DNA of 64,000 nt from Prosthecodimorpha staleyi (GTDB taxonomy: Bacteria; Pseudomonadota; Alphaproteobacteria; Rhizobiales; Ancalomicrobiaceae). The DNA is taken from NCBI RefSeq assembly GCF_018729455.1, contig NZ_JAHHZF010000012.1, positions 1 to 64,000 of the forward strand. Reading direction: 5' to 3'. A program made the translations under genes and the position numbers. Of the stretch, positions 1-64,000 are shown in pieces. Position 1 is the first letter of the stretch; every line of letters begins with the position of its first letter. The notes below the pieces were generated by a model. That model was given only the letters and a program-made list of their open reading frames with translations, did not search any database and had not been told where the DNA came from.

Positions 1-77
1 CCGCGGCCAGCTACCTCGGCTTCGTCCAGATCGCAGCCATCCGCCTCTGGATACGGGCATTTGTCAACAGGGCCTAG
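1..77 (+). pseudogene. Possible C-terminal end of an IS5-type transposase (cut by window edge)
   Basis: An open frame from base 3 to a TAG at 75-77 reads as 24 residues with the pattern SYLGFVQIAAIRLWIRAF. This resembles the last helix of IS5-family transposases, which often end in a YLAF-x-x-IASIRLWLR-type sequence. The rest lies outside the window, so it cannot be told whether the element is intact. No clear terminal inverted repeat was recognised just downstream. The call rests on one short motif and could be coincidence. Confidence 0.4.
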
Positions 78-487
78 TTTTGGCTGCTGAGCAGCTCGCC
101 TCGCTACCGCACGTATATTTGTGTTGCCGACGAAGCCGGTAAACCGGATGACGGGCTGCTTTCCCGATGCAGCAGCCCGAAGCCTGCGCGACAGCTTCCC
201 ACCCCATCGGAGCCATTCGCGCGTGCCTCAATTTAGAGGGCTATAGCGTAGGTGTAGTTCTCCGTTTCGTCGGCTTCGGCCCGCCACCCCATTCGCTCCC
301 CCCCTCCCGATCCAGACTTCAATCCCGTGCCGGTCGGCTCGGGATGCCGGCGCGAAATCGTTGGGAGTGAGTCGACCTGTCCCTCGTCGACCGGGTGGCA
401 CCGCACATGGCCGGCGGCCGCCCCCTGCCACTTGTTGAACCCGCCGCCGACATCGATGCGGGCGGCCGCGGCGATCGCTCGCTCCCG
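78..487. other. Intergenic stretch without a recognised gene
   Basis: About 410 bases between the putative transposase tail and the end of the ABC ATPase gene. Frames that are open here continue into the antisense of the ATPase gene and have no family resemblance. Lower local GC around 95-130 and 225-260 suggests non-coding DNA. I see no convincing terminator, tRNA or repeat. Confidence 0.5.
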
Positions 488-2271
<1,784 letters not shown>

Positions 2272-2275
<4 letters not shown>

Positions 2276-3117
2276 CCGGCGGTTCCCAGGTCGGGGCCGA
2301 GATCGGCCGGCAGATCGCAGCGCTCGGCCCATTCGTGCCAGGAGCCGACGAAGACGCGGCCCGCCTCGGCGAAGCCGGCGAGGCGCAGTCCGAACAGGGC
2401 GGTCGCCGCGCGGGCGCCGCGATGGCAATAGACGACGACCGGGGTTTCGGGCGTGAGGCCGACCGCGCGGGCGCGCGCCGCGATCTCCTCGGTCGGGCGG
2501 TAGTGCCCGTCGACCAGGAGGTCTTCGTAGAAGAGCAGCACCGAGCCGGGGATGCGGCCGGCGCGCGCGCAGCAGGGATGCACGAAGCTGCCGGCATGCT
2601 CGGTCGGCCGGCGCACGTCGAGAACGACGGCGCCCGGCGGCAGGTTCACGACCTCGTCGATGCCGGCGAGCAGGTCGCGGCGCGGCGCCGGCGGAGGCGT
2701 TTCGCCCGTGCCGCGCGCGATCGCACCCTCCGCGCCGATGCCCGGCGCCACCGGTCCGCCGGCCGCCACCCAGGCGTCGAAGCCGCCGTCCAGGATCAGG
2801 CCGCCGTCGAGCCCGGCAAAGCGGTGGAACCACAGGCCGCGCGGCGAGACCATGCCGGTCTTCGCCTCGAAGAAGACGACGGTCCTGGCCTCGGTCGCGC
2901 CGATCGCCGACAGTCCGGCCCAGGTCGCCCGTTCGAGATCGGCATGGCCGGCCGCATCGCTCGCCGGCACGAAATAGCCGTAGACGTCGAGCCGCACGGC
3001 CCCGGGGATGGTGGCCGCCTGCCAGTCGGCGGCATCGCGGGTATCGACCAGGATGAGGCCCGGTTCGCCCAATCGGGCCAGTAGATCCGCGGCGGAGATG
3101 GTGATCGATCCGGTCAT
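2272..3117 (-). CDS. Tandem-rhodanese sulfurtransferase
   Basis: A 281-residue protein with two rhodanese domains, the usual size of thiosulfate or 3-mercaptopyruvate sulfurtransferases. The N-terminal domain (about 1-125) has the structural DTRD motif but no cysteine in its loop, so it is catalytically silent as usual in tandem rhodaneses. The C-terminal domain (about 145-270) has the active-site loop with Cys231 in VVYCHRGARAA. Such enzymes move a sulfane sulfur from a donor to an acceptor such as cyanide or a thiol. It begins inside the stop of the preceding cyclodeaminase gene (ATGA) and overlaps the ATPase gene by four bases, so it is surely co-transcribed. Next to a desulfhydrase-like gene, it may dispose of sulfur released from an imported sulfur compound (inference). 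Confidence 0.9.
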
Positions 3118-4145
3118 GGGGCCTCCCAGGGGCGATCGAGGAGCGTCAGCGGCGTGCCGAGGCCGAGCGCTTCGGCACGGGCGAGGACGCGGGCGGCAAG
3201 GGCCACGTCGAAGACGTTGAGGCCGAAGGACGAGACGTAGACCGCCGCATCCGGCCCGGGGCGTGGCGCGCCGGCGAGCATGGTGGCGAGATCGGCGGTC
3301 ACCCGTTCGGGCGAAAAGCGGCCGACCCGGTACATCCGGAACAGGCTCTTGCCGCTCGCCTCGGCGAAGGGTCCCCAGAGATCGACGAAGACCTGCGTGG
3401 CCCGATCGATCGCCGCGAAGGGCGCCTCGTGATGGCCGATCTGGGCGACGAGACGACCGGGGCGGACCGCCTCGACCGGCAGCACCGGCTCCAGAGCCGC
3501 CGTACAGGCGAGTACCGCGTCGGCGCCGTCGAGCGCCTGATCGATGTCGGCGGCGATGCGGACCGGGAGCCGGGCGGCGAAACGCTCGGCGAGGGCCTCG
3601 CCGCGCGCCGGCGTCCGGTTCCAGAGCCGCAGTTCGGCGAGATCGGGGGCGAGGCGCGGCCCGAGCGCCGCCAGCATGGCGAGGTGGCCGGCGGCCTGCT
3701 GGCCGGCGCCGAGCACGGCGATGCGGCGCAGCGGCCGCGGCGCGACGGTCTCCAGCGCCAGGGCCGTGACGGCGGCGGTACGCATCACGGTCAGGCCGGC
3801 GCTTTCGACGATGCCGATCGGCCGGCCGGTCAGCGCGTCGTTGACCGTCGTGGTCGACAGGATCGTCGGCGCGCCGTCGTCGAGCGGCGGGCGGTGGGCG
3901 GTCCATTTCAGGCCGGCGACCGGCCGCGCGCCGTCAAGGCGGGCCGGCAGCGCATAGGCGCGCGCGCCCTGCATCGGCGGCTCCAGGGGCCCGAGTCCGA
4001 CGCTGATTTCAGCCGGCATGGTGGCGCGACCGGCGGCGATCTGGGCGAAGCCGGCGCGGACATCGTCGAGCGCGGCGGCGAAGTCGCCGCCGCCCGCCGC
4101 CAGCACGTCGGCGCGTCCGAGCCAGCGGATCGTCACGGGCTCCAT
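3114..4145 (-). CDS. Ornithine cyclodeaminase / mu-crystallin family protein
   Basis: A 343-residue NAD(P)-dependent protein of the ornithine cyclodeaminase, alanine dehydrogenase and ketimine reductase family. The dinucleotide-binding glycine motif VLGAGQQAAGH lies near the middle, preceded by the family segment ending in TAAVTALALE. Family members deaminate L-ornithine to proline, interconvert alanine and pyruvate, or reduce cyclic imines such as thiazoline or pyrroline carboxylates. The sequence alone does not tell which. The start is the ATG nine bases after the stop of the desulfhydrase-like gene; the 3' end overlaps the rhodanese start. Given sulfur-related neighbours, reduction of a sulfur-containing cyclic imine is an attractive but unproven role. 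Confidence 0.85.
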   Translation of the reverse strand: MEPVTIRWLGRADVLAAGGGDFAAALDDVRAGFAQIAAGRATMPAEISVGLGPLEPPMQGARAYALPARLDGARPVAGLKWTAHRPPLDDGAPTILSTTTVNDALTGRPIGIVESAGLTVMRTAAVTALALETVAPRPLRRIAVLGAGQQAAGHLAMLAALGPRLAPDLAELRLWNRTPARGEALAERFAARLPVRIAADIDQALDGADAVLACTAALEPVLPVEAVRPGRLVAQIGHHEAPFAAIDRATQVFVDLWGPFAEASGKSLFRMYRVGRFSPERVTADLATMLAGAPRPGPDAAVYVSSFGLNVFDVALAARVLARAEALGLGTPLTLLDRPWEAP

Positions 4146-4153
4146 GGCGGGCC

Positions 4154-5152
4154 TCACGAGGCCAGCAGGCTGTCGGCGAAGGGATAGAGCGCCGGGCTGC
4201 CGCCGCAATGGACGAAGATCACCCGCGCGCCGGGCGGCAGCGCGCCGGAGGCGACGAGGCCGAACAGGCCGTCCATCGCCTTGCCGGTATAGACCGGATC
4301 GAGCAGCACGCCCTCGGTTCCCGCCAGCCGGGCGACCGCCGCGTTGCCGCCGGGGCTCGGCACGCCATAGGCGGAACCGACGTAGCCGTCCTCGATCTCG
4401 AGCGCCGCCGGCTCGATCCGCTCCGGCCATTCCAGGAGGGCCGCGGTGTCGTTGGCCATCGCGGCGATGCGCGCCTGGAACCAGGCACGATCGCGGCTGA
4501 CGCTGATGCCGATGATGCGGGTCTGCGGCCAATGGCGCGCGGCGCCAAGCGCCAAGCCGGCGAGCGTCCCGCCGGAACCGGCCGGCGCCACGATGGCATC
4601 CGGCGGCGGCAGGCTCTCGGCCTTCAACTGCGCGTCCATCTCTTCCACCGCACGCACATAGCCGAGCGCCCCGGTCGGGGTGGCCCCGCCGAGCGGGATG
4701 ATGAAGGGCACCTTGCCGGCCGCGCGGGCGGCTTCGGCATGGGCGGCCATGCGCGGCTCGACCAGGGTGAAATATTCGGTCGGCTCCAGAAATTCGAGCG
4801 TGGCGCCGAACAGGCGGTCGAGCAGCAGGTTGCCCTGATAGGCGGTCGGCGGATTGCCGCGCAGCACCAGCACGGCCTCCATGCCGAAGCGGCGCGCGGC
4901 CGCCGCCACCATGCGGGCGTGGTTCGACTGGTGGCCGCCGGTGGTGATCAGGACATTGGCCCCGGCAGCGACCGCCTCGGCCATCAGGAATTCCAGCTTG
5001 CGGACCTTGTTGCCGCCGCCGCCGAAGCCGGTGAAGTCGTCGCGCTTGAGGGCCAGATCGATGCCGAGTTCGGCGGACAGGCGCTTCAGGGGCTCGATCG
5101 GGGTCGGCATGAAGCCGAGCGCGAGGCGCGGAAAATCGGCCGGGGTTTTCAT
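4154..5152 (-). CDS. D-cysteine desulfhydrase / ACC deaminase family PLP enzyme
   Basis: A 332-residue fold-type II PLP enzyme. The PLP-lysine motif GGNKVRKLEF places the Schiff-base lysine at Lys49, and the TTGGHQSNHAR segment contains the conserved serine and asparagine of the D-cysteine desulfhydrase/1-aminocyclopropane-1-carboxylate deaminase family. D-cysteine desulfhydrase converts D-cysteine to pyruvate, H2S and ammonia; relatives act on other D-amino acids or L-cysteate. It overlaps the M20 hydrolase gene by four bases (ATGA) and is followed by the cyclodeaminase and rhodanese genes. The link between a possibly H2S-producing enzyme and a sulfurtransferase supports a thiol-degrading role for the operon (inference). 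ACC deaminase is the main alternative. Confidence 0.85.
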   Translation of the reverse strand: MKTPADFPRLALGFMPTPIEPLKRLSAELGIDLALKRDDFTGFGGGGNKVRKLEFLMAEAVAAGANVLITTGGHQSNHARMVAAAARRFGMEAVLVLRGNPPTAYQGNLLLDRLFGATLEFLEPTEYFTLVEPRMAAHAEAARAAGKVPFIIPLGGATPTGALGYVRAVEEMDAQLKAESLPPPDAIVAPAGSGGTLAGLALGAARHWPQTRIIGISVSRDRAWFQARIAAMANDTAALLEWPERIEPAALEIEDGYVGSAYGVPSPGGNAAVARLAGTEGVLLDPVYTGKAMDGLFGLVASGALPPGARVIFVHCGGSPALYPFADSLLAS

Positions 5153-6531
5153 GGGGCGGACCTTTCGTCGGCGCGGGTGCGGCTCTCATCGGCGATGGCC
5201 GGGAGCCATGTGAGCAGGGAGGAGAGGAAGCGGTCGATGCCTTCGAGGGTGACGAATTCATCGATGCCGTGGGCGTTGCCGCCATGGCCGAGGCCGCCGA
5301 TCAGGAAGGCGGGGGCGACGGCTGCAAACGCATAGGCGGGCGCTGCGCCGATTGCCCAGGGCCAGACCTGCGGATCGGCGCCATGGGCGCGATAGGTGGA
5401 GACGAGCGCCGCCACGCCGGGCGCGTCGGGCGCGAAGGCGATGCCCGGAAAGCCATCGTCCTCGCGCATTTCGACGTCGGCGCGGCCCGCGTCTGCGAGT
5501 CGAGCCCGGAGTTCGGACAGAACCGTCTCCGGTGCGGCACCCGGCGGCAAGCGGAGTTCGAAGCGGGCTTCTGCGGCACAGGGGATCACGCCACGCGCAT
5601 CGAACGGATCGGTTGCCAGCCGGGACAGGCTCAGGACGGCGCTCGTCAACACATGTTCAAGCCGTTCGGCCGGGCTGCCCGGAATGGCGAAGCGCTCGGT
5701 CTTGCGAAAGGCCAGTTCGGCATCGGGATCGAAGGTGGCGGCGAGCGCGTCGAGCATCGGCCGCCAGGCCGGCGCCAGGGGCGTCCGGAACAGGAATCCG
5801 GTCGGCGGTTCGGCCAGCGTTGCCAGCGCCTCGACGAGGCGCCACGCCGGATTGGCGATCCAGGGCGCGTTGGAGCCGTGGATCGCCGCCGACGGTCCGC
5901 CCCAGGCGCCGCCGGACGATCGCAACATGCCGTGGACGATCCCCTTGAAGCCGCAATAGACGCGCGGCCGGCCGCCGCCATATTCGCAGAAGGACGGGAA
6001 CAGCGCGGCCAGAGCCGGCCGGACGGGGGTATCGGGTCGATCAAGATAGTGCCGGAGGGCGCGGCTGCCGCTTTCCTCCTCGCCCTCGATCAGGATCTCG
6101 ATATCGGCATCGAGCGCATCGGCGGCGATCAGGGCTTCCAGCGCCACCAGCATGCCGGCCAGCGGTCCCTTGTTGTTCTCCGCGCCGCGCCCGACGAAGC
6201 AGGGCCCCAGCCCCGGCCGATCGACGATGCCGCCCGCGAAGGGCGCGACCGACCATCCCTCCGGCGGCGCCGGCATCACGTCATACATGTTGTAGAGCAG
6301 GATGCGCCGGCCCGTGCCGCGATCGATGCGGGCGTGGACGACCGGCGGATCGAGGGCCAGCCCCTCGGCAACGATCGTGGCGCCGAGCCGGGTCGTCAGA
6401 TGCGCGACCAGCAGGTTCGCCATCCGTCTCAGGCCCGCCGGATGGCCGGCGACGCTCTCGATCGCCGTCCAGCCGGCGAGAAGATCGAGCGTTTCCGTGC
6501 GCAGGCGCGCCAGATCGAACGATGCGCTCAC
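5149..6531 (-). CDS. M20-family metallohydrolase-like protein with altered metal ligands
   Basis: A 460-residue protein of the ArgE/DapE/carboxypeptidase G2 fold. M20 enzymes hydrolyse peptides, N-acyl or N-carbamoyl amino acids using two metal ions. The start is a GTG overlapping the permease stop (GTGA). The usual first metal motif GHxDVVP reads YNMYDVMP here, with Met82 at the histidine position and Asp84 kept. The bridging-aspartate motif GRGxxDxKG reads GRGAENNKG, with Asn119 in place of Asp. The catalytic glutamates are present in EGEEESGS at 150-156, and a C-terminal HGGNAHGIDE is intact. It may bind one metal, or a different set of ligands, or belong to a divergent subfamily. In the operon context it could open an amide formed by the divergent hydantoinase-like pair, or trim an imported peptide (inference). 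Confidence 0.85.
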   Translation of the reverse strand: MSASFDLARLRTETLDLLAGWTAIESVAGHPAGLRRMANLLVAHLTTRLGATIVAEGLALDPPVVHARIDRGTGRRILLYNMYDVMPAPPEGWSVAPFAGGIVDRPGLGPCFVGRGAENNKGPLAGMLVALEALIAADALDADIEILIEGEEESGSRALRHYLDRPDTPVRPALAALFPSFCEYGGGRPRVYCGFKGIVHGMLRSSGGAWGGPSAAIHGSNAPWIANPAWRLVEALATLAEPPTGFLFRTPLAPAWRPMLDALAATFDPDAELAFRKTERFAIPGSPAERLEHVLTSAVLSLSRLATDPFDARGVIPCAAEARFELRLPPGAAPETVLSELRARLADAGRADVEMREDDGFPGIAFAPDAPGVAALVSTYRAHGADPQVWPWAIGAAPAYAFAAVAPAFLIGGLGHGGNAHGIDEFVTLEGIDRFLSSLLTWLPAIADESRTRADERSAP

Positions 6532-7451
6532 AGCCGGATCCTCGGATTGAGCAGCACGTAGAGAATGTCGACCAAGAGGTTGGTCACCACGAAGACGGCC
6601 GCGGCCAAGAGCACGATCGACTGGGCGAGCGGGAAGTCGCGGTTCTGGATCGCCTGCACGGCGAGCCGGCCGATGCCGGGCCAGGCGAAGACGATCTCGG
6701 TGACCAGCGCGCCGCCAAGCAGGGAGGCGAAATACATCGCCTGGACGGTGACCACGGGAATGAGCGCGTTGCGCAGGGCATGGCGTATCACCACCCGCCA
6801 TTCGGAGAGCCCCTTGGCGCGTGCGGTGCGGACATAGTCCTGGTCGAGCGCCTCGATCAGGCTGGCACGGACCAGACGCGTGACGGCGCTCATGTAATAG
6901 GCACCGAGTGCGATCGCCGGCAGCACGAGATGCCGCGCCTCGCCATAGCCGCCGGTCGGCAGCCAGCGCAGCCGGAGCGACACGAACAGGATCAGCAGCA
7001 GGCCCAGCCAGAAGACCGGGATGGCCTGTCCCGACAGGGCGATCGCCCGAACCAGGAAGTCGATGATGCCGCCGCGCCAGACCGCCGCGGTGGTGCCGAG
7101 CACGAAGCCGACCGCGGTGCTCCAGGCGAGCGCGACCACGGCGAGCAGCGCGGTCGCCGGCAGGCGTTCGCGGATCAGTTCGCCGACCGGCCGGCCGAAG
7201 CGCAGCGATGTGCCGAAATCACCGTCGAGAACGATCCGGCCGATCCAGCGCAGATATTGCACCGCCCAGGGGTCGTCGAAGCCCATGGCCTGACGGAAAC
7301 GGGCGATCTCCTCGCGGGTCGCGTCGGGCGGCAGCATCAGCGCGGCCGGATCTCCGGTCAGGAAGAGACAGAGAAAGACCACCAGCGAAACGCCGACGAG
7401 GACAACGGCGGCGAGCGCGAGACGATGGGCGAGGAACGCGGCCAATCTCAT
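6528..7451 (-). CDS. Peptide-type ABC transporter permease (DppB-like)
   Basis: A 307-residue inner-membrane permease with six predicted membrane segments. The N-terminal helix is followed by the periplasmic loop typical of DppB/OppB (LTGDPAALMLPPDATREEI, QYLRWIGRIVLDGDFGTS). The EAA-type cytoplasmic loop reads DYVRTARAKGLSEWRVVIRHALRNAL. It pairs with the DppC-like permease immediately upstream, which it overlaps by four bases (ATGA), to form the channel. The ATPase is four genes downstream, with four enzyme genes in between, so transport and catabolism are encoded together. Confidence 0.92.
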   Translation of the reverse strand: MRLAAFLAHRLALAAVVLVGVSLVVFLCLFLTGDPAALMLPPDATREEIARFRQAMGFDDPWAVQYLRWIGRIVLDGDFGTSLRFGRPVGELIRERLPATALLAVVALAWSTAVGFVLGTTAAVWRGGIIDFLVRAIALSGQAIPVFWLGLLLILFVSLRLRWLPTGGYGEARHLVLPAIALGAYYMSAVTRLVRASLIEALDQDYVRTARAKGLSEWRVVIRHALRNALIPVVTVQAMYFASLLGGALVTEIVFAWPGIGRLAVQAIQNRDFPLAQSIVLLAAAVFVVTNLLVDILYVLLNPRIRL

Positions 7452-8290
7452 GCGACGCGCGCCTCCGTCCGCCGGATCAGTCCGTCGCCGAGGAAATTGA
7501 AGCCGACCACCAGGATCGCGATGGCGACGCCGGGCCACAGCACGAGCCAGTCGGCGACCAGCATCAGCGAGCGCCCCTCGCCGATCAGGTTGCCGAGGCT
7601 CGGGGTCGGCGGCTGGACGCCGAGGCCGAGGAAGCCGATCGAGGCTTCGAGCACGACCAGGCGCGGCAGGTCGAGCGTGAGCAGGACGATCTGCGGCGTC
7701 AGGATGTTGGGGAGAACGTGGCGGAGCAGGATGCTGCGCGTCGGCAGGCCGAGGCTGCGGGCGGCGGCGACATAGTCGAGTTCGCGCACTTCGAGCGTGC
7801 GCGCCCGGGCGACGCGGGCGAAGATCGCCCAGCCGGTCACGCCGAGCACGGCGATCTGATTGAAGACGCTCGGCCCGATCACGGCGACGACCAGCAGGAT
7901 CAGGAGGATGAACGGGATCGACAGCTGGATGTCGACCGCGCGCATGATCACGGTATCGACGATGCCGCGGAAATAGCCGGCGACCAGGCCGAGCAGCGTG
8001 CCGAGCGTCACGGAGACGAAGCCGGCGATCAGCACGATGACCAGCGACAGGCGCAAGCCCGACAGCAGCCGGGCGAGCAGGTCGCGCCCGAGTTGGTCGG
8101 TGCCGAGCGGATACCATTGGCCGGCGACCACCGTGCCGGGCGCCTTCATCGAGGCGGCCAGCGCGCCGCGCAGCGGATCGACCGGCCAGAACCAGGGGCC
8201 GACCGCCGCGGCGAGGATCACCGCGACGACCAGTCCCCCGCCGACCCACAGGTCGACGGACATGCCACGCAGAAGCGCGAGGCGGTTCAT
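7448..8290 (-). CDS. Peptide-type ABC transporter permease (DppC-like)
   Basis: A 280-residue membrane protein of the DppC/OppC class. It has an N-terminal membrane helix, the periplasmic segment GTDQLGRDLLARLLSGLRLSL diagnostic of this family, further helices, and the EAA loop DYVAAARSLGLPTRSILLRHVLPN. Its start overlaps the end of the binding-protein gene by four bases, and its stop overlaps the next permease start. Together with the DppB-like protein it forms the membrane channel of the importer. Confidence 0.92.
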   Translation of the reverse strand: MNRLALLRGMSVDLWVGGGLVVAVILAAAVGPWFWPVDPLRGALAASMKAPGTVVAGQWYPLGTDQLGRDLLARLLSGLRLSLVIVLIAGFVSVTLGTLLGLVAGYFRGIVDTVIMRAVDIQLSIPFILLILLVVAVIGPSVFNQIAVLGVTGWAIFARVARARTLEVRELDYVAAARSLGLPTRSILLRHVLPNILTPQIVLLTLDLPRLVVLEASIGFLGLGVQPPTPSLGNLIGEGRSLMLVADWLVLWPGVAIAILVVGFNFLGDGLIRRTEARVA

Positions 8291-9789
8291 TTCACCACGC
8301 GGATGTCATAGACCGGGATGCGGGCATCCGGACGACCGCCGAAGGTCACCGACTTCGCCTTGCCGTAGAGCGAATCCTCCCGGTAGAGCGTGATCAGCGG
8401 CACCGACTCGGCGACGTGGTCCTGTATCTTGGCGAAGATGGCTGCCCGGGCTTCGGTCGCGATGGTCTTGCGGCTCTCGTCGAGCAGCGCATCGAGCGCC
8501 TTGTCGGCGACGGTCGAATAGGGCTCGCCCGATTTCAGGATGGCGTAAAGCGCGGCGTCGGCATCGAGCGTCTGGGTCGAGCCCCAGGCGAGCATGTAGA
8601 TCGGCGCCTGCTTGCCGGCGGGGACCTGCTGGGCATAGACCGACCATTCCGGCACTTCCAGTTCCGCCTTGACGCCGATCGCCGCCCATTGCTGGACCAC
8701 CGCCTGCGCCACCTCGGCCGACGAGATGTAACGACGCGGGGCCTGGAAGCGGATGGTAAAGCCGTTCGGATAGCCGGCCTCGGCGAGGAGCTTCTTGGCG
8801 GCGGCCGGATCGTAGGCCGGCGTCGGGATGTCCTTGTAGCCGGCGTCGAACGGGCTGACCTGGGTGCCGGTCAGCGTCGCCTTGCCCTTTAGGATGTCGA
8901 CGGTCAGACCCTTGCGGTCGATGGCGAGCGACAGGGCGCGCCGGACACGGACGTCGTCGAGCGGCTTTTCGGCCGACTTGAGACCCAGATAGATGGTCAG
9001 CCCGCCATTCTTCACGTCGACCACGTCGGCCGCGCCGGAGGTCTTCAGGGTGTCGACGAGTTCGGCCGGCACGCTTTCGATGAACTGCACCTCGCCGGAC
9101 AGCAGCGCCGCGATGCGGGCGGTGGCCTCCGGGATCGGCCGCCAGACGACCTTGTCGATGGCCGCCTTGCCGCGCCAATAGGTCTCGTTGGCGACCATGG
9201 TGACATGGTCGTCGGGGACGAACTCGGTCACCTTGTAGGGGCCGGTCCCGACCGGACGGCGGGCGAATTCGGCGGCGCCGACCTGCTTCACATAGGCGGG
9301 CGGCACGATATAGGCCGGATAGCGGCTGAGCCGGGTCGGCAGCAGCGGATCGGGACCGTTGGTGCGGATGCGCACGGTCAGCGGGTCGACGACATCGACG
9401 CCAGCGATGGTGCGCACATAGGAGATGGTCGGCGACTTGGCGGCCGGATCGAGGACGCGCTCGAAGGTGAATTTCACCGCCTCGGCGTCGAAAGCCTCGC
9501 CATTGTGGAACTTGATGCCGGGGCGGAGCTTGATCTCCCAGGTCGCGTCGTCAAGCGCCTTCCAGGAGAGCGCAAGGCCGGGCACCAGCTTCATGTCGGC
9601 ATCGCGCAGAACGAGCGTGTCGAAGACGTTGTCGACCAGCGTCGCAGCCTCCTTGAGGAAGCCCGGATCGAAGGTCGCCGGCGAGGCCGGGCGCCCGATC
9701 ACGAGTTCCGCACCGCTTGCCGGCGCGATCGACACCAAGGCCGCGGCGAGTGCCGTGGCGGCCAGGAGACTACGGGAGAAACGCATCAT
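8287..9789 (-). CDS. ABC transporter substrate-binding protein, SBP_bac_5 (peptide/opine) family
   Basis: A 500-residue periplasmic binding protein and first gene of the minus-strand operon. Residues 1 to about 27 form a signal peptide ending at a SGA-type cleavage site. The mature protein has the family features: an ATFDPG segment near the start, the W-x-LRPGIKFHNGE motif and a GTGPYKV segment. This family captures di- and oligopeptides, opines, nickel chelates or other small amides and hands them to Dpp-like permeases. It is divergent from the GntR regulator, with a palindrome between them that is a likely operator. The ligand is unknown. Confidence 0.92.
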   Translation of the reverse strand: MMRFSRSLLAATALAAALVSIAPASGAELVIGRPASPATFDPGFLKEAATLVDNVFDTLVLRDADMKLVPGLALSWKALDDATWEIKLRPGIKFHNGEAFDAEAVKFTFERVLDPAAKSPTISYVRTIAGVDVVDPLTVRIRTNGPDPLLPTRLSRYPAYIVPPAYVKQVGAAEFARRPVGTGPYKVTEFVPDDHVTMVANETYWRGKAAIDKVVWRPIPEATARIAALLSGEVQFIESVPAELVDTLKTSGAADVVDVKNGGLTIYLGLKSAEKPLDDVRVRRALSLAIDRKGLTVDILKGKATLTGTQVSPFDAGYKDIPTPAYDPAAAKKLLAEAGYPNGFTIRFQAPRRYISSAEVAQAVVQQWAAIGVKAELEVPEWSVYAQQVPAGKQAPIYMLAWGSTQTLDADAALYAILKSGEPYSTVADKALDALLDESRKTIATEARAAIFAKIQDHVAESVPLITLYREDSLYGKAKSVTFGGRPDARIPVYDIRVVK

Positions 9790-9864
9790 CTTGCCCTCCG
9801 TCGCGACCGTCGCTCTGCCCCGCGGACCGATCCGTGGACCCTGACGTCGGCTGACTGCGTTGCA

Positions 9865-9881
9865 TGATATATCGTGTATCA
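9865..9881. promoter_or_regulatory. Candidate operator between the importer operon and the GntR gene
   Basis: A 17-base imperfect palindrome, TGATATATCGTGTATCA, with perfect five-base arms TGATA/TATCA. It lies 76 bases upstream of the binding-protein start and about 100 bases upstream of the GntR start. FCD-type GntR regulators commonly bind short AT-rich palindromes in their own divergent promoters, so this is the best candidate site for the adjacent regulator. Function is inferred from position and symmetry only. Confidence 0.5.
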
Positions 9882-9984
9882 GGCTTGCTCAATGGGGCGC
9901 CATGCCCTTATGTTCGGCAGCGACAGAATGATTTTTCGTCCCGGCGCGGGCTTCGAGACCCCCGCCCGGACACTGGAGGTTCGC

Positions 9985-10689
9985 GTGGATCTACCGGCCG
10001 CGCCGAAAGGCGGATTGAGCGGCTTCGTCGAGGCGACGCTGAAGCAGCGCCTGATGGAAGGGCGCCTGATGCCGGGCGAACGGCTCGTCACCCGCGATCT
10101 GGCGGCGCGGCTCGGCACGAGCCCGACGCCGGTGCGCGAAGCCTTGCTGAAACTCGTCGCCGGCGGCGCGCTGGAGATGGCGCCGGCGCAGGCCTTCACC
10201 GTGCCGGTGCTGACGGCGCGCGAATATGCCGAGATGGCCGACATCCGGCGCACCGTCGAAGGTCTCGCCGCCGAGCGCGCCACCGCCGTGATGACGCCGG
10301 CACGCCTCGCCCGCCTGGGCGAGATCAACGAGGCGCATCGCGCCGCCCGCCGCGCCCATGACGTGGGCGAGGCGTTGCGCCTGAACCAGGCCTTCCGCTT
10401 CACGCTCTACGAGGCGGCCGACATGCCGAACCTGATCGACATCATCGAACGCCTCTGGCTGCGCATCGGGCCGAGCCTCAACCATCTCTACCCGCGACCC
10501 GACGAGGTCGATCTCGGCCGCCACAATTACGACGACCTGCTCGACGCCCTCGCGGCGCGCGATGCCGCCGCGGTGCGCGGCGCGATCGAGCGCGCGATCG
10601 ACGCCGGAACCCGCATCTTGCTCGCCAATCTCGAAGCGGCCTCGTCGAAGGAGCCGCGGCGGGGGCCGCAGCCGGTGCATTTCTTCTGA
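9985..10689 (+). CDS. GntR-family regulator with FCD ligand-binding domain
   Basis: A 234-residue transcription factor. Residues about 10-75 form a winged helix-turn-helix with the GntR pattern GERLVTRDLAARLGTSPTPVREALLKL. The remainder is an all-helical FCD domain that senses small organic acids or amino acids in relatives. I chose the GTG at 9985 because a GGAGG sits five bases upstream and the length suits the family; an ATG 54 bases further upstream would add 18 residues. It is divergent from the transporter operon and precedes the hydantoinase pair on the same strand, so it probably controls both. Confidence 0.88.
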   Translation: MDLPAAPKGGLSGFVEATLKQRLMEGRLMPGERLVTRDLAARLGTSPTPVREALLKLVAGGALEMAPAQAFTVPVLTAREYAEMADIRRTVEGLAAERATAVMTPARLARLGEINEAHRAARRAHDVGEALRLNQAFRFTLYEAADMPNLIDIIERLWLRIGPSLNHLYPRPDEVDLGRHNYDDLLDALAARDAAAVRGAIERAIDAGTRILLANLEAASSKEPRRGPQPVHFF

Positions 10690-10864
10690 CGACCCGGCGT
10701 CCGTTCCGGCGGGCGCCCACGGGAATTCGGATCCGAGACCGATCGACGACGGGGCGTGCGCCAACAGACCGCGCGCCGCGAACGAGGACTTGCGTGCCCG
10801 ACCCGAAGGCGGCTCGCCCCGCATCGGCCCCCTCGGGACCGCGAACATGAGGACGCGACACGGC

Positions 10865-12919
10865 ATGACCTGGCGCATGGGCATCGATTCCGGTGGCACT
10901 TTCACCGATGTCTGCATGTTCGACGACGAAACCGGCGACATCCGGGTGTGGAAGGTGTCGTCGACCCCCGACGATCCCTCGCGCGGCATCGTCCAGGGCG
11001 TCGAGGACGGGCTCGCCCGGCTCGGCATTCCGGCCGCCGCGCTCGGCTTTCTCGGCCATGGCACGACGGTCGGCACCAATGCGCTGATCCAGCGGCGTGG
11101 CGCGAAGACGGGTCTCGTCACCAATGACGGCTTCCGCGACCTGCTCGAAATCGGCCGGCAGAAGCGGCCCGATCTTTACGATCTGCAGGCCGACAAGCCT
11201 GAAGTGCTGGTCGGCCGCGCCTTGCGGCTGGAGGTTCCCGAACGCATCCGCCATGACGGCGCGGTCGAGACGGCGCTCGACGAGGCAGCGGTGCGCGATG
11301 CTGCGCGGGCTTTCGCTGCGGCCGGCGTCGCCGCGGTCGCAGTCAGCTTCCTCTACGGCTTCGTGCGTCCCGAACACGAAGCCCGCGCCAAGGCGATCAT
11401 CGAGGCGGAATGTCCCGGTGTGTTCGTGTCCGCCGGCCATGAGGTGGCGCCGGAGTTCCGCGAATACGAACGCCTGTCGACCACGGTGGTCAACGCCTAT
11501 CTCGGTCCGGTGATGGAGGGCTATATCCGCCGCCTCGACGCGCGGCTCGCCGAACTCGGCCTTGCCATCCGCCCGCTCCTGACCCAGTCGAACGGCGGCG
11601 TCATCGGCTTCGACCAGGCGGCCCGGCTGCCTGTCCGGACCGTCCTGTCCGGCCCGTCGACCGGCGTCGTCGCCATGCAGGCGATCGGCGCGACGACCGG
11701 TTTCGACCGGATCATCACCTTCGACATGGGCGGCACGTCGAGCGACGTGGCTCTGCTCCGCGACGGGCGCTGCCAGCTTGCCAGCGAGGCCGTCGTCCAC
11801 GGCTATCCGATCAAGGCGCCGATGCTCGACATCCATACGGTCGGCGCGGGCGGCGGCTCGATCGCCCATATCGACTCGGGCGGCCTGCTGAAGGTCGGGC
11901 CGCAGAGTTGCGGCGCCTTCCCGGGCCCCGTCTGCTACGACCAGGGCAGTATCGAACCGGCCGTCACCGACGCCAATGTGGTGCTGCAGACGCTGAACCC
12001 GACCCATCTCCTGGCCGGCCGGATGGCGATCCGCCGCGACCTGTCGCACGCCGCGATCGAGAGGCTGGCGCAACGCCTCGGGCTCGGCACCATGGAGACC
12101 GCGCAGGGGATCATCTCGGTGGTCACCGCCAACATGGCCCGCGCCATCCGGGTGGTCTCGGTGCAGCGCGGCCACGACCCGCGCGACTACGCGCTCGCCG
12201 CCTTCGGCGGGGCCGGACCGCTGCATGCCGCCCGTCTCGCCCGCGAACTCGGCATGTCGCGAGTGATCGTGCCGCGCTTTCCCGGCATCCTTTGCGCCAT
12301 GGGCCTGCTGCTGACCGATCTGCGCGCCGACTTCGCCGCGACCCGCCTGCTCACCCTGGAAGAGGCCTCGCTCGACCCGCTCGAAGCGCTCTTCGCCGGC
12401 CTCGCCCGCGACGCCGACGCTTGGCTCGCCGCCGAGGGCCTGCCGGCCGCGGCGCGCCGCCTGACCCGCACCGTCGACATGCGCTATCGCGGGCAGAACT
12501 ACGAACTGCCGGTGACCCTGCCCGACGGCCCGCTCGGCCCCGCAACGCTCGACGCGCTCGCGCGCGGCTTCGAGGCGCTGCATCGCGAGCGCTACGGCTT
12601 CCTGGCCGAGGGCGAGACGATCCAGATCGTCACCGCGCGGATCGAGGCGGCCGGACTGGTCCCCAAGGCGCGATTCGAGCCGCGGTCCGACGCCGGCCCG
12701 GATGCCTCGGCGGCCCTTACCGGCCGGCGCGATGTCTGGATGCCCGAGGCGGGCGGTTTCGTCGCCACGCCGGTCTATGCACGCGAACGGCTGGCGCCCG
12801 GCAACCGCATCGAAGGTCCGGCGATCATCGAGCAGATGGACACCACCACGGTGGTGCTGCCGGGCATGACCGCCCGTGTCGACGCCTACGAGACCCTGAT
12901 CCTGGAGGACGGCCGGTGA
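10865..12919 (+). CDS. hyuA: Hydantoinase/5-oxoprolinase subunit A
   Basis: A 684-residue ATP-dependent amidohydrolase subunit. The N-terminus carries the phosphate-binding motif MGIDSGGTFTDVCMFD of the hydantoinase A family, followed by GHGTTVGTNAL and, further on, FDMGGTSSDVALL, the ASKHA-type nucleotide site. With subunit B it opens cyclic imides (hydantoins, 5-oxoproline, N-methylhydantoin) or carboxylates ketones such as acetone or acetophenone. The start is uncertain: ATGs at 10847, 10865 and 10877 are all in frame; 10865 was chosen as the compromise. The stop overlaps the start of the B gene (TGATG). Its location beside the M20, PLP and rhodanese genes suggests it ring-opens the imported compound (inference). 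Confidence 0.9.
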   Translation: MTWRMGIDSGGTFTDVCMFDDETGDIRVWKVSSTPDDPSRGIVQGVEDGLARLGIPAAALGFLGHGTTVGTNALIQRRGAKTGLVTNDGFRDLLEIGRQKRPDLYDLQADKPEVLVGRALRLEVPERIRHDGAVETALDEAAVRDAARAFAAAGVAAVAVSFLYGFVRPEHEARAKAIIEAECPGVFVSAGHEVAPEFREYERLSTTVVNAYLGPVMEGYIRRLDARLAELGLAIRPLLTQSNGGVIGFDQAARLPVRTVLSGPSTGVVAMQAIGATTGFDRIITFDMGGTSSDVALLRDGRCQLASEAVVHGYPIKAPMLDIHTVGAGGGSIAHIDSGGLLKVGPQSCGAFPGPVCYDQGSIEPAVTDANVVLQTLNPTHLLAGRMAIRRDLSHAAIERLAQRLGLGTMETAQGIISVVTANMARAIRVVSVQRGHDPRDYALAAFGGAGPLHAARLARELGMSRVIVPRFPGILCAMGLLLTDLRADFAATRLLTLEEASLDPLEALFAGLARDADAWLAAEGLPAAARRLTRTVDMRYRGQNYELPVTLPDGPLGPATLDALARGFEALHRERYGFLAEGETIQIVTARIEAAGLVPKARFEPRSDAGPDASAALTGRRDVWMPEAGGFVATPVYARERLAPGNRIEGPAIIEQMDTTTVVLPGMTARVDAYETLILEDGR

Positions 12920-14553
12920 TGAGCGATGCGTTCCCTTCCGCCGGCACGGCTCCCGCGATCGATCCGATCACCGTCGAGGTCATCGGATCTGCGCTCGTCT
13001 CGATCGTCGAGGAGATGGGCGAGACGCTGGTGCGGTCGTCCTATTCGACCAACATCAAGGAGCGGCGTGACTGTTCGACCGCGCTCTTCACGCGCGACGG
13101 CGAGACGCTGTGCCAGGCCGAGCACATCCCGATGCATCTCGGTTCGTTCATCGGCATCGTGCCGGCGATCCTGGCGCGCCACCCGCTCGACGCGATGCGC
13201 CCCGGCGACGTGTTCATCGGCAACGACGCCTATGAGGGCGGCGGCACCCATCTGCCCGACTTCGTGCTCGCCGAGCCGATCTTCGTCGATGGTGCGATCA
13301 TCGCCTGGGCGGTCAATACCGCCCACCATTCCGACTTCGCCGACCGCGGCCATGCCCATATCTTCCAGGAAGGCCTGCGCATCCCACCGATCCGGCTGAA
13401 GCGGGCGGGCGAGATCGTCGCCGATGTCGAGGCGCTGATCCTGCTCAATTGCCAGGTGCCGCGCGAGCGGCTTTCCGACCTCCGCGCCCAGATGGCGGCG
13501 AACCGGCTCGGGGTCGCACGCCTGCAGCAACTCGCCGTCCGCTACGGCACCGCCCGGCTGCTCGCAGCCGGCGCCGCGCTGATGGCCTATGCCGAGCGCA
13601 AGATGCGCGCCGGCCTCGCCGCCATCCCGGACGGTGCGTGGTCCTTCACCGATGTCTTCGACAATCCCGAGATCGACGGCGAACTGGCCTTCTCGCTGAC
13701 GCTGACCAAGCGCGGCGAGACGGTGCATCTCGCCTTCGACGCCCCACCGCAGCAGCGCGCCGGCTTCAACATGACCTTCACGGCCCTGCTATCGACCGTC
13801 TACTACGCGGTCAAGGCGGTCGTGGATCCGTCCATCCTGCCCAATGCCGGCCTGGCCCGGCCGATCACGGTCAGCGCCCCTCCGGGCAGCGTGCTCAACT
13901 GCCGGGCGCCCGCGGCGGTCTTCAACCGCATCGGCCCGTGCCAGCGGGTGGTCGATCTCGTTTTCGGCGCCTTCGCCCAGGTGGTGCCGGAACGGGTCAC
14001 CGCCGCCGCCTGCGGCACCGTGATGGTGGCGAGCTTCGACGGCGTCGATCCGCAGACCGGCGAGACCTGGATCTATCTGGAGACGATCGGCGGCGGCGGC
14101 GGCGCGCGATCGGCCAAGGACGGGCTCGACGGCATCCAGGTGCATATGACCAATACCTCCAACCTGCCGGTCGAGGCTCTGGAGATCGAGTATCCGCTGA
14201 CGGTACTGCGCTACGAACTGGCGGAAGGCTCCGCCGGGCCGGGGCGGCAGCGCGGCGGGATGGGGCTGCGCCGCGTCTATCGCGCCGAGACCGACTGCCG
14301 GATCGAGATCGACACCTCGCGCCTGCGGTCGGCGCCATGGGGCATCGCCGGCGGCGGCAAGGGCGCCGGTTCGGCAGTGGACCTCGGGGCCGGCGCTGCA
14401 CCGCTGGTCGCCGGTCGCGGTACACTGGCCTCCGGCGGCATCCTGACCCTGGTGACTCCCGGCGGCGGCGGTTATGGGGACCCGCGTGAGCGCATGTCCG
14501 CCGCGACAGCCCGCGACCGTGCCGACGGCCTGACCGTCAAGGGCGATCGTTGA
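12919..14553 (+). CDS. hyuB: Hydantoinase/5-oxoprolinase subunit B
   Basis: A 544-residue partner of subunit A. Family marks include IDPITVEVI near the N-terminus, EMGETLVRSSYSTNIKERRD, and the ALFTRDGETLCQAEHIPMHLGS segment. A GGNGYGDP-like ending is present as PGGGGYGDPRER. It forms a hetero-oligomer with HyuA and hydrolyses or carboxylates the substrate after ATP-dependent activation. It starts within the hyuA stop codon, which implies translational coupling. No acetone-carboxylase-type gamma subunit follows, favouring the amide-opening role over ketone carboxylation. Confidence 0.9.
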   Translation: MSDAFPSAGTAPAIDPITVEVIGSALVSIVEEMGETLVRSSYSTNIKERRDCSTALFTRDGETLCQAEHIPMHLGSFIGIVPAILARHPLDAMRPGDVFIGNDAYEGGGTHLPDFVLAEPIFVDGAIIAWAVNTAHHSDFADRGHAHIFQEGLRIPPIRLKRAGEIVADVEALILLNCQVPRERLSDLRAQMAANRLGVARLQQLAVRYGTARLLAAGAALMAYAERKMRAGLAAIPDGAWSFTDVFDNPEIDGELAFSLTLTKRGETVHLAFDAPPQQRAGFNMTFTALLSTVYYAVKAVVDPSILPNAGLARPITVSAPPGSVLNCRAPAAVFNRIGPCQRVVDLVFGAFAQVVPERVTAAACGTVMVASFDGVDPQTGETWIYLETIGGGGGARSAKDGLDGIQVHMTNTSNLPVEALEIEYPLTVLRYELAEGSAGPGRQRGGMGLRRVYRAETDCRIEIDTSRLRSAPWGIAGGGKGAGSAVDLGAGAAPLVAGRGTLASGGILTLVTPGGGGYGDPRERMSAATARDRADGLTVKGDR

Positions 14554-14763
14554 ACGTCGTATGACCGTCCGAGAGGCCCGGCGCCGTCGACCGCTTCACC
14601 CATGGCGGCGACCGCCGGGGCCTTCTGCGGACCGTCGTCATGGCCGGGATCGCCAACCGGCAGCCGGGCGCCGCTGCAGCAATCAGGCACCGTCGCAGGG
14701 CGGCCGGACGGCTTGTCGATCGGCGGTCCTGGACAATGCTTGCAACCCGCTGGCGAATTTTCA

Positions 14764-14793
14764 CCGGACCTGTCGGCAAGATGACAGGTCCGG
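14764..14793. terminator. Perfect 11-bp hairpin between hyuB and the DUF1579 gene
   Basis: Arms CCGGACCTGTC (14764-14774) and GACAGGTCCGG (14783-14793) are perfectly complementary around the loop GGCAAGAT. It lies 210 bases after hyuB and 58 bases before the next start. No T-run follows on either strand, so it may be a factor-dependent end, an RNA structure in the leader of the next gene, or a protein-binding palindrome. Confidence 0.4.
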
Positions 14794-14850
14794 CGTCCTG
14801 TGCTGAAGTCGCGCCGAGGGAGCGCGACGCATCAGAGGAGCAAGGCGGAC

Positions 14851-15336
14851 ATGTCGAGTGCGGAGAATGACGGCGCGCCGGGATTTGCGATGCCGGAGCC
14901 GACGGCCGAGCATCGATGGCTCGAGCGCTTCGTCGGCACCTGGACGATGACCGGCCATGACGGCGGCGGCAGTTGGGTCGAGACGATCCGTTCGATCGGC
15001 GGCTTGTGGATCATCGCCGAAGGAGAGGGCGAGATGGCCGGCTGCGGCCGGCACACCACCGTGATGACGATCGGCTTCGATCCGGCCAGGGGTCGGTTCG
15101 TCGGGACCTTCCTCGGTTCGATGATGACCCATCTCTGGGTCTACGAAGGGGTTCTCGACGGCGATCGTCTGGTGCTCGACACCGTCGGCCCCGACATGAG
15201 CAGTTCAGGCGGCCTGAAGCGCTTCCAGGACATCATCGAACTGATGCCGGACGGCTCGCGCCGGCTGACCTCCTTGATCGAGACGGACGACGGATCCTGG
15301 AAGACCTTCATGGAGGCGGCCTACAGCAGGGCATGA
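14851..15336 (+). CDS. DUF1579-family protein
   Basis: A 161-residue protein without signal peptide or membrane helix. Family features are EHRWLERFVGTWTM near the N-terminus, where a lipocalin-like barrel begins, the G-G-x-W motif SIGGLWIIAEGEGEM, and a stretch with repeated beta strands. DUF1579 proteins are uncharacterised small barrel proteins that often sit beside stress or metabolic genes. I chose the ATG at 14851 with GAGGAG ten bases upstream; an earlier in-frame ATG at 14800 lacks this. It stands alone between the hydantoinase pair and the NnrS-like gene. Confidence 0.75.
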   Translation: MSSAENDGAPGFAMPEPTAEHRWLERFVGTWTMTGHDGGGSWVETIRSIGGLWIIAEGEGEMAGCGRHTTVMTIGFDPARGRFVGTFLGSMMTHLWVYEGVLDGDRLVLDTVGPDMSSSGGLKRFQDIIELMPDGSRRLTSLIETDDGSWKTFMEAAYSRA

Positions 15337-15583
15337 AGTCGGCCCCGACCGAGGACGATCGGCAGGCACTTCCCTTTCGACGGCGCGCAGCCGGTTCGGA
15401 TTCTCTCGGTCTGCCGCGCGGGCGCTCGAATGTCGGCGCCGGACCGAACATACCCGGGGGTCCGAACGTCCCCTCCGAACCGGGTTGAGCACTCTGCCGC
15501 CGTCGCCGCTTGACCGATGTTCAGGCCGCGGCGGCATCCGGGGGCCATGGTGCGCGGACCCTTGAACCGAGGAGGATCCGTCC

Positions 15584-16765
15584 GTGTCCACCGCCGCCCG
15601 TGCCCGGGCCTATGCCGGTCCGGCCATATTGAGCTGGGGCTTCCGTCCCTTCTTCGTCAGCGCCGGCTTCTGGGCGGTGCTGGCCATGGCGATCTGGCTG
15701 CCGCTGTTCGACGGCAGGATCAGCCTGCCGACGGTCTTCTCCGCCGTCGACTGGCATGTCCACGAAATGATGTTCGGCTTCGTGCCCGCCGTCATGGCCG
15801 GCTTTCTTCTGACCGCCATTCCGAACTGGACCGGTCGGCTGCCGGTGGTCGGCTGGCCGCTCGGCGCGATGGTCTCGGTCTGGGCCGCCGGCCGGCTGGC
15901 GGTTCTCTTCTCGGACTGGCTCGGCTGGGCCGCGGCGGCCGCCGTCGATGTCGCCTTCCTGGTTGCATTGGCCGGCGTCGCCTTCCGGGAGGTCTGGCAG
16001 GGCAACAACCGGCGCAATCTTCCCGTCGTCGGCATCGTCCTCCTGATGGCCTGTGCCAACCTTGCCTTTCACCTGGAGGCTAGGACCGGATCGGCGAGCG
16101 TCTCCGCACGCGCCGGGCTTGCCCTGATCGTCCTGCTGATCGCCCTGATCGGCGGCCGGATCATCCCGAGCTTTACCGGCAACTGGCTGACCCGGCAGGG
16201 GATGGCCGTCCGTCCCGCACCGTTCGGCCGCTTCGACAAGGCCGTCATGGCGATGGCGGTGATCGCGCTTTCCGTCTGGACGGTCAGCCCCGATGGGCCG
16301 GTCGCCGGCATCGCCATGACGGGGGCCGGCATCGGTCATATGGTCCGGCTGGCCCGCTGGCAGGGACACCGCGTCCTGTCCGATCGGCTGGTCCTGGTGC
16401 TGCATGTCGGCTACGGCTTTCTTGCCGCAGGCCTCCTCCTGGCCGGGCTGCACGGACTGGCGCCGGCCGCCTTACCGCAGGCGGCGGGGATCCATGCGCT
16501 CGGCGTCGGCGCGATCGGCACCATGACGCTTGCCGTCATGACACGCGCCACGCTCGGCCATACCGGGCGGCCTCTCGCCGCCTCCGCGGCGACCCAGTTC
16601 CTCTATGCCGGAATTGCAGTGGCGACGGTTGGTCGGGTCGCAATGGCCTGCCTCGACGGCAACCGCACGGCGTTTCTCCTCGCGGCCTTTGCGTGGCTGG
16701 CGGCCTTCGGCACCTTCGTCTGGGCCTATGGGCGGACCCTCTTCCGGCCGCGGCCGGAATCCTGA
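15584..16765 (+). CDS. NnrS-family heme/copper membrane protein
   Basis: A 393-residue integral membrane protein with about twelve predicted helices. The family is recognised by the N-terminal WGFRPFF segment, the DWHVHEMMFGF motif with likely metal-binding histidines, FLLTAIPNWTGRLP, and GGRIIPSFTGNW. NnrS proteins accompany nitric-oxide and denitrification genes and protect against nitrosative stress; some relatives respond to sulfide or metals. The start is a GTG preceded by GAGGAT. No NO reductase or nir gene is in view. It converges on the ArsR-type repressor gene with a 16-base gap, and the two may be functionally linked. Confidence 0.85.
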   Translation: MSTAARARAYAGPAILSWGFRPFFVSAGFWAVLAMAIWLPLFDGRISLPTVFSAVDWHVHEMMFGFVPAVMAGFLLTAIPNWTGRLPVVGWPLGAMVSVWAAGRLAVLFSDWLGWAAAAAVDVAFLVALAGVAFREVWQGNNRRNLPVVGIVLLMACANLAFHLEARTGSASVSARAGLALIVLLIALIGGRIIPSFTGNWLTRQGMAVRPAPFGRFDKAVMAMAVIALSVWTVSPDGPVAGIAMTGAGIGHMVRLARWQGHRVLSDRLVLVLHVGYGFLAAGLLLAGLHGLAPAALPQAAGIHALGVGAIGTMTLAVMTRATLGHTGRPLAASAATQFLYAGIAVATVGRVAMACLDGNRTAFLLAAFAWLAAFGTFVWAYGRTLFRPRPES

Positions 16766-16781
16766 TCGACAGGCCGCCCGA

Positions 16782-17123
16782 TCAGCGGCAATAGATGTCG
16801 TAGAGAACGGCGATCAACCGGCGGACCTCATCGGAGGCGAGGCGATAGTAGATCGTCTGGCTTTCGCGTCGGGTGGCGACGATGCCGAGGTCGCGCAGCC
16901 GCGCCAGATGTTGCGAAAGCGCCGACTGCCCGAGCCCGACGGCTTCGGCCAAGGCACCGACCGACATTTCGGCCTCCATCAGCCGGCACAGCGCCAGCAG
17001 GCGCTTGGTGTGTCCGAGCGCCGCCAGCAGGCGCGCCGCCTGATCGGCCTTGCCTTCGAGAATATCGAGATCCGAGGGCTGCGACCGAAGGGTCTCGGGC
17101 GCCTCGGTATCGGTTATTGCCAT
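16782..17123 (-). CDS. ArsR-family repressor with SqrR/BigR-type cysteine pair
   Basis: A 113-residue winged helix-turn-helix repressor. The recognition helix lies in AEAVGLGQSALSQHLARLRDLGIVATRRESQTIYYRL. It has exactly two cysteines, Cys46 in LALCRLME and Cys112 in YDIYCR, 66 residues apart. SqrR and BigR sense persulfide and reactive sulfur with two cysteines at equivalent places (41 and 107 in SqrR, also 66 apart), while metal-sensing ArsR proteins carry a CVC motif that is absent here. A strong AGGAGG precedes the ATG. Its targets are not in the sequence; the convergent NnrS-like gene and nearby sulfur-handling genes are candidates. Confidence 0.85.
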   Translation of the reverse strand: MAITDTEAPETLRSQPSDLDILEGKADQAARLLAALGHTKRLLALCRLMEAEMSVGALAEAVGLGQSALSQHLARLRDLGIVATRRESQTIYYRLASDEVRRLIAVLYDIYCR

Positions 17124-17371
17124 TTCGACTTCCTCCTCGACCCAGGACGGCGCCGGCCGCCGGCCCGATCATTCCCGCCGGGGCATGTCCGAAACGCCCG
17201 GCGACAGCCGGGGGCCTCGACTGCCGGGACGGATTTGGCGGCTTCGCCCACCCGCCCCTTTGCCGCTCCCCTGCGTCGACGGCAGAGCGCACGGGTCGGA
17301 CCGGCTCGGCCGCATGCCTCTTTCTTGCATGTTTTCAACGCCGGCGGCAGATGCCGAGGCGGCCGTCGAGA

Positions 17372-17836
17372 CTAGATGGGCCTTGCCGTTTCGGGTGCAA
17401 TCACGCCTTTGCGCAAGGCGACATTGCCATAGAAGCGTCGCTCGCCGGTCCGCACGATCGCATAGGCGGTTGCAGCGCGGGCATAGAAGGCGTGGCGTTC
17501 GAGGCCGACGAACGGACGATGGCGCCCTTCCGCCGCGTCGACAACCGCCTGGGCCTCGGCCTGCACCTCCGGGATGGCCTCTTCATCACCGACGACCTCC
17601 ATCCGGGCCAAGGCATCGGGCACGAAATCGTCGAGCGGATAGAGCGTCAGGATCGCCGCCAGCGCCTGAGGAAGGGTCAGATTCTCCAGGCTCAGCGGCC
17701 GGCCGAGACGGGTCTGGCGGGCGACGGAGTCGGCCGGGAAATTGGCATCGACCAGGACGAGATCGTCGCCATGGCCCATGGCCATCAACGCGTGCAGCAG
17801 ATCGGCATTGAGCCGCGGATCGAGTCCCTTCAGCAC
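17372..17836 (-). CDS. fucU: RbsD/FucU-family sugar mutarotase, probably L-fucose mutarotase
   Basis: A 154-residue protein of the RbsD/FucU fold, close to the usual 140-150. Family marks are LKGLDPRLNADLLHALMAMGHGD, with the catalytic histidine in the GHGD motif, then VLVDANFPADS, and the C-terminal tyrosine-containing RRFYGNVALRKGV. The enzyme interconverts alpha and beta anomers of L-fucose or related sugars. The start is GTG with GGAGG upstream. It is divergent from an aldo-keto reductase and lactonase, matching oxidative L-fucose degradation, where the mutarotase supplies the anomer used by the dehydrogenase. Confidence 0.85.
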   Translation of the reverse strand: MLKGLDPRLNADLLHALMAMGHGDDLVLVDANFPADSVARQTRLGRPLSLENLTLPQALAAILTLYPLDDFVPDALARMEVVGDEEAIPEVQAEAQAVVDAAEGRHRPFVGLERHAFYARAATAYAIVRTGERRFYGNVALRKGVIAPETARPI

Positions 17837-18069
17837 GGCGCGTCCTCCGGATTTGTTCGGGCCGGCAGGATAGCGTCGGCGACCGGGACCGCAATGCGCC
17901 GCCGGGCCTATTCGGCCGAGATGCCCCTTGCTAGTCTCCTGCCCGAACCGCTCGGCTGACAGGGGCGGATGGGTGCCGCGCCGGCAATTCCCCCACCCGC
18001 CATGGCGATCGGACGCCCGGCGACATGGTGCCGGGGCGAGCGGCGCAGCCCGACAGGAGGAAATCGGCA

Positions 18070-19107
18070 ATGCGCACGCGGCGATTCGATCGGATCGGCA
18101 ACGGCGGTCTGACCTTCACCGAACTCGGCCTCGGCACGGCGCCGTTCGGCAATCTCTACAAGGCGATCACGGAGCCGGAGGCCGATGCCGTCCTGGAGGC
18201 GGCCTGGACGAGCGGCGTGCGCTACATCGATACCGCCCCGCAATATGGCTACGGCCTGTCCGAGACCCGGTTGAACCGGTTCCTGCGCGGCGTGAAGCGC
18301 GACGACTATGTCATCTCGACCAAGGTCGGCCGCCTGCTCAAGGCCTGCCCGCCGGCGGAACGCTCCGGCCAGGGCAAGTTCTTCGACACGCCGAGCCGCC
18401 GCGAGGTGTTCGACTACAGCTACGACGGCGTGATGCGCTCGTTCGAGGCCTCGCTGGAACGGCTGGGTCTCGACCGGGTCGACATCCTGTTCGCCCACGA
18501 TCTCGATGTCTTCACTCATGGCAGCCAGGCGGCCCTCGACGAACGGCTCGAGGCGTTCATGCGCTCGGGCTACTACGCGCTGCTCTCGCTGCGCGACCAG
18601 GGCGCCATCCAGGCCTTCGGCGCGGGCGTGAACGAGTGGCAGTCCTGCGAAACCATGGCGCGGCGGGGCGATTTCGACCTGTTCCTGCTCGCCGGTCGCT
18701 ACACGCTCCTGGAACAGCAGGCCCTCGACAGTTTTCTGCCGCTGTGCGAGGCGCGCGGCATCGGAATCGTGCTTGGCGGACCCTACAATTCCGGCCTTCT
18801 CGCCACGGGCCCCCGCCCCGGCGCCTTCTACAACTACAATCCGGCACCGGTCGAGATCCTGGAGCGGACCGGTCGGCTGCAGGCGGTCTGCCAGCGTCAC
18901 GGCGTCCGCCTGATCGAGGCGGCCTTGCGCTTTCCCCTCGCCCACCCGGCTGTGGTTTCGGTGATCCCGGGCGGCCAGAGCGCCGCCGAGGTCCGCGGCA
19001 ATCTGGACATCCTGGGCGCGGCCATTCCGGATGCGCTCTGGGCCGACCTGAAGCGCGAAGGCCTGCTCGCGCCGCATGCACCCGTCCCCGGCGAGGCCCG
19101 ATCGTGA
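18070..19107 (+). CDS. Aldo-keto reductase, probable L-fucose (D-threo-aldose 1-) dehydrogenase
   Basis: A 345-residue TIM-barrel oxidoreductase. The AKR tetrad is visible: Asp and Tyr in YIDTAPQYGYGLSE, Lys in ISTKVGRLL and His in ILFAHDLD. The length and these motifs match D-threo-aldose 1-dehydrogenases and pyridoxal 4-dehydrogenase rather than generic aldose reductases. L-fucose dehydrogenases of this class oxidise L-fucose to L-fuconolactone with NAD(P)+. The ATG at 18070 has AGGAGGA upstream. The stop overlaps the start of the lactonase gene (GTGA), as expected for consecutive pathway steps. Confidence 0.85.
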   Translation: MRTRRFDRIGNGGLTFTELGLGTAPFGNLYKAITEPEADAVLEAAWTSGVRYIDTAPQYGYGLSETRLNRFLRGVKRDDYVISTKVGRLLKACPPAERSGQGKFFDTPSRREVFDYSYDGVMRSFEASLERLGLDRVDILFAHDLDVFTHGSQAALDERLEAFMRSGYYALLSLRDQGAIQAFGAGVNEWQSCETMARRGDFDLFLLAGRYTLLEQQALDSFLPLCEARGIGIVLGGPYNSGLLATGPRPGAFYNYNPAPVEILERTGRLQAVCQRHGVRLIEAALRFPLAHPAVVSVIPGGQSAAEVRGNLDILGAAIPDALWADLKREGLLAPHAPVPGEARS

Positions 19108-19958
19108 CGCGGCGCATCGACGCCCACCAGCACTACTGGGACCCCCGCCGCGGCGACTACGGCTGGATGCCGGCCGACGATCCGGTGCTGTCGCGCGCCT
19201 ACCGGCCTGCCGACCTCGCGCCCGACCTGGACGCCGCCGGCTTCGAGGCGACCGTGCTGGTCCAGGCGGCGCCGAGCCTCGACGAGACCGAATACATGCT
19301 CGGCATCGCCGATGCCTGCCCGACGGTCGCCAAGGTGGTCGGCTGGATCGACTTCGAACGGCCGGAGCAGCGCGCCCGCCTGGAACGCTTCGCCGCCCAT
19401 CCGAAATTCGCCGGCATCCGCCCGATGATCCAGGATATCGCGGATGTCGACTGGATGCTGCGGGCCGACGTGCAATGGGCATTCGCCGCCGCAGGCGAAC
19501 TCGACCTGACCTTCGATGCCCTCGGCTTCTCCCGTCACCTCGGCAACTTCCTGACCGTCTTCCGCCGCAATCCGGGCCTGCGCGTGGTCGTCGACCATGC
19601 CATGAAGCCGCGCATCCGCGATCGCGGCACGGTCGACGACGACTTCTCGGCCTGGTCGGCCGGCATCGCCGCGATCGCGCGCGAGACGCCGGCCTTCTGC
19701 AAGCTGTCCGGACTGGTTACGGAAGCCGAGCCGGGTTGGACGGTCGAGGCGCTGAGACCCTATGTCGACCATCTCCTGGAGACCTTCGGTCCGCGGCGGC
19801 TGATGTTCGGCTCGGACTGGCCGGTCTGCCGGCTGAGAACCGAATATGCGGGCTGGGTCTCTGCGGCAGAAAAGCTGACGGCTGATCTCGGCGCGAGCGA
19901 TCGGGCCGAGATTTTCGGCGGCACGGCCGCCCGATTCTATCGGATCGGCCGGCACTGA
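19104..19958 (+). CDS. Amidohydrolase-2 family lactonase, probable L-fuconolactonase
   Basis: A 284-residue metal-dependent hydrolase. The N-terminal IDAHQHYWDPRRGDY and the C-terminal MFGSDWPVC are hallmarks of the amidohydrolase-2 sugar lactonases, and HPKFAGIRPM in the middle matches fuconolactonase relatives. It should open L-fuconolactone made by the dehydrogenase. The start is GTG overlapping the previous stop. Later pathway enzymes (fuconate dehydratase, KDF dehydrogenase, hydrolase) and a fucose transporter are absent here, so the pathway must be completed elsewhere. Confidence 0.85.
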   Translation: MTRRIDAHQHYWDPRRGDYGWMPADDPVLSRAYRPADLAPDLDAAGFEATVLVQAAPSLDETEYMLGIADACPTVAKVVGWIDFERPEQRARLERFAAHPKFAGIRPMIQDIADVDWMLRADVQWAFAAAGELDLTFDALGFSRHLGNFLTVFRRNPGLRVVVDHAMKPRIRDRGTVDDDFSAWSAGIAAIARETPAFCKLSGLVTEAEPGWTVEALRPYVDHLLETFGPRRLMFGSDWPVCRLRTEYAGWVSAAEKLTADLGASDRAEIFGGTAARFYRIGRH

Positions 19959-20128
19959 CGGCGGCGTGGCGGAGAGTACCGGCCCCGGACGCGTGACCGT
20001 TCCGCCTCGAGTCCGATGCCGAAGCAATATCCCCGCCCGGAAGCACCCGAATGCTGCCGCCGCAAGTTTATGTTTGGCCAAGCTTTTCTGCTCCGATCAG
20101 AGTGCAGCCGCTCCGATCGAACCGTGCT

Positions 20129-22423
20129 CTAGACGCCCGGAAATCGAATGACATTGTCGGCGGTGACGGGCTCAGAGGCGACGTGCTCTCCGGCCCGGAT
20201 GCGGTCGAAAGCCCGGGCGATCGCTTCGCCGAGCGCCGCTTCCGAAAAGGGCTTCCATAGGATTTCGATTTTTGCGGGCGTCGCCTGCTCCAGCATCTCG
20301 CTGTAACCGGTCATGAGGATCATGGGCAGATCGGGTCGGCTTCGAGCCAGACTTTCGGCAAGGTCGAGCCCGGATTGACCCGGCATCACGACATCGCAAA
20401 GAACCAACTCATAGGAGCCGCCCGCCAGCACGTCCGCGGCCCGTTCGGCGTCGGTAACCCAATCGACGGCATAGCCGAGGCCCTTGAACATCTCCATCAC
20501 CGAGGCCGCCACGCAGGGATTGTCCTCGACCAGCAGCATGGCATGGCCCGGCCGGGCGGCTGCCATCGTCAGCCCGCCCGGTTCCCCAGAGTCCCGAACG
20601 GCCGCCTTGACCCGCGGCAGCCAGAGCGTCACCGACGTGCCCCGACCCAAGCTGCTTTCGATCGTCACGACTCCGCCGGCATTGCGGGCGAAACCATAGA
20701 CTTGGCTGAGACCGAGTCCCCGGCCCGCCTGCCCCTTGGTGGTGAAGAACGGCTCGAAGACCTTGCCGAGATGATCGGGCGCAATCCCGGAGCCGGTATC
20801 GCGGACCGTGACCGTGACCGCTTCGCCAGTAAGCGGCAAGGCAGCATCGTCGGCGGTGACGTTACGGGCCAAAAGATTGAGTCGACCGCCGGCCGGCATG
20901 GCGTCGCGTGCGTTGACGGCGAGATTGATGAGCGCCACCTCGAACGCGTTGCGATCGACCCGAACCGGCCAAAGGTCGCCCGCCATCGCGACTTCCACGT
21001 CGATATCGGCCCGGGTGGATTGGACCAGCAGGCGTTTCAGCTCCGCTGCCAGGCCTTGGAGACGGATCGTGGTGGCCTGCGCAGCGGATGGCCGCGAAAA
21101 GGCCAGCAATTGGCGGGTCAGCGTCTGACCCCGCTCGGCCCCGGCCGCGATGGCATCGATCAGCCGGCCGGATCGGGCGGGGTCGGTGGCGCGCCGGCGC
21201 AGGGCCTCGGCGCTGCCGCGGACGATCATCAGAATGTTGTTGAAGTCATGCGCGACGCCGGCCGTCAGACGGGCGACCGCCTCCATCTTCTGTGCCTGAT
21301 AGAGGGCCTCCTCGATGGCGTGGCGCTCTTCCTCCATCTGCTCCCGAAGCCGCTTTTCGTCCTCCAGTTCGCCGCGCGCCCGGCTCTCGCTCTCCGCGAA
21401 GCGCACCGCTATCCGGATCAGTTGGAACAATCCGAAGATACCCGCGATGCCGATCAGCAGCGGCCACAGCATGGCCTCGCGCCAAGCCTTCCAGACCTGC
21501 GCATCGTCGATCGAAACGGAGACATAGAGCGGATAGCCGGCCACCTTGTGATAGCCGATCGTCCTTGGCACGTTTTCGAAGACGCCGCGTCCAGTGATGA
21601 CATCCCAATCCGGCTTACGCGCAATCGTTTTGACGAATCGCTCCAAATTCGCATCTTGAATGTTCATATTCGGCAGTTCTGGGAAGCGTACCAAGACCGT
21701 AGCGTCATCCCGCCACAATGTGACGTGATTTATGCCACTTTGACCGTATTTTCGAAAATACGAATTGAAATATTCAGGCTGGACCGAGATGGCGATGACA
21801 CCTGAAAAACTCCCGTCTGCCCGTGCCCGGCGATAACTCACCTGAAAAAACCGAGAGTCCTGAACGCGGCCGACCATGATCTCGCTGATGTAGGGCTTGT
21901 CTTCCTTGACTTGAGCCTTGAAATACGCGCGATCCGACAGATCGAGATTCGGCGGCAGCGGGAAGATGTTCGCGCTGACCAGCGGCCGCCCGGTTTCGTC
22001 GAGGACCCAGATGCCCTGGACCTGCGGATAGTCCTGGCTGAAGCGTTCGAGCTTGCGGTGTATCCGAACCTCGTCGGCCCGCACCTGATCGTTGGTCAAA
22101 CCGTCCGTGGCTTCGTCGATATAGGCGCGGATCAGTTCGAAGGTGCCGAAGACCCGTTCGACATGCTCCTGGACGAGCACCATCTGACTGTAGACGGTCT
22201 CCCTCGCCGCCCTGGCGCGTTCAGTATAGGACAGTACCGCAAAGCCGATGAGTAAGGCGATCGGCACGAGCAGGCTGCCGGCGGTGACGATACGCAAGGC
22301 CCAGTGACCTGAGCTGCGCGAACGACAGCCAGCACCAATCTTTGCACCAACCTCGCCGGCAGAGATCATGTCGCACACGGGCACCGGGCTGGCTCGTCCG
22401 TCCTGCGAGCCACAGTTTTCCAT
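20129..22423 (-). CDS. Membrane-bound hybrid sensor histidine kinase with receiver domain
   Basis: A protein of about 764 residues. Two membrane helices flank a periplasmic sensor of about 270 residues that resembles a double-Cache domain (QGIWVLDETGRPLVSANIFPL, SDRAYFKAQVKEDKPYIS). Then follow a coiled segment, the H-box GVAHDFNNILMIV typical of HPK4 kinases, an ATPase domain with NLAVNARDAMP and DTGSGI, and a receiver domain with the phospho-aspartate in LVLCDVVMPGQSG. The start is uncertain; the ATG at 22423 avoids overlap with hutD, and 22369 or a GTG at 22510 are alternatives. It lies 20 bases after hutD on the same strand, so it may be co-transcribed with the hut operon. No output regulator is adjacent. 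Confidence 0.85.
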   Translation of the reverse strand: MENCGSQDGRASPVPVCDMISAGEVGAKIGAGCRSRSSGHWALRIVTAGSLLVPIALLIGFAVLSYTERARAARETVYSQMVLVQEHVERVFGTFELIRAYIDEATDGLTNDQVRADEVRIHRKLERFSQDYPQVQGIWVLDETGRPLVSANIFPLPPNLDLSDRAYFKAQVKEDKPYISEIMVGRVQDSRFFQVSYRRARADGSFSGVIAISVQPEYFNSYFRKYGQSGINHVTLWRDDATVLVRFPELPNMNIQDANLERFVKTIARKPDWDVITGRGVFENVPRTIGYHKVAGYPLYVSVSIDDAQVWKAWREAMLWPLLIGIAGIFGLFQLIRIAVRFAESESRARGELEDEKRLREQMEEERHAIEEALYQAQKMEAVARLTAGVAHDFNNILMIVRGSAEALRRRATDPARSGRLIDAIAAGAERGQTLTRQLLAFSRPSAAQATTIRLQGLAAELKRLLVQSTRADIDVEVAMAGDLWPVRVDRNAFEVALINLAVNARDAMPAGGRLNLLARNVTADDAALPLTGEAVTVTVRDTGSGIAPDHLGKVFEPFFTTKGQAGRGLGLSQVYGFARNAGGVVTIESSLGRGTSVTLWLPRVKAAVRDSGEPGGLTMAAARPGHAMLLVEDNPCVAASVMEMFKGLGYAVDWVTDAERAADVLAGGSYELVLCDVVMPGQSGLDLAESLARSRPDLPMILMTGYSEMLEQATPAKIEILWKPFSEAALGEAIARAFDRIRAGEHVASEPVTADNVIRFPGV

Positions 22424-22443
22424 CGCTCCGATTGCGTTGCCGG

Positions 22444-23025
22444 TCAATCGCCCGCTCGGTCGATCGTCGCCAGCCAAATCGTTCCCGGCCCGTCGGATTG
22501 GACAAGGCACGGAAATCGGTCGGCGAATTGCAAGCCGTCCATGGCCGCGAGTCCGACGGCGCGGTCGCCGACGGTCACGCCGCCCTGTCCGGTCTGCCAG
22601 AGCAGCACGCCCGGTCCCGCCGTCAGCGCGTGCGAACCAGAGAGTTCGATTCGCTCCAGGCGTGCCGTCCGGCCCCGGCGGACCATCAGGTTCAGATCGG
22701 TCACCGGACCGCCGGCCAGCTGCCCGTCCGTCGGCGCGTCACCCGGAAAGGCGAATGGGTCCGAGCGGGGGTTGAGCCGGACCGTACCGATCCCCTCGAC
22801 CGTCAGGATCAGGCCGTCGCCGGCCAGGATGCCAATGATGCGGTCGATGCCCGGGAAGGTCGAGAAGGGGCCGTCGCTGGCGACCTCGGCGGCCGAAAGC
22901 CGCCAGTCGAAATCATCGAGACCCGCCCCGTCCGGAAAGACGGCGATCTCGGTCGTCACCCCGCCGCCGTTCTTCCAGGGCCTGGGCACGCGGGCGGCGG
23001 CGGGGAGCAGGACGGGCCGGCTCAC
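22444..23025 (-). CDS. hutD: HutD-family cupin protein
   Basis: A 193-residue cupin. The N-terminal [16 protein letters not shown] motif is diagnostic of HutD, followed by [21 protein letters not shown]. HutD is an accessory protein of histidine utilisation that in pseudomonads appears to bind pathway intermediates such as formiminoglutamate or urocanate and to limit operon activity. The start is a GTG that overlaps the hutU stop. Its position as the last hut gene agrees with other alphaproteobacterial operons. Confidence 0.9.
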
Positions 23026-24701
23026 CCGAGGATGCCCGGCAGATCGAGGCCCTGCTCGCGGGCGCAATCGAGCGCGATGTCGTAGCCGGCATCGGCATGG
23101 CGCATGACGCCGGTCGCCGGATCGTTCCACAGCACCCGGCCGATGCGCTTCGCCGCCGCCTCGCTGCCGTCGCAGCAGATGACCACGCCGGAATGCTGCG
23201 AAAAGCCCATGCCGACGCCGCCGCCGTGATGCAGCGAGACCCAGGTCGCCCCGGAGGCGCAGTTGAGCAGCGCGTTGAGGAGCGGCCAGTCGGAGACGGC
23301 GTCGGAGCCGTCCTTCATCGCCTCGGTCTCGCGGTTCGGCGAGGCGACCGAGCCGGAATCCAGGTGGTCGCGGCCGATCACGACCGGCGCCTTCAGTTCG
23401 CCGCGCGCGACCATCTCGTTGAAGGCCAGGCCGAGCCGGTGGCGGTCGCCGAGGCCGACCCAGCAGATGCGCGCCGGCAGGCCCTGGAAGGCGATCCGCT
23501 CGCGCGCCATGTCGAGCCAGTTGTGCAGGTGCTTGTTGTCGGGCAGCAGTTCCTTGACCTTGGCGTCGGTCTTCCAGATGTCCTCCGGATCGCCCGACAG
23601 CGCCGCCCAGCGGAACGGCCCGATGCCGCGGCAGAACAGCGGCCGGATATAGGCCGGCACGAAGCCGGGGAAGTCGAAGGCGTCGGCGACGCCCTCCTCC
23701 TTGGCCATCTGGCGGATGTTGTTGCCGTAGTCGAGCGTCGGCACGCCGGCATGGTGGAAGTCGAGCATGGCGCGGACATGGGCCGCCATGGAGGCGCGCG
23801 CCGCCGTCTCGACCGCCTTCGGATCGCTCTCGCGCCGGCTCGCCCATTCGTCCAGCGTCCAGCCGACCGGGAGGTAGCCGTTGATCGGATCATGCGCCGA
23901 GGTCTGGTCGGTGACCGCATCCGGGCGCACGCCGCGGCGCACCAGTTCGGGCAGGACTTCGGCGGCATTGCCGACCAGGCCGACCGAGAGCGGCTTCTTG
24001 TCGCGGCAGCTTTGCTCAATGATGGCAAGCGCTTCGTCGAGGTCCTTCGCCTGGACGTCGAGGTAGCGGGTCTTCAGCCGCATCTCGATGCGCGAGGGCT
24101 GGCACTCGATCGCCAGGCAGGAGGCGCCCGCCATGACGGCCGCCAGCGGCTGCGCGCCGCCCATGCCGCCGAGCCCCGCGGTCAGGATCCAGCGGCCCGA
24201 CAGGTCGCCGCCATAGTGGCGCCGGCCGACCTCGACGAAGGTCTCGTAAGTGCCCTGCACGATGCCCTGGCTGCCGATATAGATCCAGGAGCCGGCCGTC
24301 ATCTGGCCGTACATCATCAGGCCCTTGCGATCGAGCTCGTGGAAATGGTCCCAGGTCGCCCAGCGCGGCACCAGGTTGGAATTGGCGATCAGCACGCGCG
24401 GCGCGTCGGCGTGCGTCCGGAACACGCCGACCGCCTTGCCGGACTGGACCAGCAGGGTCTGGTCCTCTTCGAGCCGCTTCAGGGTCTCGACGATGCGGTC
24501 ATACTGGTCCCAGTCGCGCGCGGCGCGGCCGATGCCGCCATAGACGACCAGCTCCCCCGGCTTTTCGGCGACCTCCGGGTCAAGATTGTTCATCAGCATG
24601 CGCAGCGGCGCTTCGGTCATCCAGCTCTTGGCGTTGAGCACGGGACCGCGCGGGGCACGGATGACGCGGGCATTGTCGATGCGGGAGACGGGGCGGGTCA
24701 T
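23022..24701 (-). CDS. hutU: Urocanate hydratase
   Basis: A 559-residue enzyme, the full length of the family. It adds water to urocanate to give imidazolone propionate, using tightly bound NAD+. Characteristic segments include the glycine-rich [13 protein letters not shown] for NAD+ binding and the C-terminal [15 protein letters not shown] with the conserved region before the active-site cysteine (DGS / CDG context). It overlaps hutG upstream and hutD downstream by four bases each. Cytoplasmic, second step of histidine degradation. Confidence 0.97.
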
Positions 24702-25531
24702 GGACGGGCTCCTTCGAGCGCAAAGGCGAGGCAGGTCTTGAGAACGGAAACGAGGCGGTCGCGCATCGGCGCCGCGAAGGCCGGATCGAACGGCGCCGGC
24801 CAGGTCTCGGGGCCGAGCGACCCGGAAGGATCGGCCATGTAGCCGCGGCAGGCGAGTTCCATCTGCACGGCATGGACGCCGTCGGCCGGCCGGCCGAGGC
24901 TGCGGGTGATGAAGCCGCCCTTGAAGCGGCCGTTGGTGACGCGGTCGAAGCCGCCGCCCGACACATCCGCCTCGATGCGCGTGGTCAGCGCGGGATCGCA
25001 GCTCGCGCCGGAATTGGTGCCGATGTTGAAGTTCGGCAATGAGCCCTCGAACAGGCGCGGGATCACCGACCGGATCGAGTGGCAGTCATAGACCACGACG
25101 CGCGGGTGGATCGCCCTCAGGCGCGCGATCTCGGCGGCGAGCGCGTCGTGGTAGGGCTCGAAATAGGCCGTCCGCCGCGCCGCGATCTCGGCCGCATCGG
25201 GCTCTTGCCCGGACCGGTACAGCGGCTCGCCGTCGAAGGTCTCGACCGGGCAGAGGCCGGTCGTCGCCTGGCCCGGATAGAGCGAGACGCCGGACGGGTC
25301 GCGGTTCACGTCGATCACCGTGCGCGAGATCGCCGTGTGCACCACGGTCGCGCCGAGCCCGGCGGCGAAGTCGTAGAGCCGGTCGATCCACCAGTCGGCG
25401 TCCTTGCGCGCCAACCAGGGCGAGACGAGGCGATCTTCGAGCGCGGCCGGGATGTCGGTCCCGGTATGCGGGATCGAGACCAGGAGCGGCGCGTCGCCGC
25501 GGGTGACGGTCAGCCAGCCGGTCGGGGCCAT
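24698..25531 (-). CDS. hutG: N-formylglutamate deformylase
   Basis: A 277-residue N-formylglutamate amidohydrolase. The N-terminal [16 protein letters not shown] and a conserved YDCHSIRS match the family. It releases formate and glutamate from N-formylglutamate, the last step of the five-step histidine pathway. Its presence implies that formiminoglutamate is first deiminated by HutF rather than hydrolysed directly to formamide. No hutF is in this window, so it must lie elsewhere. The ATG shares one base with the hutH stop. Confidence 0.93.
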
Positions 25532-27057
25532 CAGAACAGCCCCGGCAGGTCGAGCCCGGCGGCCGCCGCGATGGCGCCGGAGCGGACCAGACGGTTGGCG
25601 GCCTCCATGTCGGGGTGGAAGTGCCGGTCGTCGTCGAGATGCGGTACCGCGGCGCGCAGCACCCGGCGGACGGCCTCGAGCGGGTCAGAGGAGGTCAATG
25701 GCGCATGGAAATCGACGCCCTGCGCGGCCGCCAGGAGTTCGATCCCGATCACCGCCTCGGCATTGGCGATCATGCCGAGCAGCCGCCGCGCGCCATGGGC
25801 GGCCATCGAGACGTGGTCCTCCTGGTTGGCCGAGGTCGGAATGGAATCGACGCTCGCCGGATGGGCCATCTGCTTGTTCTCGGAGACCAGCGCGGCGGCG
25901 GTGACCTGCGGGATCATGAAGCCGGAATTGAGCCCCGGCTTCGGCGTCAGGAAGGCCGGCAGGCCGGACAGCGCCGGGTCGACCAGCATGGCGATGCGCC
26001 GTTCGGCGATCGAGCCGATCTCGCACACCGCCATGGCGATCATGTCGGCCGCGAAGGCGACCGGCTCGGCGTGAAAATTGCCGCCCGACAGGGCCTCGCC
26101 CTCCTCCGCGAAGATCAGCGGATTGTCGGAGACGCCGTTGGCTTCCGTGCCGAGAAGCCCGGCGGCGCTGCGGAGAACGTCGAGCACGGCGCCCATGACC
26201 TGCGGCTGGCAGCGCAGGCAATAGGGATCCTGCACACGCGGATCGTCGACCAGGTGCGACTGGCGGATCGCGCTGCCGGCCATCAGCCGGCGCAGCGCGT
26301 CGGCGGTCTCGATCTGGCCGCGGTGGCGGCGCAGGCGATGGATGCGCGGATCGAACGGGGCGTCGGAACCGCGCGCCGCGTCGGTCGAGAGCGCCCCTGT
26401 GACCAGCGCGGTCTGGAACAGCCGCTCGGCCTGGAACAGGGCGGCGAGCCCGTAGGCGGTCGAGAACTGGGTGCCGTTGAGGAGCGCGAGCCCTTCCTTG
26501 GCGCCGAGCGTCAGCGGGGCGAGGCCGGCGCGCGCGAGCGCATCGGCGGCCGGGACATGGGCGTCGCCGACCAGGATATGGCCGACGCCGATCATGGCCG
26601 CGGTCATATGGGAGAGCGGGGCGAGGTCGCCGGAGGCGCCGACCGAACCCTGGCAGGGCACGACCGGGATCAGATCGCGCGCCAGCATGGCGACCAGGAG
26701 ATCGATCACTTCCGGCCGGACACCCGAGGCGCCCTGCGAGAGGCTGGCGAGCTTCAAGGCCATCATCAGCCGGGCGACCGGCTTCGGCATCGGCGCGCCG
26801 GTGCCGGCGGCATGGCTGAGCACGATGTTGCGCTGCAGCGTCTCCAGGTCGGCATCGGCGATGCGCACGCTGGCGAGCTTGCCGAAGCCGGTATTGATGC
26901 CGTAGACCGGCGCGCCGGCCGCGAGGATGCGGCGGACGGCCTCGGCGCTGGCGACGATCTTCGGCCGGCAGGCCGGATCGAGGGCCAGATCGGCACCCTC
27001 CCAGACCGCGCGCCAGGACGCGAGCGAGACCTCGCCGGGATGGATCGCAATGCTCAT
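25531..27057 (-). CDS. hutH: Histidine ammonia-lyase
   Basis: A 508-residue lyase that eliminates ammonia from L-histidine to form urocanate. The tripeptide Ala141-Ser142-Gly143 within [14 protein letters not shown] cyclises to the MIO electrophile. Tyr52 in VYGINTGFG is the catalytic tyrosine of the family, and FNAEP-like NFHAEPVAF and NQEDHVSM segments complete the active site. The ATG overlaps the hutI stop by four bases. First step of the pathway encoded by this operon. Confidence 0.97.
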
Positions 27058-28274
27058 CGGCCTCTCCGGATGCGGGCGTGCAGGGGATTGAAGCCGAGCC
27101 GGTAGACCAGTTCGGCCGGGCGATCGATGTCCCAGATGGCGAGATCGCACCACTTGCCGGCCTCGATCGTGCCGGTCTCGGCCGCCAGCCCGAGGGCCTG
27201 GGCGGCGTGGCGCGTGATGCCGAGGAGGCATTCCTCGACGGTCATGCGGAACAGCGTCGCCGCCATGTTCATGGTCAAAAGCAGCGAGGTCATCGGCGAA
27301 GTGCCGGGATTGCAGTCGGTCGCCAACGCCATCGGCACGCCGGCGGCGCGGAACAGGTCGATCGGCGGTACCTTGGTCTCGCGGATGAAATAGAAGGCGC
27401 CCGGCAGGATCACCGCCACGGTGCCGGCCGCCGCCATCGCGGCCGCACCCTCGGCATCGGCATATTCGAGGTGATCGGCCGACAGCGCCCCGAAGCGGGC
27501 CGCAAGGGCGGCGCCATGCAGGTTGGAGAGCTGGTCGGCATGGAGCTTGACCGGCAGGCCGAGCGTCGTCGCGGCCTCGAACACCCGCGTCATCTGCTCG
27601 GGCGAGAAGGCGATGCCCTCGCAGAAGCCATCGACCGCATCGGCGAGGCCCTCCGCCGCGATGGCCGGCAGCATCTCGTCGGCGACCTTGGCGATATAGG
27701 CATCCTTGTCGCCCCCGGCCTCGACCGGCAGGGCGTGGGCGCCGAGGAAGGTCGTGGCGACGCCGATGTCGCGAACCGTGCCGAGCCGGCGCGCGGCGCG
27801 CAACTGCTTCGCCTCGGTCTCCAGATCGAGCCCGTAGCCGGACTTGACCTCCACGGTGGTGACGCCCTCGGCGATCAGCGCATCGAGCCGCGGCAGGGTC
27901 GCGGCGACGAGATCGGCCTCGCTCGCCGCGCGCGTCGCCTTGACGGAGGAGACGATGCCGCCGCCGGCGCGCGCGATCTCCTCGTAGCTGGCGCCCTGCA
28001 GCCGCAGTTCGAATTCGTGCGCACGGTCGCCGGCATGAACCAGATGGGTGTGGCAGTCGATCAGACCAGGCGTGATCCAGCGTCCGCCGCAATCGACCGT
28101 CTCGGCCGCCTCGCGCAGAGCCGCCGGCATGTCGGCCTCGGGGCCGGCATAGACGATCCGCCCGCCGCTTGCGGCGACGGCGCCGGCCTCGACGATCCCG
28201 AGCCCCGGAAGACCGGGGGCCATGGTGGCGAGCCTGGCGTTGCGCCAGAGGCGGTCGGGTCGGGGCATGGTCAT
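27054..28274 (-). CDS. hutI: Imidazolonepropionase
   Basis: A 406-residue amidohydrolase-fold enzyme. The metal-binding HxH is His75/His77 in [12 protein letters not shown], and the catalytic region NPGTSPM near the C-terminus is typical of HutI. It hydrolyses imidazolone propionate to formiminoglutamate, the third step of histidine degradation. I chose the ATG at 28274 with a GGGAGAG upstream rather than the one at 28307, which falls in the operator. It is the first gene of the hut operon. Confidence 0.95.
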
Positions 28275-28294
28275 CGCGCTCTCCCTGCGGTCAT

Positions 28295-28308
28295 TATGTA
28301 TAGACATA
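28295..28308. promoter_or_regulatory. HutC-like operator upstream of hutI
   Basis: The sequence TATGTATAGACATA has perfect five-base arms TATGT/ACATA around ATAG. It sits 21 bases upstream of the hutI start. HutC, a GntR-family repressor that responds to urocanate, binds closely similar palindromes with TGTATA half sites. No hutC gene is in the window, so the repressor would be encoded elsewhere. Confidence 0.6.
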
Positions 28309-28404
28309 TACCGGAACCAGACGCAAGAGGGCGGTCCGTATTTCCCCCTTCCGGGAGCGTCGTGACAAGGCGGCCGAACAAAGGCGGGGCACGGAAACGC
28401 AAAC

Positions 28405-28428
28405 GGGGCGCCGCTTCGGCGGCACCCC
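28405..28428 (-). terminator. Stem-loop after the secreted-protein gene
   Basis: GGGGCGCCGC and GCGGCACCCC pair with one mismatch around a TTCG loop (CGAA on the minus strand). On the minus strand it follows the stop of the secreted-protein gene by 35 bases and is followed by a moderately T-rich stretch. It also separates this gene from the hut operator further along. Confidence 0.5.
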
Positions 28429-28463
28429 GGGAATCAGGCGAACGGCAGGAGAAATGCGGCCGA

Positions 28464-29159
28464 TCAGTTCGTGATCAGCGCATACTTATTGGCATGCTGG
28501 CCGCGATTGACGACCTTCACGGTAAAGCTGCCGTTCCAGCGCGGCGTCCAGCCGCAATAGACCACGTCGCTGGCGTCGGTATCCGAGCAGATCAGGTTGC
28601 CGTTCTGGTCGTAGACGAAGAGATCAAGATCGGTGCGGCCCGAGCCCTCGGCATAGACCTCGGCATAGCGGCCGCCGGCGAAGCCGACATTCGAATAGGT
28701 GTCGGTGCCGCGCGCCGGCACGACGTTGACGTTGTAGCCCGGCCCGGCCAGACGCCCTTTCGGCTGGGTGGCGATCACGTCGTCGGCCAGCGCCAGGATG
28801 GTCGGATCGTTGCGCGACATGGCCTTGGCCTCGGCCAGGATCGAAGCGACCGTCAGGATGGCGCTGTCGTCCTTGGGCCCCGCCTCGCCGCCTTCGGTCT
28901 TCGGCTGGCGTTCGATCGGGTGCAGCGGCGCCTGGGCGCGCAGTTGCGCGGCGACCACCAGGGCCGCGGGGCTGCGGTTGGCACGGCCGAAATCGACCAG
29001 TTCGCGGGACATCTGCAGATACTTGGCGATCGCCTCGCCGTCCTTCTTCGCCGAGCCGTCGGCGCGGTTGACGCCCTCCTGGGCGGAGGCCGGGACGGCA
29101 AGGCCGGCGAGAAGGGAGCCGGCGAGAAGCACAGCAAAGCGAACCGGGCGCGTGATCAT
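28464..29159 (-). CDS. Secreted protein of unknown function
   Basis: A 231-residue protein with a clear signal peptide (about residues 1-25, cleavage after ASA-Q). The N-terminal half is helical and rich in Ala, Lys and Glu. The C-terminal half is beta-rich, with the segments GYNVNVVPARGTDTYSNVGFAGG, DLDLFVYDQNGNLICSDTD and WNGSFTVKVVNRG. The latter resembles the calcium-binding-like or pre-peptidase C-terminal beta sandwiches that read as secreted adhesion or enzyme accessory domains. Two cysteines there may form a disulfide. GGGGGAA precedes the ATG. It is divergent from an HtrA-like protease and shares a symmetric promoter region with it, so the protease may act on it or both may be stress-induced. 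No function is assigned. Confidence 0.7.
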   Translation of the reverse strand: MITRPVRFAVLLAGSLLAGLAVPASAQEGVNRADGSAKKDGEAIAKYLQMSRELVDFGRANRSPAALVVAAQLRAQAPLHPIERQPKTEGGEAGPKDDSAILTVASILAEAKAMSRNDPTILALADDVIATQPKGRLAGPGYNVNVVPARGTDTYSNVGFAGGRYAEVYAEGSGRTDLDLFVYDQNGNLICSDTDASDVVYCGWTPRWNGSFTVKVVNRGQHANKYALITN

Positions 29160-29282
29160 GATTTCCCCCGTGGCATTGAACCGGCGGCAAGCCGGATCGC
29201 GAGAACCGGCCCCTGCCCCCCGGTCGAAACGCGACGGCGGGACCTTAAGCCCTTGCGCCGCCACGGCGCAACGACGGCCTGC

Positions 29283-29367
29283 GTGACAAATTCCGTCATT
29301 CGCATGGTCGGTTGCGCGAACGCGGCGGGCGGCGGGGTGTCCGCTGCCGGATGACGGAATTTTTCAC
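29283..29367. promoter_or_regulatory. Facing 17-base boxes in the divergent promoter region
   Basis: GTGACAAATTCCGTCAT at 29283-29299 is repeated in inverse orientation at 29351-29367 with 16 of 17 positions the same. The spacer is 51 bases. The boxes lie between the starts of the secreted-protein gene (29159, minus) and the protease gene (29444, plus), one near each promoter. This is the arrangement of a regulator controlling both genes. The OmpR-type regulator encoded two genes downstream is a natural candidate. Confidence 0.55.
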
Positions 29368-29443
29368 GGGAGGACTTCGCCGCGAGAGGGTAAAACGGCA
29401 TGTCCTTCGACTCGAACCCCGCTCTCCGGGCGGTACGGTGACC

Positions 29444-30850
29444 ATGGGCCGACGCGCATTCCCTCTCGTCCTCGCCGGCTTCTTTGCCGTCGCTCTCGTC
29501 GCCGGCGTGATCCTTCTGGTCCGTCCGAGCTGCAGCTGCGCGCCGGTCCCACGGCCTTCCGCCGTCGACATGGCGCCGACGACCGCTCCGGCCCCGCCCG
29601 CCAGCCCGGCTTCGATCGCTCTGGCGGCGACCCTTTCGGTCCATCCCCTCGGCGGCGAGGAGGCTCCGGCCGTCGGCACCGCCTTCCGCGATGCCGCGAC
29701 CGGGCTGATCGTGACCACCGCCCATGTCGTCGGCGATGCCGAGGCGGTCGTACTGGCCGACCGCGCCGGCCGCCGAGCCGAGGCGCGGGTCGTGGCGCGC
29801 GATGCGATCAAGGACATCGCCGCTCTGACCGGCGGGCCGGATGGGCCGGGAATCGCGGTCGCGCCCGAGGACCGGCTGGCGCCGGGCGACGAGGTCCTGG
29901 CCGTCGGCGCCCCGCTCGGGCTCGGCCACTCGGTCACCCGCGGCATCGTCTCGGCGCTCGGCCGCGAGATCGACGCGCGCTCGCCCTACCCGGCCATCCA
30001 GCATGACGCGGCGCTCAATCCCGGCAGTTCGGGCGGGCCGCTGGTCGACCGCGCCGGCCGCGCCGTCGGCCTCAACGCCGCCATGCCGGACGGCTTCCGC
30101 CGCCATGTCGGCATCGGCTACGCCATTCCGGGCTCCGTGGTCGCCCGCTTCCTGGCCGACGTCGCCGCCGGGCGGCCGGTCGGCACGCGCACCGTCGGTC
30201 TGGTCGCCCGCAGCATCGAGGGCGACCTCGCGCGGGCGCTCGGCAATCCCGTCGGCAGCGGCGTCCTGGTCGAGGAGATTGCGCCGGGCGAAGCCGCCGA
30301 CCGGGCCGGGCTGCGGGCCGGCGACGTGATCGTCGGGGCCGCCGGCCGCAAGGTCGGGCGCGCCTTCGATCTGACGTTGGCGTTCGATGCGGCCGGCATC
30401 GACAGGCCGGTTCCCCTCACCGTGCGCCGGGCCGGATCCGAACTGATGCTCGACCTGCCGCCGGCGCCGCCATCCGCCGTTGCTCCGTTCGCGGCCTTGA
30501 CGCCCGACGGCCGGGCCGCGCCAATCGCCGCCGGCCGTCCCGATGCCGCCGGTCTCGGCCTTGCCTTCGCGTCGAGCGGCAGCGAACTCGCCGAACCGGA
30601 TGCCGGCACGCCGGCCGCCGCCGCCGGCATCCGCGCCGGGGATGCCGTCCTGGCGGTCGGGACCGACCCGGTCGCGTCGGCAGAAGAGGCGCGCGCGCGG
30701 GTCGCCGCCCGTCCGGCCGCGACCGCCGTCCTGCTCTTGCGCGGCGCCGACGGCAGCACCCGCTATGTCCTGGTCGATCCGGCCAGGGGTCCCGGCGACG
30801 GCATCGGCGCGCGCGGCAATGTCCGCCCGCGCGATAGCATCGGCTTCTGA
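29444..30850 (+). CDS. HtrA-like serine protease with two PDZ domains
   Basis: A 468-residue envelope protease. One N-terminal membrane helix (about 5-26) anchors it, followed by a proline-rich linker. The trypsin-like domain has the triad His94 (TTAHVVGD), Asp124 (KDIAAL) and Ser196 (NPGSSGGPL). Two PDZ domains follow at about 250-330 and 370-455, with GVLVEEIAPGEAADRAGLRAGDVI marking the first. DegS/DegP proteins degrade misfolded envelope proteins or trigger signalling. It is the first gene of an operon with a response regulator and a histidine kinase, unlike standalone degP, suggesting a sensing circuit. The start could also be the GTG six bases upstream. Confidence 0.9.
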   Translation: MGRRAFPLVLAGFFAVALVAGVILLVRPSCSCAPVPRPSAVDMAPTTAPAPPASPASIALAATLSVHPLGGEEAPAVGTAFRDAATGLIVTTAHVVGDAEAVVLADRAGRRAEARVVARDAIKDIAALTGGPDGPGIAVAPEDRLAPGDEVLAVGAPLGLGHSVTRGIVSALGREIDARSPYPAIQHDAALNPGSSGGPLVDRAGRAVGLNAAMPDGFRRHVGIGYAIPGSVVARFLADVAAGRPVGTRTVGLVARSIEGDLARALGNPVGSGVLVEEIAPGEAADRAGLRAGDVIVGAAGRKVGRAFDLTLAFDAAGIDRPVPLTVRRAGSELMLDLPPAPPSAVAPFAALTPDGRAAPIAAGRPDAAGLGLAFASSGSELAEPDAGTPAAAAGIRAGDAVLAVGTDPVASAEEARARVAARPAATAVLLLRGADGSTRYVLVDPARGPGDGIGARGNVRPRDSIGF

Positions 30851-30863
30851 GGGGGGCTGCGAC

Positions 30864-31610
30864 GTGAAACGGGTGCTGCTGGTCGAAGACGACGATGCCG
30901 CGGCGGCCGATCTCGCCCGCATCGCCGACGCCGCCGGCTGGGCCTCGACCCGCGTCGCCTCCATCGCCGGCGGCCGGACGGCGGTTGCCCGCGAGACGTT
31001 CGATCTTCTGGTCGTCGACCGAATGCTGCCGGACGGCGACGGGCTCGATTGGGTGCGCGGCCTGCGCGGCCGGGGGCCGGCCGTCCCGGTGCTGATCCTG
31101 AGTGCTCTGGGCCGCGCTGCCAACAAGGTCGAGGGGCTCGACGGCGGCGCCGACGACTATCTGGCCAAGCCGTTCGATCCGGACGAGTTCGTCGCCCGCG
31201 CCCGCGCCCTGATGCGCCGCGCCGCCATGCCGGCGGAGAGCCCCGATCTGCTCCGGCTCGGCGATGTCGAGATCCACGTCAAGGCGCGCACCGTGCACCG
31301 ACGCGGCCAGTTCGTCGCCGTCTCGCGCAAGGAATTCGAGCTGCTGCGCATGCTGGCCGACCATGCCGGCGACGTGCTGACCCGCTCGATGCTGCTCGAC
31401 GCGGTCTGGAACCTGCGCTTCGATCCGCAGACCAACGTGGTCGATGTCCATGTCAGCCGGCTGCGGCGCAAGCTGGAGATCGACGGCCTGCCCAATCCGA
31501 TCGTCACCCAGCGCGGCGAGGGCTACGCCTTCGAGCCGGTCGATCCGTCCGAGACGAGAGGTCCGAGCCAGACCGGGGGGCCGGACGCGACCGCCGCGCG
31601 GCACCCGTGA
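30864..31610 (+). CDS. OmpR/PhoB-family response regulator
   Basis: A 248-residue two-component regulator. The receiver domain has the phosphorylation site Asp52 in LLVVDRMLPDGDG, acidic residues EDDD at 8-11 and the conserved lysine in AKPFDPDEF. The C-terminal winged helix carries the family sequence VSRKEFELLRMLADHAGDVLTR and VDVHVSRLRRKLE. The start is GTG with GGGGGG upstream. It begins 13 bases after the protease gene and overlaps the kinase gene by four bases (GTGA). Confidence 0.92.
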   Translation: MKRVLLVEDDDAAAADLARIADAAGWASTRVASIAGGRTAVARETFDLLVVDRMLPDGDGLDWVRGLRGRGPAVPVLILSALGRAANKVEGLDGGADDYLAKPFDPDEFVARARALMRRAAMPAESPDLLRLGDVEIHVKARTVHRRGQFVAVSRKEFELLRMLADHAGDVLTRSMLLDAVWNLRFDPQTNVVDVHVSRLRRKLEIDGLPNPIVTQRGEGYAFEPVDPSETRGPSQTGGPDATAARHP

Positions 31611-33043
31611 CGGCGCCTGCGACCCCAAGCGCTGCGCCCCCAAACCCGGCGGCCCCAGACCCGGCGACCCGACGCCCGACCGCCCTCGCCCGCTCGGCGA
31701 CCTTCCGGCTCGCGCTCGGCATCGCGCTGGCGATCACCATCGCCAATGGGGTGATCTTTGCCGGGGTCTACTGGTTTGCCGCGCGCGAGGTGGCCGCCCG
31801 CACCGAGGCGCTGGTCCGCGCCGATCTGACCGGGCTCGCCGACCTCTACGCCCAGCGCCGCCTGATCGCGTTGCGCGAGGCGATCGAGACGCGGCTCGAA
31901 CGCGATCCGACCGTCGCGGCGGTCTATCTCCTGACCGACAAGAAGGACGGCCGGCTCGCCGGCAATCTGGCGCAGTGGCCGGTGGGCGTCCCGACCGGCG
32001 ATCGGCTCGGCCGCTTCACCGCCGCCGCCGACGGCCGCCCCCCCGGCGACTATTGGGGCGCCGGCACCACCCTGCCCGGCGGTTTCCGGCTCGTCATCGG
32101 CCATGCGCTGGCCGAGGACGACACCCATCTGGCCCGCCTCGCCCTGATCCTCATCGGCGCCTCCGCCGCCACCCTGGCGCTCGGCATCGGCGGCGGCGTG
32201 CTGGCCAGCCGGCGGCTGTTCGCCCGCATCCTGGCCGTCAACGAGGTTGCGGCCGCCGTCGAGGCTGGCACGATGGCTGCGCGCGTCGCCGGAGCCGACC
32301 GGCCGGACGAGTTCGGCGACCTCGCCCGCCACGTCAATGCCATGCTGGAACGCACCGAGCGCCTGATCGGGGGCCTGCGCGAAGTCTCCGACCGGATCGC
32401 GCATGAATTGCGCACGCCGCTCAACCGCATCCGCGGCCGTATCGACCTGATCGCCGATGCCGGCAGCGAGGCCGAACGTGCCGCCGCCGCCGAGGCTGCG
32501 CGGACCGAGGTCTCCGACACCGTCCGGGTGTTCGAGGCTCTGCTCGATATCGCCACCACGGAGGCCGAGGCCGGCAACCGGGCCGGCCTGGCGCCGGTCG
32601 ATCTCGCCGCAGTGGTCGCCGACGTGGCCGACCTCTACGAGGCGGTGGCCGAGGAGCGCGGCATCACGCTGTCGGTCGCCGCGGCCGGGCCGGTGCCGGT
32701 GCTCGGCGACCGGATGCTGCTTGCCCGCATGCTCGCCAACGTCGTCGACAACGCGGTGAAATTCTCGCCGCCGGGGGCCGGGGTGACGATCGCCCTCACG
32801 GTTGCCGACGATCTTGCCGTGCTGTCGGTGACCGACCGCGGCCCCGGGCTCGACCCCGCCTTCCGCAAGCGCGCCTTCGACCGCTTCACCCGCGGCGCCG
32901 ACACCGCCGAGGTGCCAGGCCATGGCCTCGGCCTCAGCCTGGTGCGCGCCATCGCCATCCGCCACGGCGCCCGGATCGAGCTCACCGATGCCCAACCGGG
33001 GCTGACCGTCACATTCCGGCTTCCCCTCGGCTCGGCCGCCTGA
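31607..33043 (+). CDS. Sensor histidine kinase, partner of the OmpR-type regulator
   Basis: A 478-residue inner-membrane kinase. Two membrane helices (about 35-55 and 167-190) bracket a periplasmic domain of about 110 residues. A HAMP domain follows, then the H-box DRIAHELRTPLNRIRGR with the phospho-accepting histidine, an N-box NVVDNAVKFSPPG, and G-boxes DRGPGLD and GHGLGLSLV. The start is a GTG overlapping the regulator stop. It is expected to phosphorylate the upstream regulator. The proline- and alanine-rich first 30 residues look disordered. Confidence 0.92.
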   Translation: MTAPATPSAAPPNPAAPDPATRRPTALARSATFRLALGIALAITIANGVIFAGVYWFAAREVAARTEALVRADLTGLADLYAQRRLIALREAIETRLERDPTVAAVYLLTDKKDGRLAGNLAQWPVGVPTGDRLGRFTAAADGRPPGDYWGAGTTLPGGFRLVIGHALAEDDTHLARLALILIGASAATLALGIGGGVLASRRLFARILAVNEVAAAVEAGTMAARVAGADRPDEFGDLARHVNAMLERTERLIGGLREVSDRIAHELRTPLNRIRGRIDLIADAGSEAERAAAAEAARTEVSDTVRVFEALLDIATTEAEAGNRAGLAPVDLAAVVADVADLYEAVAEERGITLSVAAAGPVPVLGDRMLLARMLANVVDNAVKFSPPGAGVTIALTVADDLAVLSVTDRGPGLDPAFRKRAFDRFTRGADTAEVPGHGLGLSLVRAIAIRHGARIELTDAQPGLTVTFRLPLGSAA

Positions 33044-33258
33044 CCGGGCGACCTCCGGCCGACCGGATCGCACTTTCGAACCGGTTTGGGCGCGTGCGCG
33101 CTCAGGCTCGGTGCGGATCTGCAACACGGCACCGATTACAGTAGATTACAAGATGCGTCATATCGCGAATTTCAGAGCGGATGCGTGGACAAGTGCGGGG
33201 TCGTGCCCGAACAATCCCGCAGCCTTTCAAACGCACCGCCTTCGTCGAGCATCCCTCC

Positions 33259-34737
33259 ATGTCGCGTCCGCTGTCGTCCGCCATCCTCGTCCTTGCCGCC
33301 GGTCTGCTGTCCGGCTGCGCGAGCGTGCTCAACGAGCCGATCAACCTGCCGGCCATCGAGGCCGCCAATGCGGCGGAACCCGTCGCCCCGAATTCCGAGG
33401 ACAACGCCACTCTGATCGGCCTGTCCTTCTCGGGCGGCGGGACGCGCGCTGCCGCCTTTTCGTTCGGCGTTCTGAAGGAGATGGCCGCAACGCCGCTGCC
33501 CGGAGAGACCGGCAAGCGCAGCATGATCGAGGCGATCGGCTTCGTCTCGGGCGTTTCGGGCGGCTCCGTGACCGCCGCCTATTTCGGTCTGAAGGGACCG
33601 CAAGGGTTCCAGGACTATCGCGAGAGCTTTCTGATCCAGAACGCCGAGGAATATCTGCGCACCTCGATGGTCCGGCCGTCGAACCTGCTGCGCGCGCTGT
33701 CGGGCGGCGTCAACGACCGCACCGGCTTCGCCCGCTGGCTGGACGAAAAGGTTTTCCACAATGCCCGCTTCGGCCAGATGCGCCGGCCGGGCGCGCCGGT
33801 CATCTGGATCAATGCCACCGATCTCTACAGCCGGGCCCCCTTCATCTTCGAGACCGAGACGTTCCGGGCGCTGTGCAGCGACCTGAACCAGTTGCCGCTG
33901 TCGGAGGCCGTCGCGGCGTCGGCCGCCGTGCCGGTGGCCTTCGCGCCGATCGTGCTCGAGGCCTATGGCCCTCGCTGCACCTACAATCCGCCCGGTTGGC
34001 TGGAGACGGCGCGCCACAACATGCAGGCCGCCCAGAGCCTCAAGAACTATGCGCGCGCGCTGGAGAATTACCGCGACCCGGCCAAGCTGAAATACGTCAA
34101 GCTGCTCGACGGCGGCCTGTCTGACAATTTCGGAGTGACCGGCCTGACGCTGGCGCGCGCCGCCTCGCAGACCGCCTACGGCCCCCTGACACCCCGTCAG
34201 GCCGTGCGCATGAAGCGGATGGTCTATCTGGTGGTCAATGCCGGCCGCGAGCAGATCGGCGATTGGGGCCGTCGCCTCGAAGGACCGAGCGGCGGTGAAT
34301 TCCTCAGCGCCGTCACCGACGCGATGATCGAATCGACGGTCGCGGAAAGCTACGACGCCTTCCGGATGACCATGCGCGACTGGCAGCAGCAGCTGATCGA
34401 GTATCGCTGCAAGCTGTCCTTCAGCGAGGTCAAGCGCCTGCGCGGCTCGACGGCCGGCTGGGACTGCCGCGACCTGAAGTTCTTCATCGGCCAGGTCGCC
34501 TTCGACAACGTGCCCGACAAGCAGGCGGCGCTCAACCAGGTGCCGACCACGCTCCAACTTCCGGCAGCCCAGGTCGATCTGGTGATCGAGGCCGGCCGCG
34601 AGGCGCTGCGCGCCAACCCGACCTTCAACGGCGCCCTGCGCTCGATCGAAGGCGTGCGCACGGCCGGCAAGTCGCGGATGACGGTCGGCGAGACCGGGCC
34701 GGCCGGCGGCGGCGATTTCAAGCCCGATCCGCGATGA
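33259..34737 (+). CDS. Patatin-like phospholipase lipoprotein
   Basis: A 492-residue lipoprotein. The signal peptide ends in the lipobox LLSGC with Cys20 as the lipidation site. The patatin domain has the oxyanion-hole motif SFSGGGTRAAAFSFG, the nucleophile Ser100 in GVSGG and the dyad aspartate Asp284 in LLDGGLSDN. These enzymes cleave acyl chains from phospholipids or neutral lipids; lipoprotein anchoring places it in the envelope. Its stop overlaps the start of the next membrane-protein gene (ATGA). It has no resemblance to secreted effector patatins that need a type III system. Confidence 0.9.
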   Translation: MSRPLSSAILVLAAGLLSGCASVLNEPINLPAIEAANAAEPVAPNSEDNATLIGLSFSGGGTRAAAFSFGVLKEMAATPLPGETGKRSMIEAIGFVSGVSGGSVTAAYFGLKGPQGFQDYRESFLIQNAEEYLRTSMVRPSNLLRALSGGVNDRTGFARWLDEKVFHNARFGQMRRPGAPVIWINATDLYSRAPFIFETETFRALCSDLNQLPLSEAVAASAAVPVAFAPIVLEAYGPRCTYNPPGWLETARHNMQAAQSLKNYARALENYRDPAKLKYVKLLDGGLSDNFGVTGLTLARAASQTAYGPLTPRQAVRMKRMVYLVVNAGREQIGDWGRRLEGPSGGEFLSAVTDAMIESTVAESYDAFRMTMRDWQQQLIEYRCKLSFSEVKRLRGSTAGWDCRDLKFFIGQVAFDNVPDKQAALNQVPTTLQLPAAQVDLVIEAGREALRANPTFNGALRSIEGVRTAGKSRMTVGETGPAGGGDFKPDPR

Positions 34738-35270
34738 CGCCCGCACCGCCCCCTCGGCCTGCCTTCATCCTGCGGTACGACCGGGCAGTCGCCAGTCTTG
34801 CCATGGCGGCGGCGGCCTTCACCACAGCCTATGCGCTGTCCAACGGCCTGCCGCTTGCCGTTCCGGCGGCCCTCGCGGGACTGGTGGCGACATTCATTCT
34901 ATGGCGGCCGATGGTCGCCCGGCCGCCGCGAACCTCGCTGTGGGGGGCGATCGGGCTCGGCGCTGCGGTGGTGCTGATCAGCTACCCGGTCATGCTCGCC
35001 ATCGGCCTGCCCTTCGAGGCCATCCTGTCCGAAAAGCCGATCGAGGCCCCGGCCGGTTCGTCCGGACGCCTCGAAGATTTCGCATACATGTTCGCCTTCG
35101 CGATGACCTACGGGCTCTTCTTCGGGGTCATGCTGACCGGATGGATCACGCTGCCGATCGGCATGGCGGTCGCCTGGACGATCGCCTTCTGGCGCCGTTC
35201 GGCCGAGAAGTGTCTGGCGGAAGGTGTCCCCGGCGCGCCCGCACCGATGACCTCCGAGCCGCCGCGCTGA
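34734..35270 (+). CDS. Small integral membrane protein, unknown function
   Basis: A 178-residue protein with four or five hydrophobic helices (about 18-36, 40-58, 69-92, 116-132, 134-150). No catalytic motif was recognised. It is translationally coupled to the patatin lipoprotein gene, so it may act with it, for example in placing or protecting the lipase, but this is only positional inference. Confidence 0.65.
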   Translation: MTPAPPPRPAFILRYDRAVASLAMAAAAFTTAYALSNGLPLAVPAALAGLVATFILWRPMVARPPRTSLWGAIGLGAAVVLISYPVMLAIGLPFEAILSEKPIEAPAGSSGRLEDFAYMFAFAMTYGLFFGVMLTGWITLPIGMAVAWTIAFWRRSAEKCLAEGVPGAPAPMTSEPPR

Positions 35271-35441
35271 CGGGACGGCCGAAGCGGCGTCGGGCAGGAT
35301 CGGGGTGCCTCGGCCGTCCGCACCAGGGGTGCGACGCCCTATCCCTCCCGCGACATGCCGCGTCGTCCGGCGGATAGCTCCGGGCGGCGCCGGCTCCGAC
35401 ACTCCCGACCGATTGAAGCGCCGGGATCCGGGGGAAAGACA

Positions 35442-37952
35442 ATGAGAACGCATGCGCGCGTGGTGGTCATCGGCGGTGGCGTGGTGGGCGTGGGCACGCT
35501 CTATCATCTCGCCAAGAAGGGCTGGACCGATGTCTGCCTGATCGAGCGCAAGGAGCTGACCTCCGGCTCAACCTGGCACGCGGCCGGCCTCTTGCCGCTG
35601 TTCAACCTGTCCTATTCGGTCGGCCAGCTGCACAAATATTCGGTCAAGCTCTACGAGAGCCTGGAAGCCGAGACCGGCCAGCATGTCGGCTTCCGGAAAG
35701 TCTCCAACATCCGTCTCGCCCGGACCAAGGATCGCTGGGACGAGTACATGTACTACAAGGGCATCGCCGACACGATCGGGATCCGTGTTGAGGTGCTGAC
35801 ACCCGACGAGGTCAAGGCCATCTGGCCGCTCTGCGAGACCGACGGGCTCCTCGGCGCGATCCGCCACCCCGACGACGGCTATATCCAGCCCGCCGACCTG
35901 ACCCAGGCCATGGCCAAGGGCGCCCGGCAGCTCGGCGCCGAGATCCATCGCTTCACCACCGTCACCGGCATCGAGCAGCTGCCGGGCGGCGAATGGCTGG
36001 TGAAAACCGACAAGGGCGACATCACCTGCGAGCATGTCGTGTCGGCGACCGGCAACTTCGCCCGCAAGACCGGCGCCATGGTCGGGCTCGACATCCCGGT
36101 CATCCCGGTCGAGCACCAATATATCGTCACCGAGCCACATCCGGCGATCCAGGCGCGGCATGCCGCCGGCCTGCCGGAAATGGGCGTGCTGCGCGAATCC
36201 GACAGCGCCTGGTACATGCGCGAGGAGGCCGGCGGCCTGATCCTCGGGCCCTACGAGCGCGGCGCGCCGTGCTGTTACATGGACGGCCCGGCCGACGACA
36301 GCGAATACGAACTGTTCCAGGAGGATCTCGACCGGCTCGCGCCGCATATCGAGACCGCCATGGTGCGCGTGCCGGCCTTCGGCGAGGTCGGCGTCAAGAA
36401 GGTCTATAACGGCGCCATCGCCTATACGCCGGACGGCTCGCCGATCGTCGGCCCCGCACCGGGCCTGAAGAATTTCTGGCTGAACGAGGGCCATTCCTTC
36501 GGCGTCACGGCCTCGGGCGGCGCCGGCTGGCAGCTGGCCGAATGGATCGTCGAGGGCGAGCCGACCATCGACATGGGCGGCGTCGATCCGCGCCGCTTCG
36601 GCCCCTATGCCTCGCGCGGCTATCTGCGCGAAAAGAACGAGGAAGCCTACCGCAACGTCTTCACGCCGCACTATCCGGACGAGGAGCGCGAGGCCGCGCG
36701 CCCGCTCAAGACCTCGCCCTGCTACGACCGGATGAAGGCGCTCGGCGCCGTGTTCGGCTCGGTCTACGGCTGGGAACGCCCGAACTGGTTCGCACCGGAG
36801 GGCTATGCGATCGACGTGGCAAGCCTCGACAAGCCGGATGTGATCACCAACCACAACCATCCGACGCCCGATGCCGACGGCACCGTGAAGGAGATCTGGT
36901 CCTTCCGGCGTTCGAACTATTTCCAGCATGTCGGCAACGAGATCCGCGCGGTCACCGAGGGCGTCGGCCTGCAGGACATGACGCCCTTCGCCAAGATGCT
37001 GGTGACCGGCCCCGGCGCGCGCGCCTGGCTCGACCGCATTCTGGCCAACCGCATCCCCAAGCAGCGCGGCCGGCTCGCCCTCAGCCACCTGCTGACCCCG
37101 TCGGGCGGCGTCCGGGCCGAGTTCACCGTCTACGAGCGCGCCGCCAACCAGTTCTATCTGGTCTCCGCCGGCGGCCTGGAGCGGCACGATCACGACGTAC
37201 TGGAGCGGCTGCTGCCGGCGGATGGCAGCGTCAGGCTTCGTCCGCTGACGACCTCGATGGGCGTCTTCGTGCTGGCCGGGCCGCGCTCGCGTGAGTTGCT
37301 GCAGTCGCTGACCGATACCGACTTGTCCAATGCCGCCTTCCCGTGGCTGACCGGCAAGACGCTTTCGGTCGGCACCGTCGGCGTCGATGCGCTGCGCGTG
37401 AACTTCGTCGGCGAACTGGGTTGGGAACTGCACCACCCGATCGAAATGCAGAACCGCCTGTTCGACCTGATCATGCAGGCCGGCAAGCCGCTCGGCATCC
37501 GGCCCTTCGGCATCCGCGCCATGGTCTCGATGGCGCTGGAGAAGTCCTACCGCAACATGGGACGCGAACTGTCGATCGAGTATTCCGCCTATGAGAGCGC
37601 GCTCGACCGCTTCGTGCATCCCAACAAGGGCGACTTCATCGGCCGCGACGCGCTGGTCGCCGGCCGAGAGAAGGGTTATCCGAACCGCTTCGTCACGCTC
37701 GAACTTCTCGACGCGACCGATGCCGATGCCCGCGGCTCCGAGCCGATCCTGAAGGACGGCGTCCTGGTCGGCCGCTGCACCTCGGGCGGCTACGGCTGGC
37801 GGACCGGCAAGTCGCTGGCGCTGGCCATGGTCCGGCCCGATCTCGGCGAGGTCGGCACGGAACTGCAGGTTACCGTGCTCGGCACGACGCATCGCGCCGT
37901 CGTGGTCCCGGAGAGCCCGTTCGATCCGGACAATCTGCGCCTGCGCGCCTGA
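35442..37952 (+). CDS. Dimethylglycine dehydrogenase-like FAD/folate enzyme
   Basis: An 836-residue two-part enzyme. The N-terminal DAO-type FAD domain begins RVVVIGGGVVGVGTLYHLA; His46 in SGSTWHAAGLL is the residue that carries covalent FAD in mammalian dimethylglycine dehydrogenase. The C-terminal half (about 430-836) is a GcvT/aminomethyltransferase fold that passes the released one-carbon unit to tetrahydrofolate. It oxidatively demethylates dimethylglycine, sarcosine or a related N-methyl amine to 5,10-methylene-THF. GGGGGAAAG lies before the ATG. With choline uptake, betABI and homocysteine S-methyltransferase genes within 15 kb, dimethylglycine is a likely substrate. A strong terminator-like stem follows it. 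Confidence 0.88.
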   Translation: MRTHARVVVIGGGVVGVGTLYHLAKKGWTDVCLIERKELTSGSTWHAAGLLPLFNLSYSVGQLHKYSVKLYESLEAETGQHVGFRKVSNIRLARTKDRWDEYMYYKGIADTIGIRVEVLTPDEVKAIWPLCETDGLLGAIRHPDDGYIQPADLTQAMAKGARQLGAEIHRFTTVTGIEQLPGGEWLVKTDKGDITCEHVVSATGNFARKTGAMVGLDIPVIPVEHQYIVTEPHPAIQARHAAGLPEMGVLRESDSAWYMREEAGGLILGPYERGAPCCYMDGPADDSEYELFQEDLDRLAPHIETAMVRVPAFGEVGVKKVYNGAIAYTPDGSPIVGPAPGLKNFWLNEGHSFGVTASGGAGWQLAEWIVEGEPTIDMGGVDPRRFGPYASRGYLREKNEEAYRNVFTPHYPDEEREAARPLKTSPCYDRMKALGAVFGSVYGWERPNWFAPEGYAIDVASLDKPDVITNHNHPTPDADGTVKEIWSFRRSNYFQHVGNEIRAVTEGVGLQDMTPFAKMLVTGPGARAWLDRILANRIPKQRGRLALSHLLTPSGGVRAEFTVYERAANQFYLVSAGGLERHDHDVLERLLPADGSVRLRPLTTSMGVFVLAGPRSRELLQSLTDTDLSNAAFPWLTGKTLSVGTVGVDALRVNFVGELGWELHHPIEMQNRLFDLIMQAGKPLGIRPFGIRAMVSMALEKSYRNMGRELSIEYSAYESALDRFVHPNKGDFIGRDALVAGREKGYPNRFVTLELLDATDADARGSEPILKDGVLVGRCTSGGYGWRTGKSLALAMVRPDLGEVGTELQVTVLGTTHRAVVVPESPFDPDNLRLRA

Positions 37953-37974
37953 GAGCGGGACCGCGGACAGCACG

Positions 37975-38010
37975 GCTCGGGCGGCTGCACCTTCGTGCTG
38001 CGGCCCGGGC
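37975..38010 (+). terminator. Rho-independent-type terminator after the dimethylglycine dehydrogenase-like gene
   Basis: A 16-base stem with two mismatches is formed by 37975-37990 and 37995-38010 around the loop CTTC. It is followed by GTCCCCCTTTCCC. It lies 22 bases after the stop codon and before the next small gene. Confidence 0.6.
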
Positions 38011-38073
38011 GTCCCCCTTTCCCTATTCGGGGATCGCATTGACTTCGGCGGCGGGCGGCCTTTTCATCTCCGG

Positions 38074-38283
38074 ATGACCGAGACGATCAAAGGCCCTGCC
38101 TCGTATTTCCCGTCGATCGAGAAGAAATACGGCCGCCCGATCGCCGAATGGAAAGCCGTGGTCCGGGCCGCCTGTCCGGCCCGTCACATGGACCTCGTCG
38201 CCATGCTGAAGGACCAGCACGGCATGGGTCACGGCCACGCCAACGCGATCGTCGCGCACACTCTGGCCGAAGACAAAGCCTGA
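38074..38283 (+). CDS. DUF4287-domain small protein
   Basis: A 69-residue protein matching the DUF4287 pattern: GPASYFPSIEKKYGRPIAEW near the N-terminus, then a helical segment ending KDQHGMGHGHANAIVAHTLAE. The domain is found in short cytoplasmic proteins of Actinobacteria and Proteobacteria without a known role. It lies alone after the dehydrogenase terminator; the next gene starts 142 bases later. Confidence 0.8.
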   Translation: MTETIKGPASYFPSIEKKYGRPIAEWKAVVRAACPARHMDLVAMLKDQHGMGHGHANAIVAHTLAEDKA

Positions 38284-38368
38284 TCGCGCGACACCGGAAA
38301 GCGTATCGCGCCGCCAAGGCCCCCGATCGGCCGGTTTCGGTGGGTTTGGCGCGACTTTACAGAATTCG

Positions 38369-38376
38369 TTAACCAT
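38369..38376. promoter_or_regulatory. TTAACCAT element before the unknown 271-residue gene
   Basis: A single TTAACCAT lies 49 bases upstream of the start at 38426. This is the core of CtrA-type sites in Hyphomicrobiales promoters. There is only one half site, so the assignment is weak. Confidence 0.25.
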
Positions 38377-38425
38377 ACTGGAACGGTCCGGCGTCAAACT
38401 CCGCGGGGACTCGGAGTGATACGCC

Positions 38426-39241
38426 ATGCTCGCCCTTGCCGGCACGTCCGCATCCACCATCAACCTGACCGCCTCGCTCTTCGCTTCGGGCGGCAGCATC
38501 GGCGCATCGGCGACAGGCGGCGGCCGATCGTCCGGCGCCAGCGCGCAGGCGGCCGTGGAGATCTCCGTCACCCGATCCAGCACGTCGACCCTCGCGATCA
38601 GCGCGCCGACGCCGCGGGATACCCTGGCAGGCGGACTGAAGTCGCTCGACGCCTCGCTCGACCATCTTCTCGCCAAGGACGGCGACGCTCAGGGCAGCGA
38701 GACGCTCGACCGCCTGCAATTCCTGCTCGACAGCCTGCAGATGATCCTGAAGGACCGGGACCTGTCGTCCTCGGACAAGATCGCCATGTTCGGCTATCTC
38801 TCCGACGTGGCGACCGGCAAGGCGCCCCCGGACGAGGCCAAGGCGGCCTTCGGCAAGGCGATGAGCGGGGTCGCGGATCGGGCGAACCTGCCGCCTGACC
38901 GGGCGGCCGACTATCGCACCCTGCTCGGCACCTTCGCGACGCTGCCCGAAACGCCGGCCGCCGCATCCGCCGAAGGAGTCGTCGCCACCGTCTCGCGGGC
39001 CGAGAGCCTGTCGGTCTCCATCAAGGGCACCTTCGAGGTGATGACCGACAAGGGCAGCATGACCGCCGAATTCGAGTTCAGCCAGGAGATGGTCGCCGGC
39101 TTCTCGGCCGCGATCGGCGACGGCGAGGCGGAGATCGCCGCCCTCTCGGCCTCGCGCTCGACCCTTTCGCTCCACATCTCGGCCACATCCGCCTATCGTG
39201 GCGGCGCGAATGCGGGGTCGTCCTGCGACAAGGCAGCGTGA
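38426..39241 (+). CDS. Conserved-looking protein of unknown function
   Basis: A 271-residue protein without signal peptide or membrane helix. The first 65 residues are rich in Ser, Ala, Gly and Thr and look disordered. The middle (about 70-175) is helical and charged. The C-terminal part (about 185-250) reads as beta strands (SLSVSIKGTFEVMTDKGSMTAEFEFSQE) with alternating hydrophobic residues. Codon use matches the neighbours, so it is probably a genuine gene. No family was recognised; the disordered Ser/Thr-rich N-terminus recalls surface or flagellar-associated proteins, but that is a guess. Confidence 0.6.
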   Translation: MLALAGTSASTINLTASLFASGGSIGASATGGGRSSGASAQAAVEISVTRSSTSTLAISAPTPRDTLAGGLKSLDASLDHLLAKDGDAQGSETLDRLQFLLDSLQMILKDRDLSSSDKIAMFGYLSDVATGKAPPDEAKAAFGKAMSGVADRANLPPDRAADYRTLLGTFATLPETPAAASAEGVVATVSRAESLSVSIKGTFEVMTDKGSMTAEFEFSQEMVAGFSAAIGDGEAEIAALSASRSTLSLHISATSAYRGGANAGSSCDKAA

Positions 39242-39394
39242 AGGCCCGCCAAGGTTCCACCATGTCGTTCCGCCGACAGTGACGGTCCGGGAGACGATAG
39301 CCCGGCACGACGCGGCGAGGCAGCCTCATGGCTGGAAACCTGCCGCTGCGGCGCCGCTTCCTGCGCCCTCTATCCCCCTGAGGATCCGACCGAA

Positions 39395-40096
39395 ATGGCC
39401 GACGACGATCTCGATCTGAATGCGCTCTCCGACGACGAACTCGTCGAGCAGATGTGGGACGACCTCTATGACGGCCTCGCCGCCGAGATCGAGGACAGCG
39501 TCAACATCCTGCTCGGGCGCGGCTGGACGCCCTACGACATCCTGACCAAGGCGTTGGTCGAGGGCATGCGCATCGTCGGCGTCGACTTCCGGGACGGCAT
39601 CCTGTTCGTGCCGGAAGTGCTGATGTCGGCCAATGCGATGAAGGCCGGGATGGCCATCCTGCGGCCGCTGCTCGCGGAGACCGGCGCGCCGAAGATCGGC
39701 AAGATGGTCATCGGCACCGTCAAGGGCGACATCCACGACATCGGCAAGAACCTCGTCTGCATGATGATGGAAGGCGCCGGCTTCGAGGTGATCGACCTCG
39801 GCATCAACAATCCGGTCGAGAACTACCTGAAGGCGATCGACGAGCATCAGCCGGACATTCTCGGCATGTCGGCGCTGCTGACGACGACCATGCCCTATAT
39901 GAAGGTGGTCATCGACACGATGCGCGAGAAGGGTATCCGCAACGACCATGTCGTGCTGGTTGGCGGCGCCCCGCTCAACGAGGCCTTCGCCGAGGCGATC
40001 GGCGCGGACGCCTATTGCCGCGACGCGGCCATTGCGGTCGAGACCGCCAAGACCTGGATGGCCCGGCGCCAGGGCTCGGTGCAGGCGCGCGGCTGA
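39395..40096 (+). CDS. Corrinoid protein of the methyltransferase type (MtbC/MetH-cobalamin module)
   Basis: A 233-residue protein with a helical cap (about 15-95) and a B12-binding Rossmann domain (about 100-225). The cobalt-ligating motif DxHxxG is GDIHDIGKN, with His114 as the lower axial ligand. Such proteins carry the methyl group between a substrate-specific methyltransferase and a second acceptor, in methylamine or betaine metabolism or in split methionine synthases. The partner methyltransferase (MttB/MtgB or a pterin-binding protein) and a reactivating protein are not in the window; the DUF1638 gene that follows accompanies such proteins elsewhere. No cobalamin riboswitch was seen upstream. 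Confidence 0.9.
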   Translation: MADDDLDLNALSDDELVEQMWDDLYDGLAAEIEDSVNILLGRGWTPYDILTKALVEGMRIVGVDFRDGILFVPEVLMSANAMKAGMAILRPLLAETGAPKIGKMVIGTVKGDIHDIGKNLVCMMMEGAGFEVIDLGINNPVENYLKAIDEHQPDILGMSALLTTTMPYMKVVIDTMREKGIRNDHVVLVGGAPLNEAFAEAIGADAYCRDAAIAVETAKTWMARRQGSVQARG

Positions 40097-40109
40097 TCTG
40101 GCGGTCGAA

Positions 40110-40140
40110 ATCTGACATTTGCGTGCCGCAAATGTCAGAT
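40110..40140. promoter_or_regulatory. Perfect 14-bp palindrome after the corrinoid gene
   Basis: ATCTGACATTTGCG (40110-40123) and CGCAAATGTCAGAT (40127-40140) are perfect inverted repeats around TGC. It lies 13 bases after the corrinoid-protein stop and 134 bases before the DUF1638 start. No T-run follows, and it is much less GC-rich than the terminators in the window, so it may be an operator, an attenuator or an RNA stability element. Confidence 0.5.
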
Positions 40141-40273
40141 CGAATTGGCCACGCAATCAAGAATGTGAGCGGTTCGGAACAACGAGACGGGTGGGGACCA
40201 TCCGTCTCGATCGAACCACTGGACCGGCGGCACCCCCGGTTGCCGCCTTCGCCGCCCGGACGGACCGAACCTC

Positions 40274-41107
40274 ATGACGGACGACGGCGACGACGATCGC
40301 AAACCCCAGGACGGCGCTACCGGTGCCGGACGCGCCACGCCCGGCCGTCGCCGCGGCGGCCGGGCGGCCGCGATGGAACGGGCGGCCCGGACCGTCTCTC
40401 CGGCCTGGCCGACGACAACCACCGACGCCCCCGCCGGGGCCCCCGGCCGGGACATGGCGGTCTCGGTCACGGCCGCTTGCAAACCCGGCCCAACCGCCCG
40501 ACCGGCCGTCGACCGGTCCGCTCGCACCCTGGTGATCGGCTGCGGGGCCGTCGTCCGCGAGGTGATGGCGGCGCTGCGGCTCGCCGGCCTCGACCATGTC
40601 GATGTCGTCGGCATCCCGGCCAAGCTGCACAACCGCCCCGAAAAGATCGCCGACGCCGTCCGCTGCCGAATCGCGAGCGCGCGCATCCGCGACGGCTATG
40701 GCCGCATCCTGGTCGCCTATGGCGATTGCGGCACCGGCGGCGAACTCGACCGGATGCTCGCAGCCGAGGGCGTCGAGCGAATCGCGGGCGATCATTGCTA
40801 CGCCTTCTTTGCCGGCATCGACGAATTCGCGGCCTTGCACGACGCCGATCCGGCGACCTTCTATCTGACCGACTATCTCGCCCGCCATTTCGACAGCCTG
40901 GTCTGGCGCGGGCTCGGTCTCGACCGGCATCCCGACCTGCTCTCCGCCTATTTCGGCAACTACACCCGGCTGATCTATCTGGCGCAGATGCCCGACGCGA
41001 ATTTGGAGGCGGATGCGCGCGCCGCCGCCCGGCGCCTGGGTCTCGCCTTCGAGATGCGGACGACCGGGCTCGGCGGCCTTGTCGACTGGATCGCCGGCGC
41101 CGCCTGA
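40274..41107 (+). CDS. DUF1638-domain protein
   Basis: A 277-residue protein. Residues 1-75 are low-complexity and rich in Gly, Ala and Arg, probably disordered. The DUF1638 core begins with TLVIGCGAVVREVMAAL and includes VGIPAKLHNRPEKI, the YGDCGTGGELDRML segment with a conserved cysteine, and HCYAFFAG. DUF1638 proteins lie next to corrinoid-dependent methyltransferase genes in many bacteria and have no proven function; cysteine and histidine residues suggest metal or cofactor binding. Here it follows the corrinoid-protein gene. The long N-terminal tail is unusual, so an internal start (near 40440) is possible. Confidence 0.8.
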   Translation: MTDDGDDDRKPQDGATGAGRATPGRRRGGRAAAMERAARTVSPAWPTTTTDAPAGAPGRDMAVSVTAACKPGPTARPAVDRSARTLVIGCGAVVREVMAALRLAGLDHVDVVGIPAKLHNRPEKIADAVRCRIASARIRDGYGRILVAYGDCGTGGELDRMLAAEGVERIAGDHCYAFFAGIDEFAALHDADPATFYLTDYLARHFDSLVWRGLGLDRHPDLLSAYFGNYTRLIYLAQMPDANLEADARAAARRLGLAFEMRTTGLGGLVDWIAGAA

Positions 41108-41195
41108 ACGGGAACCTGCGCCCTGCCCGTCGACAACCATCCCGCCGGCGGCGAATTCGATTGTCCCAACCGGCTCCCGCCGATATGTCCTGCCG

Positions 41196-42086
41196 ATGCG
41201 CCGCTCCACCGCCAACCTGATGCTTCTCGCCTGTGCCGCCATCTGGGGCACCGCCTTCGTGGCCCAATCGGTCGCCATGAAGACGCTGGATCCCTTCTGG
41301 TTCAGCGGATTGCGCTTCCTGATCGCCGCGGTGGCGCTGGCCCCCTTCGCGGCGGCGGAGCGGCGGCGCGCGCAGCAGCCGTATCCGCGTCGCCTCGTCG
41401 GCACGGTCGTGGCGATCTGCCTGGTGATGTTCGCCGCCTCGGCCCTCCAGCAGGTGGCGATGGTGTCGGCAACGGCCACCAATGCCGGCTTCCTGACCAG
41501 CCTCTACGTGCTCTTCACCCCGATCGTGGGCTGGCTGCTCTATCGGGACCGGCCGCGGCCGATCGTCTGGGTCGGCGCCGCGGTCGGCCTGTCCGGCACG
41601 TGGCTGCTCGGCGGCGGTCTATCCGGCTTCACCCGCGGCGACGGCATGATCGTGGTGACGGCAATCGGCTGGGCGGCGCTGATCGTCCTGATCGGGCGGG
41701 TGGTCCAGGCGGCCGGCCGGCCGGTCGGGCTGGCCTTCGTGCAGAGCCTCTTCACCGGGCTCGCCTGCGTGGCGATCGCGATACCCACGGCGCCGATCAG
41801 TCTGGACGCCGTCCGCGACGCCGTCTGGCCGCTGCTCTATGGCGGCCTGCTGTCCGGCGGGCTCGCCTATACGCTGCAGGCGCTGGCGCAGCGGCATACC
41901 AAAGCTTCGGATGCCGCGATCGTCTTTGCCGCGGAGGCGCCCTTCGCGGCCATCGGCGGCGCCCTCCTGCTCGGCGAAAGGCTGACCCCGGCCGCCATGG
42001 TGGGCTGCCTGTTGATCTTCGGTGCCATCCTGCTGGTGCAGCTCTGGCCGCAACCGCAAGACCGCGGCGTCGCGGCAACACCTTGA
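41196..42086 (+). CDS. EamA/DMT-family transporter
   Basis: A 296-residue membrane protein with ten predicted helices and the two tandem EamA repeats. The first begins with LLACAAIWGTAFVAQSVAM, and the second includes GGLLSGGLAYTLQALAQRHTKASDAAIVFAAEAPFAAIGGALLLGERL. DMT members export amino acids, nucleosides or other metabolites. The ATG at 41196 follows an 88-base gap after the DUF1638 gene. No operon partner indicates a substrate. Confidence 0.85.
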   Translation: MRRSTANLMLLACAAIWGTAFVAQSVAMKTLDPFWFSGLRFLIAAVALAPFAAAERRRAQQPYPRRLVGTVVAICLVMFAASALQQVAMVSATATNAGFLTSLYVLFTPIVGWLLYRDRPRPIVWVGAAVGLSGTWLLGGGLSGFTRGDGMIVVTAIGWAALIVLIGRVVQAAGRPVGLAFVQSLFTGLACVAIAIPTAPISLDAVRDAVWPLLYGGLLSGGLAYTLQALAQRHTKASDAAIVFAAEAPFAAIGGALLLGERLTPAAMVGCLLIFGAILLVQLWPQPQDRGVAATP

Positions 42087-42162
42087 TCAACTCCCACCCA
42101 ACTGGATCGTTTCCAAACTTGTCTGGATTGAAGGAACAATGTCAGCCTTCTAGGCTGTCTCC

Positions 42163-43350
42163 ATGCCCCGAACACTCTACCTGCATATCGGCATGCCGAA
42201 GACCGGATCGACCTCGATCCAGGAGTCGTTCGACGCCCACCGCGCCGAACTGCTGGCGGCAGGCATCAACTATCTCGATTTCGGACCGAGCCATTCCAAG
42301 GTTTTTCTGGCGCTGTTCTCGCCGAAGAAGATGAAACTGCGGACGAGGGTCACCAAGCATCTCGGTGCGGACACCGCGATGACCGACTACTCTCTCGACG
42401 ATCTCGAACAGGCATTCACGACACAGCTGACGCTTCCGGGCGCTGGGATCACGATCGCCTCCGGCGAGATGCTGTTCCGGTTCTCCAAGGCCCAGTGCCG
42501 CGACCTGCATCGTTTCCTGGCGCCGCATTTCGATACGATCCGGGTCGTCGCCTACCTGCGCGAACCCCTCAGCCTTGCCAACAGCCGCGCCCAGCAGAAC
42601 GTCAAGGGCGCCCGCGGCACCCTCGCCGAGATGGCCGACCCGGCCGCGATCCGGACCGGCCGCAGCCCGCTGGTGCCGCATTACCGCGAGCATCTCGAAA
42701 CCTGGGCGTCCGTCTTCGGCCGGGATGCCATGATCCTGCGTGAATTCAACCGGGCACAATTCGTCGGCGGCGACCTGCTGGTCGACTTCTGCCATGTGGT
42801 CGGCGTGCCGGACGCCATGCACCAGGCGCTTGCGGGGATCTGGACGAAGACCGCCCGCAATGCCGAGTCGATCCTGATCCTCGACAGCTATCTGAGGCGC
42901 AGCCGTGAAGGCCGCCGTCCGGCCTTCGCCCCCCTGCGCGACCGCCTCGAAGATGTTCCCGGCTCGCACTTCTCGCTACCCGAACCGGTACTGCGGGCGG
43001 TGATGCAGGCGGTCGAGGAGGACGTGGCCTGGCTGCGCAAGGAAACCGGGCAACCCTTCTTCTCCGACACCGACCCTGGTAAAATCGCCAGCGCGGCGGC
43101 GTGGAGTGAAGAGACGCGCGCGGCGCTCGCCGGGATTCTGGGAGGACCGGTCGCCCCGATCGACAGTTCCGATCCGGTCGCCGCCCAGGCCGCGATCGAC
43201 CGGCTGACCGATCAACTGGCCGCCACCGTCGGGCCGAGCCGCAAGGCGGGCAGCAAATATGATCGCGGTCGCCTCGGCCCGGCTTTGGAACGGATCGGCA
43301 ACCTTGCCCGATTTGTCCTGCGCCGCCTGAGGCGAGCGGTCCGCCGCTGA
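42163..43350 (+). CDS. Sulfotransferase-like protein
   Basis: A 395-residue cytoplasmic protein. The N-terminal LYLHIGMPKTGSTSIQ is the phosphosulfate-binding (P-loop-like) motif of sulfotransferases that use PAPS, and RVVAYLREPLSLANSRAQQN is the 3'-phosphate-binding region. The C-terminus is basic. Similar genes in alphaproteobacteria modify capsule, lipopolysaccharide or Nod-factor glycans, or are of unknown substrate. No PAPS synthesis genes are nearby. It converges on betA with a 22-base gap. Confidence 0.75.
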   Translation: MPRTLYLHIGMPKTGSTSIQESFDAHRAELLAAGINYLDFGPSHSKVFLALFSPKKMKLRTRVTKHLGADTAMTDYSLDDLEQAFTTQLTLPGAGITIASGEMLFRFSKAQCRDLHRFLAPHFDTIRVVAYLREPLSLANSRAQQNVKGARGTLAEMADPAAIRTGRSPLVPHYREHLETWASVFGRDAMILREFNRAQFVGGDLLVDFCHVVGVPDAMHQALAGIWTKTARNAESILILDSYLRRSREGRRPAFAPLRDRLEDVPGSHFSLPEPVLRAVMQAVEEDVAWLRKETGQPFFSDTDPGKIASAAAWSEETRAALAGILGGPVAPIDSSDPVAAQAAIDRLTDQLAATVGPSRKAGSKYDRGRLGPALERIGNLARFVLRRLRRAVRR

Positions 43351-43372
43351 ACGGCAAGCGCCGCGCGCGGCG

Positions 43373-45025
43373 TCAGCGCTGCCGGCTTGCCCATTCCGGA
43401 TGGATGAAATACGGCGCGTTCGAGCGCGGCAGCGGCGTCCGGCCGAGCACATGGTCGGCGATCTTCTCGCCGATCATGATGGTCGGCGCATTGAGATTGC
43501 CGGTCGTGATCGAGGGCATGATCGAACTGTCGGCGACCCGGAGGCCGTCGACGCCATAGACCCTCCCCTGCCCGTCCACCACCGCCTGGGGATCGTCGCG
43601 CCGCCCCATCCGGGCCGTGCAGGAGGGATGATAGGCGCTCTCGACATTGCGCATGATCCAGTCGTCGATCGACGCGTCGGAGGTCACGTCGGCGCCGGGC
43701 TGGATCTCCTCGGCGCGCCAGCGGGCGAAAGCCGGCTGGGCGAACAATTCCCGCGTCAGCCGCACGCAGGCACGCATCTCCTCCCAGTCGTCGGGATGGC
43801 TCATATAGTTGAACAGGATCGACGGCTTGTCCTGCGGATTGGCGCTTTTCAGGCGGACATGGCCGCGCGATTTGGAGCGCATCGGCCCGACATGGGCCTG
43901 GAAGCCGTGGCGGTCGACATGGGCGGCGCCGTCGTAGCGCACCGCGGCGGGCAGGAAGTGATACTGGATGTCCGGATAGCGGATGCCGGCGCGCGAGCGG
44001 ATGAAGCCGCAGGTCTCGAAATGATTGGTCGCGCCGAGCCCGTCGCGGCGCAGGATCCAGCGCATGCCGATGAGCGCCTTGGCGAGCGGATTCATGTGCG
44101 AATAGAGCGTGACCGGTTCGCGCGCGGCGACCTGGAAATAGAATTCCAGATGGTCTTGCAGGTTCTCGCCGACGCCCGGCCGGTCGGCCAAGAGTGGAAT
44201 GCCGAGACGGCCGAGTTCCGCCCCCGGCCCGATCCCAGACAGCTTCAGGAGTTGGGGCGAGCCGATCGAACCGGCCGACAGGATCACCTCGCGCCGCGCC
44301 CGGATGGTCTCGCGCGCCCCGCCGCGCTCGATCTCGACGCCGACCGCGCGGCCGGCCTCGAACACGACGCGCGTGACCAGCACGTCGGTCATCACCGCCA
44401 GGTTCTTCCGTTTCAGGGCGGGCTTCAGATAGGCATTGGCGGTCGACCAGCGCCGGCCGCGATGGACGGTCATGTCCATGCGGCCGAAGCCCTCCTGCCG
44501 GTAGCCGTTGACGTCGTCGGTCTCCGCATAGCCGGCCTCGCGGCCCGCCTCGACGAAGGCGCGGTAGAGCGGGTTCTTCAGCGTGCCGTAGGAGGTGTTC
44601 AGCGGGCCGGACCCGCCGCGATACTCGGTTTCGCCCGCCGCGCGGGTCTCGGCGCGCTTGAAATAGGGCAGCACGTCCGCATAGGACCAGCCATCGGCGC
44701 CCTCTTCCGCCCAACGATCGAAATCGGCCGGGTTGCCGCGGATATAGACCATGCCGTTGATCGACGACGATCCGCCGATGACCTTGCCGCGCGGCACATG
44801 CAGGTGGCGGCCGCCGAGATGCGGCTCGGCCTCGGTCTCGTAGAACCAGTTGTAGCGCGGCTGGTTCATCGGGATCGACAGCGCGGTCGGCATCTGGATG
44901 AAGATCGAGCCGTCCCAGCCGCCCCGTTCCAGCACAATCGCGCTGTGGCGGCCATCCTCGGTCAGGCGGGCGGCGAGGACCGAACCGGCCGATCCCGAAC
45001 CGACGATGACGAAATCGAACTCCAT
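43373..45025 (-). CDS. betA: Choline dehydrogenase (GMC family)
   Basis: A 550-residue FAD enzyme that oxidises choline to betaine aldehyde and onward. The Rossmann motif [14 protein letters not shown] starts at residue 4; [22 protein letters not shown] and the C-terminal active-site sequence [10 protein letters not shown] are typical of BetA. The ATG at 45025 suits the family; another ATG nine bases upstream is possible. It follows betB with a 55-base gap; the usual bet gene order is kept (I-B-A). Membrane-associated, feeding electrons to the respiratory chain. Confidence 0.95.
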
Positions 45026-45080
45026 GGACGGCATCCCGGACGTTTGAAGCGGTTTGTCGACGGCTGGACCGGTCGACCGC

Positions 45081-46543
<1,463 letters not shown>

Positions 46544-46547
<4 letters not shown>

Positions 46548-47197
46548 GGGCGTGTCCTTGGCGGTGCGGGCGCAACGAGGGCGAGAGCGAGCAGCGCGAG
46601 TTGGGCATCGACGAAGGCGGAGACGGTCGCCCGTGCGGCCGCGCTGTCGAGGGGGCGGTCGGACAGCGTGGCGCGCAGCCAGACGCCGTCGATCATCGCC
46701 GCCGTCGCCTCGGCGAGGCGCTGCGCGGCATCCGGCCCGGCAAAGCCTCGAAAGCCGGCCTTCAGGTTGGAGATCATGCGCCGCTCGTAGACCCGCTGCA
46801 CGCGCCGGAAGCGCGGCATGACGGTGACCTCGCCCCAGAAGGCGAGCCACACGGTGGCGATGCGCCGTTCGAACTGGCATTCGCCCAGATTGGCGTCGAT
46901 CACCGCCTGGATGCGCGCGCGCGGCGAGCGAGCAGCCCTCAACCCCTCCGACACCAAGGCACCGAGCCCGGCCGCGAGATGGCGCAGCGTCGCTTCCAGA
47001 AGGCCACCCTTGTCGGTGAAGTAGAAGGCGACCAGCCCGGTCGAGATGCCGGCACGGCCGGCGATGCCGGCCAGCGTCGTCTGCGCGAAGCCGACCGCCG
47101 CGATCTCGTCGATCGTCGCCTCGATGATCTGGCGGCGGCGCCCGTCCTCGGCCTCGGGCGTTCGGGCGCGGACGATGCGGCGGGCGGTCTGCGGCAA
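46544..47197 (-). CDS. betI: TetR-family choline-responsive repressor
   Basis: A 217-residue repressor. The N-terminal helix-turn-helix is RRQIIEATIDEIAAVGFAQTTLAGIAGRAGISTGLVAFYFTDKGGLLEAT, matching BetI. It normally represses the bet operon and is relieved by choline. The predicted start is a TTG at 47197, since no ATG or GTG is available in a suitable place; such starts are rare and keep expression low. The first 20 residues are longer than usual in BetI. It is the first gene of the betIBA operon. Confidence 0.88.
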
Positions 47198-47225
47198 GGG
47201 CGGTCTCGCATTCGAGGGGGTTTGC

Positions 47226-47239
47226 TGAACGTGCGTTCA
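47226..47239. promoter_or_regulatory. BetI-type operator
   Basis: TGAACGTGCGTTCA has perfect six-base arms around TG and lies 29 bases upstream of the betI start. BetI binds palindromes with the same TGAAC/GTTCA halves in other proteobacteria. It would repress betIBA in the absence of choline. Confidence 0.65.
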
Positions 47240-47643
47240 ATCTATCGCATGTCGCATCGAGGACAAGCGCGAGCGCGACATCCTATGACGCATGGCGACC
47301 AGACGTGAGCACGGTGACGGCACCCGATCGGCGGACCGGCGCCCATTTTCGGTTACCGTCGGAATGATCTGCAATATTGGCGGCGACCGCGCGAAAACGG
47401 GATGCCCGAAGGCTGCCCCAAAGGACCGGAATGCTTTGCCGGCCTTGACGTGAATTCGCCTGATTCCGTCGCTTTCAGACATCTGAGGCTTCATTGATCA
47501 GGTGTTCAATCGATTGTTCCCGGTGGGACGATCGGGAACGATTGGGATATGGTCGGGCATCCCCATTACCGATACGGTATCGGGGGCCGGCTCCCGCGGA
47601 TGCCGCTGGCGGCGGGGCCGGTCGTTCGGGAGGAGTGAGATCC
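47240..47643. other. Divergent regulatory region between betI and choX
   Basis: About 400 bases with lower GC than the genes. I find no gene in it. It holds, besides the BetI site, an inverted repeat GTTCCCG/CGGGAAC (47516-47522 and 47533-47539) and the 15-base palindrome listed separately, both upstream of choX. GGGAGGAGTGAGATCC before the choX ATG is a strong ribosome-binding site. Confidence 0.5.
47569..47583. promoter_or_regulatory. 15-base perfect palindrome upstream of choX
   Basis: CCGATAC-G-GTATCGG, seven-base perfect arms around one base, 60 bases before the choX start. The form and distance suit an operator. The regulator is unknown; the sequence does not resemble the BetI site. 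Confidence 0.45.
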
Positions 47644-48594
47644 ATGCAATCCAAGCGTTTCGTCGCCGGCGCCGCCCTGGCATTCGGCCTTGCCTTTTTT
47701 GCCGGCAGTGCGGCAGCCGCGGAGCCCGCAAGCTGCAAGACCGTCCGCTTCTCCGACGTCGGCTGGACCGACATCACGGCCACGACCGGCCTGGCCTCGC
47801 GCGTTCTGACCGGCCTCGGCTACACGCCGAAATCGGAGGTCTTGACCGTCCCGGTGACCTATCAGTCGCTGAAGAACAAGGACATCGACGTATTCCTTGG
47901 CAACTGGATGCCGTCGATGGAGGCGGACCGGAAGCCCTTCGTCGAGGACAAGTCGGTCGAGGTCCTCGAGGCCAATCTCGAGGGCGCCAAGTACACCCTC
48001 GCCGTCCTGCAGCCGACCTATGATGCCGGCCTGAAGACCTTCAACGACATCGCGAAGTTCAAGGACAAGCTGAAGGGCAAGATCGTCGGCATCGAGGCCG
48101 GTAACGACGGCAACCGCCTGATCCTCGACATGATCAAGGACGACAAGTTCGGCCTGAAGACCTTCCAGCTGGTGGAATCGTCTGAGCAGGGCATGATCGC
48201 CGAGGTCGAGCGCGCATCCAAGCGCAAGGATCACGTCGTGTTCCTGGGCTGGGAGCCGCACCCGATGAACACCAAGTTCAAGATGAAGTATCTGGAAGGC
48301 GGCGACGACGTGTTCGGCCCGAATCTGGGCGGCGCCACCATCTACACCAACGTCCGCGCCGGCTACCTGGCCGAATGCCCGAACGTCGCCCAGCTGCTCA
48401 AGAACCTCAAGTTCTCGCTCAAGATGGAGAACGAGGTGATGGGCCTGATCTTGGACGGCGGCCTCGACGGCAGCAAGGCCGGCGAGAAGTGGCTGAAGTC
48501 GAACCCCAAGGTGCTCGACGACTGGCTGAAGAACGTCTCCACCCTCGACGGCAAGCCCGGCCTCCCCGCCGTCAAGAAGAGCCTCGGCCTCTGA
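47644..48594 (+). CDS. choX: Choline/betaine ABC transporter substrate-binding protein
   Basis: A 316-residue periplasmic protein. The signal peptide (about 1-26) ends in ASA-AE-type cleavage. The mature protein matches ChoX: VGWTDITATT with the ligand-contacting tryptophan and aspartate, FLGNWMPSME with a second tryptophan, GIEAGNDGNR and FLGWEPHPMN with further ligand-binding residues. These aromatic residues make the box that holds the trimethylammonium group. Encoded upstream of choW and choV but separated from them by a terminator and repeats, consistent with higher expression of the binding protein. Confidence 0.94.
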   Translation: MQSKRFVAGAALAFGLAFFAGSAAAAEPASCKTVRFSDVGWTDITATTGLASRVLTGLGYTPKSEVLTVPVTYQSLKNKDIDVFLGNWMPSMEADRKPFVEDKSVEVLEANLEGAKYTLAVLQPTYDAGLKTFNDIAKFKDKLKGKIVGIEAGNDGNRLILDMIKDDKFGLKTFQLVESSEQGMIAEVERASKRKDHVVFLGWEPHPMNTKFKMKYLEGGDDVFGPNLGGATIYTNVRAGYLAECPNVAQLLKNLKFSLKMENEVMGLILDGGLDGSKAGEKWLKSNPKVLDDWLKNVSTLDGKPGLPAVKKSLGL

Positions 48595-48607
48595 CCTGAC
48601 CGCGCGC

Positions 48608-48636
48608 GCCCCGCGGCAAAGGCCGCGGGGCCTTCT
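48608..48636 (+). terminator. Strong hairpin after choX
   Basis: GCCCCGCGGC (48608-48617) and GCCGCGGGGC (48622-48631) form a perfect ten-base stem with loop AAAG, followed by CTTCT. It starts 14 bases after the choX stop. It may partly stop transcription before choWV. Confidence 0.65.
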
Positions 48637-48690
48637 CCCTAAGCCGGGTGGGTGCTGGACCGGAAGCTCTGTCGGCCTCGCAGCATCGCA

Positions 48691-48735
48691 CCCCTCATCC
48701 GCCCTTCAGGCACCTTCTCCCTCAAGGGGAGAAGG
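48691..48735. repeat. Palindromic intergenic repeat, copy 1
   Basis: Begins CCCCTCATCCGCCCTTCAGG, continues with a CACCTTCTCC run and ends in AAGGGGAGAAGG. The inner part folds as CCTTCTCCCT/AGGGGAGAAGG. Same motif as copies 2 and 3; this CCCCTCATCCG...GGGAGAAGG element is a well-known dispersed repeat of Hyphomicrobiales genomes. Confidence 0.8.
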
Positions 48736-48850
48736 CGAAGGTGCCGGGGGATCGAAGGGGCAGGATCCGGTGGATCGTAGGGAGAGGAACCGGGGAATCG
48801 GGAACGCGGTGAGTAGCACCTCACAGCCCTGGCTCGATCCCGCAACCTCC

Positions 48851-48899
48851 CCTTCTCCCCCTGGAGGGGGAGAAGGTGGCCGAAGGCCGGATGAGGGGG
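48851..48899. repeat. Palindromic intergenic repeat, copy 2 (inverted)
   Basis: The reverse orientation of the element: CCTTCTCCCC, a GGAGGGGGAGAAGG part, then GGCCGAAGGCCGGATGAGGGG. It carries the variant GGCCTTCGGCC instead of GCCCTTCAGG found in copy 1. Confidence 0.8.
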
Positions 48900-48984
48900 T
48901 GGATCGCGCGGATGTCCGCAGGATCTTCCGTCCGAGTCCGGTCCGAGGGGAACCGAAAGTCCACAACGGGTTGCCGCATCGCGA

Positions 48985-49029
48985 CCCCTCATCCGCCCTT
49001 CGGGCACCTTCTCCCGCAAGGGGAGAAGG
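48985..49029. repeat. Palindromic intergenic repeat, copy 3
   Basis: Same orientation as copy 1: CCCCTCATCCGCCCTTCGGG, then CACCTTCTCCCGC and AAGGGGAGAAGG. It differs from copy 1 at only a few bases and is about 290 bases from it. Confidence 0.8.
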
Positions 49030-49156
49030 GGAAGGATCCGGGGGATTGGGAGCGGCCGGATTTCGACGTTCTCGCCTTCCGCCGTGACCGGCGGGGGCGG
49101 TCTTTCCAGTCATTGGGAGGCCGGCGGTGGCGCCGGCGACCGCGGGGGGCTTCGGC

Positions 49157-50008
49157 ATGGAAGAGTGGTTGACGGCTTGGAAACTGCCCTTCGGGGCCTG
49201 GATGAAGGTCGTCATCGACTTCATCCAGGATAATTTCGGGACCGCGCTCGACGGCATCACCGACACGATGAAGTTCATCATCGAGGGCACCACCTGGGTG
49301 TTCCTGCTCCTGCCGCCCCTGGCCATGATCGCCCTCGTCGCCGCCCTGGTCTGGTGGCTGCACCGCAAGGTGTCGCTGACCGTCGGCGTCGCCGCCGCGC
49401 TCCTGCTGATCGCCAATCTCGGCTACTGGGAAGCGCTGATGGAGACCGTGTCGCTGGTCGGCTATGCGACGCTGTTTTCGGTCGTCATCGGCGTGCCGCT
49501 CGGCGTCGCCGCCGGGCACCGTCCCTGGCTCTATGACGCCATGCGGCCCGTCCTCGACCTGATGCAGACCCTGCCGACCTTCGTCTACCTGATCCCGACG
49601 CTGGTCCTGTTCGGGCTGGGCGTGGTGCCGGGCATCATCTCGACCGTCATCTTCGCCGTGCCGGCGCCGATCCGGCTGACCTATCTCGGCATCACCTCCG
49701 TGCCGAAGCCGCTGCTCGAAGCCGGCCAGGCCTTCGGCGCCACCAGGCAGCAGCTGCTCTGGAAGGTGGAACTGCCCTCGGCGCTGCCGACCATCATGAC
49801 CGGCATCAATCAGTGCATCATGCTCAGCCTGTCGATGGTGGTGATCGCCGCCATGGTCGGCGCCGGCGGTCTCGGCAAGCCGGTGGTGCGCGCGCTGTCC
49901 AGCGTCAACATTCCGATGGGCTTCGAGGCGGGCCTCTCCATCGTGCTGCTCGCCATTATTCTCGACCGGGTGTGCAAGGCCCCCGAACGTAAGAGGGGGA
50001 CGCCATGA
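49157..50008 (+). CDS. choW: Choline/betaine ABC transporter permease
   Basis: A 283-residue membrane protein of the ProW/ChoW type with six or seven predicted helices. The N-terminal MEEWLTAWKLPFGAWMKVVIDF and the EAA loop PKPLLEAGQAFGATRQQLLWKVELPSALP match the family. Two starts are plausible: the ATG at 49157 with GGGGGGC upstream, and a GTG at 49127 with a good GGGAGG. The ATG fits the N-terminus of relatives better. The stop overlaps the choV start (ATGA). Confidence 0.92.
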   Translation: MEEWLTAWKLPFGAWMKVVIDFIQDNFGTALDGITDTMKFIIEGTTWVFLLLPPLAMIALVAALVWWLHRKVSLTVGVAAALLLIANLGYWEALMETVSLVGYATLFSVVIGVPLGVAAGHRPWLYDAMRPVLDLMQTLPTFVYLIPTLVLFGLGVVPGIISTVIFAVPAPIRLTYLGITSVPKPLLEAGQAFGATRQQLLWKVELPSALPTIMTGINQCIMLSLSMVVIAAMVGAGGLGKPVVRALSSVNIPMGFEAGLSIVLLAIILDRVCKAPERKRGTP

Positions 50009-51204
50009 GCGAGGGCGAGACCGCCATTTCGATCCGCAATGTCGATATCGTCTTCGCCCCGAACCCGGCCCCGGCCCTGAAGCTGCTCGACGAGGGCCGC
50101 AGCCGGGAGGAGATCCTCGCCGCCACCAATGCGGTGCTGGGCGCCGCCGGCGTGTCGCTGGAGGTCAAGCGCGGCGAGATCTGCGTGCTGATGGGCCTGT
50201 CCGGCTCCGGCAAGTCGACCATCCTGCGCGCGATCAACCGGCTGAACGAGGTCAGCCGCGGCGAGATCCTGGTCGCCGACGAAGGCCAGATGATCAATGT
50301 CGCCTCCTGCGAGGCCGAGACGCTGCGCCGGTTGCGCCAGCGGCGCGTCACCATGGTGTTCCAGCAATTCGCTCTGCTGCCCTGGCGGACGGTGCGCGAG
50401 AATGTCGGCTTCGGCCTGGAACTGCGCGGCATGACCAAGCCCGAGCGGGACGCGGTCGTCGACCAAAAGCTGGCCATGGTCGGCCTGTCGAAATGGGCCG
50501 ACAAGTTCGCCAACGAACTGTCCGGCGGCATGCAGCAGCGCGTCGGCCTGGCCCGCGCCTTCGCGACCGATGCCGACATCCTCTTGATGGACGAGCCCTT
50601 CTCGGCGCTCGACCCGCTGATCCGCACCAAGCTGCAGGACGAGCTTCTGATCCTGCAGAAAGAGCTGAAGAAGACCATCGTCTTCGTCAGCCACGATCTC
50701 GACGAGGCGCTGAAGCTCGGCAACCACATCGCCATCATGGAGGGCGGCCGGGTCGTCCAGTACGGGCCACCGGAGGACATCATCCTCAAGCCGGTCAACG
50801 ACTATGTCCGCGAGTTCGTCGCCAACGTGAACCCGCTCAACGTGCTGACGGCCTACAACGTCATGCGCGACGCCCGCGACCTGGAACCGGCCGGCGAAGG
50901 CTGGCTGTGGCTCGACCGCCGCCGCACCACGCGCTTCCGGCTCGGACCGGACCGCAAGGTCGTCCAGGCCGAGGCGATGGGCAGCGCGGCGACCTGGGTG
51001 GCAACCGAGGATGCCGGCAAGCCCTTCCCGGACGGCGCCCATGTCGCCTTCTGGGCGTGCCAGACGACGCCACTGCGCCATGTCATGCATGCCATGCAAC
51101 GCGATGCCGGGCCGGTCGCAGTGTTCGATGCCGAGGACCATCTGGTCGGCGCCATCGGCGTGCGCGATGTGCTCGGCGCCGTGTTGCGGCGCGAACAGGG
51201 CTAA
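50005..51204 (+). CDS. choV: Choline/betaine ABC transporter ATPase
   Basis: A 399-residue ATPase. Walker A is GLSGSGKST at 64-72, the signature is LSGGMQQR, Walker B is ILLMDEPFSALDPL. The N-terminal extension of about 55 residues before Walker A (with ALKLLDEGRSREEIL) is typical of ChoV/ProV. The C-terminal 130 residues form a tandem CBS-like regulatory region, ending VFDAEDHLVGAIGVRDVL, which in this family responds to ionic strength. It starts within the choW stop. Confidence 0.94.
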   Translation: MSEGETAISIRNVDIVFAPNPAPALKLLDEGRSREEILAATNAVLGAAGVSLEVKRGEICVLMGLSGSGKSTILRAINRLNEVSRGEILVADEGQMINVASCEAETLRRLRQRRVTMVFQQFALLPWRTVRENVGFGLELRGMTKPERDAVVDQKLAMVGLSKWADKFANELSGGMQQRVGLARAFATDADILLMDEPFSALDPLIRTKLQDELLILQKELKKTIVFVSHDLDEALKLGNHIAIMEGGRVVQYGPPEDIILKPVNDYVREFVANVNPLNVLTAYNVMRDARDLEPAGEGWLWLDRRRTTRFRLGPDRKVVQAEAMGSAATWVATEDAGKPFPDGAHVAFWACQTTPLRHVMHAMQRDAGPVAVFDAEDHLVGAIGVRDVLGAVLRREQG

Positions 51205-51232
51205 GTCAGGCCTCTGCGACCCGGTGCGGGCC

Positions 51233-52234
51233 TCACCCGCGCCGGCGACCGCCGCGGGCGCGGGTCTCGGCGCTCGGCGGCGGGCTCTGCAGCGGGCCGA
51301 CGGCGGCCACGATCTCATCGAGGCTCGGACGGGCGCGGCGGATATGCTCGTCGACCGCCCGGCGCATGGCGGCGAGATGGCCCGACGAGGTGCCGCAGCA
51401 GCCGCCGACGATGCGGCAGCCGGTGTCGATCGCCAGCCGGGCATAGTCGGCCATCAGCTCCGGCGTGCCGGTATAGACGACCTTGTCGCCGTCGATGCGC
51501 GGGATGCCGCAATTGGCCTTGGCGACCACCGCCATCTCCGGATGGGCCTCGGTCATGGCGCCGACGGAGGCAAGCAGGTCGGAGGCGCCGACGCCGCAAT
51601 TGGCGCCGACCGCGAGCGGGGCCTGCGCCAGGCCGGCGGCGAGGTCGGCCAATGCGGCCGGCGGCAGGCCCATCATGGTCCTCCCCGCCGTATCGAAACT
51701 CGCCGTCACGGTGAAGGGCAGCCCGACCCGGATCGCGGCCGCGGTCGCGGCGCGGATCTCCTCGGGTGCCGACATGGTCTCGATCCAGGCGACATCGGCG
51801 CCGCCGGCCTTCAGCCCCTCGATCTCCTCGGCAAAGACGTCGATCGCCTCTTCCTCGGTCATCGGCCCGAGCGGGGCGAAGAGATCGCCGGTCGGCCCGA
51901 CCGAGCCGGCAACCACGACCGGGCGACCGGCCGCGTCGGCGACCTCGCGGGCGAGCCGGGCCGCCTTCTCGGCCAGTTCGCGCGTGCGTCCCTCGGCCTT
52001 GTGTAGGGCGAGGCGGCGGCGGTTGCAGCCGAAGCTGTTGGTCAGAATGATGTCGGCGCCGGCATCGACGAAGCCCTGATGCAGGGCGCGGATGCGATCG
52101 GGATGCAGGTCGTTCCAGAATTCCGGCGGATCGCCCGCCTCGAGCCCCATGGCGAAGAGATTGGTTCCGGTCGCGCCGTCGGCGAGCAGGACGGGACGCT
52201 CGGCGAGCAGGGCTTCGAGGCTGGAACGGGTCAT
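51233..52234 (-). CDS. Homocysteine S-methyltransferase family protein
   Basis: A 333-residue TIM barrel of the betaine-homocysteine/MetH homocysteine-domain family. The zinc ligands are Cys213 (GANCG) and Cys279-Cys280 (GGCCGT); the substrate motif DGATGTNL lies at 19-25. It would methylate homocysteine to methionine using glycine betaine, S-methylmethionine, or methyl-corrinoid. It converges with choV (28-base gap) and is within 12 kb of a corrinoid protein, so either a betaine-dependent enzyme producing dimethylglycine or one part of a split B12-dependent methionine synthase is plausible. GGACCACCCC lies upstream of the ATG. Confidence 0.9.
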   Translation of the reverse strand: MTRSSLEALLAERPVLLADGATGTNLFAMGLEAGDPPEFWNDLHPDRIRALHQGFVDAGADIILTNSFGCNRRRLALHKAEGRTRELAEKAARLAREVADAAGRPVVVAGSVGPTGDLFAPLGPMTEEEAIDVFAEEIEGLKAGGADVAWIETMSAPEEIRAATAAAIRVGLPFTVTASFDTAGRTMMGLPPAALADLAAGLAQAPLAVGANCGVGASDLLASVGAMTEAHPEMAVVAKANCGIPRIDGDKVVYTGTPELMADYARLAIDTGCRIVGGCCGTSSGHLAAMRRAVDEHIRRARPSLDEIVAAVGPLQSPPPSAETRARGGRRRG

Positions 52235-52377
52235 CGCGGGGGGTGGTCCTTCGCCGATTGTGCAGCGCGGTGGTAACGGATCCGGCGCCGAGGTCAAGCC
52301 GCGGACGCAAGCCAGCTTGCCAGACCTGCCGGCAACCGCTTACCTGGGAGCGACGTTACGATATTTCGAGGGGTTGA

Positions 52378-52989
52378 ATGGACGACCGGCAGCCGACGCA
52401 TCGCGGATACGCCCTCCTGCGCCACATTGCGCGGGTGCCGCTGGTCATCCTGGTCGCGCTGTCCTTCCTGATCGACGATGTCGTCTTCGCAGCGATCCGA
52501 CCGGTCTTTCGCCGGTTGGCCGAACTGCGTCTGTTCGCGCGCCTGGGCGCGGCAATCCATCGGCTGCCCCCCTATCCCACCCTGCTCCTGTTCCTGATCC
52601 CCTTTGCGGCGATCTGGCCGCCGAAGCTCTATGCCGTCTATCTGATGGCGACCGGCCATTTCTTCGCCGGGCTGGCGGTCTATCTGGCCCTCAAGGTGTT
52701 CGGCTTCATGGCCATCGAGCGCCTGTTTCATGTCACCCGCGACAAGCTGATGAGCATCGGCTGGTTCGCCTGGTGCTACCGCAAGGTGATGGGCTGGCGC
52801 GACTGGGCCTTCGGCATCGTCAAGGCGACGCGGGCCTGGCAGGTCGCGGCCGCCTTCGCGGCGGCCCTCAAGGCGCAACTGCGGGCCCTGCTCGGCCGGA
52901 TTTGGGCGGCACTGGCGCCGCTTCTCGCTGCGGCGCGGGCCGCCGCCTTGCGCTTCTTCCGCTGGCTGAGTGCGCTCGCCGCCCGGTGA
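52378..52989 (+). CDS. Small membrane protein, unknown function
   Basis: A 203-residue protein with two or three hydrophobic segments (about 18-40, 64-84, 86-108) and a long, alanine- and arginine-rich amphipathic C-terminal region (about 140-203). No domain was recognised. A GAGGGG lies upstream of the ATG. It stands alone between the methyltransferase and isochorismatase-like genes. The basic helical tail might bind membrane or nucleic acid, but nothing in the sequence settles it. Confidence 0.6.
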   Translation: MDDRQPTHRGYALLRHIARVPLVILVALSFLIDDVVFAAIRPVFRRLAELRLFARLGAAIHRLPPYPTLLLFLIPFAAIWPPKLYAVYLMATGHFFAGLAVYLALKVFGFMAIERLFHVTRDKLMSIGWFAWCYRKVMGWRDWAFGIVKATRAWQVAAAFAAALKAQLRALLGRIWAALAPLLAAARAAALRFFRWLSALAAR

Positions 52990-53115
52990 TCCGGTCCCTC
53001 CCCCGTTCGCCGCGCCACGGTGGCGCGATCTGTCCGCTCTTCGTCCGTCGCCGTGCTTTCGGCTTTTCGCCCCACGGCTAGGCTCGTATCCATACTCGAA
53101 CCGAGGGAGACGAGA

Positions 53116-53682
53116 ATGTCCGACCTGAAGACCGCCCTGATCGTCATCGACGTGCAGGAGTCGTTCCGCCACCGCCCCTATTTCACGCCCGTCGGCCTCG
53201 ACGCCTATCTGGAGCGCCAGCAGGCGCTGATCGACGGCGCCAAGGCTGCCGGCATCCCGGTCGTGCAGATCTTCCATATCGAGGATCAGGGCCCCTTCGC
53301 GCTCGCCTCCGGCCATGTCGTGCCGCTGGCGCCGCTCGCGATCGCGCCGGATGCCGTCTTCCACAAGCGCCGGCATTCGGCGCTGGTCGGCACCGGCCTC
53401 GATGTCTGGCTGACCAGCCACGGCATCGGCCGGCTGATCGTCTCCGGCATCCGCACCGAGCAGTGCTGCGAGACGACCACCCGGCACGCCTCCGATCTCG
53501 GCTTCAAGGTCGATTTCTGCACCGAGGCGACGCACAGCTTCCCGATGACCGATGCGGCGGGACGCGTCTGGAGCCCGGCCGAGATCGCCGCGCGCACCGA
53601 ACTGGTGCTGGCCGGTCGCTTCGCCCGGATCGTCACCGTCGCCGAGGCGCTCGGCGCGCTACCCGCCCGGATCGCCGCATGA
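53116..53682 (+). CDS. Isochorismatase-family cysteine hydrolase
   Basis: A 188-residue hydrolase. The catalytic triad is visible: Asp in VIDVQESF, Lys in FHKRRHSAL and Cys in SGIRTEQCCETT. The fold includes nicotinamidase, N-carbamoylsarcosine amidase and biuret hydrolase; typical substrates are amides or ureas. The size and this motif order do not pick one. The ATG has GGGAGA upstream and it overlaps the AraC-type regulator gene (ATGA), which probably controls it. Confidence 0.85.
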   Translation: MSDLKTALIVIDVQESFRHRPYFTPVGLDAYLERQQALIDGAKAAGIPVVQIFHIEDQGPFALASGHVVPLAPLAIAPDAVFHKRRHSALVGTGLDVWLTSHGIGRLIVSGIRTEQCCETTTRHASDLGFKVDFCTEATHSFPMTDAAGRVWSPAEIAARTELVLAGRFARIVTVAEALGALPARIAA

Positions 53683-54776
53683 CGGACGAGCAGGCACCCG
53701 CCACCACCAAAGCGCCGGCCGGACTCTCCGGCCTGACCGGGATCGTGCCGGTCGTCGCCGTGGTGCCGCCGCGGGTGCTGCTGCTCGATCTCGCCGGCCC
53801 GATCGAGGTGCTGCGCAAGGCCAATCTCGAACAGGAGGCGGTGCGCTTCGAGGTGACCTATGTGGCGCCGGGCGGAACGGCCGGCAGTTCCATCGGCTTG
53901 GACCTTGCCGGGCTTGCTCCCCTGCCCGACCGCCTCGCCCCCGGCACGATCCTGATCGTGCCGGGCAGCACCGAAGTGCCGCTCCGCGGCGTCCGGCCCG
54001 GCGAGGACCGGGACGGCGCCGCGGAACGTGAGATCGTGCGCTGGCTCGCCCGCGTGGCCAAACAGGCCGGCGTGGCCGCGCCAGGTGGCAGGACCGAACA
54101 GGCCGGTGCCGCGGACCCCGACGTGTTCGGCATCCGGCTGGTCTCGATCTGCTCAGGTGCGCTGCTTGCCGCCCGGGCCGGCCTCCTGGAAGGGCGCGAC
54201 TGCACCACCCATCATGCCTGTCTCGACGAACTCGCCCGCCTCGCCCCGACCGCGCGGGTGCGCGAGAACCGGCTGTTCGTCGACGATGGCGACGTGCTGA
54301 CCTCGGCCGGGATCACGGCCGGCATTGACCTGATGCTGCATCTGGTCGCCCGCATCGCCGGGCCGGCGGTGGCGCTGTCGGTCGCCCGCTATCTGGTCGT
54401 CTATCTGCGCCGCACCGGCCAGGACCCGCAGCTCTCGCCCTGGCTCGAAGGGCGCAACCACATCCATCCGGCGGTCCACCGCGCGCAGGATGCGGTCGCG
54501 GCCGAGCCGGCGCGCGACTGGTCGGTGGCGAGCCTCGCCCGCGTCGCCGGGACCAGCCCGCGGAACCTGTCGCGGCTCTTCAACGAACATGCCGGGTCGA
54601 GCGTGACCGACTATGTCAACCGCATCCGCCTGGCCCTCGCCCGCGACCTGCTGGCCGGCTCGCGCCTCGACATGGAGACCGTCGCCGAACGCGCCGGCTT
54701 CGGCTCGACCCGCCAACTGCGCCGCGCCTGGGGGCGGGTCCACGACGCGCCGCCGAGCCGGATGCGCGGCGAATAG
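53679..54776 (+). CDS. GlxA-type AraC regulator (DJ-1/PfpI + AraC HTH)
   Basis: A 365-residue transcription factor. The N-terminal DJ-1/PfpI-like domain (about 25-220) contains VLLLDLAGPIEVL and SICSGALLAARAGLLEGRDCTTHHA with the nucleophile-elbow cysteine context. The C-terminal AraC domain has two helix-turn-helix motifs (WSVASLARVAGTSPRNLSRLF; DMETVAERAGFGSTRQLRRAW). Similar regulators control carnitine, arginine or amine catabolism. It overlaps the isochorismatase gene and converges on the polyamine-type transporter, which it might regulate. Confidence 0.9.
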   Translation: MTDEQAPATTKAPAGLSGLTGIVPVVAVVPPRVLLLDLAGPIEVLRKANLEQEAVRFEVTYVAPGGTAGSSIGLDLAGLAPLPDRLAPGTILIVPGSTEVPLRGVRPGEDRDGAAEREIVRWLARVAKQAGVAAPGGRTEQAGAADPDVFGIRLVSICSGALLAARAGLLEGRDCTTHHACLDELARLAPTARVRENRLFVDDGDVLTSAGITAGIDLMLHLVARIAGPAVALSVARYLVVYLRRTGQDPQLSPWLEGRNHIHPAVHRAQDAVAAEPARDWSVASLARVAGTSPRNLSRLFNEHAGSSVTDYVNRIRLALARDLLAGSRLDMETVAERAGFGSTRQLRRAWGRVHDAPPSRMRGE

Positions 54777-54787
54777 GCCTGCCGGCC

Positions 54788-54813
54788 GGGGAGCGCGGCC
54801 GAAGCCGCTCCCC
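54788..54813. terminator. Bidirectional stem between the GlxA-type gene and the permease gene
   Basis: GGGGAGCG (54788-54795) and CGCTCCCC (54806-54813) pair around a short loop. It lies in the 42-base gap between two converging genes and can end transcription from both sides. Confidence 0.5.
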
Positions 54814-54818
54814 CGCCC

Positions 54819-55637
54819 TTACCGCTGTTGCCCGCCGCCGCGCAGTTGAGTCAGCAGAATCAGCACCGTGGTGGCGGCGATCATGATGCTCGAGATGGCC
54901 GCGATGGTCGGGTCGATCTGGTCGCGCAGCGAGGCGAACATGTTGCGGGTCAGCGTGGAATTGGGCCCGCCCGAGATGAAGATCGCCACCACCACCTCGT
55001 CGAAGCTGGTCAGGAAGGCGAAGATCGCCGCCGTGACCAGCGGGAACCGGATCTGCGGCATGACCACCAGGAAGAAGGCCCGCGCCCGCGAGGCGCCGAG
55101 GCTCTGGGCGGCGCGCTCCTGGTTGGCGTCGAAGCTCTTCAAGGCCGAGGTGACGATGACCAGCACGATCGGGATGGCCAGCACCGCATGGGCGAGCACG
55201 ATGCCGATCAGCGAGTTGACCAGCTTCAGCTGCACATAGGCGTAGAAGATCGCGATGCCGACCAGGATCACAGGCACGATGATCGGCGTCATCAGGAGCC
55301 AGAAGCCGAGAGTACCGAACCAGAAGCGCGAGTGGAAGAAACCGTAGGCGGCGGCCGTGCCGAGCGGGGTGGCGATCAGCGCGGTCAGGATGCCGGCCTT
55401 GAGCGAGGTCGCGGTCGCATCCATCCAGGACGCCGAGGCGAAATAGGCCTCGTACCAGCGCAGCGACCAGCGGCGCGGCGGGAATTCGAGATATTGCGAG
55501 TCCGAGAAGGACATCGGCACCACGATCAGCGTCGGCAGCACCAGGAAGGCGAGCGTCAGGATGCCAAGCGCATAAAGCCAGAGCCGGTTGCGGTGCGTGA
55601 TCTGGGTTTCCGAGGCGGGACGGTCGAGCCAGGACAT
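54819..55637 (-). CDS. Polyamine-type ABC transporter permease (PotC-like)
   Basis: A 272-residue membrane protein with six predicted helices. The N-terminal region is WLYALGILTLAFLVLPTLIVVPMSFSDSQYLEFPP, and the EAA loop reads NQERAAQSLGASRARAFFLVVMPQIR. It is the second inner-membrane subunit, following the PotB-like permease with one shared base (TGATG). Typical substrates of this class are putrescine, spermidine or other amines. Confidence 0.9.
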   Translation of the reverse strand: MSWLDRPASETQITHRNRLWLYALGILTLAFLVLPTLIVVPMSFSDSQYLEFPPRRWSLRWYEAYFASASWMDATATSLKAGILTALIATPLGTAAAYGFFHSRFWFGTLGFWLLMTPIIVPVILVGIAIFYAYVQLKLVNSLIGIVLAHAVLAIPIVLVIVTSALKSFDANQERAAQSLGASRARAFFLVVMPQIRFPLVTAAIFAFLTSFDEVVVAIFISGGPNSTLTRNMFASLRDQIDPTIAAISSIMIAATTVLILLTQLRGGGQQR

Positions 55638-56554
55638 CAGCCGTGCCCTCCGCCGAAGAGGTCGACGCCGCGTGCGAGCCGCCCGGCCAGCCAGAGGAGC
55701 GCGAAGGTCAGGACCAGCAGCACCACGCCGAGCGCGCTCGCCGCGCCCCAGTTGAAGAAGACCTCGATATTGTCCGCGATCCGGTTCGACACCATCGTCA
55801 CCTTGCCGCCGCCGAGCACGGCCGGCGTCACGTAGAAGCCGAGGCACAGGATGAACACGATCATCCCCCCGGCGGTCAGTCCCGGCACGGAGAGCGGCAG
55901 GAACACCTTGGCGAAGGCCTGGCTCGGCGTCGCCCCGAGGCTGGAGGCGGCGCGCAGGAGGTCGCGGTCGATCGCCCGCATGGCGCCGTAGAGCGGCAGC
56001 ACCAGGAAGGGCAGCAGCACATGGACCATGCCGATCAGCGTGCCGGTCTGGTTGTGGACCAGCGGCAGCGGCTCGCTCCAAAGGCCCGCCTTCATGCCCC
56101 AGGTGTTGATCAGCCCGGTCCGCTGCAGGAGCACCAGCCAGGCATAGGTGCGCACCAGGAGCGAGGTCCAGAACGGCAGGAGGACCGCGATCATGCACAG
56201 ATTGGCGACCCGCTCCGGCAGTTGCGACAGGAAATAGGCCAGCGGATAGCCGACCAGCACGCAGATGGCGGTGGTCAGGCCGGCGATCTGGAAGGTCGCC
56301 ACGAAGGTGCGCATGTACGAGGGCTGCTCGATCATGCGCTGGTAGTTGACCAGGCTGACGCTGCCGTCGTCGCCGACGAAAGAGAGCCAGAACAGCCAGG
56401 CGGTCGGGATCGCCATGGTGACGATCACCAGAAGCAGCGCCGGTACGGCCAGACCGAACAGCGCCAGCCGCTCGAAGGCGTGGTCGCGGCGCAGGGCCGC
56501 CGCGTTGCCGTCGCCCGCCGGAGCCTTCGCCGCGGAACCGGTCGATACGCTCAT
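55637..56554 (-). CDS. Polyamine-type ABC transporter permease (PotB-like)
   Basis: A 305-residue membrane protein with six predicted helices and an EAA loop LLRAASSLGATPSQAFAKVFLPLS. The N-terminal 30 residues are cytoplasmic and rich in Ala and Gly. It overlaps the ATPase gene by four bases upstream and the PotC-like gene by one base downstream. Confidence 0.9.
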   Translation of the reverse strand: MSVSTGSAAKAPAGDGNAAALRRDHAFERLALFGLAVPALLLVIVTMAIPTAWLFWLSFVGDDGSVSLVNYQRMIEQPSYMRTFVATFQIAGLTTAICVLVGYPLAYFLSQLPERVANLCMIAVLLPFWTSLLVRTYAWLVLLQRTGLINTWGMKAGLWSEPLPLVHNQTGTLIGMVHVLLPFLVLPLYGAMRAIDRDLLRAASSLGATPSQAFAKVFLPLSVPGLTAGGMIVFILCLGFYVTPAVLGGGKVTMVSNRIADNIEVFFNWGAASALGVVLLVLTFALLWLAGRLARGVDLFGGGHG

Positions 56555-57657
56555 CGGGCGCCCTCCCGATCCTCGGCGATCAGCACCGTATCCTCGGGCG
56601 CGAGACCGAGTCGCACCGTGGCGCCGCGCTCCGGCAGCGCCGCCCCGAAGGTGCGGGCGGTCTGGCGCAGGTGCAGCGGCGTGCCGTCGGCGAGGCGCAC
56701 CTGCATCAGGATGGTGTCGCCCTGATAGACCACGTTGGCGAGGGTGCCGTCGAAGCGATTGAGCGACCGGCCGGCCGTGTCCCCGGCCCCGTCGCCGCTC
56801 TGCATCAGGTGCAGCCGTTCGGGCCGGATCATCAGCACGTGACCGCCGGTACCCGCGGGTTCGGCCGCCACTGTCAGGGCTGTGCCGCCGTGGTGCCAGA
56901 CGCCGTCGCGGCGCTCGACCGGCAGGAACGAAGATTCGCCGATGAATTCGGCGACGAAGCGGCTGTTCGGCCGCTCGTAGATGTCGCGCGGCGCGCCGAT
57001 CTGGATGATCCGGCCGTGATTGACCACCGCTACGCGGTCCGACATGGTCAACGCCTCGCGCTGGTCGTGGGTCACGTAGACGGTGGTCGAGCCGATCTTC
57101 TCGTGCAGCTGGCGGATTTCGATCTGCATCGCCTCGCGCAGCTGCTTGTCGAGCGCCGAGAGCGGCTCGTCCATCAGCACGATGCGCGGTTCGAACACGA
57201 TGGCGCGGGCGAGCGCCACGCGCTGCCGCTGGCCGCCGGACAATTGATCGATCCGGCGCGGCCCGTAGCCGGCAAGCTGGACCATGGCGAGCGCCGCCTC
57301 AACGCGGCGGGCGATATCGGCGGCCGCCACGCGCCGGAGCTTCAGCGGAAAGGCGATGTTGGCGGCCACGTCCATATGCGGGAACAGGGCATAGTTCTGG
57401 AACACCATGCCGATGTCGCGCCTGTGTGGGGCGAGCCGCACCACCTCGCGCCCGCCGAAGCGGATGCTGCCGCGGTCGGGCCTCAGGAAGCCGGCCAGCG
57501 CCATCAGGAGCGTCGTCTTGCCCGAGCCAGACGGCCCGAGCAGGGTCAGGAACTCGCCCGCGCGGATGTCGAGATCGACCGCGTCGAGCGCACGCACTGG
57601 CCCGTAGGCCTTGGTCAGTTCACGGATGTTGATTTCGAGCGCCGCACTTGGACCCAT
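56551..57657 (-). CDS. Polyamine-type ABC transporter ATPase (PotA-like)
   Basis: A 368-residue ATPase. Walker A is GPSGSGKTT, the signature LSGGQRQRVALARA and Walker B ending in MDEPLSALDKQLR. The C-terminal about 120 residues form a TOBE-type regulatory domain (VMIRPERLHLM-like segment present). The start at 57657 has GGGG a short distance upstream; frames extending further into the 256-base spacer are not supported. Confidence 0.92.
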   Translation of the reverse strand: MGPSAALEINIRELTKAYGPVRALDAVDLDIRAGEFLTLLGPSGSGKTTLLMALAGFLRPDRGSIRFGGREVVRLAPHRRDIGMVFQNYALFPHMDVAANIAFPLKLRRVAAADIARRVEAALAMVQLAGYGPRRIDQLSGGQRQRVALARAIVFEPRIVLMDEPLSALDKQLREAMQIEIRQLHEKIGSTTVYVTHDQREALTMSDRVAVVNHGRIIQIGAPRDIYERPNSRFVAEFIGESSFLPVERRDGVWHHGGTALTVAAEPAGTGGHVLMIRPERLHLMQSGDGAGDTAGRSLNRFDGTLANVVYQGDTILMQVRLADGTPLHLRQTARTFGAALPERGATVRLGLAPEDTVLIAEDREGAR

Positions 57658-57913
57658 GGGATCGGGAGCCCCTTCTCGATCGGATGTCGTGGCAGGCCCG
57701 GGCGCACCGCCCGCGACATCGCGGGCGCCATCGCGCCGAAACGGTCCGGTGCCGGTCTCGGACGCCGGCAGACCGTCCGCCTGGCCGTCGCCCGGGCGAC
57801 CGATGCCGCCGGGCGGCAGCATCGGCGCATGGTTCGGATGGTCCAGGCGCGCGCCGTGCGCCCCGTCCGCTCGACGCGGACGGGACGTTGGGCGTCGGCC
57901 CCGGCCGACCGTA

Positions 57914-58957
57914 TCACTCGGTCAACAGGTTCTGATAGGCGGCCGCCGCGGCGGCCTCGTTCTTGATGTACCAGTCGAGATCGACGGTCAGCTGCTTCTT
58001 GGCGTTGTCGGGATGCGAGGGCAGCCGCTTGGCATAGCCGGCCTCGATCGCGCCGATCTCGTAGGCGCGCTTGTCGGTCGGGCCGTAGGTGATGTATTTC
58101 GTGAATTCGGCCTGGTATTGCGGCTTGCTGATCTCGGCCAGGAACTTCATCGCCAGGTCCTTGTTCGGTGCGCCCTTGGCGATGGCGTAGCAATCATAGT
58201 CGAGCAGGGCCTGATTGAACGTATAGGCGACCTTCGCGCCGTCCTTGGCGACCACGTCGAAGCGGCCGTTCCAGCCGGTAACCATGTCGACCTCGCCGTC
58301 CTTCATCAGCTGCGCATGCTGCGCGCCGGACGACCACCAGACCGCGATATGCGGCTTCAGCTCGCGGATCTTCTTGATCGCGCGATCGATGCCGCCGGGA
58401 GCCGACAGCACCTCGTAGACCTTCTCGGGCGGCACGCCGTCGGCCATCAGCGCCGGTTCGAGCGCGCCGGCGACGCCCTTGCGATAGGCGCGCTTGCCGG
58501 GGAACTTCTTCACGTCCCAGAAGTCGGCCCAGCTCTGCGGGCCGGCATCGCCGTAGGTCTTGGTGTTCCAGGCGAGCACGGTCGAGAACACGTCGCCGCC
58601 GACGCAGAAGTCCTGCGCGGTGCCGGGCAGGAAGTTCGAGACGTCGATCACCTTGTAGTCGAGCTTTTCGAGGATGCCCTCGGCGCCGGCGCGCGCCGCG
58701 CTGCCCGAGCCGCTGGCGACCACGTCCCAGGCGACCGCCCCGGCCTTCACCTTCAGGCGCAGGTCAGCGATGCCCGTATAGGTCTCCTCCTTGAGGCGGA
58801 TGCCGAGCGCTTTGGCGGCCGGCTGGAACAGGGCCTTGCTCTGGGCTTCCTGATAGGAACCGCCGAAGGACACCACCGTCAGTTCCTGGGCCATGGCCGT
58901 GGTGGCAGCCAGAACGGTGGCGAAGGCGGCAAGGATTCCGGCTTTGAGGCTGTGCAT
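57914..58957 (-). CDS. Polyamine-type substrate-binding protein (PotD/PotF-like)
   Basis: A 347-residue periplasmic protein. The signal peptide (about 1-23) ends AMA-QE. The start of the mature protein, ELTVVSFGGSYQEAQSKALF, and the segment NFLPGTAQDFCVGGDVFSTVLAWN match the extracellular solute-binding family 1/PotD group. GGGAGAG lies upstream of the ATG. It is followed by a 256-base spacer before the ATPase gene and preceded by the FAD oxidase gene. Substrate is probably an amine or polyamine, judged from the neighbours. Confidence 0.88.
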   Translation of the reverse strand: MHSLKAGILAAFATVLAATTAMAQELTVVSFGGSYQEAQSKALFQPAAKALGIRLKEETYTGIADLRLKVKAGAVAWDVVASGSGSAARAGAEGILEKLDYKVIDVSNFLPGTAQDFCVGGDVFSTVLAWNTKTYGDAGPQSWADFWDVKKFPGKRAYRKGVAGALEPALMADGVPPEKVYEVLSAPGGIDRAIKKIRELKPHIAVWWSSGAQHAQLMKDGEVDMVTGWNGRFDVVAKDGAKVAYTFNQALLDYDCYAIAKGAPNKDLAMKFLAEISKPQYQAEFTKYITYGPTDKRAYEIGAIEAGYAKRLPSHPDNAKKQLTVDLDWYIKNEAAAAAAYQNLLTE

Positions 58958-59005
58958 CTCGTCTCTCCCTGCAAACGACGTGTCGACGGGACTTGGCTTT
59001 TTGCA

Positions 59006-59027
59006 CAGGGGGCCGTCTCCACCCCTG
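59006..59027 (-). terminator. Weak stem between the FAD oxidase and binding-protein genes
   Basis: CAGGGG (59006-59011) and CCCCTG (59022-59027) can pair; on the minus strand they are followed by GTGCAAAAAG. It lies 20 bases after the oxidase stop and about 50 bases before the binding-protein start. The stem is short, so this is uncertain. Confidence 0.3.
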
Positions 59028-59046
59028 CGGATTGACTGCAGGCGCC

Positions 59047-60342
59047 TCAGGCCAACCGATCCTTCCAACGGTAGTAGAGGATCGAAGGCGCCAGGAACCA
59101 AGGATTGCCGGCATAGAAGGGCCGGGTCTGGAAGGTGAGCCCGTCGAAGGCGGTCGCGCCTTCCTTCAGGCCGACCATCTGCTGGCCGATGCGCATGCCG
59201 AGATAGCTCGCCATGCCGACGCCGGAGCCGCAATAGCCCATCGCGTACCACAGCCCCTCGTGCCGACCGACATGAGCCAGCTCATCGAAACTATAGGCGA
59301 CGAAGCCCATCCAGGAGCGTGCGATGCGCGTGCCAGCGAGTTCGGGGAAGATGCGCACCATGTCGGCGAGCAGCTTCGGCCCGCTCGCGCGCGGATCGGT
59401 CTCCGACAGCGAGACCCGACCGCCGAACAGGATGCGACGCCGGTCCGGCGAGGCGCGGTAGTAGTAGACCACCTTGCGGCTGTCGGTGATATGGCGGCCA
59501 CTCGGAAACAGCCGGTCGATGGTCGCCTGGGGCAGTTCCTCCGTGGCGATGATGTAACTGCCGATCGGGATCACCCGGCGCCGCAGCCAGGGCGTCAGCG
59601 GCCCGGTATAGCCGTTGGTGGCGACGAGCACGTCGCGGGCGGCGATCCGCCCCTTCGGCGTCGTGACCGTGAAGCCGGTCGCGGTCTTCTCGATGGCCGT
59701 CGCCGGGCACCGGGCGACCAGGGTCGCGCCGGCCTGGCGGACGCGGTCGACGAGACCCTGATGGTAGCGCGCCGGGTCGACCGAGACATGCTGCGGCTGG
59801 ACCACGCCGCCATGATAGAAGTCCGAGCCGACCTCTGCGCGCTGGCCGCTGCGGGCGACCATATGGGCCTCGGTCTCCAGGCCCTTGGGCTGGTTGGCGA
59901 AGGTCTGCGCCAGGGATTCGTACTCGGCCGCGCTGTGGGCGGCATGGAAACGGCCGCGCCGGACGAGGTCGCAGTCGATCCCTTCGGCGACGATGAAATC
60001 CTTCAGGAAGGCGAGCGAGTTCTGCCCTTCCTTGATGATCCGGAAGGCGCGCTCTGGCCCATGCCGACGGGCGAGCGCGTCGAAGCCCGGCTTGACGCTG
60101 GTCGAGACCTGCCCGCCGTTGCGCGTCGAGCAGCCGAAGCCCAGATCCTCGGCATCGATCACCACCGTCGAGCGCCCGGCACGGGCGGTCTGCAGCGCGG
60201 CGTGCAGGCCGGTATAGCCGGATCCGATGACGACGACATCGGCCTTAGCCGGCAAAGATGCCGTTTCTGGAGCCGGACGCGGCGTCCGGTCCCACCAATA
60301 GCAATCGGGTCTGAAGTCTGCCGTGAACAATTCGGCCGTCAC
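59047..60342 (-). CDS. FAD-dependent amine oxidoreductase (PuuB/OrdL-like)
   Basis: A 431-residue DAO-family flavoprotein. The N-terminal PDCYWWDRTPRP followed by ADVVVIGSGYTGLHAALQTARAG and CSTRNGGQVSTSVKPG are characteristic of gamma-glutamylputrescine oxidase-like proteins. The C-terminus carries the second FAD contact YAMGYCGSGVGMASYLG. It would oxidise an amine or gamma-glutamyl-amine, producing an aldehyde, ammonia and H2O2. GGGAGG lies seven bases before the GTG start. Together with the transporter downstream it looks like an amine uptake and oxidation operon. The rest of a Puu pathway is not in the window. Confidence 0.88.
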   Translation of the reverse strand: MTAELFTADFRPDCYWWDRTPRPAPETASLPAKADVVVIGSGYTGLHAALQTARAGRSTVVIDAEDLGFGCSTRNGGQVSTSVKPGFDALARRHGPERAFRIIKEGQNSLAFLKDFIVAEGIDCDLVRRGRFHAAHSAAEYESLAQTFANQPKGLETEAHMVARSGQRAEVGSDFYHGGVVQPQHVSVDPARYHQGLVDRVRQAGATLVARCPATAIEKTATGFTVTTPKGRIAARDVLVATNGYTGPLTPWLRRRVIPIGSYIIATEELPQATIDRLFPSGRHITDSRKVVYYYRASPDRRRILFGGRVSLSETDPRASGPKLLADMVRIFPELAGTRIARSWMGFVAYSFDELAHVGRHEGLWYAMGYCGSGVGMASYLGMRIGQQMVGLKEGATAFDGLTFQTRPFYAGNPWFLAPSILYYRWKDRLA

Positions 60343-60384
60343 CCGGAGCCTCCCACGCCTGGAACCATCGCTGCCAGGACGTTG

Positions 60385-60417
60385 CAATTCGATGACAACA
60401 GTGTGTCACTCGAATTG
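60385..60417. promoter_or_regulatory. Long imperfect palindrome upstream of the FAD oxidase gene
   Basis: CAATTCGATGACA (60385-60397) and TGTCACTCGAATTG (60404-60417) are complementary apart from one extra base, around ACAGTG. It lies 43 bases upstream of the oxidase start, a suitable place for an operator of the amine operon. A repressor such as a PuuR-like or LysR/GntR protein could bind it; none is adjacent. Confidence 0.5.
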
Positions 60418-60501
60418 GACTGCCCATAAGGTCCACTCTGGAGATTTCGAGCAGACCGATCCGGGCCGGAGGGATTGGGGGAATGGGGCCGCCGGCGCCG
60501 T

Positions 60502-62802
60502 TCAGCGGCGCCGGATCGGCAGGGCGGCGAGCCTCTCTTGCAGGTCGAGACGGGGTTGCGCCTCCATCCAGTCGAACAGTTCGACATAGGTCGACCGGTG
60601 GCGGTCGGCCCAGTCGATCAGGCCTGGCAGTTCCCGGGCTTCGCGGGCGATCGGGATCGGCAGGCCGGAGGCTTCGATCAGGCCTTCGATCTTGTGCGTG
60701 TTGCCGGCCATGGCGACGAAGGGCAGCCGCGCGCGGCAGGCCGCATAGACGGCATGGTGCCGCCCGGTGACCAGCAGGGAGGCGGTGCGCAGGCTCGCGA
60801 TAAGCTCCGGCCAGCCGTATTCACCCATGTCGATATAGGGCTTGGCCTTCAGCAGGCCGCCGGTCATGCGCACGAAATTGCCGAACTGGCGCGAGTAGAA
60901 GTCGGTCACCACCGTGCCGCCGCCGAAATCCTCGCGGGCCGCGACCGGCGCCACCGGTGCCCAGAACGAGGCATCGAGGCGCAGCTCGGCTTGGATGCCG
61001 TGCCGGGCTTTCAGGTCGCGCTGACTGGCCCGCTCACGCACCGTGATAGCATCGAGATGGCGCAGGACATGGTCGAACAGGCGCCCGTTCCTCTGCCACA
61101 CGGTGTTGACCAGAAAGGCCGGCCGCCGGCGCGCCACCGCCTCGCCGAGCAGCAGCATCTTCTGGTGGAAGGAATGGACGCCGTGATGCATCGAGCCTTC
61201 GCCGTTGACCACGACGACATCGTAGTCCTCATGTGCCTCGACGACCCGCCCGACCGCCTCGAATTCCTGCCGGAAATAGGCGGTCACGGCATCGGAACCG
61301 GCATGGTAGCCGGTATGATCGCCGGCAAATCGGATGCGAAGACGATCGTCGCGCTCGGCACGCAACGCTACGATCGGCGGCGCCGGCAACCGGGTGCCCG
61401 TGATGGCTTCGAACAGCGTCCTTTCGCGCGACCAGGCATGGCGCCCGGATGGTGCCTTGGCGTCGAAATAGTGCGCGATGCGCCCGCCCTGTGTCTGGTC
61501 GGTGAAGGAGAAACCGTAGTGGTCGACACCGGGCGCACCGCCGCGCCGGTCCGCCGCCAGGGCGGCGAAGGTCAGCCCGGCACTCGGCGCCCGGCCGAGT
61601 TCGGCGACGAGGCGCGTCTGGATATCGGGCGGGAAGAACGCGACCTCGTGACCGCGGGCCTGAAGCGTCCCGATCGCCGACCACGACCGGCACAGGATCT
61701 CGCCATGCAGCCCCGTGACGACCACGCGCCGCGCGGCCGTCTCGCCGCCTCCGAACCACAACGGGCGGACATGGAGGGTGGTCTTGCGGCCGAAATCCGG
61801 CGCGAATTCCGGCTCCACCGAGAAGCGGTTGAAGCGGACCACCTGGACGTGGCGGTCGATCGCGGCGCCCTGCCCGCTGCCGCGACCGGCCGGCGCATTG
61901 CCGACGATCGCCCAGTCCTGCGCGGGGTCGGTTAGATCGGCGAGGAGACGTGCCTGGGCTGCACGGACCTGGATGCGGCGCTCGAGAGTGGCCTCGGCCG
62001 CATGACGGAGGTCCGCATCGCCGCCGGGAAGCGACAGCCAGGCGCCGGCCAAGGCGGGGCTTTCAGGCACCAGGGCACGGATGGCGGTGCCGAGCCGGCG
62101 GGTGTAGGCGACGAGACGGTCGTGTTCGCCGCCCGCCTCCAGGATGGCCGCGAGCCTTAGGCTCGGCGGCCCCGCCGCCGCGTCGGGCCGTGCGGCTAGC
62201 CGGATCGCCGCCTGAACGGCCGCGTCGTCGACGCCATACCGGCTCAGATGCAGTTCCAGAGCGGCATGGCCGTTCGTCGGTTCGAGCGCCGGATCCGCCA
62301 GGATGTCGGCCGCCCGCGCCAGCACGTCCGGCTCGATCAGCGATCGGCGCGCGCAAACGGCGAGCAGCAGGTCAGGGACCGCGCCGGCAAGGCCGGGCAG
62401 TTCGGCGAGGCCGCGGACCCGGTCGAGCACGGCGTCGCCATCGGCATGGACGATCCATTCCTGAGCGATCGTCGTCAGTAGCGCCACCGCGGTCCCGTCG
62501 CGGTCATGGCCGGCCGCTGCCACCGCATCCCGCACCACCGCGAAAGCATCGCCATGCGCCCCGGCGCGGGTCAGGAGTTGGGCCAGGGTCGCGAGCCGGC
62601 GCCCGGACGGGACCGGCTCCTGGCGACGGCGGAGGCGGGCCGCATAGAGGAAGCTGCGGCTCGGATCGCGGCCAAGTGCGGCGAACAGCCGGTCGGCAGC
62701 AGAGAGCAGCGCAGGCGAACCCGAAAACCGCGGCAGGCGCAGGGCCAGATAGGCGGCCAGGGGCTCGAGCGCGGAACGGCGAGCCAAGGCGAGCGTGGTC
62801 AC
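60502..62802 (-). CDS. GT29-like (sialyltransferase-like) domain fused to a polysaccharide pyruvyl-transferase domain
   Basis: A 766-residue protein in three parts. Residues 1-290 are helical and repetitive, resembling tetratricopeptide-like arrays. Residues about 296-450 hold the sialylmotifs of glycosyltransferase family 29: L (WAIVGNAPAGRGSGQGAAID, then VVRFN and F-x-x-DFG), S (APSAGLTFAAL...HYGF) and VS (HYF). Residues about 495-740 resemble the PS_pyruv_trans domain: the segment VVVNGEGSMHHG, FHQKMLLLGEAVA, AITVRERASQRDLKARHG and SLLVTGRHHAVYAACRARLPFVAM. The start is GTG overlapping the stop of the upstream gene. No signal peptide or membrane helix is seen. GT29 proteins otherwise transfer sialic acid in animals; here the donor sugar is unknown. 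It may add and pyruvylate a sugar on a surface polysaccharide (inference). Confidence 0.8.
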   Translation of the reverse strand: MTTLALARRSALEPLAAYLALRLPRFSGSPALLSAADRLFAALGRDPSRSFLYAARLRRRQEPVPSGRRLATLAQLLTRAGAHGDAFAVVRDAVAAAGHDRDGTAVALLTTIAQEWIVHADGDAVLDRVRGLAELPGLAGAVPDLLLAVCARRSLIEPDVLARAADILADPALEPTNGHAALELHLSRYGVDDAAVQAAIRLAARPDAAAGPPSLRLAAILEAGGEHDRLVAYTRRLGTAIRALVPESPALAGAWLSLPGGDADLRHAAEATLERRIQVRAAQARLLADLTDPAQDWAIVGNAPAGRGSGQGAAIDRHVQVVRFNRFSVEPEFAPDFGRKTTLHVRPLWFGGGETAARRVVVTGLHGEILCRSWSAIGTLQARGHEVAFFPPDIQTRLVAELGRAPSAGLTFAALAADRRGGAPGVDHYGFSFTDQTQGGRIAHYFDAKAPSGRHAWSRERTLFEAITGTRLPAPPIVALRAERDDRLRIRFAGDHTGYHAGSDAVTAYFRQEFEAVGRVVEAHEDYDVVVVNGEGSMHHGVHSFHQKMLLLGEAVARRRPAFLVNTVWQRNGRLFDHVLRHLDAITVRERASQRDLKARHGIQAELRLDASFWAPVAPVAAREDFGGGTVVTDFYSRQFGNFVRMTGGLLKAKPYIDMGEYGWPELIASLRTASLLVTGRHHAVYAACRARLPFVAMAGNTHKIEGLIEASGLPIPIAREARELPGLIDWADRHRSTYVELFDWMEAQPRLDLQERLAALPIRRR

Positions 62803-63908
62803 GATTGCAGGATCCGTTGGAAGAGTTCGGCCTCGGCCGTCCAATTGTGCGAGCTGGCGGCGGGAGCGACCGACCGCGGGCGTTCGAAATAGTGCCGGGA
62901 GCCGCCCTGCGGCTGGTCGGTCAGGGCGAAGCCATAGACCGATACGTTGGCGTCCTGGAACGCACCGCGCAGGCGCCGCAGCCAATAGAGGAAGGTCAAT
63001 CCGGCGCTCGGCGCATATTGCAGTTCGGCCGCGAGGTCGACATAGAGCGGCGTCGGCACGAAGACCGGATTGCCGCCGGAGCGCACGACATCGAGGATGT
63101 CCCAAGGCGCGAAGCCATGGTGCCGGCGGTCGGGACCGCTGAACACGACCGACGAGAACTTGCTGCCCGGTCGCGCCCAGACGCCGGTATGGCCGGCCGC
63201 GCGCACCCAGATGTCGGCCCGACCGCCATAGTCGATGCGGAAGGCGGGGTCGGCCGAATAGTTGTTGAAGCGCACGACGAGGTCGTGGCGGTCGATCGCC
63301 GCGCCTTGCCCGCGGCCGATCTCGACCGGCGAATTGCCAACGACGGCGATCGACACCGACCGATCGGCCAGACGCTCCAGAAATCCCGCCTCGTGTTCCT
63401 GGCTGCGCTGCAGCGCTTCGCCGGCCGACGCGCCGACCCCGGACGGGTCGAGCCCGAAGAGGTGCATCTTCTCGATCACCGCGAGGCTGGACATCGCCAC
63501 CGCCGCGACCTTGTTGCGCCGATAGAGCGGTGCCGTCACCTCGACCGCCTTGCCCCAGTTGAAGGCCTCGCCATAGGCCGCGGCCTGGATCGCGCTCAGA
63601 CGGCCGGCGAAACTGCGTGCGAGCGCCGGGACGCGCGCCTGCAGACCTTCAAGGGCACGCAGGGTCTGCGGCGTCGGCCCGCGAAAATCGAACAGCATCT
63701 TGGCCAGCCGGGTGGCGGCCGGAAGGGCCGGAATGCGGTTGTCGGCAGCTGCCCGAAGCGCCGCGATCCGATCGTCGACGCGGGCTAGCGGGGCATCCGG
63801 CGGGTCCCGGAAGATGTTCAGCACCGGCGCGAACCAGTTCGGTCCGAAGGACGGCAGTGGCGCATCGCGACCTGACACCGGCGCGGGAGCTGCATCGAGT
63901 CTGGCCAT
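62799..63908 (-). CDS. GT29-like glycosyltransferase (sialyltransferase-like)
   Basis: A 369-residue protein. Residues 1-180 are helical. The L motif is at 187-230 (IAVVGNSPVEIGRGQGAAID, RHDLVVRFN, then a D-x-G in RIDYGGRAD), the S motif at about 299-326 (APSAGLTFLYWL...VSVYGF) and the VS motif HYFE at 339-342. All are in the order and spacing of animal sialyltransferases, though no membrane anchor is present. It may transfer a nonulosonic acid or another sugar to a surface glycan. The 3' end overlaps the fused gene (GTGA), so both act in one pathway. The ATG has GGAG seven bases upstream. Confidence 0.8.
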   Translation of the reverse strand: MARLDAAPAPVSGRDAPLPSFGPNWFAPVLNIFRDPPDAPLARVDDRIAALRAAADNRIPALPAATRLAKMLFDFRGPTPQTLRALEGLQARVPALARSFAGRLSAIQAAAYGEAFNWGKAVEVTAPLYRRNKVAAVAMSSLAVIEKMHLFGLDPSGVGASAGEALQRSQEHEAGFLERLADRSVSIAVVGNSPVEIGRGQGAAIDRHDLVVRFNNYSADPAFRIDYGGRADIWVRAAGHTGVWARPGSKFSSVVFSGPDRRHHGFAPWDILDVVRSGGNPVFVPTPLYVDLAAELQYAPSAGLTFLYWLRRLRGAFQDANVSVYGFALTDQPQGGSRHYFERPRSVAPAASSHNWTAEAELFQRILQS

Positions 63909-63941
63909 CCGTCCGCTCCATTTCTATTGTTAGTCTATCGT

Positions 63942-63970
63942 AATTATGATCTTTAACGGTTCGAATGCAA
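63942..63970 (-). promoter_or_regulatory. Putative promoter of the GT29-like operon
   Basis: On the minus strand TTGCAT (63970-63965) and ATAATT (63947-63942) are separated by 17 bases, a good fit for sigma-70-type -35 and -10 boxes. The start codon follows 33 bases after the -10. The local AT content is well above the rest of the window, as often seen at promoters and in surface-polysaccharide islands. Confidence 0.45.
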
Positions 63971-64000
63971 CCTCCGCACAAGTGCGCAATCAAATAAGCA

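Follow-up and report, generated by a model that had tools for sequence, protein, structure and literature searches.

Prosthecodimorpha staleyi is an aquatic bacterium. The window, that is, the whole stretch of 64,000 nucleotides analysed here, carries two overlapping genes at 60502-63908, as the earlier note had placed them. The leading gene encodes a GT29 protein (P0002), and the second encodes a larger protein (P0001) in which a GT29 domain is followed by a PF04230 pyruvyltransferase domain. The features are as follows:

62799-63908, minus strand: P0002, GT29 protein of 369 aa (PF00777 over cut-off, model, invariant residues), N-terminally helical up to about residue 181, followed by a GT29 catalytic domain at about 184-366
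60502-62802, minus strand: P0001, protein of 766 aa that fuses a GT29 and a PF04230 domain (PF00777 and PF04230 over cut-off)
62799..62802, minus strand: GTGA overlap, in which the GTG start of P0001 lies on the TGA stop of P0002 (sequence)
61948..62802, minus strand: P0001 residues 1-285, helical N-terminal region (model, in which residues 1-291 are all helix)
61363..61947, minus strand: P0001 residues 286-480, GT29 domain (PF00777 and motifs)
60505..61350, minus strand: P0001 residues 485-766, PF04230 domain (HMM, alignment and Foldseek)

The start codon of P0001 is the GTG at 62802-62800, and the stop codon of P0002 is the TGA at 62801-62799. Read from the sequence, this overlap has the geometry expected of translational coupling. 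A frame of 867 aa starting at 63105 had been called mechanically for P0001, and it was rejected as the gene; the orthologue in P. hirschii (Prosthecomicrobium/Prosthecodimorpha) shares the GTG start. The pair is surrounded in the window by genes for an Rrf2 regulator, an FAD oxidoreductase and ABC uptake, and no glycan locus was recognisable around it within the window.

Both proteins exceed the curated cut-off of the Pfam family PF00777 (23 bits), with 41.5 bits for P0002 (E 1.4e-10) and 37 bits for P0001 (E 3.2e-9). Although the alignment to the Pfam model is confined to motif L, both proteins also have motifs S, III and VS, with the invariant N, R-x-N, P-S-x-G, YGF and H-x4-E. In P0001, the order is VGNAP, RFNR, PSAG, YGF, HYF and H455-x4-E460. 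Seven residues (G191, N192, R213, N215, G303, H354 and E359 in P0002 numbering) were invariant in 29 bacterial GT29 rows. A profile built from 33 GT29 rows matched pig ST3Gal1 from motif L to motif VS with an E-value of 6e-20. For the AlphaFold model of P0002 (pLDDT 85.7), all 30 of the 30 best matches in the PDB were mammalian GT29 sialyltransferases with probability 1.00 and E-values down to 6e-6, although the TM-scores were modest (0.30-0.49 by target length). ST3Gal1 was also among the matches of the P0001 model. Both proteins are thus predicted to have the GT-A-like GT29 fold of mammalian sialyltransferases, and the complete sialylmotifs that the earlier note had read in both were confirmed.

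The mammalian enzymes ST3Gal1, ST6GalNAc2, ST8SiaIII and ST6Gal1 share this fold and the motif residues with P0001 and P0002. However, they use CMP-Neu5Ac and are type II membrane proteins, whereas the models of P0001 and P0002 have a helical region in place of an N-terminal membrane anchor of the animal type. The disulphide that joins motifs L and S in the mammalian enzymes is likewise missing from P0001 and P0002, its cysteines being replaced in all three paralogues of the genome. Bacterial GT29 sequences with these properties had already been published, which corrects the earlier note, where annotations of isolated bacterial members were thought possible. The published set has 23 sequences, 19 of them alphaproteobacterial, with motifs L, S, III and VS and without the animal disulphide cysteines (Petit et al. 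2018, PMC5811610). Neither a fusion or pairing with PF04230 nor a donor assignment for bacterial GT29 was found in the parts of that paper that were read, and a text search of the literature that combined GT29 with pyruvyl returned no paper.

The model of P0001 (pLDDT 79.4, pTM 0.56) is good enough for its individual folds to be used, but not for the arrangement of its domains. The helical N-terminal region, a feature that had been proposed from the letters alone, is seen in the model, at lower confidence, and may be a TPR-like solenoid (low to moderate confidence). Foldseek pairs the helical and GT-B parts of P0001 with OGT/SPINDLY, and TPR matches occur at the corresponding place in other bacterial GT29 proteins. 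The C-terminal part matches PF04230 with an E-value of 4.7e-10 (40.3 bits, cut-off 25.3), and its fold matches Pvg1p (5ax7, TM 0.50) and WbbZ (6x1l, TM 0.59; Foldseek, by target length). In CsaB and Pvg1p, the residues that contact phosphoenolpyruvate (PEP) are known, and in CsaB they are R148, R306, H308 and K328 (PMC10435577). These align with R589, R681, H683 and K704 of P0001, so that by alignment all four are retained. CsaB, Pvg1p and WbbZ share with P0001 the PF04230 fold and the R, R-x-H and K set, but they lack a GT29 fusion, and their overall identity to P0001 is low. The pyruvyl-transferase-like domain that the earlier note had placed after GT29 is supported on all these counts.

In P. 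hirschii, the pair, the fusion, the GTG start and the overlap are all conserved, and the orthologue of P0001 is 89% identical with an unchanged architecture. An assembly artefact was ruled out by this matching gene order and fusion. The dN/dS values across the pair, taken against P. hirschii, lie between 0.11 and 0.25 (0.12 for P0002; 0.25, 0.16 and 0.11 for the helical, GT29 and PF04230 regions of P0001), and the pair is under purifying selection. A recent tandem duplication was ruled out as well, since the GT29 domains of P0001 and P0002 fall in different clades of the GT29 tree, neither being a recent copy of the other. A paralogous GT29-PF04230 pair lies on another contig of the same genome (C14), 8.4 kb from KpsC/S genes; in P. 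hirschii this distance is 8.2 kb. GT29 had no match in phages, and plasmids gave only four GT29 records, which were returned by every GT29 query.

The fusion is one case of a general pairing. Among 25 genomes, 16 of 33 GT29 genes were found within 2.5 kb of a PF04230 gene, and 15 PF04230 sites lay near GT29 where random placement predicts 0.09. For another glycan family, PF05159, only 1 of 37 sites in the same genomes was near PF04230; as the genomes of this comparison had been selected for carrying the pair, the PF05159 figure alone is a fair control. A chance neighbourhood was rejected against both random placement and this control. The partners lie on one strand in every case, in both gene orders, and the pairs are scattered over the GT29 tree. 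Roughly half of the GT29 genes in the sample lack PF04230 nearby. Inheritance of the pairing from a single event was also rejected, as the tree requires about 10 label changes, at least six of which are forced by well-supported branches. GT29 and PF04230 genes are thus recurrent partners, which is new here, and P0001 is the extreme form of this partnership. The earlier note had rightly singled out the fusion as the unusual part; the recurrence, which turns it from a curiosity into an instance of a wider pattern, could only be seen with other genomes.

The donor sugar, which the earlier note had rightly left open, can be approached from the genome as a whole. It is 99.96% complete, and no NeuB (PF03102) was found anywhere in it. 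A search with PF02348 identified KdsB, which makes CMP-Kdo, as its only CMP-sugar synthetase; two further matches were rejected as a GlmU-like protein (by sequence) and a molybdenum-cofactor cytidylyltransferase-like protein. CMP-Kdo is therefore the natural donor, and a bacterium that is unable to make sialic acid most likely uses the pair to attach and decorate the related sugar Kdo. The wider sample is consistent with this: of 29 GT29-bearing genomes, 19 lack NeuB, whereas every one of the 29 has a match to KdsB, which exceeds the curated cut-off in 18 (the match in Luteimicrobium is weak and CMP-synthetase-like only). In two proteins (L079 and L082), GT29 is fused to PF05159, the capsule Kdo-transferase family of KpsC/KpsS. 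An E. coli kps locus with GT29 contains kdsB in the kpsU position, KpsC/S-type genes, an ABC exporter, an acyltransferase and a GT2. The closeness of the paralogous pair on C14 to KpsC/S genes also speaks for Kdo. For the dual GT29-GT107 protein of E. coli K6, a Kdo homopolymer was inferred from mass spectrometry (PMC13171606). This protein resembles P0001 in joining a bacterial GT29 to a second glycan enzyme, but its partner is a GT107 Kdo transferase rather than a PF04230 pyruvyltransferase domain, and neither P0001 nor P0002 matches PF05159. The plant GT29 RCKT1/MGP2 is a putative inverting CMP-Kdo transferase giving alpha-Kdo (PMC11288761). It would share the use of CMP-Kdo with P0001 and P0002, although it is a Golgi enzyme of rhamnogalacturonan-II synthesis without a pyruvyl domain.

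Taken together, the pair is read here, with a probability of about 0.5, as a coupled alpha-Kdo transferase and ketal-pyruvyl transferase, the cap being likeliest on the added Kdo. Both gene products would work in the cytoplasm, where they would place an acidic sugar on a surface glycan and cap it. Kdo would be attached from CMP-Kdo by the GT29 domains, and GT29 enzymes are inverting, which would give an alpha linkage. The PF04230 domain of P0001 would then transfer pyruvate from phosphoenolpyruvate as a cyclic ketal onto a diol, the simplest candidate being the 7,8-diol of the new Kdo and the other a diol of a neighbouring sugar, and the fusion and translational overlap would hold the two steps together. 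We infer the Kdo donor, the alpha linkage, the pyruvate transfer and the 7,8 position alike. The expected type of product exists in the exopolysaccharide of Cobetia marina, where alpha-Kdo is pyruvylated at O-7,8 (PMC6801904, PMC5852497). That of strain L6, which combines this Kdo with ribose, is compared here by its glycan, and C. marina is a gammaproteobacterium, unlike the alphaproteobacterial host of the window.

A different donor would change this reading. The best-known members of GT29 are sialyltransferases, and in two genomes (G856 and G435) GT29 adjoins NeuB/NeuA genes and in Paracoccus a cytidylyltransferase gene, which shows that the donor is not uniform across the family. However, the sialic-acid-like glycan that the earlier note suggested finds no support in a genome with KdsB alone and no NeuB, that is, in a cell that does not make the CMP-sialic or other CMP-nonulosonic acid an animal-type sialyltransferase would need. 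NeuB is also absent in both sampled genomes of the same genus. Use of a CMP-nonulosonic acid (sialic, legionaminic or pseudaminic) is thus strongly disfavoured and very improbable. A donor other than a CMP-ulosonic acid, such as a UDP-hexose, is brought to mind by a plant GT29 named GALT29A, the name implying a galactosyltransferase (PMC11288761). This is unlikely, as the CMP-binding residues of motifs L and S are fully retained and GT29 is found fused to the CMP-Kdo-using family PF05159.

The alternatives for the second step concern the PF04230 domain. Both activities may be kept while pyruvate is placed on another sugar of the same glycan (e.g., a hexose at 4,6 or 3,4), the fusion reflecting glycan assembly only. 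Hexoses are the substrates of most known pyruvyltransferases (PMC6801904), WbbZ stops chain growth by capping a terminal galactose (PMC10629545), and a UDP-galactopyranose mutase gene lies near the paralogous pair on C14. The specific and recurrent pairing of PF04230 with GT29 suggests instead that PF04230 acts on a substrate that includes the sugar added by GT29; a target other than Kdo is a real, though clearly less probable, option. It is also conceivable that the domain no longer transfers pyruvyl groups and serves as a scaffold or catalyses another transferase reaction in its GT-B-like fold. The PF04230 partners of GT29 are divergent: P0001 scores 21.7 against the CsaB model TIGR03609, where the cut-off is 213, and in three partners (L018, L025 and L086) the alignment shows the R-x-H motif without its R. 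A change of role is nevertheless unlikely for P0001 itself, which keeps all four PEP-contacting residues and has its lowest dN/dS in this domain.

Bacterial GT29 proteins are related to the enzymes that sialylate animal cells, and their function is essentially unassigned. A concrete lead comes from the recurrent pairing and fusion with pyruvyltransferases, from proteins that join GT29 to the KpsC family, and from a genome able to make CMP-Kdo and no sialic acid. It bears on which enzyme forms the alpha-Kdo linkages of capsules and on how donor choice evolved in GT29. Tentatively, GT29-PF04230 may be a widespread, previously undescribed two-step module that installs pyruvylated alpha-Kdo on bacterial surface glycans. 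If so, this small, doubly acidic cap would resemble sialic acid in charge, bacterial GT29 proteins would gain a general function as Kdo transferases, and the inverting Kdo transferase that is missing from models of alpha-Kdo capsules would be supplied.

The window lies at the start of its contig in an alphaproteobacterial genome of 6.19 Mb (99.96% complete) and carries two overlapping genes:

62799-63908, minus strand: P0002, 369 aa, GT29 (sialyltransferase family)
60502-62802, minus strand: P0001, 766 aa, GT29 followed by PF04230 (polysaccharide pyruvyl transferase)

P0001 starts with the GTG at 62802, which overlaps the TGA of P0002 as GTGA. Both proteins score above the curated cut-off for GT29, and P0001 does so for PF04230 as well, which bears out the domains proposed in the earlier note. 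Gene order, overlap and fusion are all the same in a close relative by sequence, Prosthecomicrobium hirschii 16 (now Prosthecodimorpha hirschii, Ancalomicrobiaceae), at 89% protein identity. Against P. hirschii, dN/dS is 0.12 for P0002; within P0001 it is 0.25 in the helical part, 0.16 in GT29 and 0.11 in PF04230. Elsewhere in the window, ARAGORN reported a 93-base tRNA-Asp (40358-40450, minus strand), a doubtful call overlapping a plus-strand open frame.

The sialylmotifs, described earlier as complete, are all present, and seven key residues are invariant across 29 bacterial rows. A profile of 33 bacterial GT29 proteins matched ST3Gal1 (E 6e-20), ST6GalNAc2, ST8SiaIII and ST6Gal1 in the PDB and nothing beyond these, and the same mammalian GT29 enzymes made up the 30 best matches of the P0002 model (pLDDT 85.7), with modest TM-scores. 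Unlike animal sialyltransferases, the window proteins lack the disulphide cysteines, as one study reports for bacterial GT29 (PMC5811610), and neither shows an animal-type anchor. When 37 bacterial GT29 domains were placed in a tree, the tandem domains fell into different clades: P0002 groups with a paralogue on another contig (C14), and the P0001 domain with G835 and Sphingobium proteins. Some relatives (L069, L070, L078:7585-8337, L086) have VGPA replacing VGN in motif L and lose the conserved Asn; these may use a different donor or be inactive. Others (L063-L068, L073, L080, L081, L084) show little outside the catalytic core, most in open frames of about 185-230 aa, several of them PF04230-paired.

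The PEP contacts of pyruvyltransferases have been shown in CsaB and Pvg1p, and CsaB residues R148, R306, H308 and K328 (PMC10435577) align with R589, R681, H683 and K704 of P0001. Foldseek matched the P0001 model to Pvg1p (5ax7) and to WbbZ, a K. pneumoniae pyruvyltransferase (6x1l); the domain arrangement is not readable from this model because its pTM is low (0.56; pLDDT 79.4). The nearest relatives of the PF04230 domain are stand-alone genes adjoining GT29 in G835 (47%) and G1082 (41%).

Such closeness, taken as within 2.5 kb, recurs among 25 sampled GT29-bearing genomes (33 GT29 genes, 42 PF04230 sites), of which the three from the same genus represent a single lineage. It was found for 16 of 33 GT29 genes, in 12 genomes, and for 15 of 42 PF04230 sites against 0.09 expected by random placement, a figure to be read with the general clustering of surface-sugar genes in mind. 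As a partial control, PF05159 (KpsC/KpsS Kdo-transferase family) was without comparable closeness, with 1 of 37 sites near PF04230. The pairs are on the same strand without exception, in either gene order, and paired GT29 genes are dispersed across the tree, on which their distribution requires about 10 label changes; supported branches force 6 or more of these. Further pairs occur in Sphingobium fontiphilum, on a Pseudosulfitobacter plasmid (ATGA overlap) and in the actinobacterium Luteimicrobium, the PF04230 member of the latter two being just below cut-off. In Luteimicrobium xylanilyticum (L022:5494-8906), one frame encodes both GT29 and a GT4-type domain, and the PF04230-like gene comes next. 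One locus holds an array:

L078:4967-8337, single strand: PF04230-GT29-PF04230-GT29, four genes

The earlier suggestion of a sialic-acid-like product was not supported by the genome search. No NeuB was found in the source genome, and its three PF02348 matches are KdsB (NF003948, 354.7 bits against a cut-off of 281), a GlmU-like protein and a molybdenum-cofactor cytidylyltransferase-like protein. With KdsB as the sole CMP-sugar synthetase, nonulosonic acid is therefore neither made nor CMP-activated by recognised enzymes, whereas CMP-Kdo can be made. Kdo as the donor is independently supported by four observations. GT29-PF05159 fusions occur in two Rhizobiales proteins (L079:5422-8124, L082:998-3281), an architecture like that of the dual GT29-GT107 protein of E. 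coli K6, for which a Kdo homopolymer was inferred (PMC13171606). A kps locus with GT29, kdsB and Kps genes is present in 7 of 5,426 complete E. coli genomes; its only apparent type-specific genes encode an acyltransferase, GT29 and GT2, and it is probably a Kdo-containing K type. The third GT29 gene of the source genome, on C14, is paired with PF04230, and 8.4 kb from this pair lie a poly-export gene and genes of the KpsC/S type. Finally, RCKT1, a plant member of GT29, has been proposed to transfer Kdo from CMP-Kdo (PMC11288761). The loci concerned are:

L028:182-9503 and L029:3241-16475: E. coli kps locus with GT29, one copy plasmid-borne
L005:9272-12003: C14 GT29, then stand-alone PF04230, syntenic in P. 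hirschii

However, in G856, G435 and Paracoccus the neighbours of GT29 include NeuB-type or cytidylyltransferase genes, which counts against Kdo for all bacterial GT29 and indicates that donors vary across the family; that of L. xylanilyticum is probably different, as its genome carries NeuB.

Family membership, key residues, coupling and the missing sialic-acid pathway are computational observations. CMP-Kdo and PEP are both cytoplasmic, no animal-type anchor is seen and the overlap would couple P0002 and P0001 translationally. In the simplest scheme, GT29 would transfer Kdo, presumably as the alpha anomer, onto a glycan that is lipid-linked or still growing; a pyruvate ketal, perhaps at the 7,8 position, would then be closed on this alpha-Kdo by the PF04230 domain. 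The proposed product is of the type found in the Cobetia marina exopolysaccharide, which contains 7,8-pyruvylated alpha-Kdo (PMC6801904, PMC5852497). Within the window no other glycan genes lie near the pair, so its neighbours give no clue to the acceptor.

Precedents exist for bacterial GT29, for PF04230 enzymes and for a GT29-GT107 fusion; no description of a GT29-PF04230 fusion or pairing was found in the open-access papers searched. The surprise for glycobiologists would chiefly be the recurrent GT29-PF04230 pairing together with the inferred use of Kdo; the proposal as a whole is easily testable.
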